Assembly: GCA_029718625.1 (NCBI GenBank)
Contig: CM056389.1
Coordinates: forward strand, 14,165,723 to 14,229,722
Direction: 5' to 3'
Length of the DNA stretch: 64,000 nucleotides
Source: Synaphobranchus kaupii
Taxonomy: Eukaryota > Chordata > Actinopteri > Anguilliformes > Synaphobranchidae
Of this stretch, positions 1-64,000 are shown piece by piece. The notes under the pieces were generated by a model. The model was given only the letters and a program-made list of their open reading frames with translations, did not search any database and was not told the DNA's origin. The translations under genes were made by a program, and so were the position numbers. Position 1 is the first letter of the stretch. Every line of letters begins with the position of its first letter.

Positions 1-886
1 AAAAAATAACCGCTGTCAAAAAACATCTTAATTCACCAGCAAAATAAAAATGGCAAACATTATAAAGAAAAACAAAAAAAACTTACGTTTGCATGTATCC
101 TTAAGCGAAAATGCATAAATAAGGCAACTATTCACAATAAACTGTAGATGTATCTGTTTGAAAAAAGCTTTTTTCCAGATACACATAATGGTTGCCAAAC
201 CTTGTGACCTATGTGATTATATTCTAATTGGTATAATATCACCAGTCAGTGCTCAAGCTTCTGTGACACATCTTATAAAGGTGAATTATTTAAAAAGAAA
301 TTATGTCTCAAACAAACAATTGTTTATGGCTGTGTGGTGATATTGGCTATTCCTTATTGTTCCGTGCATCTGAGTTATCAGCCCCAGAGGTGGGCCAAGG
401 GTTTCCTCCAGTAATGAGGCACCAGCTAATAATTTAACATTAACAATTTACAATAATCAGGAGGAAACCACCAAGGGCCTTTCATTTTAGTTAGTTTTAA
501 TCAGGAGAGCCCACTTATTAGAATAAAGAAGACTCAATTACAAAGGCGAATCCCAGCCTATTGCACTTATTGTCTTGTGATACAGGATTCATCACAAAGG
601 CAAGGCCTGGCGTTTGTTTTCCAGGGCTTAGAGCTGCAGAGCTCAGAGCTCGCTCGCTCACACAACCAACTCACCGACTCCAATCTCTGCTCGGATGCCC
701 GTGTGTTAGGACCCTATATCCACTGAGTAATCAACACTGATTGGCTCAGTGTGAACAGGAAGTCAATTTCTAATCACGACCACAGCTGTTGGTCTGCTCT
801 GTCATACATGGTAATTTTTACTGTCCCCTTCCTTTCCCACCTTTAGAGGGGGGTGGGGAGGCATTCTAAGGGAGAAAAATAAGTAA
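1..886. other. Unique non-coding DNA, possible conserved regulatory block
   Basis: No open frame of note and no repeat recognised. Between about 400 and 640 the sequence is of mixed composition, lacks simple repeats and has several homeodomain-type TAAT sites, as fish conserved non-coding elements often do. This is a compositional impression only; a multi-species alignment would decide. Confidence 0.3.
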
Positions 887-897
887 CCCCCCCCCCC
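887..897. repeat. C11 homopolymer
   Basis: Uninterrupted run of 11 C. It is the first of nine G/C homopolymers of 11 or more in this window. Confidence 0.95.
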
Positions 898-3800
898 ATC
901 AGCTGATGGCTGATACTGTTTCCTCGTTTAAAGGAAAGAGATTAGAAGGAGAATGTTGAAAACGGATTAAACAATGAAATTAATGAGTATAATGAGCTAC
1001 AGCTGAGTGATGTAACAGTTACTTGTCTGAACGGAATATCAACACCAAGGGTAGGTAGTCATCCCAGTGTTTATATCATGGATTTTATTGATTAACTATT
1101 TTCGGATTTATGTGTTGACCTTCCTCCAACTGAGCTGCATATGTTGACGTACTTGCGACCTGTTTCAAGTTAATATCAATGTAACATGGGTCCCAACAAC
1201 CCGCGTAGCCCACCAGGCAAGTGAAAACACTATCGCAACACTCAATGACTACAAGGACTGGATGAGTTATTGTTCTCCCTTTTGATGTCAATCACAGACG
1301 CCTGTAATAGTGGCAGTTAGTACAATCACATAAAGCAAAGCAAAGCTTTCACCTGCTGTGGATTCAATTGGGCCAAAGTGATGGATGTCACCTGTTAATG
1401 CATACCTGCTGACTTCAGCTTCTACAGGAAGCCAACACAGAAACTTGTGTGATGGCGTTGTTGAAATTTATTACGCAAAGTAGGCAGGTCTGCCGAACAT
1501 TAGTTTATTAGTGTACCACAACTTTGTTTGAAAAAAAAAAAAAAGGATATGATTGTGTCTGTTGAAAACTATGATTTTGTCATTTTTACTGACGGTGTGT
1601 TGTTTTGTTAGTCATCCAATAATGTAGGCTTTGTTTGTCTGCGGGTGAAATTTATTTTTTATGAGTAGTCAGTCTACTGTCATTCGGTTATTGAGATTAA
1701 TATTATTAGGCTACTTTTTGAGCATTTTGATCAGCCGATCTTAGTATCAGCCAATATGAATAAGTTTGTCTTAAACTATTGTCCATACTGATATTACCCC
1801 AACACTATTATGCATCCCTAATAATGATATAAAATCCCCTGTGATTTAGCCATTTTCTATGGCAAGTTTAAAACTGGCTTAGCAGCAGGTTTCAATGGAG
1901 ACTGCATTGATGACCACATCATCTCTGCCTTGGCCCTACTTGCACCTGCAAGCCTTCCCATTCCTTAGCTTTGATACACAGAGAGAGGCTGGAGTTGCTG
2001 ACAGCATATGGCTAGCTCATATTTTCGTCTTAGCAAAGTCCCCTCCCTTTTCAGCTGCCAGCACCTAATGCCTCAAACAAGAACAGAAAGGGTGATAAAC
2101 TCCATTTTGTGTCTCTAGGTATTTATTATTTGGAACTGTCTACACCCTGTACATTATGTGTTTTTATGTGATTGCTCAGCTATTTCAATGTGCAAAGCAA
2201 TTTGCCTTCAAGGGTTTATTTTTGTTCACCTCTGACGGAAAAGCGCCACCCCCATACCAACCTGTTCACCTGGCTTAACGTTCGGAAGCCTGACTCCTTC
2301 AGCGTCCTCAGAGCAGTTTCACAGTTTGTACTTTTTTCTGTCTTTGGTGTTTAAAACTCTATTTTTTTTCTTTGTCCTTTCTTTTTTTTCACTGTTTTTC
2401 TTTGGAGCCAAGCCTCCCACTCTTAATAATAAACATATGTCTCCCAAGAGTATCTCTTCAGAATGCCTACTGCTGAGCCTTTGGTGTAGGGGGTTACAGC
2501 TGTCATAGCACCCCCCCAGATATCCTCTCCTTAACCTGTGGGGTAGAGGGAGGGGAAAGAGAGGAAGACATCACTGTGCAGGTTCAGTTTGCAAACACTT
2601 GCAGTATTTTCTTTTTCTTTTTATAGTTTTTGGACCCCATGTCTGCATGAGTTGCAGAACAGCATGAGTTGCAGTCAAGACTTCTGAACCAAGCAATTAT
2701 GTGGCTGATTGCAATATTGTGACTAGTACTATGTTACGAATGTTCCCGAATAATAGAATGATAGATTTGTTTTTATTTTATTTATTTTAGCCTGGGATAT
2801 ACTGAGAAATGTAAAAGTTTATTTGTGAAATGCACTATGTAGACTACGTAAAATCTGACTGATTTAGTCCACTTTTTTCTTCCTATAGGTTAGCTGTAGT
2901 TCTTCAAAGGTCCCCGAGTCACCAAAACAGAATTGAGTTTGGTTCAGTCTGCCATAGGAAAGCACAGGCAGTAATGAGGTTGAGCATATTGAGTGTTATT
3001 GCTCGAATCCACCACCACTTTAGAGGAAGCAACCTAATGTTCATAGTGATATAGCAGAGCAGAACTCACCTCTTGTACATATTCTATATCCACCGCTCTA
3101 TCCTCGGTAGCTCTATGGTGAGAGAATTGATGCTTGGAGCCATAAATGTTAATACCCATTCTAAAATGGAAGATGCATGAGCAAAAGGAGCAAACAGATT
3201 TGATGCATTGATGATGAGGAATTTCTGGGAAAGAGCCCCTTTTCAATTTCCTTTGAAATCTAAGACCACTCAATCAATCGCGCTACGCTGGCTCTGTCAT
3301 ATCGTGCCGTTTCTCAAACATTTGTCTTGGGAATTGAGACGGGGAATGGGATTCCGAGTGATAACATTGACACTGGAGCTTTCGGAAAAAGGGTCATCAC
3401 ATAATATAGAAGGTTTTTTAACGTTAAACAGAACCTTGGTTTGCTCGGTTGGTTTCAATGGTAAAACCAGGAGAGCTTCTGCTCTGTTTATGTCCTATAG
3501 CAAATGGGACTAAAACATCTTAATGGGACTAGCAGTCATTTTGACACAAAGTGATTTTTAGCAGAAGATGGAAATTAGAGAACGCAACTGAAAGCGGTGG
3601 GATTTTCCACCATTTTATAACATTTCTAAATGACTCCAAATGTCACAGTAGTTGGCCCACTGTGTAATTTACTTCACGCAATTCTTTATAGAGTCAAGGC
3701 CAGCGTATTCTTACACATTTATTACCATTTTATTAACATCTGTACACACAAAATGGAGAGAGAACTCTGTGACAGAGCCAGCTGGGTGATTGCAGGCCTG

Positions 3801-5867
3801 CTATGGAGAAGGACCGGCTCCTGTCTGCTTTAACAGTGTCAACAGGTTAAAGAGGAGAGAATTGCACAGGGATTTTAATTACTGGATAGGCGAGCTCTTC
3901 ATCTCAAGGGGGCTGATTTTATTGAAACAACACTGATTACAGCGCTGGTAAATATCTGCTAAGTGTCACGGGTCTGCACTTGAATTGCCCATGCCTCACT
4001 CAACCTTGAATTTTGTAACAGATGGATAGACAGACTAAAGGTGTCATCTCAGTTCAATCCCTGATTAAATGTAAATAAGGGAGCGCTTGTGTAAAAGTAC
4101 CCGAAAACAGAAAAGCCGCTGCTACATGATGAGAAACCAGACAAATTTGGGATGATTAACAAAAGGTTTTCTACAGCCTAATGTTTCGCATAACTTATAA
4201 CACTGATTTGACAGCAGTTGATTTAGGAGTCCTTATTTTTATGCAAATGCAGTTTTAAGAGAGTGCACAAAAGGTTCAATTCAGCCACCTCTTAGTATCT
4301 TGAGTGACAGATTCATCAGACTGTGTTACTCTAATTATGATACTACTCACAATATTGCCACTAAAGGTGTCTTAAGAAAATTTACTTTACCCAGTAAATG
4401 TAAAACTTTATCTCCCACAAATGTCATCCTTTATACACACATTTGTGGGAAATACTTCAGATAAATGTTGGCATGACTCAAATAGTTTGAAATATATGCA
4501 ATAAGCAGTTATGACTCAGAATGTACATGTAAAACCAAAGGGGGACAGTCGAAGGCCCTGTACACATTACAGCTAAATACGGTTGTCACTCCTCATATTA
4601 GTTCTTTAAAGGGTAACTACACTCTAGATCGCTTTTTTTTATTTTTAGCTGTAAACGTGTTTGTATGCCTACCTTTTAATGAAACTTATTGATCCATTCC
4701 GTTATTTCAACAATTCTGAAATAATAACATAAATCAGGAGAAACTGGTAGAAAAGCGTCTTTGTGCTGCCCCTAACGGTTGAAATTTCCTTTCTGCTGCC
4801 CGCTCTAGCCTCGCTCTAATGGTGATGTCTGAGTACCTATTTCTTCGTACTACTACGTCATATAGATAATTGTTGTCGCCCACAACGGAAACAGCCGGCA
4901 CCTGATTGGTTAGACCCGCTACGTTACTTTTGTTTCGGCTCCACATTTTTAAACCGGAACAACGTTGTGTCCTGTTCATAAACTCTCTTATTCCACCTAA
5001 GTAGTCCACTAAAATAGATATTTGAAGTGAGAAATAGGCCATGTGGTTGCTGAACCTTGATTCATATTTGATGTGCAACGTCTAGTTTGACAGTTTGATC
5101 CGAGTTATACGAAAATAATTTGTACAATCCTACGTTAATTTATGCAAATGACGATGGACACAGCTCCTCCGCCCCCACCCCTCTCCCTCGCTCACCCCAC
5201 AAAGTATTTCTCAAAAGGCCTAAGTGAGATTGCAAAACCATCAAGCAGTAATGGCATTTTTAAACCATGAGTACCTCTCATTCCTTAGAATGTCTTAGTA
5301 TCTTAGGTGAAGTCTCTATATGAATGTTCTGTTAAAACCCAAAACCATTATTAAAACCTTATTTCAATTTATTACAGTGCATGATATAAGTATACATCAC
5401 CAATTAGCATTATAACACTACTATGCCTTATACTCTATATATTATTAATATCAGATACTGCAGAAACACAGCATACAATAACTGATGCATTATAAAGTAT
5501 TTGATGCTGTGTTTATTGCACAAAAAAAAGATTCAGACATGATCAAACCACTTGGCGTGATTGACATTATGATCACAGATCCCCAACCATTTCATGCAAA
5601 GAAAGACCTAATTCAAGTTTAATTCAGTGGAATGAATGTGGAGCAATTCTCATATATTATTAATGAATGGTTTCAGAATTCCTGAGAGAGATGAAATATG
5701 CAGCATATTGATTGTCTGAAGGGCTTTGACAGCCACTGCAGGTAAAGAATGTTGACATGCTGAGTGTGCATCGCCCTGGGCGTGAGGGTAAAAATAACCA
5801 CTGTCACAGTCCTGTTCAGTAACTGAGAACTGGCACGGACACCTGGGGCTGTACAAACCTGCCACTC
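898..5867. other. Unique AT-rich non-coding DNA
   Basis: About 5 kb without a recognisable gene. Open frames are short and unconserved in appearance. The part from about 4600 to 5160 differs in texture (CpG-containing, with a start resembling transposon ends such as AAAGGGTAACTACACTC) and may be an old dispersed repeat, but I found no second copy here and cannot assign it. The remainder shows nothing I can name. Confidence 0.4.
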
Positions 5868-6310
5868 CTGGAGTGGACCAGCGCTCCTCCATCTGAACTC
5901 ACAGAGTGGACCAGCGCTCCTCCATCTGAACTCACAGAGTGGACCAGCGCTCCTCCATCTGAACTCACAGAGTGGACCAGCGCTCCTCCATCTGAACTCA
6001 CAGAGTGGACCAGCGCTCCTCCATCTGAACTCACAGAGTGGATCAGCGCTCCTCCATCTGAACTCACAGAGTGGACCAGCGCTCCTCCATCTGAACTCAC
6101 AGAGTGGATCAGCGCTCCTCCATCTGAACTCACAGAGTGGACCAGCGCTCCTCCATCTGAACTCACAGAGTGGACCAGCGCTCCTCCATCTGAACTCACA
6201 GAGTGGACCAGCGCTCCTCCATCTGAACTCACAGAGTGGACCAGCGCTCCTCCATCTGAACTCACAGAGTGGACCAGCGCTCCTCCATCTGAACTCACAG
6301 AGTGGACCAG
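5868..6310. repeat. 33-bp minisatellite, about 13 copies
   Basis: Head-to-tail copies of a 33-bp unit beginning GAGTGGACCAGCGCTCCTCC, almost identical; two units differ by a C-to-T (GGATCAG for GGACCAG). Because 33 is a multiple of three, the minus strand stays open for 160 codons (11-residue repeat SSDGGALVHSV). I see no gene context for that frame. The uniformity of the units points to recent expansion or homogenisation. Confidence 0.97.
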
Positions 6311-7828
6311 TGCTTGCTTTCAGCAGTTAAATTCTCACGCAAAGAGGAGACTCACAATTAACTTATTCAGTGCCGCGGGCGACTTTAGTCGACGAAAATG
6401 AAAATGATCTAAAGTGCCGATGGTGTCTATAGTCTATAGTCGACCACAACTTTACTCTTTACTCCATAAAGAATTCTGGATTTGAGCTGGGAAAAATGAA
6501 ACGATGACCAATTACGTTCTTTTACTGTCTTTTTTTTCCGATTTTTTTCGATACTGTCTTAATTTTTTCGATATTTATCCCATGTTTAAAAAAAATGTCT
6601 AACCATCTAAACCAACATCGGGGCGTGGGAATAATACATCCCCGTCAATTTGTACCAACATGTTTCTGCACCAGTGACCAAGAATATAAAGAAATTGAAC
6701 ACAATCAAGTGGACATTATAACAAACAAGGCTACTGCTATGCTACTGCCTCAGTAAGCCTAGCTTTCAGTCGTTCCACGATCATCTGGTAAAGTGTTTGA
6801 GTCACAGACAGTAGTCTACCATGAATGAGTTTTATAATATCCCTTTCCCAACTTATATTAAATAATTATCTCATTTCCACTGCTGTCCAGTTATTACCCA
6901 TATCTCCTCCAGTGACTATCGTTTTGTTGGTTCTGTTTTTAATTAGTCCCTCACACCACAGATTTTAGCCTATGTTATTTTTGCCTCAGGATAACTGTTT
7001 CTGTTTGAAATGGTTGATACAAATTAACTCACGTCGACAGCTCATTTGTACATATCTATACAAATGACCAGTGATTATGTTTATTGTTCATTTTTACATA
7101 TCTGTACTTTATGCAAGAGCTGATTTTTATGGAAAATTGTTTTCACTATTATTCCACATCACCAATTTAAGAGACATGCTAACCAAACTAAGAAGCACTG
7201 ACAATAAATTATTTATATTTCCATTAATATTGTTTGAAGTCGTTCTAATAGTGAACTGAACCAGAAGGTGTGCTATTTAGTGCCATCTATCCTCATTAAC
7301 AAAACATTATGTTGAATAGGTAAAATGTGTTTTATTAGAAGTTTGCACATTGACAGGATCAAGCAAAAAATTTTGAATGTAACATAACATAACACAAATA
7401 ACATAGAATGCAAGTGGAACACATATAATGCCCTGATCCGAGTGAAACGCAACAGGGCATTATAGCTGGACAAAAATGTTAGCGCCTAGCTATCGGTATT
7501 AGCAGGGCTGTGCATACCGTAATTTGCATAATGTCAGCTGAGTTTCGCTTTTGAAGTTTATTTCAAACAGAAAATGTGATGCTAAAATATTTGTGGAAGG
7601 ATTACATCCAGACCTTTATGTGTTTCAGAGTGACAGAGAGGGTTAATCAGTGTTACTGAAGGTTGATGTAGTATGAAACAGAATACATGACTTAAGCCTG
7701 CCTTGCATGTCTGTCACTAAACTGAGGCACGAGGGAAATGAAGTACTAGACTCTCTAACTCTATACAAGAGACCACATTGCCTGCTAAGTACTCCCACAT
7801 GTGATGGCAGGAAATGACATATACCCAC
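6311..7828. other. Unique AT-rich non-coding DNA
   Basis: No gene or repeat recognised. Composition is AT-rich with T-runs around 6530-6600. A 62-codon open frame at 7071-7259 has no recognisable motif and is probably chance. Confidence 0.4.
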
Positions 7829-7941
7829 ACACACACACACACACACACATACGCACGCACACACACAGGCCCACACACACACACACACGCACGCACACAC
7901 ACAGGCTCACACGCCCGCACACACACACATACACACGCACG

Positions 7942-7987
<46 letters not shown>

Positions 7988-8051
7988 CCCACATGCCCGC
8001 ACACACACACAGGCCCACATGCCCGCACACACACACAAAGGCCCACACGCC

Positions 8052-8088
<37 letters not shown>

Positions 8089-8161
8089 ACATAGCTATAT
8101 GCACACCCACGCACACATAGCTATATGCACACCCACGCGCACATATGCACATGCACACAGG

Positions 8162-8198
<37 letters not shown>

Positions 8199-8218
8199 TT
8201 ATACGCACACCCACGCAT
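7829..8218. repeat. Compound (CA)n array with longer internal units
   Basis: Mostly (CA)n with CpG-containing interruptions (CGCACG). Superimposed are two higher-order units: GGCCCACATGCCCGCACAC repeated near 7985-8060, and about 25 bp containing TAGCTATATGCACACCCACG repeated near 8090-8145, with a variant at 8195-8217. These periodicities suggest unequal exchange as well as slippage. Open frames across it on both strands are repeat artefacts. Confidence 0.95.
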
Positions 8219-8223
8219 ACATA

Positions 8224-8510
8224 CAGTGCCCTCTACTATTATTGGCACCCCTGCTAAAGATGTGTAAAAAGGGTTATAAAAAATTCACCCTTTGGTAAAT
8301 TAGTTTAATGTCACACTGAAAAAATTAGAAAAATCCAACCTTTAATTGAAGTAAATTTATTATGAAAAAAAAAATCCCTCATCAAGAAATAATTTTTTTT
8401 AACAAAACCGTGTGTGCCACAATTATTGGCACCCCTGCATTTATATATAGAATAAAGTAATCATTTCTAATATTTGGTCGCATATCCTTTGCATGCCATG
8501 ACTTCCTGAT
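8224..8510 (-). mobile_element. Tc1/mariner transposon, 3' end fragment
   Basis: A TA dinucleotide precedes a terminus starting CAGTGCCCTCTACTATTATT. The core ATTATTGGCACCCCTG recurs about 195 bp further in (near 8421), which is the IR/DR end structure of fish Tc1 elements. Just inside, the minus strand reads VMACKGYATKY followed by a stop, the usual C-terminus of Tc1 transposases. The rest of the transposase is missing; the palindromic element that follows replaces it. Confidence 0.8.
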
Positions 8511-8536
8511 GTCTGTGACCCAACAACATCAAAAGA

Positions 8537-9030
8537 CTCTTGATATCTTATTTTCTGGTACTCTTACAAGCGATACTATAACTTCTCTGCATTTGAATGG
8601 ATCTCTATGGGAACTGGGGGTTGGGACTAGATTTAGCTGTAAATTATACTGGAACAGTATGGAATACATGGTTGGTAAAATGGCTGTAAGTCATTAAGGG
8701 TCTGAGGTATCAAACGAGCCTCAAACCATCACTCTGCTGCCAGATATGCAGCAGATATGGATGGATCACTTTAAGGGTTGTTTCTCCTGACAAATGTTCC
8801 TTTTGAACTCTATGGAAAAATAAGTCAGGAGAAGAAAACCTTAAAGTGATCCATCCATATCTACTGTATTTCTGGCAGCAGAGTGATGGTTTTAGGCTTG
8901 TTTGACACGTCAGACCCTTGATGACTTAAAGCCATTTAGCCAACCATGTGTTCCACACTGTTCCAGTGTAATTTAAAGCTAAATCTAGTCCCACCCCCCA
9001 ATTCCCATAGAGATCCATTCAAATGCAGAG
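8537..9030. mobile_element. Palindromic foldback/MITE element (family B), right end lost
   Basis: The left arm from 8585 (CTCTGCATTTGAATGGATCT) is mirrored by the right arm ending at 9030, giving a roughly 446-bp imperfect palindrome. The centre near 8810 is itself hairpin-like (AAGTCAGGAG against CTCCTGAC). A second copy at 47887-48240 continues beyond the point corresponding to 9030, so the family extends farther on both sides, to about 8537 here. The right extension is absent and replaced by a CA array. No coding capacity; superfamily unknown. Confidence 0.8.

Positions 9031-10003
<973 letters not shown>

Positions 10004-10055
<52 letters not shown>
10004..10055. repeat. (TG)n microsatellite
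   Basis: About 26 perfect TG units. Confidence 0.97.
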
Positions 10056-10058
<3 letters not shown>

Positions 10059-10826
10059 ACATGTTGTATGGACGTGCGTGTGCGCATACATGAGAAATGT
10101 CACCACCCCCTCCTGTGTTTTCTGCACAGTTTGCATGCCTACACACACAGCTGGAGAGATAGAAAATCGTAAAAAATTCCTCAGCTTCTGTTTTTGCTGT
10201 AAAATAATTGGGCCACAGAACAATAGTGAAGGTTTATTTCATTGCCCCTTTCCCGAGGGGAAGTTGACGCATTTATCTCCTCAATGCAGCCTCTCCCCTG
10301 TTTTGGAAGGAGTAATTAATTCCTCATTTATAGGAAATTAAAGCTTTGCCAAGATAAGGACCTTAGTCCGGGAGACATTTGGAGTCCCGTCTACTTCGGA
10401 GCACACTGGCTTCTCCTTCCGCTAGATTTGTTTTTCCCCTAATAATTGTGGATAGTGGGGACATAGCCTCTTACCTCTTTTAGAATGCGCAGCAGGACAA
10501 CGTGTCTTACGGGTACTTTTATTTTTTATTATTATTTTTTTTCTAATATCTTACCAACCGCCGTTCCTGTGATGATTTCTTTTTTTCCATTATTTATGAC
10601 TTCATTATTTCTAATTGTTCAACAGCATTGCACACTGTAGGTGGTGACAGAAATGTCACTGTAACAACGACTGCACTGAACACGGTGACACAGAACAGCC
10701 GAACGGAGGCCCTTGCAGGCACACATTTTATATATATATATTTTATATGAGAAAACAGCCCCCTGTGTGTTGACAACGTTAACTTTGTGCAACCGGATAT
10801 CACAGTTATAGACAGAACATAATGTA
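10056..10826. other. Unique non-coding DNA
   Basis: No gene seen. A compact mixed-composition block at about 10300-10420 (TAATTAATTCCTCATTTATA onward) has the look of a conserved element, without proof. A short (TA)n tract lies near 10731-10741. Confidence 0.35.
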
Positions 10827-11088
10827 GCACAAGTCCTCCTGTGATCATAAGGTTATTAGTACTAGCAGGAAGTAAATTATATGTAGACAATGAAAAAAAA
10901 AAACTTACATAATCCAATAAATTCTATCATTACAGTGACTGTTAGTCTGCATTTATCTCCTCAAAGCACAAGTCCTCCTGTGATCATAAGGTTATTAGTA
11001 CTAGCAGGAAGTAAATTATATGTAGACAATGAAAAAAAAACTTACATAATCCAATAAATTCTATCATTATAGTGAATGTTAGTCTGCA
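10827..11088. repeat. Recent 139-bp tandem duplication
   Basis: The segment starting GCACAAGTCCTCCTGTGATC at 10827 is repeated from 10966 with only a few differences: A-run length, one C/T (ATTACAG against ATTATAG) and one C/A. Period is 139 bp; the second copy stops near 11088, so it is slightly shorter. Near identity means a young duplication. Confidence 0.95.
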
Positions 11089-11221
11089 CAGACCAATGAG
11101 GAATTACCTATGCTGTCTCAAGCTTATTAGCAAAAAAACTACAAAAAACTAACAAACACAAGAAGGAAAGAAGGAAATCCATCAATAAGAACCCAGTTAT
11201 TCTTTGATTGTAAACAGCATG

Positions 11222-11249
11222 ATAATAATAATAATAATAATAATAATAA
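11222..11249. repeat. (AAT)n microsatellite
   Basis: About nine ATA/AAT units. Confidence 0.95.
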
Positions 11250-12499
11250 ATGCAGTTGAAAATATATATGTAACAAAGCCTATGGAAAGTGGATATTGGT
11301 TATGAAGTTATGAATTGTATTGGGTTTATGAAATTGCATATTTTGTGAGAGAGCCTTGGACTAAGTTCACATGAGACGCATAGTATAGTTTGATTCTGAT
11401 CCCATTACAGCATCTGACGTGTGAATCCCTGTCCATGAGAAGGAGCCGACAAGTCTCTTTCTTAGACGGGTCTCTCGAGAAATCATGGGCGATTCTCATT
11501 ATGCACAAGTTAATATTTCTACAAACATTGCGACCTGGATTTAATCAATATCTGTCCCCGGTTTTGACTAACATTTTATTGCTTGATGTTGGTTTCCTTT
11601 TGTATGCCAGCCAATTGGGCGCACTGTCACTAACGCAGTAGAAACAAAAGGTGCACGTTTTCTCATCATCTTGTTCTCGCTGACCGCGTCGATCGTCGTA
11701 CCAGGTCACATGCGTTTAACGGTGTCGGCCAAGCGCGAGCTGGGCTCAGGGTATAAAATACATACGCTGAAATGTAAAGAAAACAAATAATAGATCAGAG
11801 TGGATTGAAGAGTTGTCTCCATCAGCAGCACGTGGGTGAAGGATGAACACGCACACACGCACGCACGCACGCACACGCAAGCTCATGGGCCTGTTTGTAA
11901 TGCAAGCGCGAGGCGCACTGCTGCACACATTGCTGCACACATTAAGTATTCAGTGCGTAGACCTCACATGTTGTAGTCCATTGATTTTACATGCGCCTGT
12001 ACCTACTGTGACTTTGATTGCGGTGCCTCATTTGATATCCGTGGTCCCTGCTGGTAAACCACTTGGAATAGGGGAGGCAAGTGAACCGAGAGAACCCCGT
12101 TCTCCCATTCCTATCTAATAGGATCTGGATCCATAAGCAGGTGGAGGCCGTTTTCATATACATATATATGACAATCTGACAATCTGGCGATGACGTGTGA
12201 GTGGCAGACAGTTAGTGCCTCCCTGTAAATTCTGCTTGAGTTGGGTATTTATTTGCAGGGGGGGGGGGGTCACTGGATTTGTACTGAGGCTAATCAGAAC
12301 CAGAACTACAGCACAAGCATATATTCAAGAGCGCACAGCGGTGCCAGGGTTTGCATTTCCCTCTTGTAAGGACATCACAGACTTGGGCAAATGCTTTTGT
12401 CAATGCTTATACGTTAACCATTTAGACGCTGGTAAAATTCTCACAGACAATTTAAGAACTATTTTTTCCTAATATTTAGAACAGAATTATTCTTTCGTA
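11250..12499. other. Non-coding DNA with CpG-containing stretch
   Basis: From about 11640 to 12000 CpG is locally frequent, and GGGTATAAAATAC at 11749-11761 resembles a TATA box, but no open frame follows and no initiation context can be confirmed. A G12 run lies at 12258-12269. No gene recognised. Confidence 0.35.
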
Positions 12500-13140
12500 T
12501 GTACATTTTGAACCGCTTCATTGACAGTTCAGTTCCCGGGGATCTCCGCATTTCGCTGGCAGGAATGTTTCAAGTATGTATTTGACCCAGTTCTGGTATC
12601 CAGTGAAGAAGGGACTTTGATTTCCGTCCAACAACTCGCCGTCTCATGACATACAGGCTGACGGAGATCACACACCGGGGCTCTCTCTTTGCCTCGTTCT
12701 CTCCGCTCTCCCCCCAGAGTCATATCCTTCAACCGCACCCCCGACTGACTTCTAAAACCCCCCGAGTGTAACAGATCCGTTAATCGGCCCTGAGTCGTTA
12801 TCTGATTAAGGTTGACGAAAAGGAGATCAATAGGAGCGGCGCGTCCTGTCAGTAACGATTATAATGACGGACGTAGCATGTGGCGATCCGTGGCGCGGCG
12901 CCACCGGCGCTACGCCGCCGCATGCCTGGGGCTCGACTGCCTGCTGTCCGCTTGCAGAGCGGGGTTCTAGTTCAGAGACTTAAAAGCAGAAAAAGAAGAG
13001 GAAACTGTAATAACTGTCATCCTGTCTGTGCTGCACTCACTCCGCACATGCGTTTTTTTGGCCTTCGGGCGGAAAGGAAACGGGGAAACTCGGAACTATT
13101 TCTGGCACTTTCTCATTTGCTCAAACAAGGCAAAGTAAAG
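12500..13140. promoter_or_regulatory. CpG-rich block, possible regulatory element
   Basis: Around 12840-12980 CpGs cluster densely (GGCGCGGCGCCACCGGCGCT), in contrast to the CpG-poor surroundings. The flanking stretch at 12780-12880 has sites such as TCTGATTAAGG and CGATTATAATGACGG, typical of homeodomain-bound conserved elements. An open frame of 92 codons crosses it but has no recognisable domain. It could equally be a small CpG island at an unannotated promoter. Confidence 0.35.
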
Positions 13141-14181
13141 GGCGTTTGGTACCCTTAATTTTAATGATTGCCATACGTGTCACAGAAACGACGGTTATGT
13201 CTAAGAAATGGAAACAAGATCACGGCTCGTTTGCATGCGTCCGTAAAGCGACTTTATTAGTTATTGAGTTACGAGATATTTACAGTACAAAGAACATAAT
13301 GAGAACTTTCAGTGATTTTCTTTTGTTCAGTTTTTTTGTTTTCTAACTCGGTCCAATTGCTCTGTACCTCGATTGTGCGTGGCCATTCACGCAAAATCAA
13401 TAGTCCGTCCGAAACAAAGGAGGCGGATTTTTATTCAAGATGCTTTTTCTCCACTCCAAGTACTTCATCAGAAGCATCCCTGGCATACCATGCTAACTCT
13501 CCCCTAATTCTTTGCTGACAAGGCCTTGAGCTAATGAGGCTCTCATATTTACCGCACAACTGGGCGCATAGATTGTGTCACTCAAGCACTAATGAATAAG
13601 CAGACAAAAGTGCCGTCCTGCAAACTTGCATTTTTATGGTGTCATCGATTCTAATCTTCGAGTGCTGCACAGTCACTTCTGTGCGGATTTAAATTGCATG
13701 GACTTGAGAGAATTCCATTTGCCTTCATTCCAAGAGAAATTGTATGGGTCACTTCATTCATGTGCTGTCTCTGTCTTTTTGGGGCATCGTTCATGGTTCA
13801 AGGCAAAACTGCATCAGTGTTTACACAGATAATAAGAAATAGAGGGTTTCAAATCGATGTCAGGCACAAAACACTTATCAAAAATATTTTTTCAACTGAT
13901 TAACATAAAAGGTTCACCTTCATAAGGAAAGAGATTTTTTTGTTTGTTAGTGGCCTATTTCTCATTCCCTCTGAGGCCATTTTTGAGCTTTGGCATATTC
14001 AGTCAATCAATCAATCTTTATTTCCTTATAGCGCCATTTCGTTTAAGCTTTATTTTATAGGGAATGTTCCAAATGAGATAAAGAATCTTCTTTGCAAGGG
14101 AGACTAAGCCAAGAAGAAGCACAGATGGAAGCATGGACCTTTTCAAAGAAAAACACAAGTACACCAATAGCACAGGTATTA
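13141..14181. other. Unique non-coding DNA
   Basis: No gene recognised. The stretch at about 13520-13620 (ACTAATGAATAAGCAGAC) is compact and repeat-free, like a candidate conserved element. Otherwise nothing stands out. Confidence 0.35.
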
Positions 14182-14187
14182 ACACGC

Positions 14188-14237
<50 letters not shown>

Positions 14238-14284
14238 ACGCACACGCACACGCACACGCACACACACACGCACACACACACACA
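14182..14284. repeat. (CA)n / (CGCACA)n microsatellite
   Basis: CA array with a central (CACACG)n phase at about 14226-14262. Confidence 0.96.
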
Positions 14285-14703
14285 TTTTATCCACATATAT
14301 CAGGACAAATTTGGCATGAAACAACAGTAGCTCACAGAGAGAATTTCCATTAACTTGTGTTTAAAATCTGTTCGAGCGACGAGGGACTCCATTTACAAAT
14401 GGGTTGCGACACAAAGCTTTGCAATGGACATTTTCCAGTGGGAAGCAAAACACCAGAACAAATACCAAATTTGAACCAATTTGGGGGAAACAGCTGGAAA
14501 ATTATTCTATGATGCCTTAAAAAGGCGATCAAGCTGAAAAATGGTGGGTTACAGTAAAATTATAATGAAAATAAAAAAGCTTGATTTAAAAAAATAAAAA
14601 TAAAAAAGCTTTTTTTTTTTTTTCCACTGGTCAGTGATAACAGGAAGTCCCTCCCTGATCAGTTCTGATGTCACACGCGATCGCTTGCGTGTTTCATAAA
14701 TAG
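14285..14703. other. Unique non-coding DNA
   Basis: No gene seen. A/T-rich low-complexity tracts at 14565-14625. Confidence 0.4.
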
Positions 14704-15433
14704 TGAAAGGACCCCTTCAGCTCATCCAGAACGCAGCAGCCCGCCTGGTCTTCAACCTCCCCCGACACTCCCATGTCACCCCCCCTGCTCATTGACCTCC
14801 ACTGGCTACCTGTGATGGCTCGCATCAAATTCAAAACATTGGTGCTCGCCTTCCAGGCAGTCCGAGGATCAGCCCCTCCATACCTCCAAAAGCTCATCAG
14901 ACCCTACACACCTACCAGATCCCTGCGTTCCGCCTCCTCAGGACGACTGGTACCCCCCCCCACTTCATACTAGCACCCGGTCTCGACGTCTGTCTGTCCT
15001 GGCCCCACGGTGGTGGAATGAGCTCCCCGTGGAGGTCAGAACAACAGAAAGTCTGACCGCCTTCAAGCGCAGATTGAAGACTCACCTCTTTAAGCTGCAC
15101 CTCTCTCCACCCCTCCCTACCTCCTTGTGACCTCCCTTGATTGTGTTTTATAAATCCTTGTTTAAGTGTTTCAAGCTTCTAGTTTAGTACTTGTAAGGTT
15201 ACTTATTGGCTTACTGTTGTGCATGCCAATGATTGATATCGTGTGGTCCCCCCCCCCCCCCCCCCAAAAAAAATAAAAAAAAATAAATAAAAAATCATAC
15301 TGACTGCGCCTGTGTTTGAATTCGTATTTACCTTTTAGGGTGGTTTTAACGCACTTGTTTCAGGTTGGAAAATGCACTAATGTACGTCGCTCTGGATAAG
15401 AGCGTCTGCCAAATGTCTAAAATGTAAATGTAA
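14704..15433 (+). pseudogene. L2-clade LINE, 5'-truncated 3' end with reverse transcriptase C-terminus
   Basis: The plus strand reads LIQNAAARLVFNLPRHSH, then LIDLHWLPVMARIKFKTLVL and, after a frameshift in a C-run near 14953, RLSVLAPRWWNELPVEVR and TAFKRRLKTHLFKLHL. These are the hallmark C-terminal sequences of L2/CR1-type ORF2 proteins. An untranslated tail with a C19 run (15248-15266) follows, ending in CGCTCTGGATAAGAGCGTCT and short AATGT-type repeats. The N-terminal endonuclease and most of the reverse transcriptase are absent, so this is a dead, 5'-truncated retrotransposed copy. The tail matches that of the SINE at 49602-49830, so L2 is a plausible SINE mobiliser. Confidence 0.9.
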
Positions 15434-18400
15434 TGAGGGGCCATCTTTCCCACTCGAAGGAGGGTGACATGTCTACCATGGCATTCCCAATCTTCCTCTG
15501 TGTGGCATGCATCTGGGTTCAACTAACCACAAGGTACTCGGGTGTATTCCCACAAACGATTGCCGAAAGAGATCACTCTAAAGCGACGGTCACAAACCCC
15601 AGCGGTGTCTTCTGGTTTTTGGCGTGTTTCAATAACTGCTAAATATAAGCCGTCGATTGGCCAAGCACTCCGCATACCCTGTTTCCAAGGCCTCTACCCG
15701 CTGTTGATCGAAAGAAAACCACAAAAAGACCTTCGCACACTTTGGCCCCCAGGATTAGAATTTGATAATGATGTTCTAAAGTAATTGAATGTAGGCAATT
15801 GCAGAAAGCAGTATACAGTGGCCATCAAAGTTTGCAGAAGGGTTTTTTTTTTCTTTTCTGATGTGCTGCAAAGTTATCAGATAGCTTTGCGTGCACATGC
15901 CATGGGCGTCTTAGAGAGCAGCAGGGAGTAACAGCTTACCTGTGTGAAGCATCTCTGCTGCTGAGCTAAAGCCCCGGGGTTGGGAGGCATGGTGGAAACA
16001 CACATCGCAGATCTGTGTGCCATCGGTAGAGGCACAACGTGCAGATCGGCCCACAAACAGCTGAAATGTCTGGACTGTCTGTTCTTCTAGGAGACAGATT
16101 GAGCCTAGCGGCTGTTCCATTTTAAAATTCACCATCCAAAAAAATAAATTTAAGAGTTATTGATAGGATGAAATATACATTGCGGGAAATCTGTTGTGGG
16201 ATATCATTTTAGATTGCGTGGCCACTATTGTTTTGTCATATAGAAATGCGATTGAAAGTTTAAAAAAAAAATGCATTTGGTTATTCAGACTCTTAGCTGA
16301 TATTTACTTGTTATTTGATACATTTCAAAGTGGAAGATGCTTGTTCAGCACATAATATAACCTATCATTTTTCTTTCTGTGGTAACCTCCAATAGTCCCC
16401 ATAGAAAAGAGGGAAATCTAGTTTCATAGGCAGAAGATTCCATTCTGACTATAAAATATTGTGTTTAAACATATAATCTATATAATGAATATATGTGGCA
16501 AATCTATGAATTTATTGCATGTAAAATGAAAAAGGACTGCCCTAGATAAACCCAAAAATGTTTTATATGGTTTGCACATAATAAAGTTGACATTTTACAC
16601 TTGTATTTTTATTTTAGATATAAATGTTTTGTAGCCATTAAGTCAATATTTCATAGCAGTGATCATATAAATTTGCCCCATTTATCTGGGGTGTGGACGA
16701 TATGAGATGTTATCACTATGGGCTGTAAATGCTGAAAACCTTTCAAACCTATCAAATAACACATTTAATAGCAGTTTTGTGTCTGAATAAACGCATCCTT
16801 TTAAAAATGTAATTGCATTTGATACAAAAAAAATACTGAAAGAAGAATGATGACCACACAATCTAAAATTCAATCTTTTTGACAGATTGCCCAAAATGCT
16901 CTCTAGACCTGATCAGTTAACTACTTTCACAGCACATACGATCCCAGAGTTTGTAAATTCAAACCAGTTGTCCATGCCAGCTCATCTAACAATTTGTGTT
17001 TTGGTGTCATAGGGTGCTTAGTCATTAGTGCATGCTAAATTAACAACCTCAAAGATGCTGTGTGTGTGCCAACGTTCCTAATTTTCCCTGGCCTGGACTT
17101 TCAGTGAACTGAAATAAACGAATTAATATGCAACACATTTTATTATTCAACAACACAAATTAGTTTTTTTTAGTCAATGTGACATTTTTCATGATTGAGT
17201 CATAGGGGATTATTATGATCATGATGACAGTATATACAGTATATTAATATAATAGACAACCAATGACCTCCAAGCAAGAATTGCCATGCATAGGTCAATG
17301 TGAGTGCTTAATTTCAAAACCTACTCACTTAGATATAACCTTAATGTCACAGAAGGTATTAAATTACAATTCCTTGTGAAACATACAAAACAATATATTA
17401 AAAGAGATGCCATATGTGGGTGTAGTGAAGTTCACTTCAGAATTTTAATGGGGGGGGGGGGTGAGGCTAAACGCTAGCATTTAAAAAGCAACCTCTTGAA
17501 AATTGCTGACGCCATTCTTCTTCGCCCCCTGTCATCTCAAGGCGTGTCATCTGTATCTCAGGAAGACTGATTTAATTTCCACAGCCCTCCTGAGGAATCA
17601 CTGCCATCAGCTTTTCTGTCATGGGCAGCTTTATCCGTCAGGAAACACATTTCCTCCGGTGTTGAACATGTTGTGTGACAGGTTTCTACAGACACTTGAT
17701 TCCAGCCTTTGGCATTTGCATATCCACAGTTTAAGCTGAGCACGAGGAATCCCTATCCTACACTGCCTTTGGACCCACCTGATATTGTGGACAAACTGGG
17801 GCTTTTGTATTTCACCCTGTTTTTTTTTTTTTCACCTCTGCTATAGCATCTACGATCACACAAACTAGTTTAGTGGTGCCATCTAACATTAATCTGTTCT
17901 CTCGTCAAAACTGAAGAGTAAAATAACATATCTGTCCCATTTTATTTAATAAAATATTACCCTGAAAAAAAAAACACTACTTGGGTTGTGCTGATATTTT
18001 ACAAAGTATTAATTAATACAATAAAATTGCACACATATTTTGGCGAATTTACCTCGGCAACCGCTGCTTCCCGAACAGCGTTGATCAAAAGAGAGAAAAA
18101 AATGGATCATGAAAAATTTCAGGGATGGGAAACAAGTCACATTTTAATTAACACTTGTTTAAATATAATGAATAGAACTTATATCTAGCTTGCTAGTTAG
18201 CATATCAGCCAGCCAAGATAATTAGACACAATTGACAAACAGTTAAGACAAACACCTTTTCTGAATAACTGAATTATTTAGTTGCTGTTTTGACTGTAGC
18301 ACCGCCTGCCACCCACAAGGCACATACAGAGAGCTATGGTGAGATGTTTCCCTGAATATATGTACAACTGTTTTCACATTAAAAACCAATGACACCTTCT

Positions 18401-20706
18401 GTTAGAGGTGCCCTTTGCATGTATATAAAGTAACATGTAAACCTTGCAATTAACAGGCTATAATACATATAATTTAACCTTATGTTCACTTTGTCAGCTG
18501 TAAACTGGCAAATGGCATCATTATAATCCACTTTCAGTCCATTTTCAGTGGAAATTAAAGCAAGGGCAAAGAGTCTCTCCTGAGACATTGGTGACTGTAG
18601 AAAGTTTTTAATTAAAGAAAACTTTAATGAACGCTCGGCCCTGGTGACGTATGGTTGGCTAGCTTCTGTCAGCGCCAGCCATGTTAGAAAATATCACACG
18701 TTTTAAGCATTTACAGAATATTCATGGTTGAGGAAAATGGATAAGGACAGTGAGCATTCAGGGCCTTATCATTCCCTGTCACCACTAACAAATTTTTTTT
18801 TCTGAAATTTCATGGGATATTTAAAAGGGAAACTGCTCTAAACAGAAATGTCCTAAAGTGCTTTTAGATTTCACACATTTTGACTCGCTGTCCCTTTGTT
18901 TAGCAATTTATTATCTTTATAATAGACATTTACAAACTAAGATGGATTGATATAAATGGTGGAGTACTGACTACACCTTAAATTATTTCCACACAACATT
19001 GTATCTTCACAAAATAAGTCTTGATAGTGGTAATATATACTCCTTAACTACTGAACTGTAACAGTCCTGTGTTTAATATCCTTGTTCCATTGTCCTGTAA
19101 GTACATACAGGTAGTGAACAACACAATGAAGGAATTGCCTGGGTAAACAAAGAACAGCAAATATATGCAGAGGGGAGGCAACCACACAGTATTGGCTCAT
19201 CAGTTAATTAAGAAAATCATACCCCAGCATGCACTGGGTATCTGAAGTGTTTATATTCAGCAAATAAAGAAAGTTAGGCTACAGCAACATTTATAAACTA
19301 CTGGACACGCTTGGCTGTCATAATTATCGCTGCCGTTGTCAAGGCAAAACAGGCAAGCTATCAGCTGACTGTGAACTTCAACCTGCAGCAAGAGTAGTAA
19401 ACTTTATCCAAAATGGTGTGGTGGCCCAACACCCCATCTTAAGTAGCAAATTGTTATGAAGGTAGAATCCTGATTTGCACATTTTCATGAGGAAGACCAC
19501 GCAGGCAGATGCGGCTGTGAGATCCTCTTGAGAGCACTCTTAAGTGTATCAATAATTAAAATATATGTACATGTAATACATTTATGTATACATTCAATAC
19601 ATGTATGTACAAAGTATTGTATATGAATATATTAAAATGTATGAACAGGTTCATAAATTTTAATCTATTTCATAGCTAAGATTGCTTTTACATCCAAAAA
19701 CCTTTCCATTGAAATAGGTTTGAGTGGTCATTATTCCCACAAATCAACACAAACGTCATTCACTTAATTTCCACAAGATCACTCTTACAGGTCACACCAG
19801 AGTATACTAGAACATTCTACACAAAGCCCTTTCAAACCATCTTTATGGAAATCAAGATGCCCAGGAAGCAAAAAAAAAAAAAGAAGAAAATCCAACCATT
19901 GTTAATACTCTACAAGCCCAATAGATTACTGTTCTTGCAGTCATTCTCCATTGGCATTAGAATATGTGTATGTTTAGGCCTCAGGGATGAAAATGAATCG
20001 TGTTTTTAAAATATGATGGGTTATATAAAGGTCTATAACAGTTAATTGTTTTTGGTTCTTCACTGATCACATAGCCGTGAACTAAGGCTGTGTTCTATTA
20101 TCTTATCTTGGTTAAGCATTCTGTCAAAATGCAAAACCATTTTGGATTGGGCTTCTATCACACCATGTCCTTTTACCCAGTATTATGAGGTGAACTGTAG
20201 TAGAAGAATTGAATGGTGCCTGCATTTGGTTTCATGACTCAGGTGCTGAGTACAAATTTTAAACTTGAGCTAAACAAGAACAACTTGCAAATGAGTTATT
20301 TTTATTTGAAATGTCTGTCTTAATAAGTGTTTTAGTCTTGTAATGAGACCTAAAATATTTTTTGTCTCTAAAGTGGAAAATATTAGCTTGTTTTAAATTA
20401 CTTTTTACATGACAAGTGAAATTATCTTACCCCATTGGCAAATCTTGAAATGAGTAAAACTCTCTCACCCCATTGGCAATCTTTTTTTCAGTTGAGTAGT
20501 TGAGAACTTTCTGGCCGTTGTCCTTCACCTCGGGGAGAGTGACTGATGTACAAATATATCACTCATAACGGAAGTAGCACGTTTTATATTTTACATGGGT
20601 CCTGATCAACAGTTTGCTAATCACTGGCTTGATGTATTATCTTATGTCGTCTGATAATGTTATTAAAATAATAACATATTTGACAATAAATTGACAAAAT
20701 GAATGT
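15434..20706. other. Unique AT-rich non-coding DNA
   Basis: About 5.3 kb without a recognised gene. A G12 run lies at 17450-17461. At about 19285-19340 a stretch resembles the 5' part of the Tc1 fragment at 56040 (CTGGACAC..TGG.TGTC.ATAATTAT). The AT-rich part at 19550-19670 is rich in short palindromes (ACATGT, TGTACA). The block at 20265-20500 (recurring LTTTTAGTCTTG-like and CCCATTGGCAA repeats, the latter twice) has the texture of a dispersed repeat I cannot name. Confidence 0.4.
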
Positions 20707-21990
20707 ACCAACCCCAATTCCAAAGAAGTTGGACCAAATGTATAAAATGTAAATAAAAACCAGAAAGCAATTATTTGCAAGTCCTTTTTGACCTGTATTC
20801 AATTGTAAACAGTACAAAGACAAGATATTTAATGTTTTAACAAATCAACGTTATTGTTTTTTGTAAATATACGCTCATTCTAAATTTGATGCCTGCAACA
20901 TGTCCCAAAAAGTTGGGACAGGGGCATGTTTAGCACTGTGTTATGTCACCTTTCCTTTTAACACTCAGTAATTTTTTGGGAACTGAGGACACTAATTGTT
21001 GTAGTTTTGAAAGCGGAATTATTTCCCATTCTTGCTTGTTATAAGACTTCAGCTGCTCACAGTCCGCCGGGGTCTCCATTGTTGTATTTTGCGCTTCATA
21101 ATGCGCCACACATTTTCAATGGGAGACAGATCTGGACTGCAGACAGGCCAGTCTAGCACCCTCTCTGACTACGAAGCCACGTTGTTGTAACACATGCAGA
21201 ATGTGGCTTGGCATTGTCTTGCAGAAAAATACATCATCTAGATGGCAGCATATGTTGCCCCAAAATGCATATGTACCCTTCAGCATTGATGGTGCCTTCA
21301 CAGATGTGCAAGTTACTCACGCCATGGGCACTAACACAACCCCATACTATGACAGGCACTGGCTTTTGAACCTTGCATTGGTAATAATCGGGATGGTCTT
21401 TTTCCTCTTTGGCCCGGAGAACACGACATGACATTATTTCCAAAAATAATTTGAAAGGTGACTCGTCAGACCACAGCACACGTTTCCACTTTGCTCAGTC
21501 CATCTCAGATGAGCTTGAGCCCAGAGAAGTCAGCGGCGTTTCTGGATGTTGTTGATATATGGGCTTACTCTTTGCGTCATAGAGTTTTAACTTGCAATTG
21601 TAGATGCAGCGACGAACTGTGTTTACTGCCAACGGTTTCTGAAGTATTCCCGAGCCCATGTGGTTATATTCATTACAGAAGCATGTCGGCTTTTAATGCA
21701 GTGCTGTCTGAGGGATCGAAGGTCACAAATATTCAATATTGGTTTTCGGCCTTGCCCTATACGCATAATATTATGGACTGTAGATGGTGAAATCCCTAAA
21801 TTCCTTGCAATCGTGTTGAGAAATGTTGTTCTTAAACTTTTGGTCCATTCGCTCACGCAGTTTTTCGCAAAAGTGGCAAACCTCGACCCATTCTTGCTCG
21901 TGAACACCCGAGCCTTCGTGGATACTCCTTTTATGGATGGATGCTCCTGTGGAATGTTCCAAACAAGTGTTTTTTGAACATTTAACAATT
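20707..21990 (-). pseudogene. Tc1-like transposon with broken transposase, 5' end missing
   Basis: The 3' terminus at 20707 (CCCCAATTCCAAAGAAGTTG) and its internal repeat near 20895 (CCCAAAAAGTTGGGACAG) form an IR/DR end. Reading the minus strand from about 21988: a helix-turn-helix part (NLGISPSTVHNIM, GQGRKPILN), then WSDESPFKLF with a catalytic D, VIVWGCVSAHG, LQDNAKPHSA with the second D, and in another frame SPDLSPIENVWRIMKRK with the catalytic E. Stops and frameshifts separate these pieces, so no transposase can be made. The 5' terminal repeat is absent after about 21990. A 5' end of the same family lies at 48270-48539. Confidence 0.92.
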
Positions 21991-22262
21991 ATATTATTAC
22001 AATTATAATATGGTAAGATATGAAATGAAAAAATATAAAGAATGTTGCTCCTTGTCAGCACATATGCCGGGAACATTCTGACAAGTGATGGCAATGAAGG
22101 TAAAGATGGTTCTCCCACGATTCTTCACCCCGACAAGTGACTATTATTCAGTAACTGCACAAAGTAAGGTGGTTACAAGGCTGTTTACAACCAGTTTGTC
22201 CAAGCCTAATAAAATGAGGTTCCTGATTTATATGTTTTAATATGGTTCTAGAAAGGTCACAA
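21991..22262. other. Unique non-coding DNA
   Basis: Short AT-rich spacer between the Tc1 relic and the minisatellite; nothing recognised. Confidence 0.4.
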
Positions 22263-22470
22263 AAGATTGCAGGCTGGAGTCACTGCATACTGTAGACTGC
22301 AGGCGGGAGTCACTGCATACTGGTAGACTGCAGGCGGGAGTCACTGCATACTGTAGACTGCAGGCGGGAGTCACTGCATACTGTAGACTGCAGGCGGGAG
22401 TCACTGCATACTGTAGACTGCAGGCTGGAGTCCCTACGCACTGTAGACTGCAGGCTGGAGCTTCCAGTGT
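22263..22470. repeat. 30-bp minisatellite, about 7 copies
   Basis: Unit of 30 bp containing GACTGCAGGCGGGAGTCACT; outer copies have GGCTGGAGT instead of GGCGGGAGT, and one copy has an extra G. As 30 is a multiple of three, the minus strand stays open across most of it (10-residue repeat ACSLQYAVTP). No gene context. Confidence 0.95.
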
Positions 22471-25400
22471 GTTGGAAAGCATTCAGTGTTCGGAGGAAAT
22501 AATTAAAATGGCTGACAACAAGGAGTGACAATGCACCTTGAAACTGAATACACAGTTCCTTTCTTTATTCAAGAGAGACATTGTTTGCACTATTCCGAGG
22601 AAACAAATAACCTACTTCACGTTTATGTTTGAATTATTTTGGTGGGTTAACATAAAGGGGATGTAAATCCATGCTCCAGAAGATTCATGTTTCAATTAAG
22701 TGATTTCTTTCATGGCTTAAAATGGGAGACAAATAGAAAAGCAATCTAGAGACAATTAAGTAATTTCATGTAATGGCTTTATGTCCTCTAGGAAAATAAT
22801 TAAAACCAGAATACATCTCTGAAATATAAACATGTTGCAGGACTCCTCAGTCCATTAAAACATAATTATCCTGCCATTTGCTTTTTAATTACCTTTACGA
22901 TTGCACTCAATTCCTGGCCTTACACACTAGCACAGTTTCCAAATATTAGCAGTGCAGTAAATTCACCCGACATATCTGCCCCAAAGAGCACTTTGTTTAT
23001 TTTATCAGCTAGTGGTTCATTTACGATAATTAACGGAAAACAGCTGTTCGGTCATGTTCGAAATGCTATAATATGATGTAACAAAAGCCGTCGCTATTGT
23101 TCCCAATTTTCATATAAAGGTTCCAATGGTATTCTTATTAACAGGATTGAAGAGTCAATTGAACACAATTTTAACAGTGCCAGCCACTCTGCGAAGACTA
23201 CCTTTGGGTGATAAATCTTACGAGAGAAGTGCTCCTGCCTAATTTGATCTCAAATATCCTGCAAAGGCAAGACAGATTGGATGATAGTCTTTGTTTTAAA
23301 AGGATGGGAAATTTGTCTGCCAAAATGCATACTTCAAGGACACAAAGTCAGCATCTTTTGAAGAAGAATGAATGGAAGAATGTATGTTACACATGTGGGT
23401 ATTTTCTAATCTAAAATGGTAGAGTAGAAAGAACCGGATCCAGGCTCCAGTGAAATGGGAATGAGGACTTACTCGTAACATCAGCAAACTTTTCTCTTCT
23501 GAGGAAAAAAAACAAAACATTGCTAATCAGCAGTATATAGGTTACGTATAGTTGGATTGCTACTTGTATCTCCATTCAGTCTTATGCAGCTAGGCGGCTA
23601 GCTGGGTTGTGGACTAGCATCAGTTCTCTGGGTTGGTCGCTTAGCTTAGCTAGCTGTCGGTGCAGTGATCCTCGTGGTAGTCCAGACAGAACCATAGCAG
23701 TGTTGGCTTGGTGATAATCATCATCCAGGGAGGGAGAGTTTCGATCGGCAGGATTTTCCCCGCCACAGTACAGATATAAACCCCTTCAATTTGACAAGGG
23801 CCTGCAGCCTGCCTATACCACTACACACCCTCTGCTGTTGCCTGGTGTAATAAGTGCGTATATTTATGATGGAGGCGTAATGCATATTCCATGACCTTTA
23901 CAAATTCTGGAAATTTGGCTCGCGGTCATTGCACAGCATGTTATTGATGGCCACTAGGTGACGAGTGCGGTCCCTCTGCAGAACATAGTAAAAACCTGTC
24001 TGTATCTGCAGTATTATGTGCTATTAGTTTAGCAACCACTGTAAGTTAAACTGACAAAGCAAAGATCCATTCCTTAGCACTGCTAATAGTATAGCCTGCT
24101 CCAGTAAAGGGATATTATTTCAGATCTCCAAGGTAGGAGCTTTTATAAGACTACTATATCCATGACTTTTTTTTTCTATAAACCTGGTTTATAATGGCCC
24201 ATAAACTGCTGGACATATTGTGAGAAGCCCATCATCTTCAGTGGGCCTTGGGGCCTATTCACACTGAAATATAAAACACATTGTGTAGTTAAGTTCAAGT
24301 CAGTAACAATATTAGTAGAGTATTGGGTGATGTGCTTTTAAACAATCTTTTTTTTATTGAGGAGGGGGGGGGGGGGGGGTGCCTAAATAAATGTGCCTAA
24401 ATGTGCCTTAAATTTATTATTGATTTTAACTCGGTGTACCAAACCCAGTCGCTCACAATTTTGCAATGCAATCCTGGAGATTTGCACGGTTACAGAAAAT
24501 CACCAAATGCCAGAATGAATGATTGAATGAATGAATTAGTAAATTAATTAACAAGTAAATTAGTGCAAGAATAAATGAATGCATTGCTGAATGAATTGCA
24601 CAGCTGCTTAAATCAGATTCACATAAAATACCCAGGCCTTTTTAATAAGGCTCTTATTGACCTCATCCTTCCCCTCTATTGAGATTTCCAATATAGCACT
24701 GACATTCAGTTTTCCAATAGTCTTTTGAAGTTTCGCTTTTAAGATAATTTTTTTTCATCTTGTAATGTAGTAATCTTTGAGCCTCACCTTGTGCACAGAG
24801 GCCCTGTGATGGCCTAATTATCTCTACAACAGATAAAATCAATCATACTATCCAAGATCAGAGATTTCAATTCACATCACTTCACACTTTATTGGAACTA
24901 GGACTGCATTTTTTTGAGGTAGGGCCATTTTGACACGTTTGACACGTTCGCCTAAGTTACATTTTTAAAAATTGTATACGTAAAATAAATTATGTATTTA
25001 CTGAATCACACAGAGCCATACGTGCTTGTCAAAGCCCACAGGTGTTACTTATTAGGGCCCAATTCAACACGGTAGTCTGGACAATGTATTGGACCATTTT
25101 AAACATCTTGGTCAAGGATACAAGAACAATGCCCCATCTATGAACTGAAACTGACTGTCCTTCTGGTTTCAGGTTCCCTACTCCTATGTGATCTACTGCC
25201 TGTATTTTATACATTATAACTATACGTTTGTTTTTTTGTTATTTGCAAGATGTGCTTACACAAAGTGATCTTAAGTGACTACCCCAAGAGGAACAATGAT
25301 GAAACAATGGGCTGTAACACACTGAATGACTCACAATGATCCATAATGTTAAAACACAAAGACCATACACATGTACACATTGGTGTTGGAGGTGAGTAAC

Positions 25401-26457
25401 AATATAAGGATTTGTTTTTGTATTAACCTCTTTAAGAGGCTATACAGATTAAACAGGCTATAGGGAATTAGCTGGTCAACCTTTTTTTCAATTAATTGTT
25501 ATAAATCTCAAAACAATTATTTTAACTGCCAATTATTGTTAACACTGAGACCAAAGCTTCAGAAACATTTATGGGGACAGAATTAATGCTGTGGCCTGAG
25601 TTTCTTTCTTTATTTACTGAATACAAGCACTTCAAATTGTCTAACTGAGCAAAATGCATTTCTCAAGGAATGCCACTGTTTGCGGAGAAGCTATGAAGGC
25701 TGTTCTCACAGGAGCAAGATTGAGATCTGCATGTTTTGAAGGCTGTCTATTTCACAAAATGGGTAGAAGAACCATTTTAAAGATGAGGAAATGTTTTATT
25801 TTTTAAAATGTATTTTCAGTGCCACCAGTGCTACATTGCCCAATCATTGCTGACTCGGTTTCTCTAAGGTGACATATTGTATTTGTCAAGCTATAATGCT
25901 ATCCTGCGCAACCCCCCTCTTGCCTTCACAGACCAATTGGATAGAAGATAGATAGGATAGGAGAAGAATAGAGGTTGTTCCATAGATAACAATCTATGAC
26001 CATGACTTTCTTGTTTCTATCAAAGCTGTTTCCAAAACATCAGGAAAGGTAGAGAAACAAAGAGCCTCTCTTGTTCACACAAAATAGTTCAAGGACATTG
26101 AGAGGAATGTTCTTGCTAACATTCTTGCTTGTTGTTTGATAACAAAAAATCGTATCATGTAACTACCTCTGGTTGATATCATTTAGTCATGGATAATCCT
26201 CATGGTGGATATGTATCAGTCACATTTTAAGAATACCATAAATATAAGTACTGGAATGGCAGTTTGATAACATTCCCAATTAATGTACAACTAATGTCAA
26301 TATCAAATTCTTCTTCAACTGGAAAACAAAAACTGAATAATGATCGATTGTTGCAGCAATGGTTTTTTTAAGACTATCGCTGTAAATGTTCCTTGCGATG
26401 TAAAAATAGTGTTAAATTGACTTCCACGTTGACTTCCACGATCCTGGACAGATGTAC
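22471..26457. other. Unique AT-rich non-coding DNA with possible regulatory blocks
   Basis: No gene recognised. At 22630-22920 there is a repeat-free AT-rich stretch with many homeodomain-type sites (CAATTAAG, TTAATTAC, AATAATTAA), a good-looking candidate for an ancient enhancer. TGGCCACTAGGTGACGAG at about 23948-23965 partly fits the CTCF consensus. A G16 run is at 24364-24379, and degenerate GAAT repeats lie at 24510-24600. The rest shows nothing nameable. Confidence 0.35.
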
Positions 26458-26649
26458 AGTAGAGTAATCTGGGGGCAATTGTAACAGGGGTCAATTGTAA
26501 CAAAATTTTTGTTACAATTGCCCCAACCCTGAACACATGAAACTAGCTAGCTTGCTGGATAGAATCTCAGCTCTAGCTTGTTTCAGATTTGTGAAATTTT
26601 ATGGTGTTGCAATTGCCCCCTGTTACAATTGCCCCCAGAATACTCTACT
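26458..26649. mobile_element. Short palindromic MITE with nested hairpin
   Basis: The left end AGTAGAGTAATCTGGGGGCA and the right end TGCCCCCAGAATACTCTACT are inverted copies about 190 bp apart. The arm also contains its own hairpin (GTCAATTGTAACAAAA facing TTTTGTTACAATTG at 26480-26520), so GGGGCAATTG-type sequence occurs four times in alternating orientation. No coding capacity. The TA inside both ends could mean a Tc1/mariner-type MITE, but target duplication is not certain. Confidence 0.75.
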
Positions 26650-26919
26650 TTTGGTAATGCCCAGAAGAGCGGAAGAGTGAAAATGCTCACGGCAACACGG
26701 CAAAATAGATCAGACATCGAGACGCACTGACTCCACTGAAGCTCACATTTGAAAAAGTGCTTAACCAAAGGGTGCTCAACTACCCAAACGTACAGGACAA
26801 GTGCCTCACTCTGCTCTGACCCTAACCTGTGCCACGTCCAGCAGGCTCACGTGCATTTAAATGAAGATATCAATAAAGGTCTGTCCGGCTTCTACTGGAA
26901 AACGATAACCAGCATCCTG
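26650..26919. other. Unique non-coding DNA
   Basis: Nothing recognised. Confidence 0.4.
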
Positions 26920-27300
26920 AGATGCTAGATTTTTAGCGGAGCACCTGCTCCATTGTGTGATTGGGAGAATGACTGAGTGCTGTTGGGACACGCTGCCCAG
27001 GCACTTTGATGGTGCTAAATGGCACTAAATGCGCGGGGCACACAGCGGGGTGACTCAAGCCAGCGGCATTATCTCGCTCTCCTGCTCGCCTGATCGAGGC
27101 CAAACAGCCGCCGCCGTGTCACCCCGCTAACTTTAATGCAATTAATCAGTGAGCCAACGGCGGCGGGATGCTCCTGGTTGCCGCGGCGATGATGCCAACT
27201 GTGTGCCGCTGACCACACTTCGTGCCTCCAGCTCCTCCCCCCTCCCCAGGCCTGTGTGCCAACCGGTGATCCAGCCTCCTTCACTTTCCTTGCCTTCGCA
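26920..27300. promoter_or_regulatory. GC/CpG-rich island-like block, possible conserved enhancer
   Basis: Sharp rise in GC and CpG (GCCGCCGCCGTGTCACCCCG, GGTTGCCGCGGCGATGATGC) around a homeodomain-like core (TTTAATGCAATTAATCAG). No open frame with a known domain. This mix of GC-rich flanks and an AATTA core is common in deeply conserved developmental enhancers; a small CpG island promoter is the alternative. Confidence 0.4.
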
Positions 27301-28868
27301 TTCATTTTTAAAAAGGCAGTTTATTTGAAAACGTCATTTTTTCAAATAAACGTTCAAATAAAAGGTAATGAGAGGTGATTAAAAAAAATCCATATCCTGC
27401 ATACAATAATGTTTGAGGTTCGGCCATAGGTCGGGGTGTTCTCTCCACGCCTTCTTACAAAGCCACCGAAGGCTTTTATGTTTTTTTCATACTTTTTATG
27501 TTTTTAATGGGGCATTAAAATGAAACTGAAAATAGCTTCAATATGAGACATGAATGTTATGAGAATAGATTCAATGATAATAACCATATTATCACTAAAT
27601 TATAACTCATAGAATAAGTTATTGATTGAAATTATATTGTATATATTTATATTATATTGTTTTCAATTGTTGGGCGTGTCAGTTGTTGAAAATAATTTTC
27701 ATTTAATAATATTTTGGCATGCAAAAATCACTGAAACATAGGTGAAATCAGCGCTAGATATTTTTTCACTTCTGGGTACTGCATCTATTAATCTTGTCAA
27801 TTTTCACAAGAAATGTTTTCTTTCCAATATCTTGTCGATTACCGTTTACTATTTTTACTTATGTTATAATTGCCTGGTTGGTATAATGTTGTTTTGAAGA
27901 AGACAGATGTTTTAACAGGACAGATGCCCTGTGTCCATATTAAAAAAAACACAGCTTGACTTACTTTTCAGTAAAGTTCCAAACATCAAAAATATTTTTA
28001 TGTTTATGTTCAAGGAGGTTGGCATGGTTACTAATGTCCTATTTGACATATTTGACTCTTTGAGTCATGCAGGTGTCAGTCGCTGGTTGACAAGTCACAG
28101 CTCAGCAGCGGTGCTCATGTGTGCCGACAGTCAGTTGAGAAAAAGCCACTTTATTTTAACATGGCTCCACATTAACCAGGGAAGGTTTTCTTGATTGAAT
28201 TGATTTTTTTTTTCTTAAGTTGGGCAGTTGTTTTGATTCAATCTGGGCCTGTGTCTTGCCTGCATGTCCGATATAATTAAGTTCTCCTGAATCCGAAGCA
28301 GCGGTTCTCTATTTTCAAAACAATATGAGAGAAACACCCAAGTAATAAGGAAGCATGTTACGAATAACAAAAATAAACCCCACTGTGACGGGGTGTCAGA
28401 GACGACGGCTGCTTTTTAAATATCCGCTGGAAGTAACGGCGCTCCACTGAATCCATTTTGACCCATCAGATGCCTCTTCAAAATGTCACAACCAATTAAA
28501 ACTGACAAGGGAAATGGCTCGTCAGTGAATGAAGCTGTGAAGCTTTAATGAAACCAAATAACTTTCTCTCCTGAAATAATCTTCTTTGATTAGACACAAA
28601 TCGGATAAAACATAAAAACCGCTGGAAGCTTCAATAGATTACGCAGTCGTTGAGGCTATGGGTGTCCTTTAATAAATTAATTATCGATGTGAACTCGAAT
28701 GGACGTTTTAGGGTTATTTTTCTCAAGGAGACGACAATTAACGTTGGATTATCGCAATAAAAGTAGCAGTGTAACTCTTTGGAATATTAATTTATTTTTG
28801 TAATAAACTTTCTATTTAGAGTTAGAGTTTAGGGGGTGGGGGCAGCACAGATGATAACAACCAACATA
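27301..28868. other. Unique non-coding DNA with possible conserved block
   Basis: No gene recognised. The part at 28430-28670 is repeat-free with several TAAT/ATTA sites (CAACCAATTAAAACTGACAA, CTTTGATTAGACACAAAT) and is another candidate conserved element. The remainder is AT-rich and featureless. Confidence 0.35.
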
Positions 28869-29407
28869 CACTGCCTGGCCAAAAAAAAGTTGCACACTCT
28901 AATATTTTGTTGGATTGCATTTAGCTTTGATTATGGCGCGCATTCGTTGTGGCATTGTTTCGACAACCTTATGCAACGTCACAACATTTATTTCAGAGTT
29001 GCATTGCATTTTTGGCCGAGATCTTGTATTGACGACGGGAGAGTCGAACCACTCCGTAAAGTCTTCTCCAGCACATCCCAAGGACTTTCAATGGGGTTAC
29101 GGTCCGGACTCTGGTGGCCAATTCATGTGTGAAAATGATTCCTCATGCTCCCTGAACCGCTCTTTCATAATTTGAGCCCGATGAATCTTGGCATTGTCGT
29201 CCTGGAATATGCCCATTGATGGGATAACCTGGTCATTCAGTACATTCAGGTACTCAGCTGACTTCATTTTATTGCTGCATAACGTTGCTAAGCCTAGACC
29301 TGACCAGTTTAAGCAACCCCAGATCATAACACTGCCTCCAGAGGCTTGTACAGTGGGCACTATGCATGACGGGTGCAACGGCAACTTTTTTTTCTGGCCA
29401 GGCAGTG
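28869..29407 (-). pseudogene. Internally deleted Tc1 transposon with both terminal repeats
   Basis: TA dinucleotides at 28867 and 29408 flank inverted ends CACTGCCTGGCCAAAAAAAA and TTTTTTTCTGGCCAGGCAGTG. The minus strand keeps only the C-terminal half of a transposase: [16 protein letters not shown], then [17 protein letters not shown] with the second catalytic [16 protein letters not shown], and VVTLHKVVETMPQRMRAIIK to the terminus after a frameshift. The DNA-binding domain and first catalytic D are deleted. At 539 bp it could only have moved with a transposase supplied in trans. Confidence 0.92.
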
Positions 29408-29590
29408 TATAATGGAACTATTGGAATACTCATTTCTAATTTCCTGCTCCTTCTCTAGTCTCCTACCCCACTTCCTCACTTCCTTCAGTCTGCTAGCCAG
29501 GATGGTGCCACTAAATTACCCATCTCTCCCTCCTGCGGGCGCTTTGTTCCCCTTCTTTCCCTCCTCTTTTGAATTTCATGTCCATTTATT

Positions 29591-29592
<2 letters not shown>

Positions 29593-29626
<34 letters not shown>
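29593..29626. repeat. (CT)n microsatellite
   Basis: About 17 perfect CT units. Confidence 0.95.
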
Positions 29627-29629
<3 letters not shown>

Positions 29630-29717
29630 AAGTGCACCTTGTATTTACATTTTGCTGATGCTCATCCTGTTCTGGCTTGAAATGTATTTTTTACGTACAG
29701 TCTTATTTTTAAAGCTT

Positions 29718-29850
29718 GATATTTACTGAAGCAAATTAGGTTAAGTACCTTACTCAAGGTCCTTAATGGCACTGTGGCCCTCCTGGGAATTGAACCAGCA
29801 AGCTCAGAGTTGCAAGCCCCATTGACTGCACAACCAACCTGTGTAGTGCA
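29718..29850 (-). mobile_element. tRNA-derived SINE fragment
   Basis: Matches the SINE at 49602-49830 in the same orientation: GAAGCAAATTAGGTTAAGTACC here, GAAGCAAGTCAGGTTAAGTA there. The tRNA-like head contains TGGGAATTGAACC, the complement of a degenerate box B. Tail and 5' extremity are not recognisable, so the copy is partial and old. Confidence 0.7.
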
Positions 29851-29960
29851 TCTTCCATTTAGGGTTTTCTCTGGAGAAATACCCCAGGAGGACTCCGGTG
29901 ATCCTGTTTGTTGACACTCAATATTCACTTGAGCAGTAGTATTCATCTGGAGTTCTACAA

Positions 29961-29988
29961 ACAAACACACACAAACACACACACACAC

Positions 29989-30083
<95 letters not shown>

Positions 30084-30113
30084 CGCACACACGCACACAC
30101 ACACACGCACACA
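29961..30113. repeat. (CA)n microsatellite with CG interruptions
   Basis: Long CA array, starting with ACAAACAC units and broken by several CGCACAC interruptions, mostly in its distal half. Confidence 0.96.
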
Positions 30114-30655
30114 GGCTGGCAGGGAGCCTAACCTTTTATTCAGAAAAAAACTGCGATAGTGACCTCTGTCACTCCCCTTAAACTCCTGGATAACTATGTT
30201 TTCTCCTCCAAAGGCTGTCCACACTTAGTCACTTCCCATCACAGTTTGTCTTCCCATGCCTTCCCCCGCTGGTCCCCTCTATTGATTATGTCTCCCTACC
30301 TGTCAGTTAACTCAGTCATAAGTCCTCTTATATCTAGACTGATGTCCACCCTTGACCCTCTCTCATCCAGATGAGCGTAAACTTCAGCAGGGGCCGGCCC
30401 ACGTCTCCGCTGCCTCGAGTCAAAGTACGGTCAACAAGCGGGGGGGGTGGCGCGCACTCGCAGAATACCGCTGACCTCTCCCCTCTTCAGTATGTTATCT
30501 CTGTTCCCCTCTCCCTCTGTGATGATCTTTTAAAACTTCTGCTCTGTTCAACACAGTGGGGCACGTCTTCCAGTCACACACTCGCTGCCATGAGAATATC
30601 TGCTGCTGCCCTAATCTTCTATGCTTCCTTACAAGCTGTGAATGAAAACACAGCC
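30114..30655. other. Unique non-coding DNA
   Basis: No gene recognised. A GC-rich patch at 30390-30470 (GGGGGGGTGGCGCGCACTCG) is short. The 98-codon open frame over it has no known domain. Confidence 0.4.
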
Positions 30656-31050
30656 GTCACACTTTAAACAAAGTCTCCATATAAAGGCTTTATATAGCCC
30701 ATATAAAGCCTTCATAAACGTAACATAATGGCTTCATAAATCATAGATAAGCAAATGTCATGCTTCATAAAGGTTGACCATAACACCACCTTATGCAACA
30801 TGCCAAATGTGGCATAACCAATAATGTCACCTGGCTAATTGCTATACATTATACAGGGTGACATAAAACATGCTTATGTAGGATGCTAGGCTAACTGTGA
30901 TGCATTTAGCATAACATATTGCATAAGAAGGTGCTATGTCGCCCTTGATGTTTGGTTATGTATGATTTATGAAGTCATTATGTCACATTTATGAAGGCTT
31001 TATATATGCTATATAAAGCATTTATATTGAGACTTTGTTTAAAGTGTGAC
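30656..31050. mobile_element. MITE with about 90-bp terminal inverted repeats
   Basis: The left end GTCACACTTTAAACAAAGTC and the right end GACTTTGTTTAAAGTGTGAC are perfect inverted copies. The inverted similarity continues for about 90 bp (TATAAAGCCTTCATAAA, then CATAATGNCTTCATAAATCA on both sides). The middle has further recurrences of GCATAACATA/TATGCAAC-type words. Length is 395 bp with no coding capacity. A hAT-type non-autonomous element is possible, but I could not fix the target duplication. Confidence 0.85.
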
Positions 31051-31519
31051 CAACACCAGTGTATGTCTGTAGCAGGGTGTAGGGCCAGCGCTGTTTTTGA
31101 TTAAATCGGCTCCTCTCGCCCCAGGTTGAAATGTACATTCAAGGCACCGGCCTTGCTTACCTGTGTGGCTTTGCATTGCAAATGGATGCACACACATCGC
31201 GATTCTGGAGTATGAGCTTCCAACCACTGTTTTCTGTTTGCCGGATGATTTCTATTCCACGTCGACATCACCTTATGGTGTACAACATCAAGTATCTCCC
31301 CCCCAAAATGTGCCAAACAATCTTCCTTCTTTCAAAGTCACAGACCTCCCCTGTGGTAGCCGTGCCAGTCATAAATACAGGCAACCAAGCCTGTCCCCAT
31401 GCAAGCTGGGATATGATTGGCTTAATTCAAGATGAGCCCACACCTCTGTGGCAGTCTCTGTTTTGCATAATTTTATTGTCACTGTTTAACCCAGGTATTT
31501 CCATTTTTGTTCACTACTG
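31051..31519. other. Unique non-coding DNA
   Basis: No gene established. A 238-codon plus-strand frame starts at 31131 but its second half lies in the Harbinger element and is antisense to transposase sequence, so I do not treat it as coding. AAATGTACATTCAAGGCACC around 31127-31190 is compact and may be conserved. Confidence 0.35.
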
Positions 31520-32632
31520 GCTGGATTCAGTGATGGCAAACTTTAGCCAGGCTCTTGTGTGCACCTCCTATATGTGGGGTGATCAAGGCGTAACTTGGGT
31601 GCTCCATGGGGGCATATCTGAAATGTGGGGGCTTGATATTCAAATTACCTTAGACGTTTCTTGTACGTGCCCCATACATTGCCAGATTTCTACTAAAAGA
31701 TATGTGTGGGGGTATGCGTTTTCAACGGTTTCTCTAATAACCACATTTGCCCTTGTAAAATCCTCCGTGATGCATCGTAGTTGCTCTTGGGTGGTGGGGC
31801 AGGCAATTAAAGTATTGATACATCGTATCCTAGCCTTGATGAATTGATCATAATTCCTAGGTATTGACGACTGGGATATACCCATCACCTCTCCTGTCAC
31901 ACGCCGGAAGGATCCTGGGGCCAGGAAGGAGAGAGAGAGAGCTTGTAACCTTGCGGAGCACCGGTACACTGTGCGAGTCGTTAATTTGCACTTACAAATA
32001 ATTTTGGAACTGCTGACACAAAGTGCAAAATCGTCCGTCTGTTAAAGCGAAAATGATCCAGACCCGGCTATCACTTAATCCTAAAACATCTAATCACCCA
32101 CTCCTCCTCTCCCTGAGGCACAAGACCACATTCACTGCCGGACACGTTGCTCGACGAATGCGGTCACTGCAAATCTGGAGGGGTTAATATACCTCCACAG
32201 AGATAACAAAATTGAAATCATGTGCTTTAAATTGGGTGATATGGTAGTGACGGTCAATCATACTTTTACACATTTTATGACAGCTCTTTGACAATCGCAA
32301 GTATAGGCCAAGGGGGAATAAGACCAATATTATGTGCGAATAACATGCACTCTTTCTAACATCCATTCACAATTACGACAGATGCTCTATTTTTCATAAT
32401 CATCTATTGGTGGCGCTAAACATAAAACCTTTTTTTTTTCTAACAAAATTCGAGGGGGTAAATAATGATGAAGTGAAACCTCTGAATCCGCATATCTTTC
32501 AGACACACCTAATGCTTAACAAATCTCCGCCCTTTACGGCATAGGAGAGACACTTAAACCGGCGCGCAAGTCAAAATATCTGAACCGCAAATAGATCAAG
32601 TTTTAAGTAGTTATCTCTACTCTGAATCTGGC
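31520..32632 (-). pseudogene. PIF/Harbinger element (family 1) with transposase N-terminal remnant
   Basis: Ends GCTGGATTCAG (31520) and CTGAATCTGGC (to 32632) are inverted copies. The minus strand has an open frame of 109 codons with LSFLAPGSFRRVTGEVMGIS followed by QSSIPRNYDQF and INTLIACPTT, recognisable as the N-terminal helix-turn-helix part of HARBI1-like transposases. The catalytic part is missing. Related sequence is present at 49513-50690 and 59136-62440 (shared GACTGGGATATACCC, CCAGGAAGGAGAGA and TTTTTATGACAGCT-type words), so three copies of one family lie in this window. Confidence 0.85.
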
Positions 32633-33018
32633 TCTGCCTGTATGTATGATGTGTGTCTTGTTAATTCACCCGCGGCTCTTTTCTGGTTTCTCCCCCGTCT
32701 CTCGTCAGAGGTATCTCAGGATTCACCGCTCGTTCTTTTCTTTTCTCTAAGCTCTTCTCCTTGCAGACATCGCAGTGCCTTAGCATTGCTCCCCACAAGT
32801 TCGCCCTCAAATACAACTTGACAGTGTTCCGCGAGTTGCAGTTTTTTAAAGCAGTTTTTTAAAGTGGGTCACAATCTCTGCCACGCATTCCAGTGCCTGT
32901 TTTCTCGTTCACAGTTGTTGGCCTTATGCAAACACTTTATTAAATTTAAGTAAAATATTAATATCTGCCGCTGACTTGTGCTCGGAAATGATAATTTAAT
33001 GCAAAATCAATGCCTAAT
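32633..33018. other. Unique non-coding DNA
   Basis: Nothing recognised; slight CpG enrichment at 32670-32830. Confidence 0.4.
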
Positions 33019-33068
33019 GTTTTACATTTCAGCAATTAGCAGATGCTCTTATTGCTCTTAGACAATTA
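33019..33068 (-). mobile_element. Degenerate SINE/L2 3' tail
   Basis: TTAGCAGATGCTCTTATTGC followed by TCTTAGACAATTACA is a mutated complement of the L2/SINE tail. A SINE-like AGCTGGAT follows at about 33121. Only the tail is convincing; what lies beyond (33150-33340, containing TTTTCTCCCAGTTTGG) may be another old SINE that I cannot confirm. Confidence 0.55.
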
Positions 33069-34594
33069 CATTTTTTTTATATATATATTTTTTTTTTTTT
33101 ACACACAATCCTTTTTTACAGCTGGATGTTTTATTTTTATTTTTTAAATTTCAATTTTATTTAGTTTCAGATTTTTTCCGTTTTCTCCCAGTTTGGTAGC
33201 GAATTGTACCCTATGTCGTGTAGCAACTGCTTGAGAATTCGCCGCTGCACAACTCCTCCCGTCGGCCGGTAGTAGGAAGGAAGCCAGCCCCCCTTGTATA
33301 ACCCCAGTTATAAAAAGCGCCACCCCGAGCCTGGACAACACACTGACTGACTGCTACCTTGGCCTTTTGAAGCCTCCCCGCTGCTGTGCTTTCCGTCTCT
33401 GACTGGATCTCATGCCGAAAGGAACCACTCTAGGGCTTATTTAGGGCTACATCATTACCGGAGTCAGATCTAGAGGCCTGATGATTACGAGGTCCCCTAG
33501 GGAAAGGGGTACTTAACGTATATTTCTGGGTGCCATATCCCCTGTACTTATTCACATGCACACCCATACATCTGCATGCAGACGCGCACACGCACACACT
33601 CGCGTGCTCGCACGCGCACACTCACACCGATGAAATGGTTCGGTGTTTAGTCTTAGAAAAATGTCCATCTTGCTCTGTAGGGTAAAGTCTAATCCTTTAA
33701 GGCAAATGAAAAGGCCACTTGATTAAAAACAAATCAATTGTGTATAATCAGATTTTAAATTGATACAATGATATAAAAGATTTTCAGAGAATGAGAATTA
33801 AGCTTGAGCATACCCTTAAATAAACTGAAAGAAAAAGCCCTGTTAAGGACAAATGCAATTCATAAAATCGTGGTTTAGTAATCTAATAAATTAATAATGC
33901 AGTTTCCATGTGAGGCCAGCATGTTCTTTACACCTTGTTATCATGGAAAGCTATATTATTATTATTATTAGACAGATTTATATCAGCACTATAATAATAC
34001 ATGTTTCATATATTAATAAAGAAACAGTGCTAGAATAAATCAGTCCAATCTATTTCTGCTGAGTGGGTTGATGAGGCAGTCTAACTCGATGGTATTTTCA
34101 TAAGAAAAGAAAGAATAGTTTCATAAGATAACTACTCTTTCTGCTCTTTGCAATATTAAACAAGGGAGATAAAATCTACTGGCATGGCACCATTGTGTCA
34201 TATTGAAATCTTCTACAATTTTGAGTGGCTTTCAGCCAGTAGCTCTACAATATCTTTCTGTACAGTAGTAACTAGGTAAATGTCTGTATGCAGTTTTATG
34301 AATAGATGGTGCAGTATACTCTCACATTTTTAAATTGCGTCCAGACAAACTTGACTGTTTCTGTTTGAGGTAAATAAATTGAGGGCAGTTTGACTTTCAG
34401 TGGCATGTGTGTAATCAGAACGTGCATTTACGCGTCGTTACCTTTAGGCAAAGACCCGCTTAGACTTTCTCATTTTTTAAATAAAATGCGCCAATCACAA
34501 CCCCACTAGTATTTTTCTCCATCATGTATTCTTTCATCTTCACTGTACAGTAACTCATTTCAGCTATGCTATCATAATCAATGGTTGAAACACT
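33069..34594. other. Unique non-coding DNA
   Basis: T-rich low complexity at 33070-33170, possible SINE debris to 33340, short CGCACACGC-type runs at 33580-33620, then AT-rich unique DNA. No gene recognised. Confidence 0.4.
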
Positions 34595-34751
34595 GATGGT
34601 GTCATGGTTTCTGGCAGCCTGCTGTTGTTTCTGCGGTCGTTCTTTCGTTTGACACATCGGGTCTAATCTATCGGATTTTTCCGCCTCCGTTTCGGTGTTT
34701 AAATCTCGCCCGGCAATTATTCCTTTCGCGTGTTTTGGATTTCCTGCTGGT

Positions 34752-34759
34752 TATAAATA
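34752..34759 (+). promoter_or_regulatory. TATA box of solo LTR family 1
   Basis: TATAAATA, retained at the corresponding place in the 61-kb copy (GGCTATAAATACC on its sense strand). Transcription should start about 25-30 bp downstream, placing the hairpins in the transcribed leader. Confidence 0.65.
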
Positions 34760-34843
34760 GCCCAGGACTTCCGCATTTCCGACGCTTCGATATTGTCTTT
34801 GCTATTTGATTATCGGAGTCAGTAAGGTAGAGGATAGCTGTCT

Positions 34844-34877
34844 CTACGTTTCTGGTTGTTACTCGTCAGAAACGTAG
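34844..34877 (+). other. Perfect 11-bp hairpin in LTR family 1
   Basis: CTACGTTTCTG and CAGAAACGTAG pair perfectly around a 12-nt loop, about 60-65 nt after the likely start site. In the other copy (61717-61752) the arm is GCTGCATTTCT on the sense strand: the third pair changes from A-T to G-C on both sides, while one CpG has decayed to give a mismatch. Confidence 0.75.
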
Positions 34878-34958
34878 GTAGTCCGGTTAAAGAGTTAGGG
34901 TAAAGATTTATTTAGTCTTTTTGTTTCCTTTTCTCTCTTTATCCTTTTATATTCCTCT

Positions 34959-35010
34959 ACCTGTTACCTTTTGTTCTGCTCCTTCACACCTAGAGCTGTA
35001 GGTAACAGGT
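34959..35010 (+). other. Nested hairpin in LTR family 1
   Basis: Outer stem ACCTGTTACC / GGTAACAGGT is perfect over 10 bp. Within its 32-nt loop GCTC (34978-34981) faces GAGC (34993-34996). In the 61-kb copy the outer stem keeps ACCTGTT / AACAGGT and the inner pair becomes AGCT / AGCT. Confidence 0.7.
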
Positions 35011-35326
35011 TATTTTTCTATTACGCTTCTTTCGCCCTTGTTACACGGGCTTTCTTTTGTTTTTCTCTGACCTCTAGTTATACGCCTCTTGTGTGAGTGC
35101 GTGAGGTTCCTTTGTTGTTTACTACTCGCGATGGCCGAGTTTGCCCTCTTTTGGGGTTGTTTTGTGTTGGCTTACGCCGGGAGGTTTTGATTCCCATTAT
35201 TTTGTTTCATTTCTCCCGTTACTGCGGAGCTGTCCGCTTAGTGGCGTATTTCTCACGAAATCCGCTTTCAGATTCCTTGGTTGTGGCATTTGGGTCTCCG
35301 AACCTTACACTCCCCCTTACAGATGG

Positions 35327-38198
35327 ACTGCTATAAATTTATAATGCTTTATTTTTTAAACATATGATTTAAACAATAAACAATTATGATTTAATTGACT
35401 CAATTTCCATTTGTATTATTATTGTTAGTCTGTTCTTATAACTCTATCATTCTATCGAAAAGTGATCATTGCCTCTTGCCTCATTACAGATATACTTGTG
35501 CTGCAATTCACTCAACATTTATCTTTGGCATAAATTAATACCTATGCCATATCAGTACATTACACTCCTATCCAGAGTACCATACTGTAGGGGAGAGCAT
35601 CAGTGTTACTCTCAGAGAATACAAAAATATGGTATCGCCCAGAAGGAATAGAGGCCAATGTGTAATCAATAAGTGTAATGTTAGCCTCACAAAACATTAT
35701 TTGTATTGCAACTAAAAAAAGAATACCGCTACAGAGGTAACCTATCTTTATACAGCTACACTTAGCGTCGTCCAAAAGAAAACTCAAAGAAAAACAGAAA
35801 GAAACCTCATATCTTAAGAAGTGCCACATCCCTGAGTGAAAACTAGGCAAAGAAGTATTCTCAAATGGTAATGAGTCGGATTACAATTTTACCACGTTTG
35901 CATTAACTAATTGAAAATGTACAAATTAATTAAATCCAAATCTTAGTACAAAGGAACAACCAATACTGTCTCAGACGGGTTATATGCTCTCTCAACACTT
36001 CAGTCATTTGATCCTTCATTAACAACTTCATTATAATTCTGGGTGGGGGAAAAAAAGTCACCTCACGCATTTGATTCATGTCCGCCCTGATGTGAGCTAA
36101 TTTTTTACAGCAGGTGCTATTGTGGATTTGCATTAGTGATGTGTATTAGCTGCCATACATTCATATTACAAAAGCTCATTATCAAGTTCTATTCATGACC
36201 AGAAAATGGCCACGAATCAGGAAAATCTGCCACGGCCTTGTGCATTTTCAGATAATGCCCTGATGAAACGTGGCTCTCTTTAAAGCACCTGGATCTGCAT
36301 TGTTTCTTCAGGCTTGTTTATTGAAGCCTTTTCTGTCATTCCCATTTGTGTCTGTCTCAGTCTCACTCGCTCTTAGTTTCTGAACGACCCGCTCCTCCTC
36401 CCCTTGCCCGCAACACCCTGCCCTAGAGGAGCATGCCTGTGCCCAGAGAACATTCTCCAGTCATGTGTTTCCACAGCACATGTTCTTTAAGAAATTCTGC
36501 TTTTGTCTAACTTTTCACTAGATGCGTCATGTAGTTAAAAAAAAATAAAAAAAAAAACCTTTATTTTTTTCCATAGCCCCACCTCCACCTTTCCATTCTC
36601 TTGTTATTTCCAACTGTAATCAACACTCCAATATACCCAATTTATCCAATTTTATTGGCACGCACATCAAGTCCGTAATCAGAGCGAATAATAGCCTATC
36701 CAGCCTTCTCTCAGTGGTTTGTCCAAATTACCCAGCATTATACCGTATTTGAGTCTTCCAGAAAAGAACAGTTATGTTATCGTTGATGAGGCTTGCTGCA
36801 AAATGGGGGAAAAAGCGGGGAATGGGGAATAAAACGCATTGTAAAAATACACGGTAAAATCGTTCAGAGAAAGCTCAAAGCGTACAGTGCTACACAGAGC
36901 TCTCGTTGAGCTCTGGGTCAGCAGCAATATCTAAGCATGTAACTGTGTTTCATTTATCATGGGCGGAAATACACAAATGCAAAACCTAAATTCAATCAAG
37001 GGAATAACCAAAAGTTCCTTTCGGTATCAAAGGCTGATAGAGACTGTACCCAAGTTAGAAGATACACAACGAAAGGACACAGCCCGCACAGTGACATACA
37101 GTATACCATTCAGGGACAATATGTTAAGGAACCGTACTACCCACAGTGGAAGTGAATGCCCAAGACTTTCAGTTGAACGCTAAGAGATGCACCCGAGACT
37201 AGAGCAGATTTTCTATTGCATAAGGAAGCCATGCACTAGGTGGCCTTTAGTTACTAATGGGACTTGTTTTTTCCATCATTATCCATTGAATCCAGTATAT
37301 TACCAACTAAGGCATCAGATTTTTTTAAACCTAAGTTTTAAAAAAAACATTTATGTCCTCATTTGCAGTGTTTCCCCACCAACATGCAATGACATTATAA
37401 AACACACTTCAAACAACGCTATTCTAAAACATGTTGGACATTTTAAGGCACTCATGAAAGACTATTGTGTAAAAAAAAACAAATAATGTTTCAAAGAGGA
37501 ATAAATATATAGAAGGAAATTGAACAGACAGATAAATTGAGGCTCAATGACCACAATGAATAAAATAAATGATTCTAAAGAGGTATTAAAATGAGGTTTT
37601 CACCAAGGAATGGTCTTTAGGGAACTTTGCACCCTAAGAACCTTGGATTAACAGGTGGTGCCTAACCCCTAGGTCCAATTTCTCTGGTGGGTGGCTCGAT
37701 AAAAAAGAGCTTTTAAACTGTTATTACACTCTGCTAGGCCACCTCCACTGGGGGTGCTACTTAAGAGCAGCTAATCACTGTGATACAAAGACTAGCCATC
37801 AGGCCCATGGGGCTAGCCTTGAGAGATGCCAGTGCTATTAGTTCAATCTATAGTCCACCAATTGTACAGGAGGGAAGGGATATACTGCGGCACCTCCCAT
37901 AGCATGCCACTGCGCAGGTAATGCAATGTACTGTACATTGAAGTACTGCCTTCAAAGTGCCAAATAACCTTCACATTAATGATCACAGCTGACATTCAAA
38001 TGGCACAAGTCACCGAAGTAGTGATTTACAGCTAATCAGTGTCAGTGTACAGTATAAGGTGGTTGTAGAAATGCCAGCCATTCCTGTAAAAAATAGCATT
38101 CTCATAAATAAAAAAAACAGGAAATATGAATGTAGCGATACAGTTCCTCAACTCTTTACCCTGCTGTGGTGTATTTAAATCATTAAGTAATAAATGCA
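35327..38198. other. Unique AT-rich non-coding DNA
   Basis: No gene recognised. The stretch 36175-36300 (AGTTCTATTCATGACCAGAA onward) is repeat-free and of even composition, a possible conserved element. Nothing nameable in the remainder. Confidence 0.4.
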
Positions 38199-38265
38199 CT
38201 GATGTACGTCGCTCTGGATAAGAGCGTCTGCCAAATGACTATAATGTAATGTAATGTAATGTAAG
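38199..38265 (+). mobile_element. Severely truncated L2 tail
   Basis: ATGCACTGATGTACGTCGCT, then CTGGATAAGAGCGTCTGCC and (AATGT)4 match the last part of the L2 copy at 15375-15433, differing at very few sites. Only about 67 bp were inserted or remain. Confidence 0.85.
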
Positions 38266-40566
38266 TTCATAAATCAGTACATTTACACACATTTTGTTGA
38301 TTACTTAATTTGATCACATAATAATATTATTCATAAGTAATTTAAAAAGTTCATTAAAAGTAGTTTGGGAAGTTTGAAGGCTGCACAGTATTCATCTTAA
38401 GGTTCACACATTGACGTACATTTAAATGCAGGGCCAGTCAAAATTGATGTGGTGCCTGGGAGTAGATGCATTCTCGCCCATACTGAAAGACTAATAGTGA
38501 AAGCGAGATCATATTTACCCAGAATTCATAGCCAGGTATCCTTGAGCTGATGTGAAATGAACACATTTGAACACATTCCAAGGGAATATTGGTTCTGTAA
38601 AGATAGGATTAAATCTTCCCCTTTCCACCTCACCTGTGCCAGCATGAATGGGTCACATCAGGAACCCATGCTTCTGTCTTGGGGGGGGGGGGGGGGGGGT
38701 GCTCAGCCATGATTGGCTTTTTTTGTTTGTTGTTCAAATCCTAGATGGAACCATTAAATCTATTCCTTCAAAACGGCACTGGACCCCGAGACATTTTATT
38801 CAGCTATATGGAATAAAATATTTGAGTAATTAATTAATTGTGGATTTTCAGCTACTTTGGAAAACACATCAAAAGGAGTACCATCGATAAGTTAGTTAAC
38901 AAGAAATTATCTGTAAGGTAAGAAATAAGATAATTTATGACAAAAGAAGACGGCAATAAGCAATAAATCACAATTTGCCAGGATATATAATTTTATACAT
39001 TTCTACAAATGAATATTAATTAATGTGCATGGAATAAAATGAAGACAGACCTCTACAGTTCTTTTATTTCATATTAAAAATCATTGTTAATGTAACTTGT
39101 TGATATGAGTAAAAAACAGAGATCAAATATTTTAAATGTTAAATGTATTGTGTCCATGTAAAACATGGTGGCGGCTTGGTTGATTCAGTGTCATTCTGGA
39201 TCGCTGAATCAGATGTAATAACCATTGTTTGTCACAAAGCTGGGGTAATTTTCGCTTGAAATAAAATCAATTCAGGCTATGATTTTGAAATTGAACTAAT
39301 GGAAACTATGTTCACAGAACTTAAAAAACCTGCCCATAGAAGGTAATGGCTTGTTGACATGCAAAACAAGCTTTCACATATTTCCCCATTCACATGGCCT
39401 TGCTACAGCCAGAGGCACACCATATCTTGTACTTGAGAAGTGTCTTCAATAATCAACAATGCTCAATGAAAATTTTTTTTGCGAGGCACCTCTTATCTTT
39501 AGCCCTGTGATTCATATTCTCCCGGAGGAGTGGGTGAGATTTTTGGCCTGAATTGAATGCGTGACCTCCGTCCTCCATCCCTTTAGGCTGTTTCACACAA
39601 CAAAAGGCGCCTTTTGCTACCGCTGACCCTCGCGGTACCGCGGGGAGGCGAGACGCACTGGAAGATGAACACCGAGGTTAGAGCGGTGAACTCTTTGAAT
39701 ATGTAACGCGTATTTATGCCAGGCTCCAGAGGCCGTGTCAGTTTGCTCATCTCACCGAGTCGCCCGGGCTACGCTACGCTGGGCTTCTTAAAAGAGACAG
39801 AACCAGCGGCTGCAACGTTATGTATTAGTCAAGTTAGTTAAGAAGGGAAGCAATCTGTAAATCCTTATAACTTACCTGTCACCGACCAGTCAAATGAAAG
39901 AGTTTGAGAAAAAAAGGATCTGCTAAGCTTGGGTTTTACGATAAATGTGATGAACAGGTATCAGGTTTGTAGAGAGCTGCGTGCGTGCGTGCGGAGTCAT
40001 AGTTCAGTGTGAAAATGACTTGGGTCTCTCGCTCTGCAAACGTCTTTTTGTGAGGTCTGTGTGGGTTTGACCCTTACTCAACCCACGCCAGTTATATTTT
40101 TTTCATCCTATAATTGATTGTAGATTCAATGATTCAACACACGCTCAACTACTACTACTGTCATGAGACAGAGGCTTTATTAATCAAACATATTATATTA
40201 TATTAGTTTTGGTTTATATTTGTTCAAAGAACACAGCATGAAGTTTTGCAACATGGATTGTCATTTTCCCTTCCCACAATGCACCTGTGTGCCATGCAAT
40301 CATAAAGCAAGACGATGAGCCTTTACCTGACATCCAACCAAACACACAGGGGGGGTTTGTTGTACCAAGATGCCGCAGATGGACAATAACATGCTTGCTA
40401 CCACTTGCTTGACCTCCTTCTGTAATTGAAATGTAATTGATCCGGTTTGGTCCCTCATCCACAGTGGGGAAAAAAACAAAACAAGCAAAGCAGAACGACA
40501 AATGAGATGGTTATTTTTTCATGTCGTCAGCAGGTGCATTGCTCGCTGACTTTGTACAAGGACATG
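38266..40566. other. Unique non-coding DNA
   Basis: A G19 run is at 38681-38699. A CpG-bearing stretch at 39590-39800 (CTCGCGGTACCGCGGGGAGG) holds an 8-bp palindrome-like core and may be regulatory. No gene recognised. Confidence 0.4.
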
Positions 40567-40606
40567 TGCACACACACCCACACACACACACACACACACA
40601 CAGACA

Positions 40607-40652
<46 letters not shown>

Positions 40653-40730
40653 CGCACACACACACACACACACACACAGACACACACACACACACACATA
40701 CACAGACACACACACACACACACACAGACA

Positions 40731-40772
<42 letters not shown>

Positions 40773-40774
40773 CG

Positions 40775-40805
<31 letters not shown>

Positions 40806-40819
40806 ACACACACACACAG

Positions 40820-40913
<94 letters not shown>

Positions 40914-40980
40914 ACACACAGACACACACAGACACGCGCACACACACACACAGACACACACACACACACACAGACACGCG

Positions 40981-41018
<38 letters not shown>

Positions 41019-41042
41019 CGCTCACACACACACACACAGACA

Positions 41043-41096
<54 letters not shown>

Positions 41097-41122
41097 CACA
41101 CACACACACACGCACACACACA
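40567..41122. repeat. Compound (CA)n array with ten GACACGCG modules
   Basis: About 555 bp of CA interrupted ten times by AGACACGCG, at uneven spacing of about 30-80 bp, with additional plain AGACACA interruptions. The recurrence of one interruption shows the array grew by duplication of larger blocks as well as by CA slippage. Open frames of up to 255 codons through it are artefacts. Confidence 0.96.
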
Positions 41123-41662
41123 TTCAAACATTCATTGTGTACATTCACAATGGCAATTGTACATACATGCATGTGGATGTGGGTAGTTGGCTAGCAACTT
41201 GTTTGCTCCTATAATACATGATATACCATCCAAAGATCATAAAAATGTACAATTCAAACAATACCAATTGATAAAAGATGTCAACCAACGGAACAGTTTT
41301 CATTTAAACCTTCTCGCGTTTTCATTTAAATCATCCGTTGATATCGCTAGCACTGGCCCCGCCCACATCTGAAAATCACAGGATCTCTTGTATCAGAGTG
41401 GGAGAATATGTCCTCATTTTGTCCCTGACAGTGAACAAATGCAGGCGTTTGCCCTGTAATGAATGGGGGGAAATAAATAGAGAAACTGGCAGAGATATGC
41501 ACAGGACACAGTGTTTCAGAGACAGGTAGCGCCATGGCTTTCAATTTCCTCTGCCTGCCGGAGCGTGTCCCTCTCGCGTCGTCACAGCTTCCTGTTATCT
41601 ACTCCGGTGTCTGGAGGAAATGGGGACCGCAGGACCCCCCCCCCCCCCCTACAAAAACACAC

Positions 41663-41701
<39 letters not shown>

Positions 41702-42300
41702 GACTTAACATAAAGTATGTTTAGTCTAATAAGCCTAATAACTGTCATCATGTTTTGTGAGAGAATATGTTCCTTTCTTTCTGTCTTTCTTTCTTTCAAT
41801 GCTCTATAAAAGTCTCTAAGGTCTATTCAAACGCAACGCTCCATGTTCTCGCTTGATTTGGTAAAGGTGTTCATTTTCTTCCATAGTTATAGAACCCGGG
41901 AGACGATGACCTCATATACGGAATTCACAGGACTGCATGTCAGTCGTGAAATATTCATATTTCCACAATCAGTATCTGAATCATTATGAATATCAATATC
42001 TACTTTCACTAGCAGCCCTCTTTGTGCATTGAAAAATCATTAGCAGAACCATTTTCCTTCTAATGATTTTTTTCAGAATAATTTAGTAAAATGGACAATT
42101 TCATACTTGTCATAGTAACAGAACAATAGTGATAAATATTTTGTTATAAGAACTGTGCTGCCACAGGATTTCTTTTGTGTGTCAGATTCATAACAAACTC
42201 ATGAAATGGTGAACAGTTCATGCAAGGACTCATGCAATGATCCGTGACCATTCTCATATACAGTTAATGTCATTAAAACAACCAAGTTATTCATTTCGTG
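41123..42300. other. Unique non-coding DNA with simple repeats
   Basis: Contains C15 (41635-41649) and a short CA tract (41660-41699), plus a CTTT-rich patch near 41773-41797. No gene recognised. Confidence 0.4.
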
Positions 42301-42388
42301 TCTGAGTGCAGAATGCATTTGTTGTGTCAGTTAGGATAGTTTACGCTCTATAATTGGACAACAGTCAACAATAATATCAGCTTGGTCT
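42301..42388. repeat. Tandem-duplicated segment, copy A (empty site)
   Basis: TCTGAGTGCAGAATGCATTT to TTGGTCT, 88 bp, repeated at 42484-42675. This copy has GTTGTGTCAG uninterrupted at the place where copy B contains a MITE. Confidence 0.9.
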
Positions 42389-42483
42389 CAAAACTGTGTG
42401 CGAATACTAGCATATATTCAAAATGTGCAAAAGAAAAATTAAAATCTAAAATAGAGATTTTTAAAATAGAGGCCGTCATACTT

Positions 42484-42675
42484 TCTGAGTGCAGAATGCA
42501 TCTGTTGTCCCTTATGGGAAAAGAATATACTGCAGTATATTGTAAATATATCAAAATTATCTTCACAATGTATTTAAAATATACTGCAGTATATTACATT
42601 TCCATAAGGGGTGTCAGTGAGGATAGATTATACTCTATAATTCAACAACAGTCAACAATAATATCAGTTTGGTCT
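42484..42675. repeat. Tandem-duplicated segment, copy B (filled site)
   Basis: Same 88 bp as copy A with moderate divergence, split by a 102-bp MITE plus a 2-bp duplication (GT). The lengths add up exactly: 88 + 102 + 2. Confidence 0.9.
42509..42610. mobile_element. 102-bp MITE with twin palindromic cores
   Basis: Terminal inverted repeat CCCTTATGG / CCATAAGGG; inside each end sits the 18-bp palindrome AATATACTGCAGTATATT. GT flanks both sides. Comparison with copy A proves insertion. A 49-bp derivative is at 45544-45592. No coding capacity, transposase source unknown. Confidence 0.88.
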
Positions 42676-44560
42676 AATGTGGGGGGAAAAAATTAAGAAT
42701 CTAAATCTATAGTAATGCCATGGATGAGACCAGATATTAGACTCGTTTGTTATTTCATTATGAGGAACTAATCGATTACACACGATAAACAAGAGAATTA
42801 TGTAAAACTCTCATGTTTGTTCACAATCCAGCTGATGCACTTCAGAGGGGAGATTTCTTCAGAAGAAAACGGCATTATATATGGTTCTACACTGCATTAC
42901 TGACTGCATCGTATAACGAATTGATTACTCGGACCAAAATCCGTGTTAGTTAACAGAAGAAAATCTGTTTATTGAAAATCTGTCATTTATCTTTAACATT
43001 TATGGAGGGCCTTGGGACTTTGCATAAACCAGCGGATGATTATATTCTTAAATTTACTGCATGGATGTTTGAGTGAGTCCCATTCACCGTTCACTCAGAA
43101 ATAAACGCAATAAAGTGCTTCAGGTTTGAGGGAAGTGGGGGGGTTCCATTACGCGAATATTCGTTCCCAGGAACCCGTTGAATATTTGAATATCAAAATG
43201 GCTTGAAGATCGCACGCCGAAACACAACATGATTAAAAACAAGTGGCGCTGTTCGGAGCAGTGTGTTTTCACTTCTATTTCCACCATCTGTGCTGAAAAC
43301 TTGCTAGCGCTGATGGGGAAATTGACTGGGAGCACCAACATAATCTGGAAAGTTAATTCAATTGTGGGAAAAATCTGCTTCATCACAAGTTCATCTTTCA
43401 GGAATCATGTTGTGTTAAATATTCATTAAAATCATCCTCTTCATGCAATATGTCAAAACAGTCATGCATTCACATTTTCCCTGTGCATGTACCCCAATTC
43501 AGATTTATTGAATGGAGAGGGGTAGAAAAAAAAAAAACATTCACATTATTCATTCATTACCCTCCAAGTGTTGCACGAGCAGGCTTTGATTTGTATGTGT
43601 GTTGTGAGTACAGGGGCCGTGTTATCGGTTTGATTGGATTAAAGGGTTTCTGCCGTTGCTTCTTGGATTCAATTAGCAATTAAGGATAAATTCCCTCTTT
43701 TGATAGCGGAATGAAAAGCAGCGTTTCCATGGAAATGTCTTCGTATCTCCTAGAAATTGCCATGATCAGAGTGTGAGGAAAAGATGTGAGGAATAGCAAC
43801 ATGGGTATAAACTGAAGCAAAAACCTTTAAAGTATTATTAGTATTATTATTGTTAATTATCATATGCTCCTATTCAGACTGACCTAGTGTAGCAGAACAA
43901 ATGTGCATCCACCTGATATGTGAACAACAGAGCCAGACCTAGCTCACAACATTTCCAGACCTGCAAAGTTTAATATTAATGTTGTTTTTGCAGCTGTTGT
44001 TGTTGTTGCTGGCATTATTGCACAAATGGTAAAGTATATCATACACTGTACAGGAGCTAGTGTTTTTAAATAATTTGGTGTTTTTTTTCTCAAATAAGCT
44101 GGAGGTGTTCTGCTGACGTTTTTGCTTTGGTTCACTTGGTTTTTAAAGAAACCAGTACAAGTACGGATAACCATCCATCGCAAATGTAGACTCTGCGAAT
44201 GGGTTTTTAATTATCCTTTAATAAGTCCCCACTGAGAGTGGTCAGGCACTGTACTACCATTGTGCTGTACTGCCATTGTGTCCTGTGATACGTATTTCTG
44301 TGAACTGCAAAAAAAACATCATGACTTTGCTCGCTCTCTACAGAAAAAAAAACCATAGAAAATGAAAAAATCTTATGGAACATTCCTGAATATTGCTAAC
44401 TAATGTAATCTTCTTCTTCTGCGTTTGGGTAGGATCTTCATTGTTCCACATCCCCAGGCTCGGGGCCGAGGGGCTATCCTTTTAACATGCTAGAAGTACA
44501 TAGATACATATGAATGAATTATACGTGGAATGTACATGTTCCCAATTAAATGGATATATA
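42676..44560. other. Unique AT-rich non-coding DNA
   Basis: No gene recognised. Small tandem ACTACCATTGTGCTGT / ACTGCCATTGTG near 44253-44280. Nothing else nameable. Confidence 0.4.
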
Positions 44561-44967
44561 CAGTGAGCACCATAATTAATTCGACAGTGACACATTTTTT
44601 TGTTATTTTGGTTCTGTACTCTAGCACTTTAAGTTTGAAAGGATACAATGACAATGATGTTGAAGTGCAGACTGTCAGCTTTAATTTGAGGTATTTCCAT
44701 CCCATATCCAAAATTGTTTGTATGCTCGAAAATGGGGGGGGGGGGGGGGGGGGGGGGGGGGCGGCTATGTACAAAAGGTTCTATGATTTCTAAACGATTC
44801 ATCTGATATGGATGAAAATACCCTCAAATTTAATTTTTAAAAATTAAAGCTGACAGTCTGCACTTCAACCTCATTGGTCATTGTATCCTTTCAAACTCAA
44901 AGTGCTAGAGTACAAAACCAAAATAACAAAAAATGTGTCACTGTCCAATGAATTATGGTGCCCACTG
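44561..44967. mobile_element. TA-flanked palindromic MITE (family A), complete
   Basis: TA at 44559 and 44968 flanks inverted ends CAGTGAGCACCATAATTAAT and ATGAATTATGGTGCCCACTG (one strand shown for each end). Inverted similarity extends about 140 bp inward (TTTGAAAGGATACAATGACA facing TGTATCCTTTCAAACTC; CTGACAGTCTGCACTTCAAC on both arms). The apex contains G28. The TA duplication and CAGTG end indicate a Tc1/mariner-driven element. A one-arm copy is at 47792-47886. Confidence 0.92.
44734..44761. repeat. G28 homopolymer at MITE apex
   Basis: Longest G/C run in the window, between the two arms of the family A MITE. Replication and sequencing errors are both expected here, so the exact length is uncertain. 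Confidence 0.95.
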
Positions 44968-45543
44968 TACATATTGTTACGAGTTAAAATGTTGTGCAAC
45001 TGACACATTTCTGCCACTGTTTCACATCACACATTCATTCTTATGAATCCTTGTCAATAGTTCTTGGGTGGTCTTGTGTACAGAGCATCATGAATGAAAT
45101 GCTGGGATAAATGTGTATTTGAGATACTTTTACAGTGAAGTTTACAGTGCTGCAGATCCCTCACTGTTACTAACAAAAATTCACAATCAGAATAGTATCT
45201 TCAGGAATTCAATGGCTTCTAAAGGGTTAAATCACTTCAAATAAATTGTAATCTTGGTCTGATTTAAATAACTATGACCCTTGATTTTTTATTTTTACTG
45301 TGAAGTACCCCCATCAATTCCTTATGAATAAGACCAGATTAACCATGGTAAAATCCTAATGAGTATAATATAATGCTTAATGTTGCAATGTTTTTTTTAA
45401 AAAGCATATTGTGACCCATACAATCTTATACCTTCATTAAATATTTCTTTAGGCTAATTGAGATATAGCTTTGCTTGTAATGCTTTTCTATATCCTTGCG
45501 GATATAACACCTAGTCAGAAAAGCTCTTTTTTTTGAGGATAAT
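44968..45543. other. Unique AT-rich non-coding DNA
   Basis: Nothing recognised. Confidence 0.4.
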
Positions 45544-45592
45544 CCCTTATGGAAAAAACAATATACTGCAGTATATTACATTTCCATAAGAG
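45544..45592. mobile_element. 49-bp collapsed derivative of the CCCTTATGG MITE
   Basis: CCCTTATGG, a single AATATACTGCAGTATATT core, then ACATTTCCATAAG. It corresponds to the 102-bp element with everything from one core to the other removed, as expected from recombination or slippage between the two identical cores. Confidence 0.8.
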
Positions 45593-45707
45593 AAGTCCAT
45601 CCAATTGCAGGTGAGGAACCCAGTTGATCTCCCTTATAAAGGATCACAATTGGGGGGTGGTAAATTCAGAACTGATAGTCAGTGTTTATCTCTCCAGCCA
45701 AGCCCCT

Positions 45708-46324
45708 CCCCCTGAGTTTGCAGACTGCTCCAGTCCTGTCCCTCACCCTGAGTTTGCAGACTGCTCCAGTCCTGTCCCTCCCCCTGAGTTTGCAGACTGC
45801 TCCAGTCCTGTCCCTCGCCCTGAGTTTGCAGACACTCCAGTCCTGTCCCCTCCCCCTGAGTTTTGCAGACTGCTCCAGTCCTGTCCCTCACCCTGAGTTT
45901 GCAGACTGCTCCAGTCTGTCCCTCGCCCTGAGTTTGCAGACTTCTCCAGTCCTGTCCCTCGCCCTGAGTTTGCAGACTGCTCCAGTCCTGTCCCTCGCCC
46001 TGAGTTTGCAGACTGCTCCAGTCCTGTCCCTCGCCCTGAGTTTGCAGACTGCTCCAGTCCTGTCCCTCGCCCTGAGTTTGCAGACTGCTCCAGTCCTGTC
46101 CCTCGCCCTGAGTTTGCAGACTTCTCCAGTCCTGTCCCTCGCCCTGAGTTTGCAGACTGCTCCAGTCCTGTCCCTCCCCCTGAGTTTGCAGACTGCTCCA
46201 GTCCTGTCCCTCACCCTGAGTTTGCAGACTGCTCCAGTCCTGTCCCTCAGCCCCTGAGTTTTGCAGACTGCTCCAGTCCTGTCCCTCGCCCTGAGTTTGC
46301 AGACTGCTCCAGTCCTGTCCCTCC
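45708..46324. repeat. 36-bp minisatellite, about 17 copies
   Basis: Unit CCCTGAGTTTGCAGACTGCT + CCAGTCCTGTCCCTCG (36 bp). Variants: CTC[A/C/G]CCC, GACTTCTCC, and occasional one-base indels. It is open on both strands for long stretches (12-residue repeat GEGQDWSSLQTQ on minus). The variants are distributed in blocks, suggesting several rounds of amplification. Confidence 0.97.
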
Positions 46325-47791
46325 TCCTGGTTTATGCCCCCGCCTTGACGCAACCAGATTCCAAGATGCACCACCCCGCCCCTTTGAATTGAACATTTTT
46401 ACATCCTGTAATTGGACTTTTCTACTTACCAGCTAGTTTAATATCTCAGACTGTAACATGTTATTTGTAACAATTTTATTGATGAGAACATGCATAAATT
46501 GGAGGACTGAGCTACACTAATTGCTGTCCGCAGTTGTCCCTTGTAACATTTATTAAACTAAAATATGCACATTACAGAAACAAAGATTGAATTACCACTC
46601 AGTGCCATTGTATGCACCAGGAATCTTAACCACACAGTTTGTACTGAGTAGCCTGCAGTTACAACTTTGTGCACGAAAATAGCTGAAATGTTAAATAAAT
46701 GTGACTTTTATGTGATTATATGAACTGACATGTTTCAGCTAGATTGCTTTAATGTTTCTCACATGAGCAAGAGATTATGGACAACTGAAACTTTGTAACA
46801 GCTATGTGTGTCTTTTTTTGAGAGAACCCAGTCCCGACATTGATGGCAGAATGGATGAAAGAGAGTGAGACAGAAGGCGGTGCTTTCTGAGAGCTCTAAA
46901 TACCAGCCAATGAACATGCTTAACAAAATGCTAAAATAGCTACCCTACATTTCTGAACAAATTCAATCGCACTGAAAGCTGAGGGGTAGAGTTGCCATCT
47001 GAGATCTGCGACTAAATGAGTTATTACTTCAGAAGGCAAAGGCTGTTGAGTTTACAGGCTGAAGTTAGGCAGTACAATTAGCTGGATGGATCAAAGTGAA
47101 CATGCAGGCACAGACATGGGTGTATTCCATATTTATCTGTCCTCCCTTAATGTCAATATTTGTAATTCAATTACTGTCTTTTATTCAAAGCAAACAACCT
47201 GTGCCTTTGCCTGTAATATCTTTTTGAAGGCACTGCATCGCATCAGGTTATTTTTATCCAACCTCATCATCACTGATGTGTTGAAAGTTGATAAACTGCA
47301 TGTGGAGCAGATTCATTTTTAATTAGTCCCATGCAGTGTGGCATATAAGTGACTTCTGAAAGTCATCACTATGACCTAAAGAAAATGTGGCATTTTCACA
47401 ATTAGTTATTGCGATGACTGCAGTTGTTGGATGTGGCCATTGCTATGCAGGTGTTCTCTGGACCAATCAATTACAGCCTTATAACCACTCCAAAAAAAAC
47501 TTGGGGGTCATTTGGTTCCATGGCTATCTGCAATTCTGTAATTTGTGCCTTGAAAAAAGAAAATGATTAAAAAACAAGTTCATTCCATTTTATAACCAAT
47601 GTAGGACAACTGAACCACTGCAGTTAGGAGGTCTTCCAGCAACTTTTCTTGAGCACATGCTTGACATTAAAATATCAAGTGTGGAACAAGGTTTTTATTA
47701 AGATGCTAGTGCCAGACTGTCTCTATAAAGGTGCCCCTACTGGACACATAATTTCCATTAAATTTTGGAAATGCATATATAATTATATATA
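46325..47791. other. Unique AT-rich non-coding DNA
   Basis: No gene recognised, no repeat found. Confidence 0.4.
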
Positions 47792-47886
47792 CAGTGAGCA
47801 CCATAATTCATTGGACAGTGATACATTTTTTGTTATTTTGGTTCTGTACTCTAACACACTGAGTTTGAAAGGATACAATGACAATG
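47792..47886. mobile_element. One arm of MITE family A
   Basis: TA then CAGTGAGCACCATAATTCAT through GGATACAATGACAATGA matches the left arm of 44561-44967. It stops abruptly where element B begins. Confidence 0.85.
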
Positions 47887-48240
47887 AGTAGATATGGATG
47901 GATCACTTCAAAGGGTTGTTTTCTCCTGACTCATTTTCCTATTGAACTCTATGGAAAAAATAAGTCAGGAGAAACAACCCTTCAAGTGATCCATCCATAT
48001 CTACTGCATATCTGGCAGCAGTGTGATGGTTGTGAGGCTCGTTTGATACCGCAGACCCTTGATGACTTACAGCCATTTAGGCCAACCATGGATTCCATAC
48101 TATTCCCATGTAATTTACATCTTAATCTAGTCCCCACCCCCCAATTCCCATAGAGATCCATTCAAATGCAGAAATGTTATAGTATCACTTGTAAGAGTAC
48201 CTGAAAGTAAGATATCAACAGTTTTTTTTGTTATTCTTTT
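47887..48240. mobile_element. Palindromic element B, left-truncated copy
   Basis: From GTAGATATGGATGGATCACT it follows the centre and right arm of the 8.5-kb copy and continues beyond it (GTTATAGTATCACTTGTAAG, AGATATCAACAG), supplying the outer right end lost there. No coding capacity. Confidence 0.8.
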
Positions 48241-48269
48241 ATACCAGTTATGATAGCATCACCTGTTTA

Positions 48270-48539
48270 CCTGTGGAATATTCCAAACAGGTGTTTTTTG
48301 AACTTCCCAGTCTTTTTTTCCCCTGTCCCAACTTTTTTGGAATGTGTTGCAGGCATCAAATTCGGAATTAGCGTATTTTTACAAAAATCAATAAAGCTGA
48401 TAAGGTCAAATATCAAATATATATGTTTTGTACTGTTTTCAATTAAATATACAGTATGTAAAGGATAATTTACAAATCACTGATTTATGCTTTTATGTGC
48501 ATGTTACATACTGTCCTAACTTTTTTGGAATTGGGGTTT
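48270..48539 (-). mobile_element. Tc1-like transposon, 5' end only
   Basis: GGAATATTCCAAACAGGTG matches the 5' untranslated part of the 20.7-kb Tc1 at 21952. Two TTTTTTGGAAT repeats, near 48330 and 48523, form an IR/DR end finishing in TTGGAATTGGGGTTT. Same family and orientation as 20707-21990; it holds exactly the end that copy has lost, but they are 26 kb apart and need not be one element. Confidence 0.8.
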
Positions 48540-48581
48540 GTATGTATATACAACTATTAATATTCATGCAACTATTTTCAG

Positions 48582-48762
48582 TTAGGGCATGATTTACTAA
48601 GACCTTTTGCGTGTACAAAACCTTTTGGCACACGCAAAACCAATAACAAGACAAATCATTGGTTATGGTATTTGTTTTGCACCGATCATTGGTTGTCGTC
48701 TTTGTTTTGTGTGTGCTAAAAGTTTTTACGCCCGCTAAAGGTCTTTGTAAATCAGGTCCTAA
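48582..48762. mobile_element. 181-bp MITE (family C)
   Basis: TTAGGGCATGATTTACTAAG and CTTTGTAAATCAGGTCCTAA are inverted ends, with further inverted words (CAAAACCAATAACA, ATTGGTT). Inserted against the 3' end of a Tc1 reading frame. A second copy, right-truncated, lies at 49362-49512. TTA/TAA at the edges might be Harbinger-type target sites. Confidence 0.8.
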
Positions 48763-49361
48763 GTGTGCCCTCCCTTCACATGTATAACAGCTGAATTATC
48801 ATTTAAAGTGTTTTTGGAGATTGGTGAACACTTGCGCGGGTCTTTGACCTCTATGCAGCATCTTTCAATATCCTTCAGGTCTTTTGGTCTGTGTTTATGG
48901 ACTGTCCTCTGCAATTCAAGCCATGAACCTTTGATTGAGTTCAAGCCTGCAAACTGAGATGGCCATTGCAAAACAATCATTTTGCTTAGGATCTTTGTCT
49001 TGTTGGAAGTTCAGTTTGAGCTTCCTGGCAGAGGGAATGTCATGGTACTTTCTGGCACCCCAGGACCAGTAGATGAATAGCAAGCAACCCAATCACATCA
49101 AAGATATGCCACTTTTTTTACCATAGGTATGACGTTCTTTTCAACATAAACCTCAAGTGCCAAACACATCGCTAGTGCGTGTGGCCAACAGCATAGTTTT
49201 GCTCTCATCTGACCATAATCCCTGGGTCCATTTGGAGATCCAATAACATTTAACAAACTTCTTATTTTTGTTGATTGCCCCTCAAGAGGCTTTTTTCTGG
49301 TAACTCTCCCCAAAACACTATTGGCATGGAGGTGATGTCTGTTGGTAGATTTAGAGACTCT
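48763..49361 (-). pseudogene. Tc1-like transposase relic
   Basis: Minus strand, 5' to 3': YVEKNVIPMVKKVAYL; then DKDPKQN, echoing the QDNDPKHT block around the second catalytic D; then VLQWPSQFAGLNSIKGSWLE, corresponding to the WPSQSPDLNPIE..W block with the catalytic E replaced. Several frames are needed. A different and older Tc1 lineage than the 20.7-kb copy. Ends not visible because MITEs of family C occupy both edges. Confidence 0.8.
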
Positions 49362-49512
49362 GGGCCTGATTTACTAAGACCTTTAACATGTGCAAAACCT
49401 TTTAGCATATGCAAAACTAACAACACAACCAATGATTGGTGCAAAACAAATACCATGACCATGTTATGGTCATGTTATTGGTTTTGCGTGAGCTAAAAGG
49501 TTTTGCTCATGC
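49362..49512. mobile_element. MITE family C, right-truncated copy
   Basis: GGGCCTGATTTACTAAGACC, then ACCTTTTAGCATATGCAAAAC and, after the centre, TTGGTTTTGCGTGAGCTAAA. A perfect 8-bp hairpin ATGACCAT/ATGGTCAT marks the centre. The right terminus is missing where Harbinger sequence begins. Confidence 0.75.
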
Positions 49513-50690
49513 TAAGGGACGATGGCCAACTTAAGTCATGCGCTTAAGTGCCTTTCCTGCAGGGATTTAACGTGAGCTGACTTACGCCGTATTCTAACTT
49601 ACATTACATTACATTACAGGCATTTAGCAGACGCTCTTATCCAGAGCGACTTACACAACTTTTTTATTTTTATTATTAGATTTATCCATTCATACAGCTG
49701 GATATATACTGAAGCAAGTCAGGTTAAGTACCTTGCTTAAGGGTACAACGGCAGTGTCCTACCTGGGAATCGAACCTGCAACCTTTCGGTTACAAGCCCA
49801 GTTCCTTAACCGTTACACTACACTGCCGCCTAATTTGCCGCCCAACTTGTGTTGCGCAGGTGTGTGGGTGGCGCAGGGCATGATATTCTAATTACCTGTT
49901 TCTTGTACCTCCCCCCCCGGGGTTGCCAGGTATCTACTAAAAAATGTTTGTGGGGTTCTGCGTTTTCAACGTGTCAGTGACAGTGCCCTTTTATAACCGC
50001 ATTCGCGCATCGTAGTTGCTTTTGCGTGTCGGGGTATAGGCATGCAGTGAACGTATTAATACATCGCATCGATAAAATGATCATAGCTTCTATTGATGAC
50101 TGGGATATACCCATCACACAATCAAAAAAAATCGCTGGACAGTGGTTGCACGCAATATTACTAAGTAAACAAATAAATTGTTGGATTTACTTAAAAAAAG
50201 ACTTATAAATATATTTTTTTACGATTTAGCCTACCTAATAAAGTAATGTACAGTAACATAATAGCCTTGAGCGACGTCTTTCACTTAACCAGTTGAAGTC
50301 ACATATACTTAATAATAGCCCATTACTTGCAACCACTGTCCAAAGATTTATTTTTTGAGTGCATCTGTCACATGCTGGAAAGATATGGCCAGGAAGGAGA
50401 GATATTTTAACCTGGAGCACTGGTAGATCTACACTGCGGGGAGTTACTTTGCGCTTCTTAATAATTTTGGAGCAGCTGTGCTCACACAAGTAGGCTACAA
50501 AATTGTCTCTCTGTCAAAGCGATTATGATCCAAACACTGTCTGTCAATAAATTAATCTAATATCGGTCTGGTATTATATACCAGACAGTCAGTCATAGCC
50601 CACTTTTACATATTTTTCTTTTTATGACAGCTCTTTGATAATTGTAAGTAGGCTAGGCGAAGGAAAACAAAACCAACTGAGGATGTGGCT
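49513..50690 (-). pseudogene. PIF/Harbinger family 1 fragment
   Basis: Starts within the subterminal region (GATGGCCAACTTAAGTCATG) without its terminal repeat and is split by a SINE at 49602. GATGACTGGGATATACCCAT and the CCAGGAAGGAGAGA region match the 31.5-kb copy; minus-strand residues PVLQVKISLLPGH resemble its LQALSLSFLAPGSF. A perfect 9-bp hairpin GTCTGGTAT/ATACCAGAC is at 50565-50585. Right end lost after the TTTTTATGACAGCTC region. Confidence 0.8.
49602..49830 (-). mobile_element. tRNA-derived SINE, near full length, inserted in Harbinger
   Basis: On the minus strand: a tRNA-like head GGCGGCAGTGTAGTGTAACG with box A-like GTAACGGTTAAGG and box B-like GGTTCGATTCC, a body, and a tail GTCGCTCTGGATAAGAGCGT ending in (AATGT)n. 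The tail equals the L2 tail at 15391-15420 with one change. The 59.1-kb Harbinger copy reads straight through the site (ATTCTAACTTGTGTTGCG), giving a paralogous empty site. Not a functional tRNA gene. Confidence 0.9.
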
Positions 50691-50880
50691 TCTTTGTTAA
50701 CCTTTACCAAGTGGTTGAATAATTTTGGAGGGCTCTCTAGTTGAAACAACTTACAACAATACATTTTTTAAGGCTATGAAATCAAGGTGGGTTTCAAAAG
50801 GAAAAAAAAAACATATCCATCCCCTTAAATTTAGTTTGAAAATAACAAAAATAGCTGCATAATAAATATAAACATGCAGG
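50691..50880. other. Short unique spacer
   Basis: AT-rich, nothing recognised. Confidence 0.4.
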
Positions 50881-50932
50881 CCTAGTGACATGGTTTTTAA
50901 CCCTGTTTCCCTATGCGGTCGTTTTCCTTAAG

Positions 50933-50950
50933 TGGCCACGCGAGGGCGCT
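50933..50950 (+). promoter_or_regulatory. CTCF-like motif in LTR family 2
   Basis: TGGCCACGCGAGGGCGCT agrees with most positions of the vertebrate CTCF consensus. Binding is not shown by sequence alone. Confidence 0.4.
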
Positions 50951-51133
50951 GCCCTTTTAGTAGATGCTTGCTCCGCCCTGCTGGGCTTCTGTTAGCATTT
51001 ACACCTGTGCGTGGTCACTGAGAGCTACTTAAGCCTTCCGTTTCCTTCTATCGGGGCTTCGACATTAATTGTTCATTGTTTTGTACTGTGGTGCTTTTGT
51101 TGGTTGTGAGTTACTCGTACCATTTGGGCTACT

Positions 51134-52149
51134 CGCCTATTTTTAACGCCTCTTTATTGAGGCAGGGCTTATTTCTTGCTGGCTTGGTAGTTACTTATCT
51201 CGTAGAAGTTTGGGACTGTAAATCTCTGCTCTATTTTCGCCTTTTTTTGTGCTTTTTCTCCGTGTATGGAGATTTGGGCGATTATGTTCGGAACTGTAGT
51301 TCTGTTCGCCCTTTGGTGCATGTCGTCTCATGGGAGATCGGGCGTTTCGCTTCTGCTAGGTTGCTTAGCTTGTAGAAGTGTAGAGTAGCTGTTCTTTGTT
51401 CCCTTTCGCCTGTTATTGGTTTCTACTGAGAGTCCTGGCGTTTGCTTCTACTCATTTCCGTGTTACGGTGAGCCAGTGAGTAGCTTTGGTACGTTTATTC
51501 CCTGTTTTGTCTCCTTCTCATGGACTACGTCCCCCTTTGTTGTGAGTCGGGGTTTTTCGTTACATTTCCCCTTACTGAGAGGCAGGGCTTGTATTTGTGT
51601 TTGTGCTTGTGTTAGTCAGATAGCCGACAGTTTCGGTGCAGCTGTCCTTTCGTCTTTTGTGCTATTTCTCCGTGTATGGAGATTTGGGCGATTCTGTTCG
51701 GAACTGTAGTTCTGTTCGCCCTTCAGTGCAATTCGTCTCTTAGGGAGACCGGGCGATATTTTGGACATGTTTGCGTTTGACTGCAAGCCCCAATCTAAGC
51801 CGTGGAACATTAATTATCTGTTCCTGTTCGCCTCGTTGCATTTCTCCTTTCTTAGAGGCTTGGGCGTGGCTCTATTTTAAGCTTGGTCATTTTGCTGGTA
51901 AGGCTATGGGACTGCGGTTCTCCGTCGGCTCGCCTGTAAAATGTCTCTCCCCCCTGGGAGATCGGGCGTTTACCTCCTTTATGTTCTGCATGTGACTGTT
52001 GGCTTATGGAAGTAGCTACGGAACGTTATCTCTGTTCTTTCGCCCCCTCTGAAACAATTTTATCATTTTGCAATATTTGTTGACTGTATTTATTTGTGCC
52101 TTTACGCTACTCGCCCGTTCTTATTTTGTCTCGTTACCGAGACAGGGCG
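51134..52149 (+). repeat. Array of about nine nested stem-loop units
   Basis: Each unit reads CGCC(C), 15-20 nt, an inner stem, 1-4 nt, (G)GGCG. Inner stems: GCCTC/GAGGC (51148/51159), TCTCC/GGAGA (51257/51268), TCTC/GAGA (51326/51334), weak at 51407-51440, TCTCC/GGAGA (51667/51678), GTCTC/GAGAC (51735/51745), weak at 51829-51866, TCTCCC/GGGAGA (51946/51956), GTCTCG/CGAGAC (52128/52138). Outer pairs include CGCCC 51307/GGGCG 51340, 51717/51751 and 52112/52145. Spacing is 70-180 bp. Confidence 0.8.
51251..51760 (+). repeat. 410-bp offset internal duplication in LTR family 2
   Basis: GATTTGGGCGATT and GTTCGGAACTGTAGTTCTG with flanking hairpin units occur at 51251-51345 and again exactly 410 bp later. 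The two copies of about 95 bp are much more alike than the other hairpin units, so this is a later duplication. Confidence 0.85.
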
Positions 52150-52364
52150 CGTATTATTTCTGGCTGTTCAGATCCCTGTCCTTGCGCTCTACTTGGCGTT
52201 TGACAGTGAGCCGGTTAGTAGCGTCTGTAGTGGTGTTTGTTGTTCCTTGTCTTGTCTCCTTCCCTTATCTGCGGGGTTTCCCGCCTTAGTGGCCTAAGGG
52301 CTTAATGAATCCCCTTGCTGCGTTTGGCTCCTCCCACGTCACACGTCACGCCCCATTACACCTA

Positions 52365-54313
52365 GGGCCCTATCTTGGCGATCTTGGCGCTTAGTCTAAG
52401 CGCATGGCGCTAAGTCCATTTAGGGCGTGTCCAAGTCCACTTTTGCTATTTTAACGGCGTGTTTTTTTGGCGCTAAGCACGGCGCATGGCGCAACTGGGC
52501 TAAACCTAGTCGCTTCATTAATTATAGGTGTGTCTTGGGCGTGACATTCAATAAACCAATCAAAATGTCATATCCCATTCCCTTTAAAAGCCTGCTTTTC
52601 CACCTTGGCGGATTGCTTATAATGGCGAAACAGACATGCTCGTGCGTGTTTAGTGTGATCAAGGAATAGGCTAAATGGAGTATGATCAATATTATTCGGA
52701 CTAACCATTAGCCTATGAGTTCCCGGTAATTCCAGACAGGGCTGTTATTTTACAAAATATGTGCGGTTAAATTTCGTTAAAAGGACCTGCAACAGCTGAG
52801 AATAAGCTATCAATGGCTTCAGTCTCACCTTAGAAAACGCCAAATTAGCCTGCTTGTTCAGCGAATTTCGTTTGATTATGCAATGAAAGTGTCAAACATC
52901 AATTCCATGAGGCTGTTCTCATGGAGTTCTCGAAGTTCAAGCTTCATCCAAAGTTCATTAGGCTACCTGCATAGTAGGCTAATATTGATTAATAACATAC
53001 ATACCGTTATTTTGCCTTAATGATGACACTAAATAGCCATACAATAAAGCTGTCAGGTTCGCAACCCATAAGTTCACGCATATTTCCCCTTGTTTAATAA
53101 TGTCCTGTTTATGGAAATGTGACCAACCTGTTTTACTCGTAGCGTAATCCTTTAAAACAATCCACTTTCCCAGGAAGACCGTTAAACGTGCAGAGAATGG
53201 CATTAAAATGAATTGTGTAACGTGCTGCAAATTTGTTTTAGTTTCTAATTAGACGCTTAGTTCTCTTTAAAATCGTTTTGTTCAGTTAAGGAATAACGGG
53301 TGAAATCAGCTGGGTTTTAAACGGTGAGAGTATGGAAACCTGGTCACTGTCATTTAAAAAAATATGAAGGACGAAGAATAGCTAAGGTTACAATTTAGTT
53401 AACATGGTGACATCTCCGTTTTTTAACCATAGGCTATCGAAAAAAACCTTATGCACAGCGAATTCGCTGTAGCCTAGGCTATTTGAAAAACAATAAATGC
53501 AATATTCACTGGACAAGGTTTTGAACTTTTTTCAGTCACAAACCATTCTATTTACTTACAGGCTGTATTCATAGATAAACAGAGCTGTATTGTAATGACA
53601 TCTGAAGCGCATTTTCAGAACTTAAATGTCCGTCTATTGCCGTGCGCGAGTTTTCCATTGAATGACAATTCACGCATTAGGTGCAAAGACAATTCGCGCA
53701 TTAGGCTTGATAGCTATAGGTGTTATCAGCTCCTTTTTAATGGATAGCCATTGTCCCGTACCATCGCACATCGCCTGGATGTTGATGGAGTGGGCTGAGA
53801 GCAATGTAATGTGGCATTGTTTCCCTTCGCTGAGGGAAAGGTATGTGGACCTATGGAACCTTTTATTATTATGCATTTTTGATATAGCCTACATAATAAT
53901 AATATTTCACATTGTGATCTAGATATTTTAGTCATGCCTGTGCACGCCCCTGTGTGTAACAGACAGGAGGGTATGCGCGTTGTGCACACGCCTATGTAGA
54001 CGCACTTATATGCGCCGTTAAAATAGCATGTAAACAACTGCGACATGACTTTAGACCAGGTTTGTGGTGGTTCTAGCGCAAGCGCTTTCTGCTGGCTCAA
54101 GATAGCAATACGCCAAAAAGAATCCTGGCCACTCCTCATCTTAAGACCAACACGCCCAGTTCACTAATGATGGCGCAAGAGTTACGCCGTCAAACATGCT
54201 AGTTTGACGGCATAAGCGTTAGGCGTTATTATGGACCTAGCGCCGGGTGTAAGATAGCAAAGACACTTGCGTTTGCGTTAGCGCCGCTTTGCGCCGGGTG
54301 TAAGATAGGGCCC
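52365..54313 (-). pseudogene. PIF/Harbinger-like element (family 2), 1.95 kb
   Basis: GGGCCCTATCTT and AAGATAGGGCCC are perfect inverted ends, flanked by CTA (52362, 54314). Subterminal CGCCGGGTGTAAGATAG occurs twice at the right (54242, 54292), and GGCGCTAA/GCGCATGGCGC words recur at the left. On the minus strand around 53760-53810 HSINIQAMCDGTGQWLSI resembles the HSINxQAxCD catalytic block of HARBI1-type transposases, followed out of frame by RDNGYPLK, like the GDSGYP motif. Many frameshifts; inactive. Family assignment rests on those short motifs and the 3-bp duplication. Confidence 0.65.
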
Positions 54314-54316
54314 CTA

Positions 54317-56039
54317 GTGTCAAGAACAGGTCTGAGAGGCACTATTTAAAACCCACACGTTTTCATTCCATCACCTTTATGCAGTTTGTTTAGGAGTTGA
54401 AATTTGCCAAGGCAAAAGAGCCATTGAATTGTCTTCATATACTGTAAATTGCCTCTGTAGCGGGGTCAAGTGCCTTCTGGAGAATATGATGGAACTTTCA
54501 TGAAAAGGGTGTTTTTGTGATGTGTGAATGTTGAGTGTGGAGGGTTGGGGGTTGGGGGGAGGGTGGGGGGGGGGGGGGGGGGGACTCTGAAACCTTCATC
54601 ATCGAGTGGATAAAAACATGCATTTCAGAACTGTTGGATATTCAGCCACAACACCATCATCCATATGAATATTTCCACCTCCAGCTATGCATACTTGAAG
54701 AATAAAAGAAAAAGAAAAAAACAGCTTTTTATATAATTTTCTTTTTATACTCTTTTTTCAAACTTTGACTGTCCAATCATATTTAACTCCCGTTCAATCA
54801 CTGCAGTTCTAACTGTCAGTCAGGGAGATAGCAGACTTTAAAATGCGGAGAGTAAAAATGCAATAAACAATTTTCAATTGTACAGAAACACTCTAGAAGT
54901 CGCAGCAAGTCATTTTGGGTTACAAACTAAAAAAGCATTGGAAGTTAGTTCAAGCTAAAAAAAACAATTTTAAATTCTAGCCCAAACTTTTCTGGAAAGA
55001 GAAGTAATTTCTATATTGGACAAATATTAGTAAGCACATATGTACAAATATACATTTTATACTTTTGCGATGATAAACATGAACTTCAAGCAGTTCGACA
55101 AATTGAGACAAGGCTTTTAATTTGACTGTTGTTCTCCGCTATTGAAACTCATCCAGTCATCATGCGGCAATGAAAATGGCACCCTGATTTCACACCACAT
55201 GTTCTTCCTATAGCTACAGGCCAAAATATTGTACTATTGTGACGTTCCAGCCTGGGCAACCAGACGGCTTCCACTAATTCAGAATGCCACCTGCCAAATG
55301 CCACCATCTGCAGGCTTAACATGCCAGTGTATTCACATGTTCTTCTTCTTCCAGCCACAGCCTCTCAATTTCAATCACCTACTGATGATAGTCCACCTGG
55401 CAGTCATGGACATGATTCTGTCCAATCTTAAATCTGTTAACGCCACTGTGTACCCCTACAAGTGCTTCTCCACTCTAGAGCCTTTGCTAGTTCTGGCAGC
55501 TTCTCCACTCTGTTGCAATGGATCCCAAAATGCCCCAAATGCTCGGTTCCCAGTCCGCAGACTATCCTCATACTTAGGCTGACCAGACATCTTCTTTTTC
55601 CCCAGACACTTTCTTCTGTTTTGTGACCGGGAACATCCGTCCAGGCGAGATTTCTAAATTCCTAAAAAGTTTCCTGTTAGGTTTTGCTCATTTCATAGAC
55701 CGTATAATACAGTAAGCAAACAAATGGCCTAGTAGTATGTTCATAATGCCCACACTTGTCCTCATTTACATGGTCATGCTCTATGCTTAGCACCCAGTAT
55801 CTACTCTCAGTAAACCGTGTGACATCTTATCTTTCTGTATGAAGTAGGCAGAATTAATACTTAAGTGCCTTGCAGGATATTGTTGCACTTGTAAGACATC
55901 AATATGTTTCCTGTGCTTGTCATTACTGCTAGTAAACACAATAATTGAAACCGCTGGGAAAATGAAGGACAATAATCCTAAGCAAAGTAGAGGCTACCAC
56001 ACATGTGACTCAGCCAATAATGAAGGAAACCTCATGCAC
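54317..56039. other. Unique non-coding DNA
   Basis: G19 at 54565-54583. A 117-codon plus frame at 55229-55582 includes WATRRLPLIQNATC, faintly like L2 reverse transcriptase, but not enough to call. Nothing else recognised. Confidence 0.4.
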
Positions 56040-56155
56040 AGGGTCATGTATACAAACGCTGGACACACCTGGTTGTCTATAATTATGGCTGGTATGGCTT
56101 CAAGAGGAGACCTCCATGACTTTTAAAGAGGAAATGGGTCATTAATCGTCTGTCA
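56040..56155 (+). pseudogene. Tc1-like transposase N-terminal fragment
   Basis: After TGGTTGTCTATAATTATGGC the plus strand reads MASRGDLHDF, a stop (TAA), then RGNGSLIV, like the start of Tc1-type transposases (M-A-x-R-G-D-L-x-D-F-x-R-G). The stop kills the frame, and the minisatellite follows. A more decayed relative may lie at 19285-19340. Confidence 0.5.
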
Positions 56156-56204
56156 CTTTTGACAGACATTTCAGTGGTCAAGAGAGCTGAACATAAGGCA
56201 ATGC

Positions 56205-56664
56205 CAGTATGGAACTCTGAGGGATTTCAGGATGGAACTCTGAGGGATTTGTCAGTATGGAACTCTGAGGGATTTCAGGATGGAACTCTGAGGGATTTGT
56301 CAGTATGGAACTGTGAGGGATTTCACGATGGAACTCTGAGGGATTTGTCAGTATGGAACTCTGAGGGATTTCAGGATGGAACTCTGAGGGATTTGTCAGT
56401 ATGGAACTGTGAGGGATTTCAGGATGGAATTCTGAGGGATTTGTCATTATAGAACTCTGAGGGATTTCAGGATGGAACTCTGAGGGATTTGTCAGTATGG
56501 AACTCTGAGGGATTTCAGGATGGAACTCTGAGGGATTTGTCAGTATGGAACTCTGAGGGATTTCAGGATGGAACTCTGAGGGATTTGTCAGTATGGAACT
56601 CTGAGGGATTTCAGGATGGAATTCTGAAGGATTTGTCAGTATGGAACTCTGAGGGATTTCTCAG
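56205..56664. repeat. 48-bp minisatellite made of alternating 23- and 25-bp halves
   Basis: Half-unit ATGGAACTCTGAGGGATTTC + AGG alternates with ATGGAACTCTGAGGGATTTG + TCAGT. About 9.5 copies of the 48-bp pair. Open in frame on plus (16-residue repeat VWNSEGFQDGTLRDLS), broken once by TATAG at 56449. Variants GAACTGTGAGG and GGAATTCTGAGG recur. Confidence 0.96.
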
Positions 56665-58889
56665 TGTGAGGTAGGGCTGGACAATATGGCCAAAATATAA
56701 TGTGATATTTTGCATATTATTGACGATATGAGGGACACACCCTGTTATTTTTCTTTTCACTGTTGCTTCCATTGTTCTGTACACTCCCTCTATGTATGTT
56801 GCTCTTAAATGTAATTGTCTGCCACTTTGTTCTCGTTATTCTTGTTGCTACAGCTGAAATATGCTTTGATGTGTCTTGTGATGATGAATTCACTCTTCAT
56901 AAATGTGTGTTGCCTCGTGCAATAATGAAAGGCAATACTGCATTCTCTACATAATTATTATTTGATCATCTGAAACCCCTGAGACAGGTAATTGGTGATA
57001 TTCGGAGAGCAATTATTTCCCCCCTGAACACTGAGGTGATGTTAAAGCCACTTTACGATGAGGAGCTTCAAAAACATTAGTCCCGATGATGTTTAAAAAT
57101 GTCATTGGATGAGACTTCCAATTATATTTGGGCATTTTCAGTGATAATTTAAAAAAGAAAACTTTGTAACATTGCAGCTTTATAGTCCTTGCAACTTTAT
57201 ATAATTGCATACTGTTTTATTCTATAATGTACTGTGGCTTCCTTTTAAATCAGGACATCAGAGATTTGATCAAACCTAGGCTTGCCTACGTTTGATCGAA
57301 TAAAGGTGTGACAGGAGAATAGCAAAGCTTGCTTGTTTGCCTGTGTTTTCATTGATTAAACAAGGGATTAAAGCTTGTTTTAATTACATTCATTATACTA
57401 GTATTCATGAATATTAAACCCAATCAAGACATGCAATTAGTTTTCTATGAATAGCCTTTAATCTGCCTTGTTTACATTTAATTTACTGCTTTACATCAGC
57501 TTTGAATATGTAAGCGAATGTTCTTTTAACATATCCTGTCGCTTAATGACTTGCCCATGTTGATACGCGTCACTAATATTTAGCTTTTTGAGAAAATCTT
57601 TGTATTAATCTGCACTTCACATATTATTTTCAGCAATTGTATACTTCTGTTTACATAGTCAACTAAGCATTTTCTGACAAACATCCTGGTGCGGTAGTAT
57701 CCCTACCAGCCCAGTGAAAATGACAAGCAATTAGAAAAGTTTTTTTTTTTTCTCCCACTAAGGCATAAACAAAGACATAAATTATAAAAAAAACATATGA
57801 CTGAATTGGTTGTTGCTGCTTAAGTTAATTCAATAATTATACAATTATATTATGCATTATTTCAGCAAGGATCACTCCATTACTTAACTGTCCCATTCTG
57901 GTAACAAGGAAAAAGATCTTTGCTTCTCTAATACATTAATTAGAATGGTAGAGGAATGTTCTGGAACCCCAAACGGGCCCTACTGACTCACTAAACTCAG
58001 TTAGAGGGGAACCAAGCATGCATTTGAGTCCTAACATGGGCCTTCCCACCTCTACCCTGCTTCAGTTATCTAGGATGACATTTAGTAAAACATTAAAGAA
58101 ACTAATGAAGTTAGGAGAACAATATTACAAACACATAAAGTATGCCCTTTGTGATTGGTAAACAGAGGTTGAACGGAACATTTAACACAGATATACATAG
58201 CAACATGGAATCACTGTACACTTTTACCACATAGCTGCAGTCTGGTTGCTGATGAGAAAGGAACAGGTTTTTATATGTAGTTTTATTTCTCTGTTTTTGA
58301 GTGAGCTTTAGCAAGCCTCATCCATGTGGGAAAGCAGTATGGGAACACGCCATGCTGAGGGACTGCAGGTTTGGACATCATTATTTATGCCACAAGGGAG
58401 ACCTTGCTGACATCAGGAAAACTGAATGGCTATTTTCAGAGGTCACATTAAAAATGAGTTTTTAACTGCTATTGAATCCGGTCACTTTTTTTTTTTTGTA
58501 GAGGACATCACTGATTTTCTTTGACTTCAGTATGTTGAATTATTGACTAAGTGGAGAGCACTTTAAGTTGTGATTGCTGATTACAGTGCCACTTATGGAT
58601 CTTCAGTCTAGTCAAGAGTTCCTGGACAAATCTAAATATCTATCCAGTGCCATAAAGCTGCAGATGCCAGAAGCTAATTGTCCTTACTCTCATGTGACAG
58701 TGAACTGAAGATAAGAAAGGAATCATTAAAAATATCTCAATATACCAGAGCGTTTCAAAATGGCACCGTGTTCAGAGGAAAGGCTGCTGGCTTCACTTCC
58801 TTTGTGTGAATTGCCCCAGCAAATATGCAGTGTTTAAATGGCCAATATGCTAAACTTAAACACGACACTGCACATTTATCTGGATCGGC

Positions 58890-58894
<5 letters not shown>
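56665..58894. other. Unique AT-rich non-coding DNA with possible conserved block
   Basis: No gene recognised. At 57350-57600 a repeat-free AT-rich stretch with many homeodomain-like words (TTTTAATTACATTC, GCAATTAGTTTTC, CGCTTAATGACTTG) is a candidate enhancer. The rest is featureless. Confidence 0.35.

Positions 58895-58933
<39 letters not shown>
58895..58933. repeat. (CA)n microsatellite
   Basis: About 19 CA units. Confidence 0.95.
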
Positions 58934-58936
<3 letters not shown>

Positions 58937-59029
58937 AATTTGTTTACTGTAAATGTTTCCTTATCAAGGTAATGCAACACACAACAAAATTCACTCACAT
59001 AATAAACTACCAAAATAATGTATTTTTAT

Positions 59030-59055
59030 TAGTAATAATAATAATAATAATAATA
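59030..59055. repeat. (ATA)n microsatellite
   Basis: Short AT-rich trinucleotide array. Confidence 0.9.
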
Positions 59056-59639
59056 GTACTTTCATCATACACTTTCATCATACAGTGACATCATACAATC
59101 TCAAAGGGCCCTTTGAGATCATAGAATATCAAAGGGCCGGATTCAGAGATGGCCAACTTAATTAATGTGTTTAAGTGCCTCTCCTGTGCGGATTTAACGT
59201 GAGCTGACTTTACGCCGTATTCTAACTTGTGTTGCGCAGGTGCTTATCTCAAAATGTGGGTGGTACAGAGCATGATATTCTAATCACCTGTTTCTTGTAC
59301 CTGCCCCCTTTTGGAAAATCCTGCCTTTGCGCATCGTAGTTGCTTTTGCGTGTCGGGGTATAGGCATCGTGTCGGGGTATAGGCATGCAGTGAACGTATT
59401 AATACATCGCATTGATAAAATGATCATAGCTTCTATTGATGACTGGGATATACTCGTCACACTGGACAGTAATCGCTGGACAGTGGTTTCACGCAATATT
59501 ATGAGGTAAACAAATAAATGGTTGAATTTACTGGAAAAAACAAAAATTTCAAACTTGAATCTTTTTTTAACAATTTACTTAATAAAGTGATGTAGCCTAC
59601 GGTGGTTGAACACAATAGCATATATGCAACGTCTTCAAC

Positions 59640-61180
59640 AGTTTTTTTTACAATCAGTTTGGCGCTCATCTCACAAGTTTGTGCTCAATTTTCACGAAAA
59701 ATGGTCAGCACTTGTAGCACAGCCTGTCCTCTGTTCAAAACCTTGCATTATGCATTCATATCTCTGAAGTAATCTTGCACTTCAGAATCATTAGTTCAAA
59801 TAACTAATGTATCATGAAATACTATAGGAACATTTGTTTAGATTACCCACACACAAGATACCAATAGCTTTACTGTTTAGTTGTTTTTACAATCCTTTAA
59901 TATTGCAGTAAAAAATACTTGATACATGTTTCAATATGGTTCTTTTTGTGGTTTTAAATAAAGTGAATAGTAGAGACAGTAGAACAGAGTGGAATCATTG
60001 AACAAAATCTGAATTTATTTTTAAAAATACAATTACAACATAGGCTTGTTTGAATCATCGCATCAAATAATACAGTAATTATAGCTACAAAGTGAAAAAT
60101 AATTTGTCAACGGCAGTGAAAAACAAAAAATACTGTAATAACAGTTCCGACCTCTGGCTAGGTTGAAGCCACGTTCCCCGTAGTGCAATGTGAAGACTTA
60201 CCGGTTCTCATGGCGGAAAGTTCTGATGATTGAGATTGCCACTGTTGATCTCCTGAATCATTGTAGCTGTTGTCCTTGTCATGCCACAATTTATCACAAG
60301 GTCCACAACTATTGTTCAGATTTCATTGGACACTCTTTGCTGTTGCCGTCACTGTCTTGGTCCGTGGCCTTGTCCTCTACCACATACCCCCCCCACCACC
60401 TCTCTGGGGCCCATGGTCACCTCTCTGATGAGACCGAAGCACTCCTCTAAGACGAGGTCTACAGCCACCTCTCTGAAGGGGTACTTGTCCTCTGCCATTC
60501 CCTTGACCACCTCCTCCTCCTCCTCCTCCTCCTCTCACTGCTTGATCTCTATTCCGACGTGGATCATCTGCCTGCTCCATGTTTTTGTTATGTTGTTGCA
60601 GGTGGATGCAGACCCTTTTATACTCTTACCACAATGTGAAACCAATCATTACTGTAATGAGTTGTCATTTTTGGAAAAGTCACAAAAAAGGCCTACATAC
60701 ATAGTCAAATCTGAAAACATAGGAACCATAGTAACAGGTGTCTGATAAAGGATGATGATGAAATATTTCAAAGATAATAAGTAAAATTGTTTCATGTTCC
60801 AAAGTAATTGGTGTCAATAGATTTCTTTATCCTAAAAAATGTATGATCTTACTGTAACATGGAATGTTGCTCCAGTAATCAGTTTCCATAAACATATGCA
60901 TTAATAGTAATGCTACAGTTACTTATCATTTTGAGCAGTTGGATTAATTGATAGTTAGATGCATTGTAATGAAATGAAAAGACAGTCACATCGTATGTAA
61001 TAGGTGTATTGCATTTTGAAATGCTAATACTTTGATGGTAAGTTGTATCATTGTGAACAAGTGATTTGGTTCAGTGAACAAATTATTTTAGGTTTATGTG
61101 TATTGTATTCATACAATTGAAAAAGGTGTTTAGAGTTTTGAAAAATGGGCATTTTCATTATCTGTTTTGAGTTTTGTGTA
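59640..61180 (-). pseudogene. Tc1/IS630-like transposon with Gly/Arg-rich N-terminus, decayed
   Basis: The minus strand starts MEQADDPRRNRDQAVRGGGG at 60580, a Gly/Arg-rich head, then in another frame GRGQGHGPRQ-stop-RQQQRVSNEI-stop-TIVVDLVINCGMTRTT, matching the helix-turn-helix region of a fish Tc1-like group whose transposases open with such a head. Both stops are TGA where Arg (CGA) is expected, typical CpG decay. The catalytic half is gone. The bounds are inferred from where Harbinger similarity breaks and resumes. Confidence 0.65.
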
Positions 61181-61288
61181 CAATTTTGATAATAAAATAA
61201 TTTTGGAGAAGCTGTGCTGAAACAAATCATCTCTCCGTCAAAGCGAATATGATCCAGACACTGCCTATCAATTAATCCATCTAATATA

Positions 61289-61995
61289 TGTAAGGGGGAG
61301 TGTAAGGTTCGGAGAACCAAACGCGACCGATAAGGATTTCTAAAAGTGTATCTAGAGAGATATGCCACAAACGCTGAAGTAGCCGCCCCACGACTGAGAT
61401 AACACAGGATCGGGAGCAAAACTTCCCTAGCACAAGGCAAAACAAAGCAACCTCCAAAAACTGAGGCGATCAGCGAGAATAACTAACAAAAGAACCTCAT
61501 GCACTAAATAATTAGGCGTAACAAGAGGTGGTGAAACAAAACAAAACAAAACTCGATTAAACGAGTGAAGGAAAATAATAGAAAAGACCTGTTAGCCAAA
61601 GCTCTTGTTGCAAAATAGCTGAACACAACTAGCAACAGGTGAAAAGAATAAAGGATAAAGAAAGATTGGAAAGGAAAGAGAAAACCAATCTAATCCTAAA
61701 TCTTATAACCGCACTTGCTGCGTTTCCTATTCGTATGAACCAGAAATGCAGCGACCAAAATTCCTATACCTTATCAACTTCGTTGTCAACATAGCAAAGA
61801 CAATATCGAAGTGCGAAAATGCGGAAGTCCTGAGGTATTTATAGCCGGCAGGAAACGCAAAACGGGTGTAGGGAATAATTATCGGGCAAGATACGAATAC
61901 CGGAATGGAGGCGGAAAAAATCCGATAGAGCGTCCTGACGACGCCAAAAAGGAAACCAAAACGTAGAAATGCAAAGGCTGCAAATAACCATGACA
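61289..61995 (-). mobile_element. Solo LTR family 1, second copy, inverted
   Basis: On the plus strand it starts TGTAAGGGGGAG and ends AACCATGACA, the complement of the 34.6-kb LTR's ends. ATATA before and ATATG after give a 5-bp duplication with one change. The sense strand keeps the TATAAATA box and both hairpins. Substantial divergence from the 34.6-kb copy points to separate, not recent, insertions. Inserted into Harbinger family 1. Confidence 0.88.
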
Positions 61996-62440
61996 ATATG
62001 TGTCTGGTATGATATACCAGATGGTCGATCGTAGCCTACTTTTACATATTTTTCTTTTTATGACAGCTGTCTGATAATTGCAAGTTAGCTATGCAAAGGA
62101 AAATATGACCAATATTATGTTCAAATAACATGCACTCATACTAATATCCATTTATGCAAAAGATGCTGTATTTTTCATAATAATCTATTGGCGGCGCCAG
62201 ACATAAACTACCTTTTTCTCAAAAAATTACTAACCAAAAACTCTGAATACGTATATCTTGAACAACTTGCAGATGCCTCATTTTCATCAAATCTCCCCCC
62301 CGCGCACGTAGTGCCACATATGTACTGGAGAGATGCTTAAAACAGCGGATAAGTCAAATGTCTGAATCACAAATAGCTTAAGCTAGGAATTTTGGGAGTA
62401 AGTCCCATTTGCGCGTGCTTATCTCAACTCTGAATCTGGC

Positions 62441-63347
62441 ACAAAGCACTTTACAAAAGGCAATGATTAATAATCAAAATAAACAGTGCAAAAATAAAGG
62501 TCACAGAGCAATGTTACCTGTACGAACTTTAATTTAAATACCCCAGGAAAAAATGGGACTGGGCTTGTCTCCTGAATAGATGTGCTTTATTATGGATAAC
62601 ATACCGTAACTATAAAGCTTTCATAACTATAAAGCCATAAGCTATTTTTACAGTCCTCTCCACTTCACACTTTTATCATTAGGAACCCATTGCATGTAGT
62701 CTAGAACACACACTCTAGGGACATTGGACCGCTTTGATTGAGGATATAGTAAAGTAGCAGGGTCTTTAAGTGTACAGCCGCTGCAATCAGGTGAGGGTTT
62801 GGAAGGGGGTGTAGGTGGGTGTGGAGGGAGGGATCCAGGCAGGCAGCAGATATCTGCATTATTTGGTGGCCCTTGATAGCAGTCCCTGGGCATCCTGCCA
62901 GCAGGGGCTTTCAATAGAAGAGACAAAGCTGAGTGTCAGCATTTGGGTAGAGGCAGTGAGATAAAGGCGGCTATTGGCCTGAATCATCAGATGCGGATCA
63001 GACGAAAATGTTCTGGGTAATCCCCATTAGGGTGTCGTCGGGGCGTGACAGAGAAACAGAAGGCCGTCAGCTTCTTTGTTTGTTTTGAGGCGGGGGGTAA
63101 ATGCACGTTGGTGATTGTTGGTCTGGCTACACAGCATGTCTTGGAAAGATTGTGAGGTTGTGTGAGGTAAACCAACTGATAATATCAGCAAGGAATGTAT
63201 TTTCCACCCTTTTTGGATTGCCTTTGTTCAAAAGAAATACACAATGCAACACAACAGGAGAAAAAATATAAATTTTTTATTACATTTTAAACCTTTAAAA
63301 TGTTCCCGTAAGCACCAGACATGTCATGATGTGCAAGACATTAATGC
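62441..63347. other. Unique non-coding DNA, possible conserved block
   Basis: No gene recognised. Even-composition stretches at 62650-62800 and 62950-63070 (GGCGGCTATTGGCCTGAATC, TAATCCCCATTAGGGTGTCG) could be regulatory. A 92-codon minus frame shows no known domain. Confidence 0.35.

Positions 63348-63404
<57 letters not shown>
63348..63404. repeat. (AAT)n microsatellite, about 19 copies
   Basis: Perfect ATA array flanked on both sides by ATGCAAT. Confidence 0.97.
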
Positions 63405-63405
<1 letters not shown>

Positions 63406-64000
63406 CAATAGGATCGAGTCTCCTATTCAATCATTTGATGACCTTTTTGTTATCCCCAGCCTCTCCTGCAAACAGATAAATATTTAAATTTGAGCTGAAA
63501 TGTGTTTCGCCCTTTTGTCTGCCACTAAGCTAACAAGACTGGTAATATGAAACAATATCATTATAGCAGCTGCATAGATCAAAGACCTTCCCTCAATATC
63601 TGTTTCTCTCTCCTTAGTGTCTTAATCCGTCAGTAACCAAATAATCATCATTCCTGGTAGGCATAGTGTGGGAGTGTCTCATTTATTAAAGATGTTTTAC
63701 TGACTATTGTACATTATGTAGAGGCTGTTTTTTGAAACTTCTAATTGCTCTGGTCTGCATAGCCTTATTTATGGAGGGTAGGTAACTTTGAGGCTGTAGA
63801 TTGGCACATTGTGCTAAAACAATTGGTTTTCAGTGTAGCAATAGAAACTATGTGCACACTATAATCCTGACAATACTAGTGCCATCCATGGTCAGCTGCA
63901 CCACAGGATAAAGCATGAAAATTGGCCGTATCCTTGTTAAGAATGGGAAGGCGTCTGCTGTGTGGGTAGGCTAGTACCTGTCTCATTGTATAAATGTAAC
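63405..64000. other. Unique AT-rich non-coding DNA
   Basis: Nothing recognised up to the window end. Confidence 0.4.

Follow-up and report, generated by a model that had tools for sequence, protein, structure and literature searches.

A solo LTR carrying an array of hairpin-like units in Synaphobranchus kaupii and its relation to an apparently gene-less, putatively self-primed retrotransposon family

The analysed window, a 64,000-nt stretch of the Synaphobranchus kaupii genome, contains on its + strand a 1475-bp solo LTR (50886-52360), which starts with TG, ends with CA and is flanked on both sides by the 5-bp target-site duplication CCTAG (50881-50885 and 52361-52365). These termini and duplications confirmed the original prediction of a long solo LTR at this position, and the direct repeats, TG..CA ends and 5-bp target duplications were likewise found in the copies fetched by a genome search. 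The LTR and its flanks (49383-55785) form a segmental duplication, the second copy of which (L136) lies 23.6 kb away on the same contig and is also accompanied by CCTAG. The LTRs of the two copies are 99.7% identical and both flanks are about 98-99% identical; since the LTR and the flanks are common to both, L136 does not represent a second insertion. Only in the window copy is the LTR separated from the right flank, by approximately 1.95 kb (52366-54312); this is probably another insertion beside the LTR that postdates the duplication. The LTR contains a 117-aa reading frame, for which a protein search gave nine candidates, none of them at E ≤10, and a coding role for this frame was dropped. 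At the Rfam gathering score there was no match inside the LTR; three UnaL2 LINE 3' tails were found elsewhere in the window (15369-15422 and 38191-38244 on the + strand, 49614-49667 on the - strand). Minisatellite-like tracts that are open in several frames were present at 5816-6319, 45679-46398 and 56120-56660.

The hairpin array extends over 51134-52149 (+ strand), within the putative transcribed leader, and was delineated by a strict-definition count, folding and a sequence HMM. The predicted unit layout and coordinates were confirmed, with all units in one orientation: CGCC(C/T), a spacer of 9-14 nt, the inner stem, 1-3 nt and GGGCG. Unit U0 (51134-51169), in which outer pair 1 is unpaired, was assigned by the strict definition and hand alignment, U1 (51238-51280) and U2 (51307-51344) by the strict definition and folding, U3 (51407-51440), with a weak inner stem, by folding and hand alignment, and the degenerate U4 (51558-51588) by the sequence HMM. 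Self-comparison identified U5 (51651-51690) and U6 (51717-51755) as duplicates of U1 and U2, supported by folding and by the strict definition, respectively. The remaining units were U7 (51829-51866; strict definition), U8 (51931-51968; strict definition and class counts), whose class shows A-U, G-C or G-U at outer pair 2, and U9 (52112-52149; strict definition, folding and hand alignment), which is the most stable unit. Segments 51245-51334 and 51655-51744, covering U1-U2 and U5-U6, are 91% identical and 410 bp apart, and the units are therefore not independent of each other. According to the hand alignment, most units share an outer CGCC/GGGCG and an inner TCTC/GAGA core.

The strict CGCC-spacer-stem-GGGCG definition, which was written only once the sequence had been seen, recovered seven units in the LTR, all of them on the + strand, in comparison to a mean of 0.025 (maximum 1) in 1000 dinucleotide shuffles of the array. 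In the remainder of the window it gave no unit on the + strand and one on the - strand. A definition without fixed letters identified five units (0 on the - strand) versus 0.27 in 300 shuffles (maximum 2). The predicted number of about nine units was reproduced by the sequence HMM; the retrained version of the HMM, like the strict definition, reduced it to seven. In the host genome (1.5 Gb, 94 contigs) the exact hairpin pattern occurred at 511+559 places on the two strands and a control pattern at 0+0. A sequence-only model applied to the LTR copies provided 562 usable units (out of 566) and none on the opposite strand, with 2 to 11 units per copy in the 84 distinct copies. The hairpins are thus real and conserved in the LTR copies read.

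The final 16 LTR bases, with up to one mismatch, were found at 2039+1978 places of the genome (about 4,000), the reversed control giving 13+9; in a separate search with the LTR, 40 of 7754 candidates were scored and eight loci returned. After 26 places without a recognisable LTR start had been left out, 85 complete copies (84 distinct) of 1341-2227 bp were retained. Exact 5-bp target duplications flank 70 of these 85 copies, so most of the copies read are solo LTRs. The search for full-length elements, also proposed by the original prediction, was successful: three fetched loci consist of an LTR, a middle of 592-617 bp and a second LTR. The LTR pairs of these three copies were identical over 1904 of 1904 positions, free of mismatches over 2168 compared positions and different at 15 of 1899 positions, respectively. 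Neither of the two middles checked contains a long reading frame, the longest sense stop-to-stop frames being 74 aa (L144) and 124 aa (L143), in different frames. When the genome was searched with the 617-bp middle, 39 of the 40 scored candidates (from a total of 460) matched all 617 positions and one matched positions 1-614, with identities of 88-100%. The LTR/middle junctions were present at 267+292 places (control, 2+0). We take these elements for a non-autonomous family with recent activity; the retrotransposon seems to be gene-less and to prime its own copying. Tandem arrays of whole elements are suggested at three places (G000 C2:97241646-97251622, C4:68173178-68177175 and C4:86941749-86949413), where successive junctions are 2-2.7 kb apart. 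No conserved AATAAA was present in the LTR (it occurs in 10 of 84 copies); roughly 35 of the 84 carry AATGAA or AATGATT some 55 nt ahead of the LTR end. Searches outside the host gave 0, 15 and 0 places for three LTR patterns in IMG/VR and 0 and at least 119 places for two patterns in GTDB genomes. The best LTR match among the fetched IMG/VR and GTDB loci covered only 23 bases at E 0.1; these matches, mostly in GC-rich bacteria, were therefore taken as chance, and copies of the LTR in these two collections were rejected.

A TATA-like box (TATAAG or TTTAAG) begins 24-27 nt upstream of GGGG in 72 of the 84 distinct copies. The window copy is among the 12 exceptions and has CTTAAG at this position (51028-51033, + strand). 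Further upstream, in the U3 region of the LTR, lies a putative CTCF-like motif (50933-50951, + strand), represented by an 18-mer that recurs with up to two mismatches in 69 of the 84 distinct copies. The middle of the full-length copies begins with GAATGTCGAAGCC and, as judged by eye, has no TGG at its start, unlike primer sites of the tRNA type. Instead, the first 12 bases of the middle show complementarity to an LTR site located 25-27 bases past the start of the TATA-like box; in the window, the reverse complement of GAATGTCGAAGCC, minus its last base, is found at 51055-51066 (+ strand). This segment would constitute the RNA 5' end and the self-primer, its complement being the primer-binding site in full-length copies. 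Based on the self-priming layout, we infer that the RNA starts near 51053, at the GGGGCUUC site, which would place the array within the transcribed leader. The earlier placement of the array downstream of the promoter and within the transcript was in this way supported by the position of the TATA-like box and by the primer/site complementarity, given this probable start.

Natural variation at the primer site provided what amounts to a covariation experiment. Among the 100 listed junctions (out of 559), the primer-site triplets were GTC, ATC, CTC, ATA, GTA, TTC and GTT; L143 has a different triplet at both the primer and the primer site, and L180 a third. The sample consisted of 29 of the listed junctions and four other copies, and for the junction copies the expected place of the primer was read from the 3' LTR. 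In 12 of the 33 copies examined, no primer could be read at the expected place. In the 21 readable copies, the variable triplet of the primer was exactly complementary to that of the site in 18, over four variants, the other three having a one-base mismatch. Among the 20 copies picked by primer-site variant the primer was readable in 12 and the triplet exact in 11; in nine further copies these numbers were 5 and 3, and the triplet was exact in all of L143, L144, L145 and L180. A permutation test on 16 copies gave 15 exact matches versus a mean of 5.3, a value reached in 0 of 200,000 permutations, though this figure is optimistic since the copies are related by descent.

The features that copies with the CTC-type primer site demonstrably share with the family are limited to the last seven bases of the LTR and the frame of the primer site, and in none of six such copies was an LTR present at the expected place. 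Three of them (L256-L258) contain a near-identical frame, in one case interrupted by a stop, which by its appearance we take to be Gag-like; L254 resembles this frame across 62 bases. In L255, a 79-aa integrase piece matched the Ty3 Gag-Pol (4.6e-16), with Pfam rve below the cut-off, and in L259 neither Gag-like nor integrase sequence was recognised. A Pfam search with two of the Gag-like pieces returned no Gag match. In the genome, the 241 Gag-like bases were matched at a rounded 100% by thirteen of the 40 candidates scored (from 761). The CTC copies with Gag-like or Ty3-like integrase sequence are likely to be the partners of the hairpin element, which itself lacks Ty3/gypsy integrase and reverse transcriptase. 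LTRs with the GAG primer triplet, the complement of CTC, account for 3 of the 84 copies and contain 6, 8 and 9 hairpin units, so the coding relatives may also carry the array. At G000 C4:85718144-85721745, two TTC-type junctions lie 2.7 kb apart, each followed by a Gag-like piece; because there is little room for pol within 2.7 kb, this pair is possibly a Gag-only relative.

In Tf1 and Tj1, the RNA 5' end serves as the primer (PMC4600332), and a hairpin at the 5' end is used for priming by several chromoviruses (PMC3601003). The present family resembles the Tf1/sushi group (Tf1, Tf2, Tj1 and vertebrate sushi elements) in that its primer-binding site is complementary to the putative RNA 5' end, in 18 of the 21 readable copies, and in that a coding relative contains a Ty3-like integrase piece. 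Members of this group are further characterised by a Ty3/gypsy reverse transcriptase and integrase and by a primer that RNase H cleaves from the folded RNA 5' end. Vertebrate Tf1/sushi elements are reportedly the subject of Butler 2001. In contrast to this group, the copies studied here are without a long frame and have 1.2-2 kb with repeated hairpins between the primer and its site; the portions of PMC4600332 and PMC3601003 that were consulted name no hairpin array for Tf1/sushi elements. TRIM elements (Cassandra, Helenus and Ajax) consist of a short middle between two LTRs, encode no proteins and depend on a partner, as stated in the accessible parts of PMC10886601 and PMC6934838. The hairpin element is similar to them in its two LTRs around a gene-less middle of 592-617 bp and differs in its promoter, which looks like a Pol II promoter rather than that of a small-RNA gene, and in the size of its LTRs (1341-2227 bp). 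The LTRs of TRIMs are miniature, of a few hundred bp. LARDs are non-autonomous and have long LTRs, as does the present family, but their non-coding middle is long, in contrast to about 600 bp here. Taken together, the sequence at 50886-52360 very probably belongs, as a solo LTR, to a self-primed and non-autonomous retrotransposon of the Ty3/gypsy type, similar to Tf1/sushi and present in high copy number.

Long R regions whose conservation is tied to stem-loops are described in the consulted part of PMC3601003. The leader is similar to the long R regions of gammaretroviruses, spumaviruses and lentiviruses in having stem-loops in a conserved leader, and differs from them in being a degenerate repeated array that varies in its number of units and belongs to a gene-less element. 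Examples of self-priming, of non-autonomous LTR elements and of stem-loops in leaders are individually already known, and the family itself may well be already catalogued. A comparable hairpin array in a self-primed element was not found in the titles and opening lines of abstracts of a mostly open-access literature. Within a single genome, where LTR copies number in the thousands and there are indications of recent activity, the system brings together an element without genes, the coding relatives that are probably its partners and a long leader with hairpins.

The original prediction held that both arms of the inner stems change together and that structure, not sequence, was selected. In the hand alignment, a paired two-sided change was observed only at inner pair 2 of U0, and the different inner arms listed in support turned out to be largely one TCTC/GAGA core in shifted registers. 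The cores are kept as sequence. In home-made, phylogeny-aware tests modelled on R-scape, which have low power, no stem pair covaried significantly, either among 271 pooled units or among the genomic copies of two LTR pieces (60 and 55 copies, kept from 66 and 65 by length). As the prediction had made its case depend on significant covariation, its covariation claim was not established. The proposed comparison of the fold with shuffled sequence was uninformative: z was -3.9 for the array on the + strand and -4.3 for the complementary strand, and values of -3 or lower were also reached by 8 of the 41 other 1-kb segments in the window. The fold energy is thus not special to the array, and whole-array fold energy was dropped as evidence.

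Evidence at the level of unit classes, where classes with fewer than 15 or 20 members were left out of the counts, was mixed. In the LTR-copy units, 4611 of 5085 stem cells were in standard pairs. At outer pair 2 of the U8 class, the pairs were A-U (44), G-C (41), G-U (10) and A-C (1), i.e., 95 of 96 standard versus 76.3 expected, a value reached in 0 of 2000 permutations; this is a real two-sided change. In another class, inner pair 2 (U-G 54, C-G 15, U-A 8) was standard in 77 of 77 units, yet with a permutation p of 0.17, and none of the three other variable pairs was significantly beyond expectation, so that four of the five variable pairs in the within-class test did not exceed it. Some stem positions pair poorly: inner pair 1 was standard in only 2 of 150 units of one class, and inner pair 4 of one class, with U-A in 72 and C-A in 70 units, is often unpaired. 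One-sided stem changes led to G-U in 27 and to A-C in 15 cases, in comparison to 38 and 42 for the same substitutions in the spacers (p = 0.057), and the ratio did not differ between shared (14:7) and rare (13:6) variants. The two-sided change in the U8 class and the uniformly standard inner pair 2 speak for covarying inner stems as proof of selected structure; in view of the mostly invariant inner cores, the lack of a significant pair in the phylogeny-aware tests, the three other variable pairs and the equal ratios of shared and rare variants, we consider this reading highly improbable. Across unit classes, the column counts showed most stem columns to be far more conserved than spacer and loop columns, the exceptions being outer 5 and inner 1-2. 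Both arms are conserved as sequence and therefore pair. RNA structure is a possible but unproven target of selection at the hairpins, and the data point only weakly to their RNA shape as what is selected.

The same observations bear on two serious rivals of cis-acting RNA hairpins. The hairpins could be a by-product of mutation, in which an ancestral quasi-palindrome was duplicated and its arms were matched by template switching, with no RNA function selected. According to Monttinen and Loytynoja (PMC8794818), hairpins can arise and persist through template switching. Duplication of units in blocks (the 91% identical duplicate at 410 bp), the range of 2 to 11 units per copy and the lack of covariation beyond phylogeny would be in line with such an origin. 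Swapping arms between unit classes cost 0.7 kcal/mol on the + strand (p = 0.07) and 1.2 kcal/mol on the - strand (p = 0.008), and for the nine window units alone the p values were 0.11 and 0.0003; the arm match is thus stronger in Watson-Crick terms than with G-U, in favour of this explanation. The much stronger conservation of most stem columns (except outer 5 and inner 1-2) in comparison to spacers and loops, together with the preference of one-sided stem changes for G-U over A-C (27:15 versus 38:42), argues against it and makes it somewhat unlikely.

Alternatively, the array could act as DNA within the transcribed part, its units being repeated inverted binding sites through which a host protein would exert an enhancer, silencer or insulator effect, as at the repeated sites of the Drosophila gypsy element. 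The CGCC/GGGCG and TCTC/GAGA cores kept as sequence beside variable loops, the presumed CTCF-like motif in U3 of 69 of the 84 copies and the equal fold signals on the two strands (mean unit z of -1.42 on the + and -1.34 on the - strand in 200 units) are consistent with DNA sites. In the window the half-sites are, however, unequally spaced, the 5' gap measuring 9-14 nt and the 3' gap 1-3 nt, which fits a bulged RNA hairpin better than a symmetric DNA site, and the whole array lies downstream of the putative RNA start. A DNA function appears unlikely to us on these grounds.

For the hairpins themselves, we infer a function as cis-acting RNA elements, a tentative proposal to which we give less than an even chance: their local folding would spare the primer/site duplex, and they may serve as repeated handles for Gag. 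In the account that we favour with some reserve, a self-primed element with a cis-acting hairpin leader, the RNA would start near 51053 and its first bases would fold back to prime DNA synthesis beside the 5' LTR, with the proteins supplied by the coding relatives. The array would form a transcribed leader of 1.2-2 kb between primer and primer site, composed of degenerate hairpin units whose number varies by copy. Conserved in sequence and pairing, the units would fold locally and leave the primer/primer-site duplex unmasked, and they may act as repeated handles for the Gag of the partner. The system thereby bears on how self-primed elements join their distant ends and on which RNA signal gets a gene-less element copied.

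In the minimum-energy folds of four leaders, the primer and its site were paired by 11-12 pairs across 1.7-2 kb; in shuffled leaders this pairing was observed in 20 of 48 folds. The analysis was extended to 36 LTR leaders, from 46 eligible copies, each joined to the same natural internal start; primer and site paired in 29 of these 36, in comparison to 34 of 108 shuffled leaders (p = 3e-7). When ordinary genomic segments, excluding those with long CA/TG runs, replaced the leader, primer and site paired in 52 of 72 cases versus 29 of 36 (p = 0.24). Compaction is therefore not special to the array, as genomic DNA allows pairing almost as often, and the array as an end-bridging device, which beats shuffles and not genomic DNA, was dropped. 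In the predicted folds, the array leaves the primer/site duplex unblocked, no better than ordinary DNA does. The full-leader ensemble indicated that several outer stems hardly form, with probabilities of 0 to 0.86.

A more far-reaching version, which we regard as distinctly unlikely, would make the LTR of the gene-less element a modular RNA domain whose hairpins compete for the Gag and reverse transcriptase of the relatives and keep the distant primer in reach. The number of hairpins would then drift by duplication with sequence and pairing kept, and the primer would lie nearly 2 kb from its site. Partner and parasite may share the handle, since the CTC-fitting LTRs (3 of 84 copies) also carry the array. 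The strongest-folding 120 nt of the LTR + strand were located at 50921-51040 (z -4.86, in comparison to -2.35 on the - strand), in U3, upstream of the putative RNA start and outside the array.
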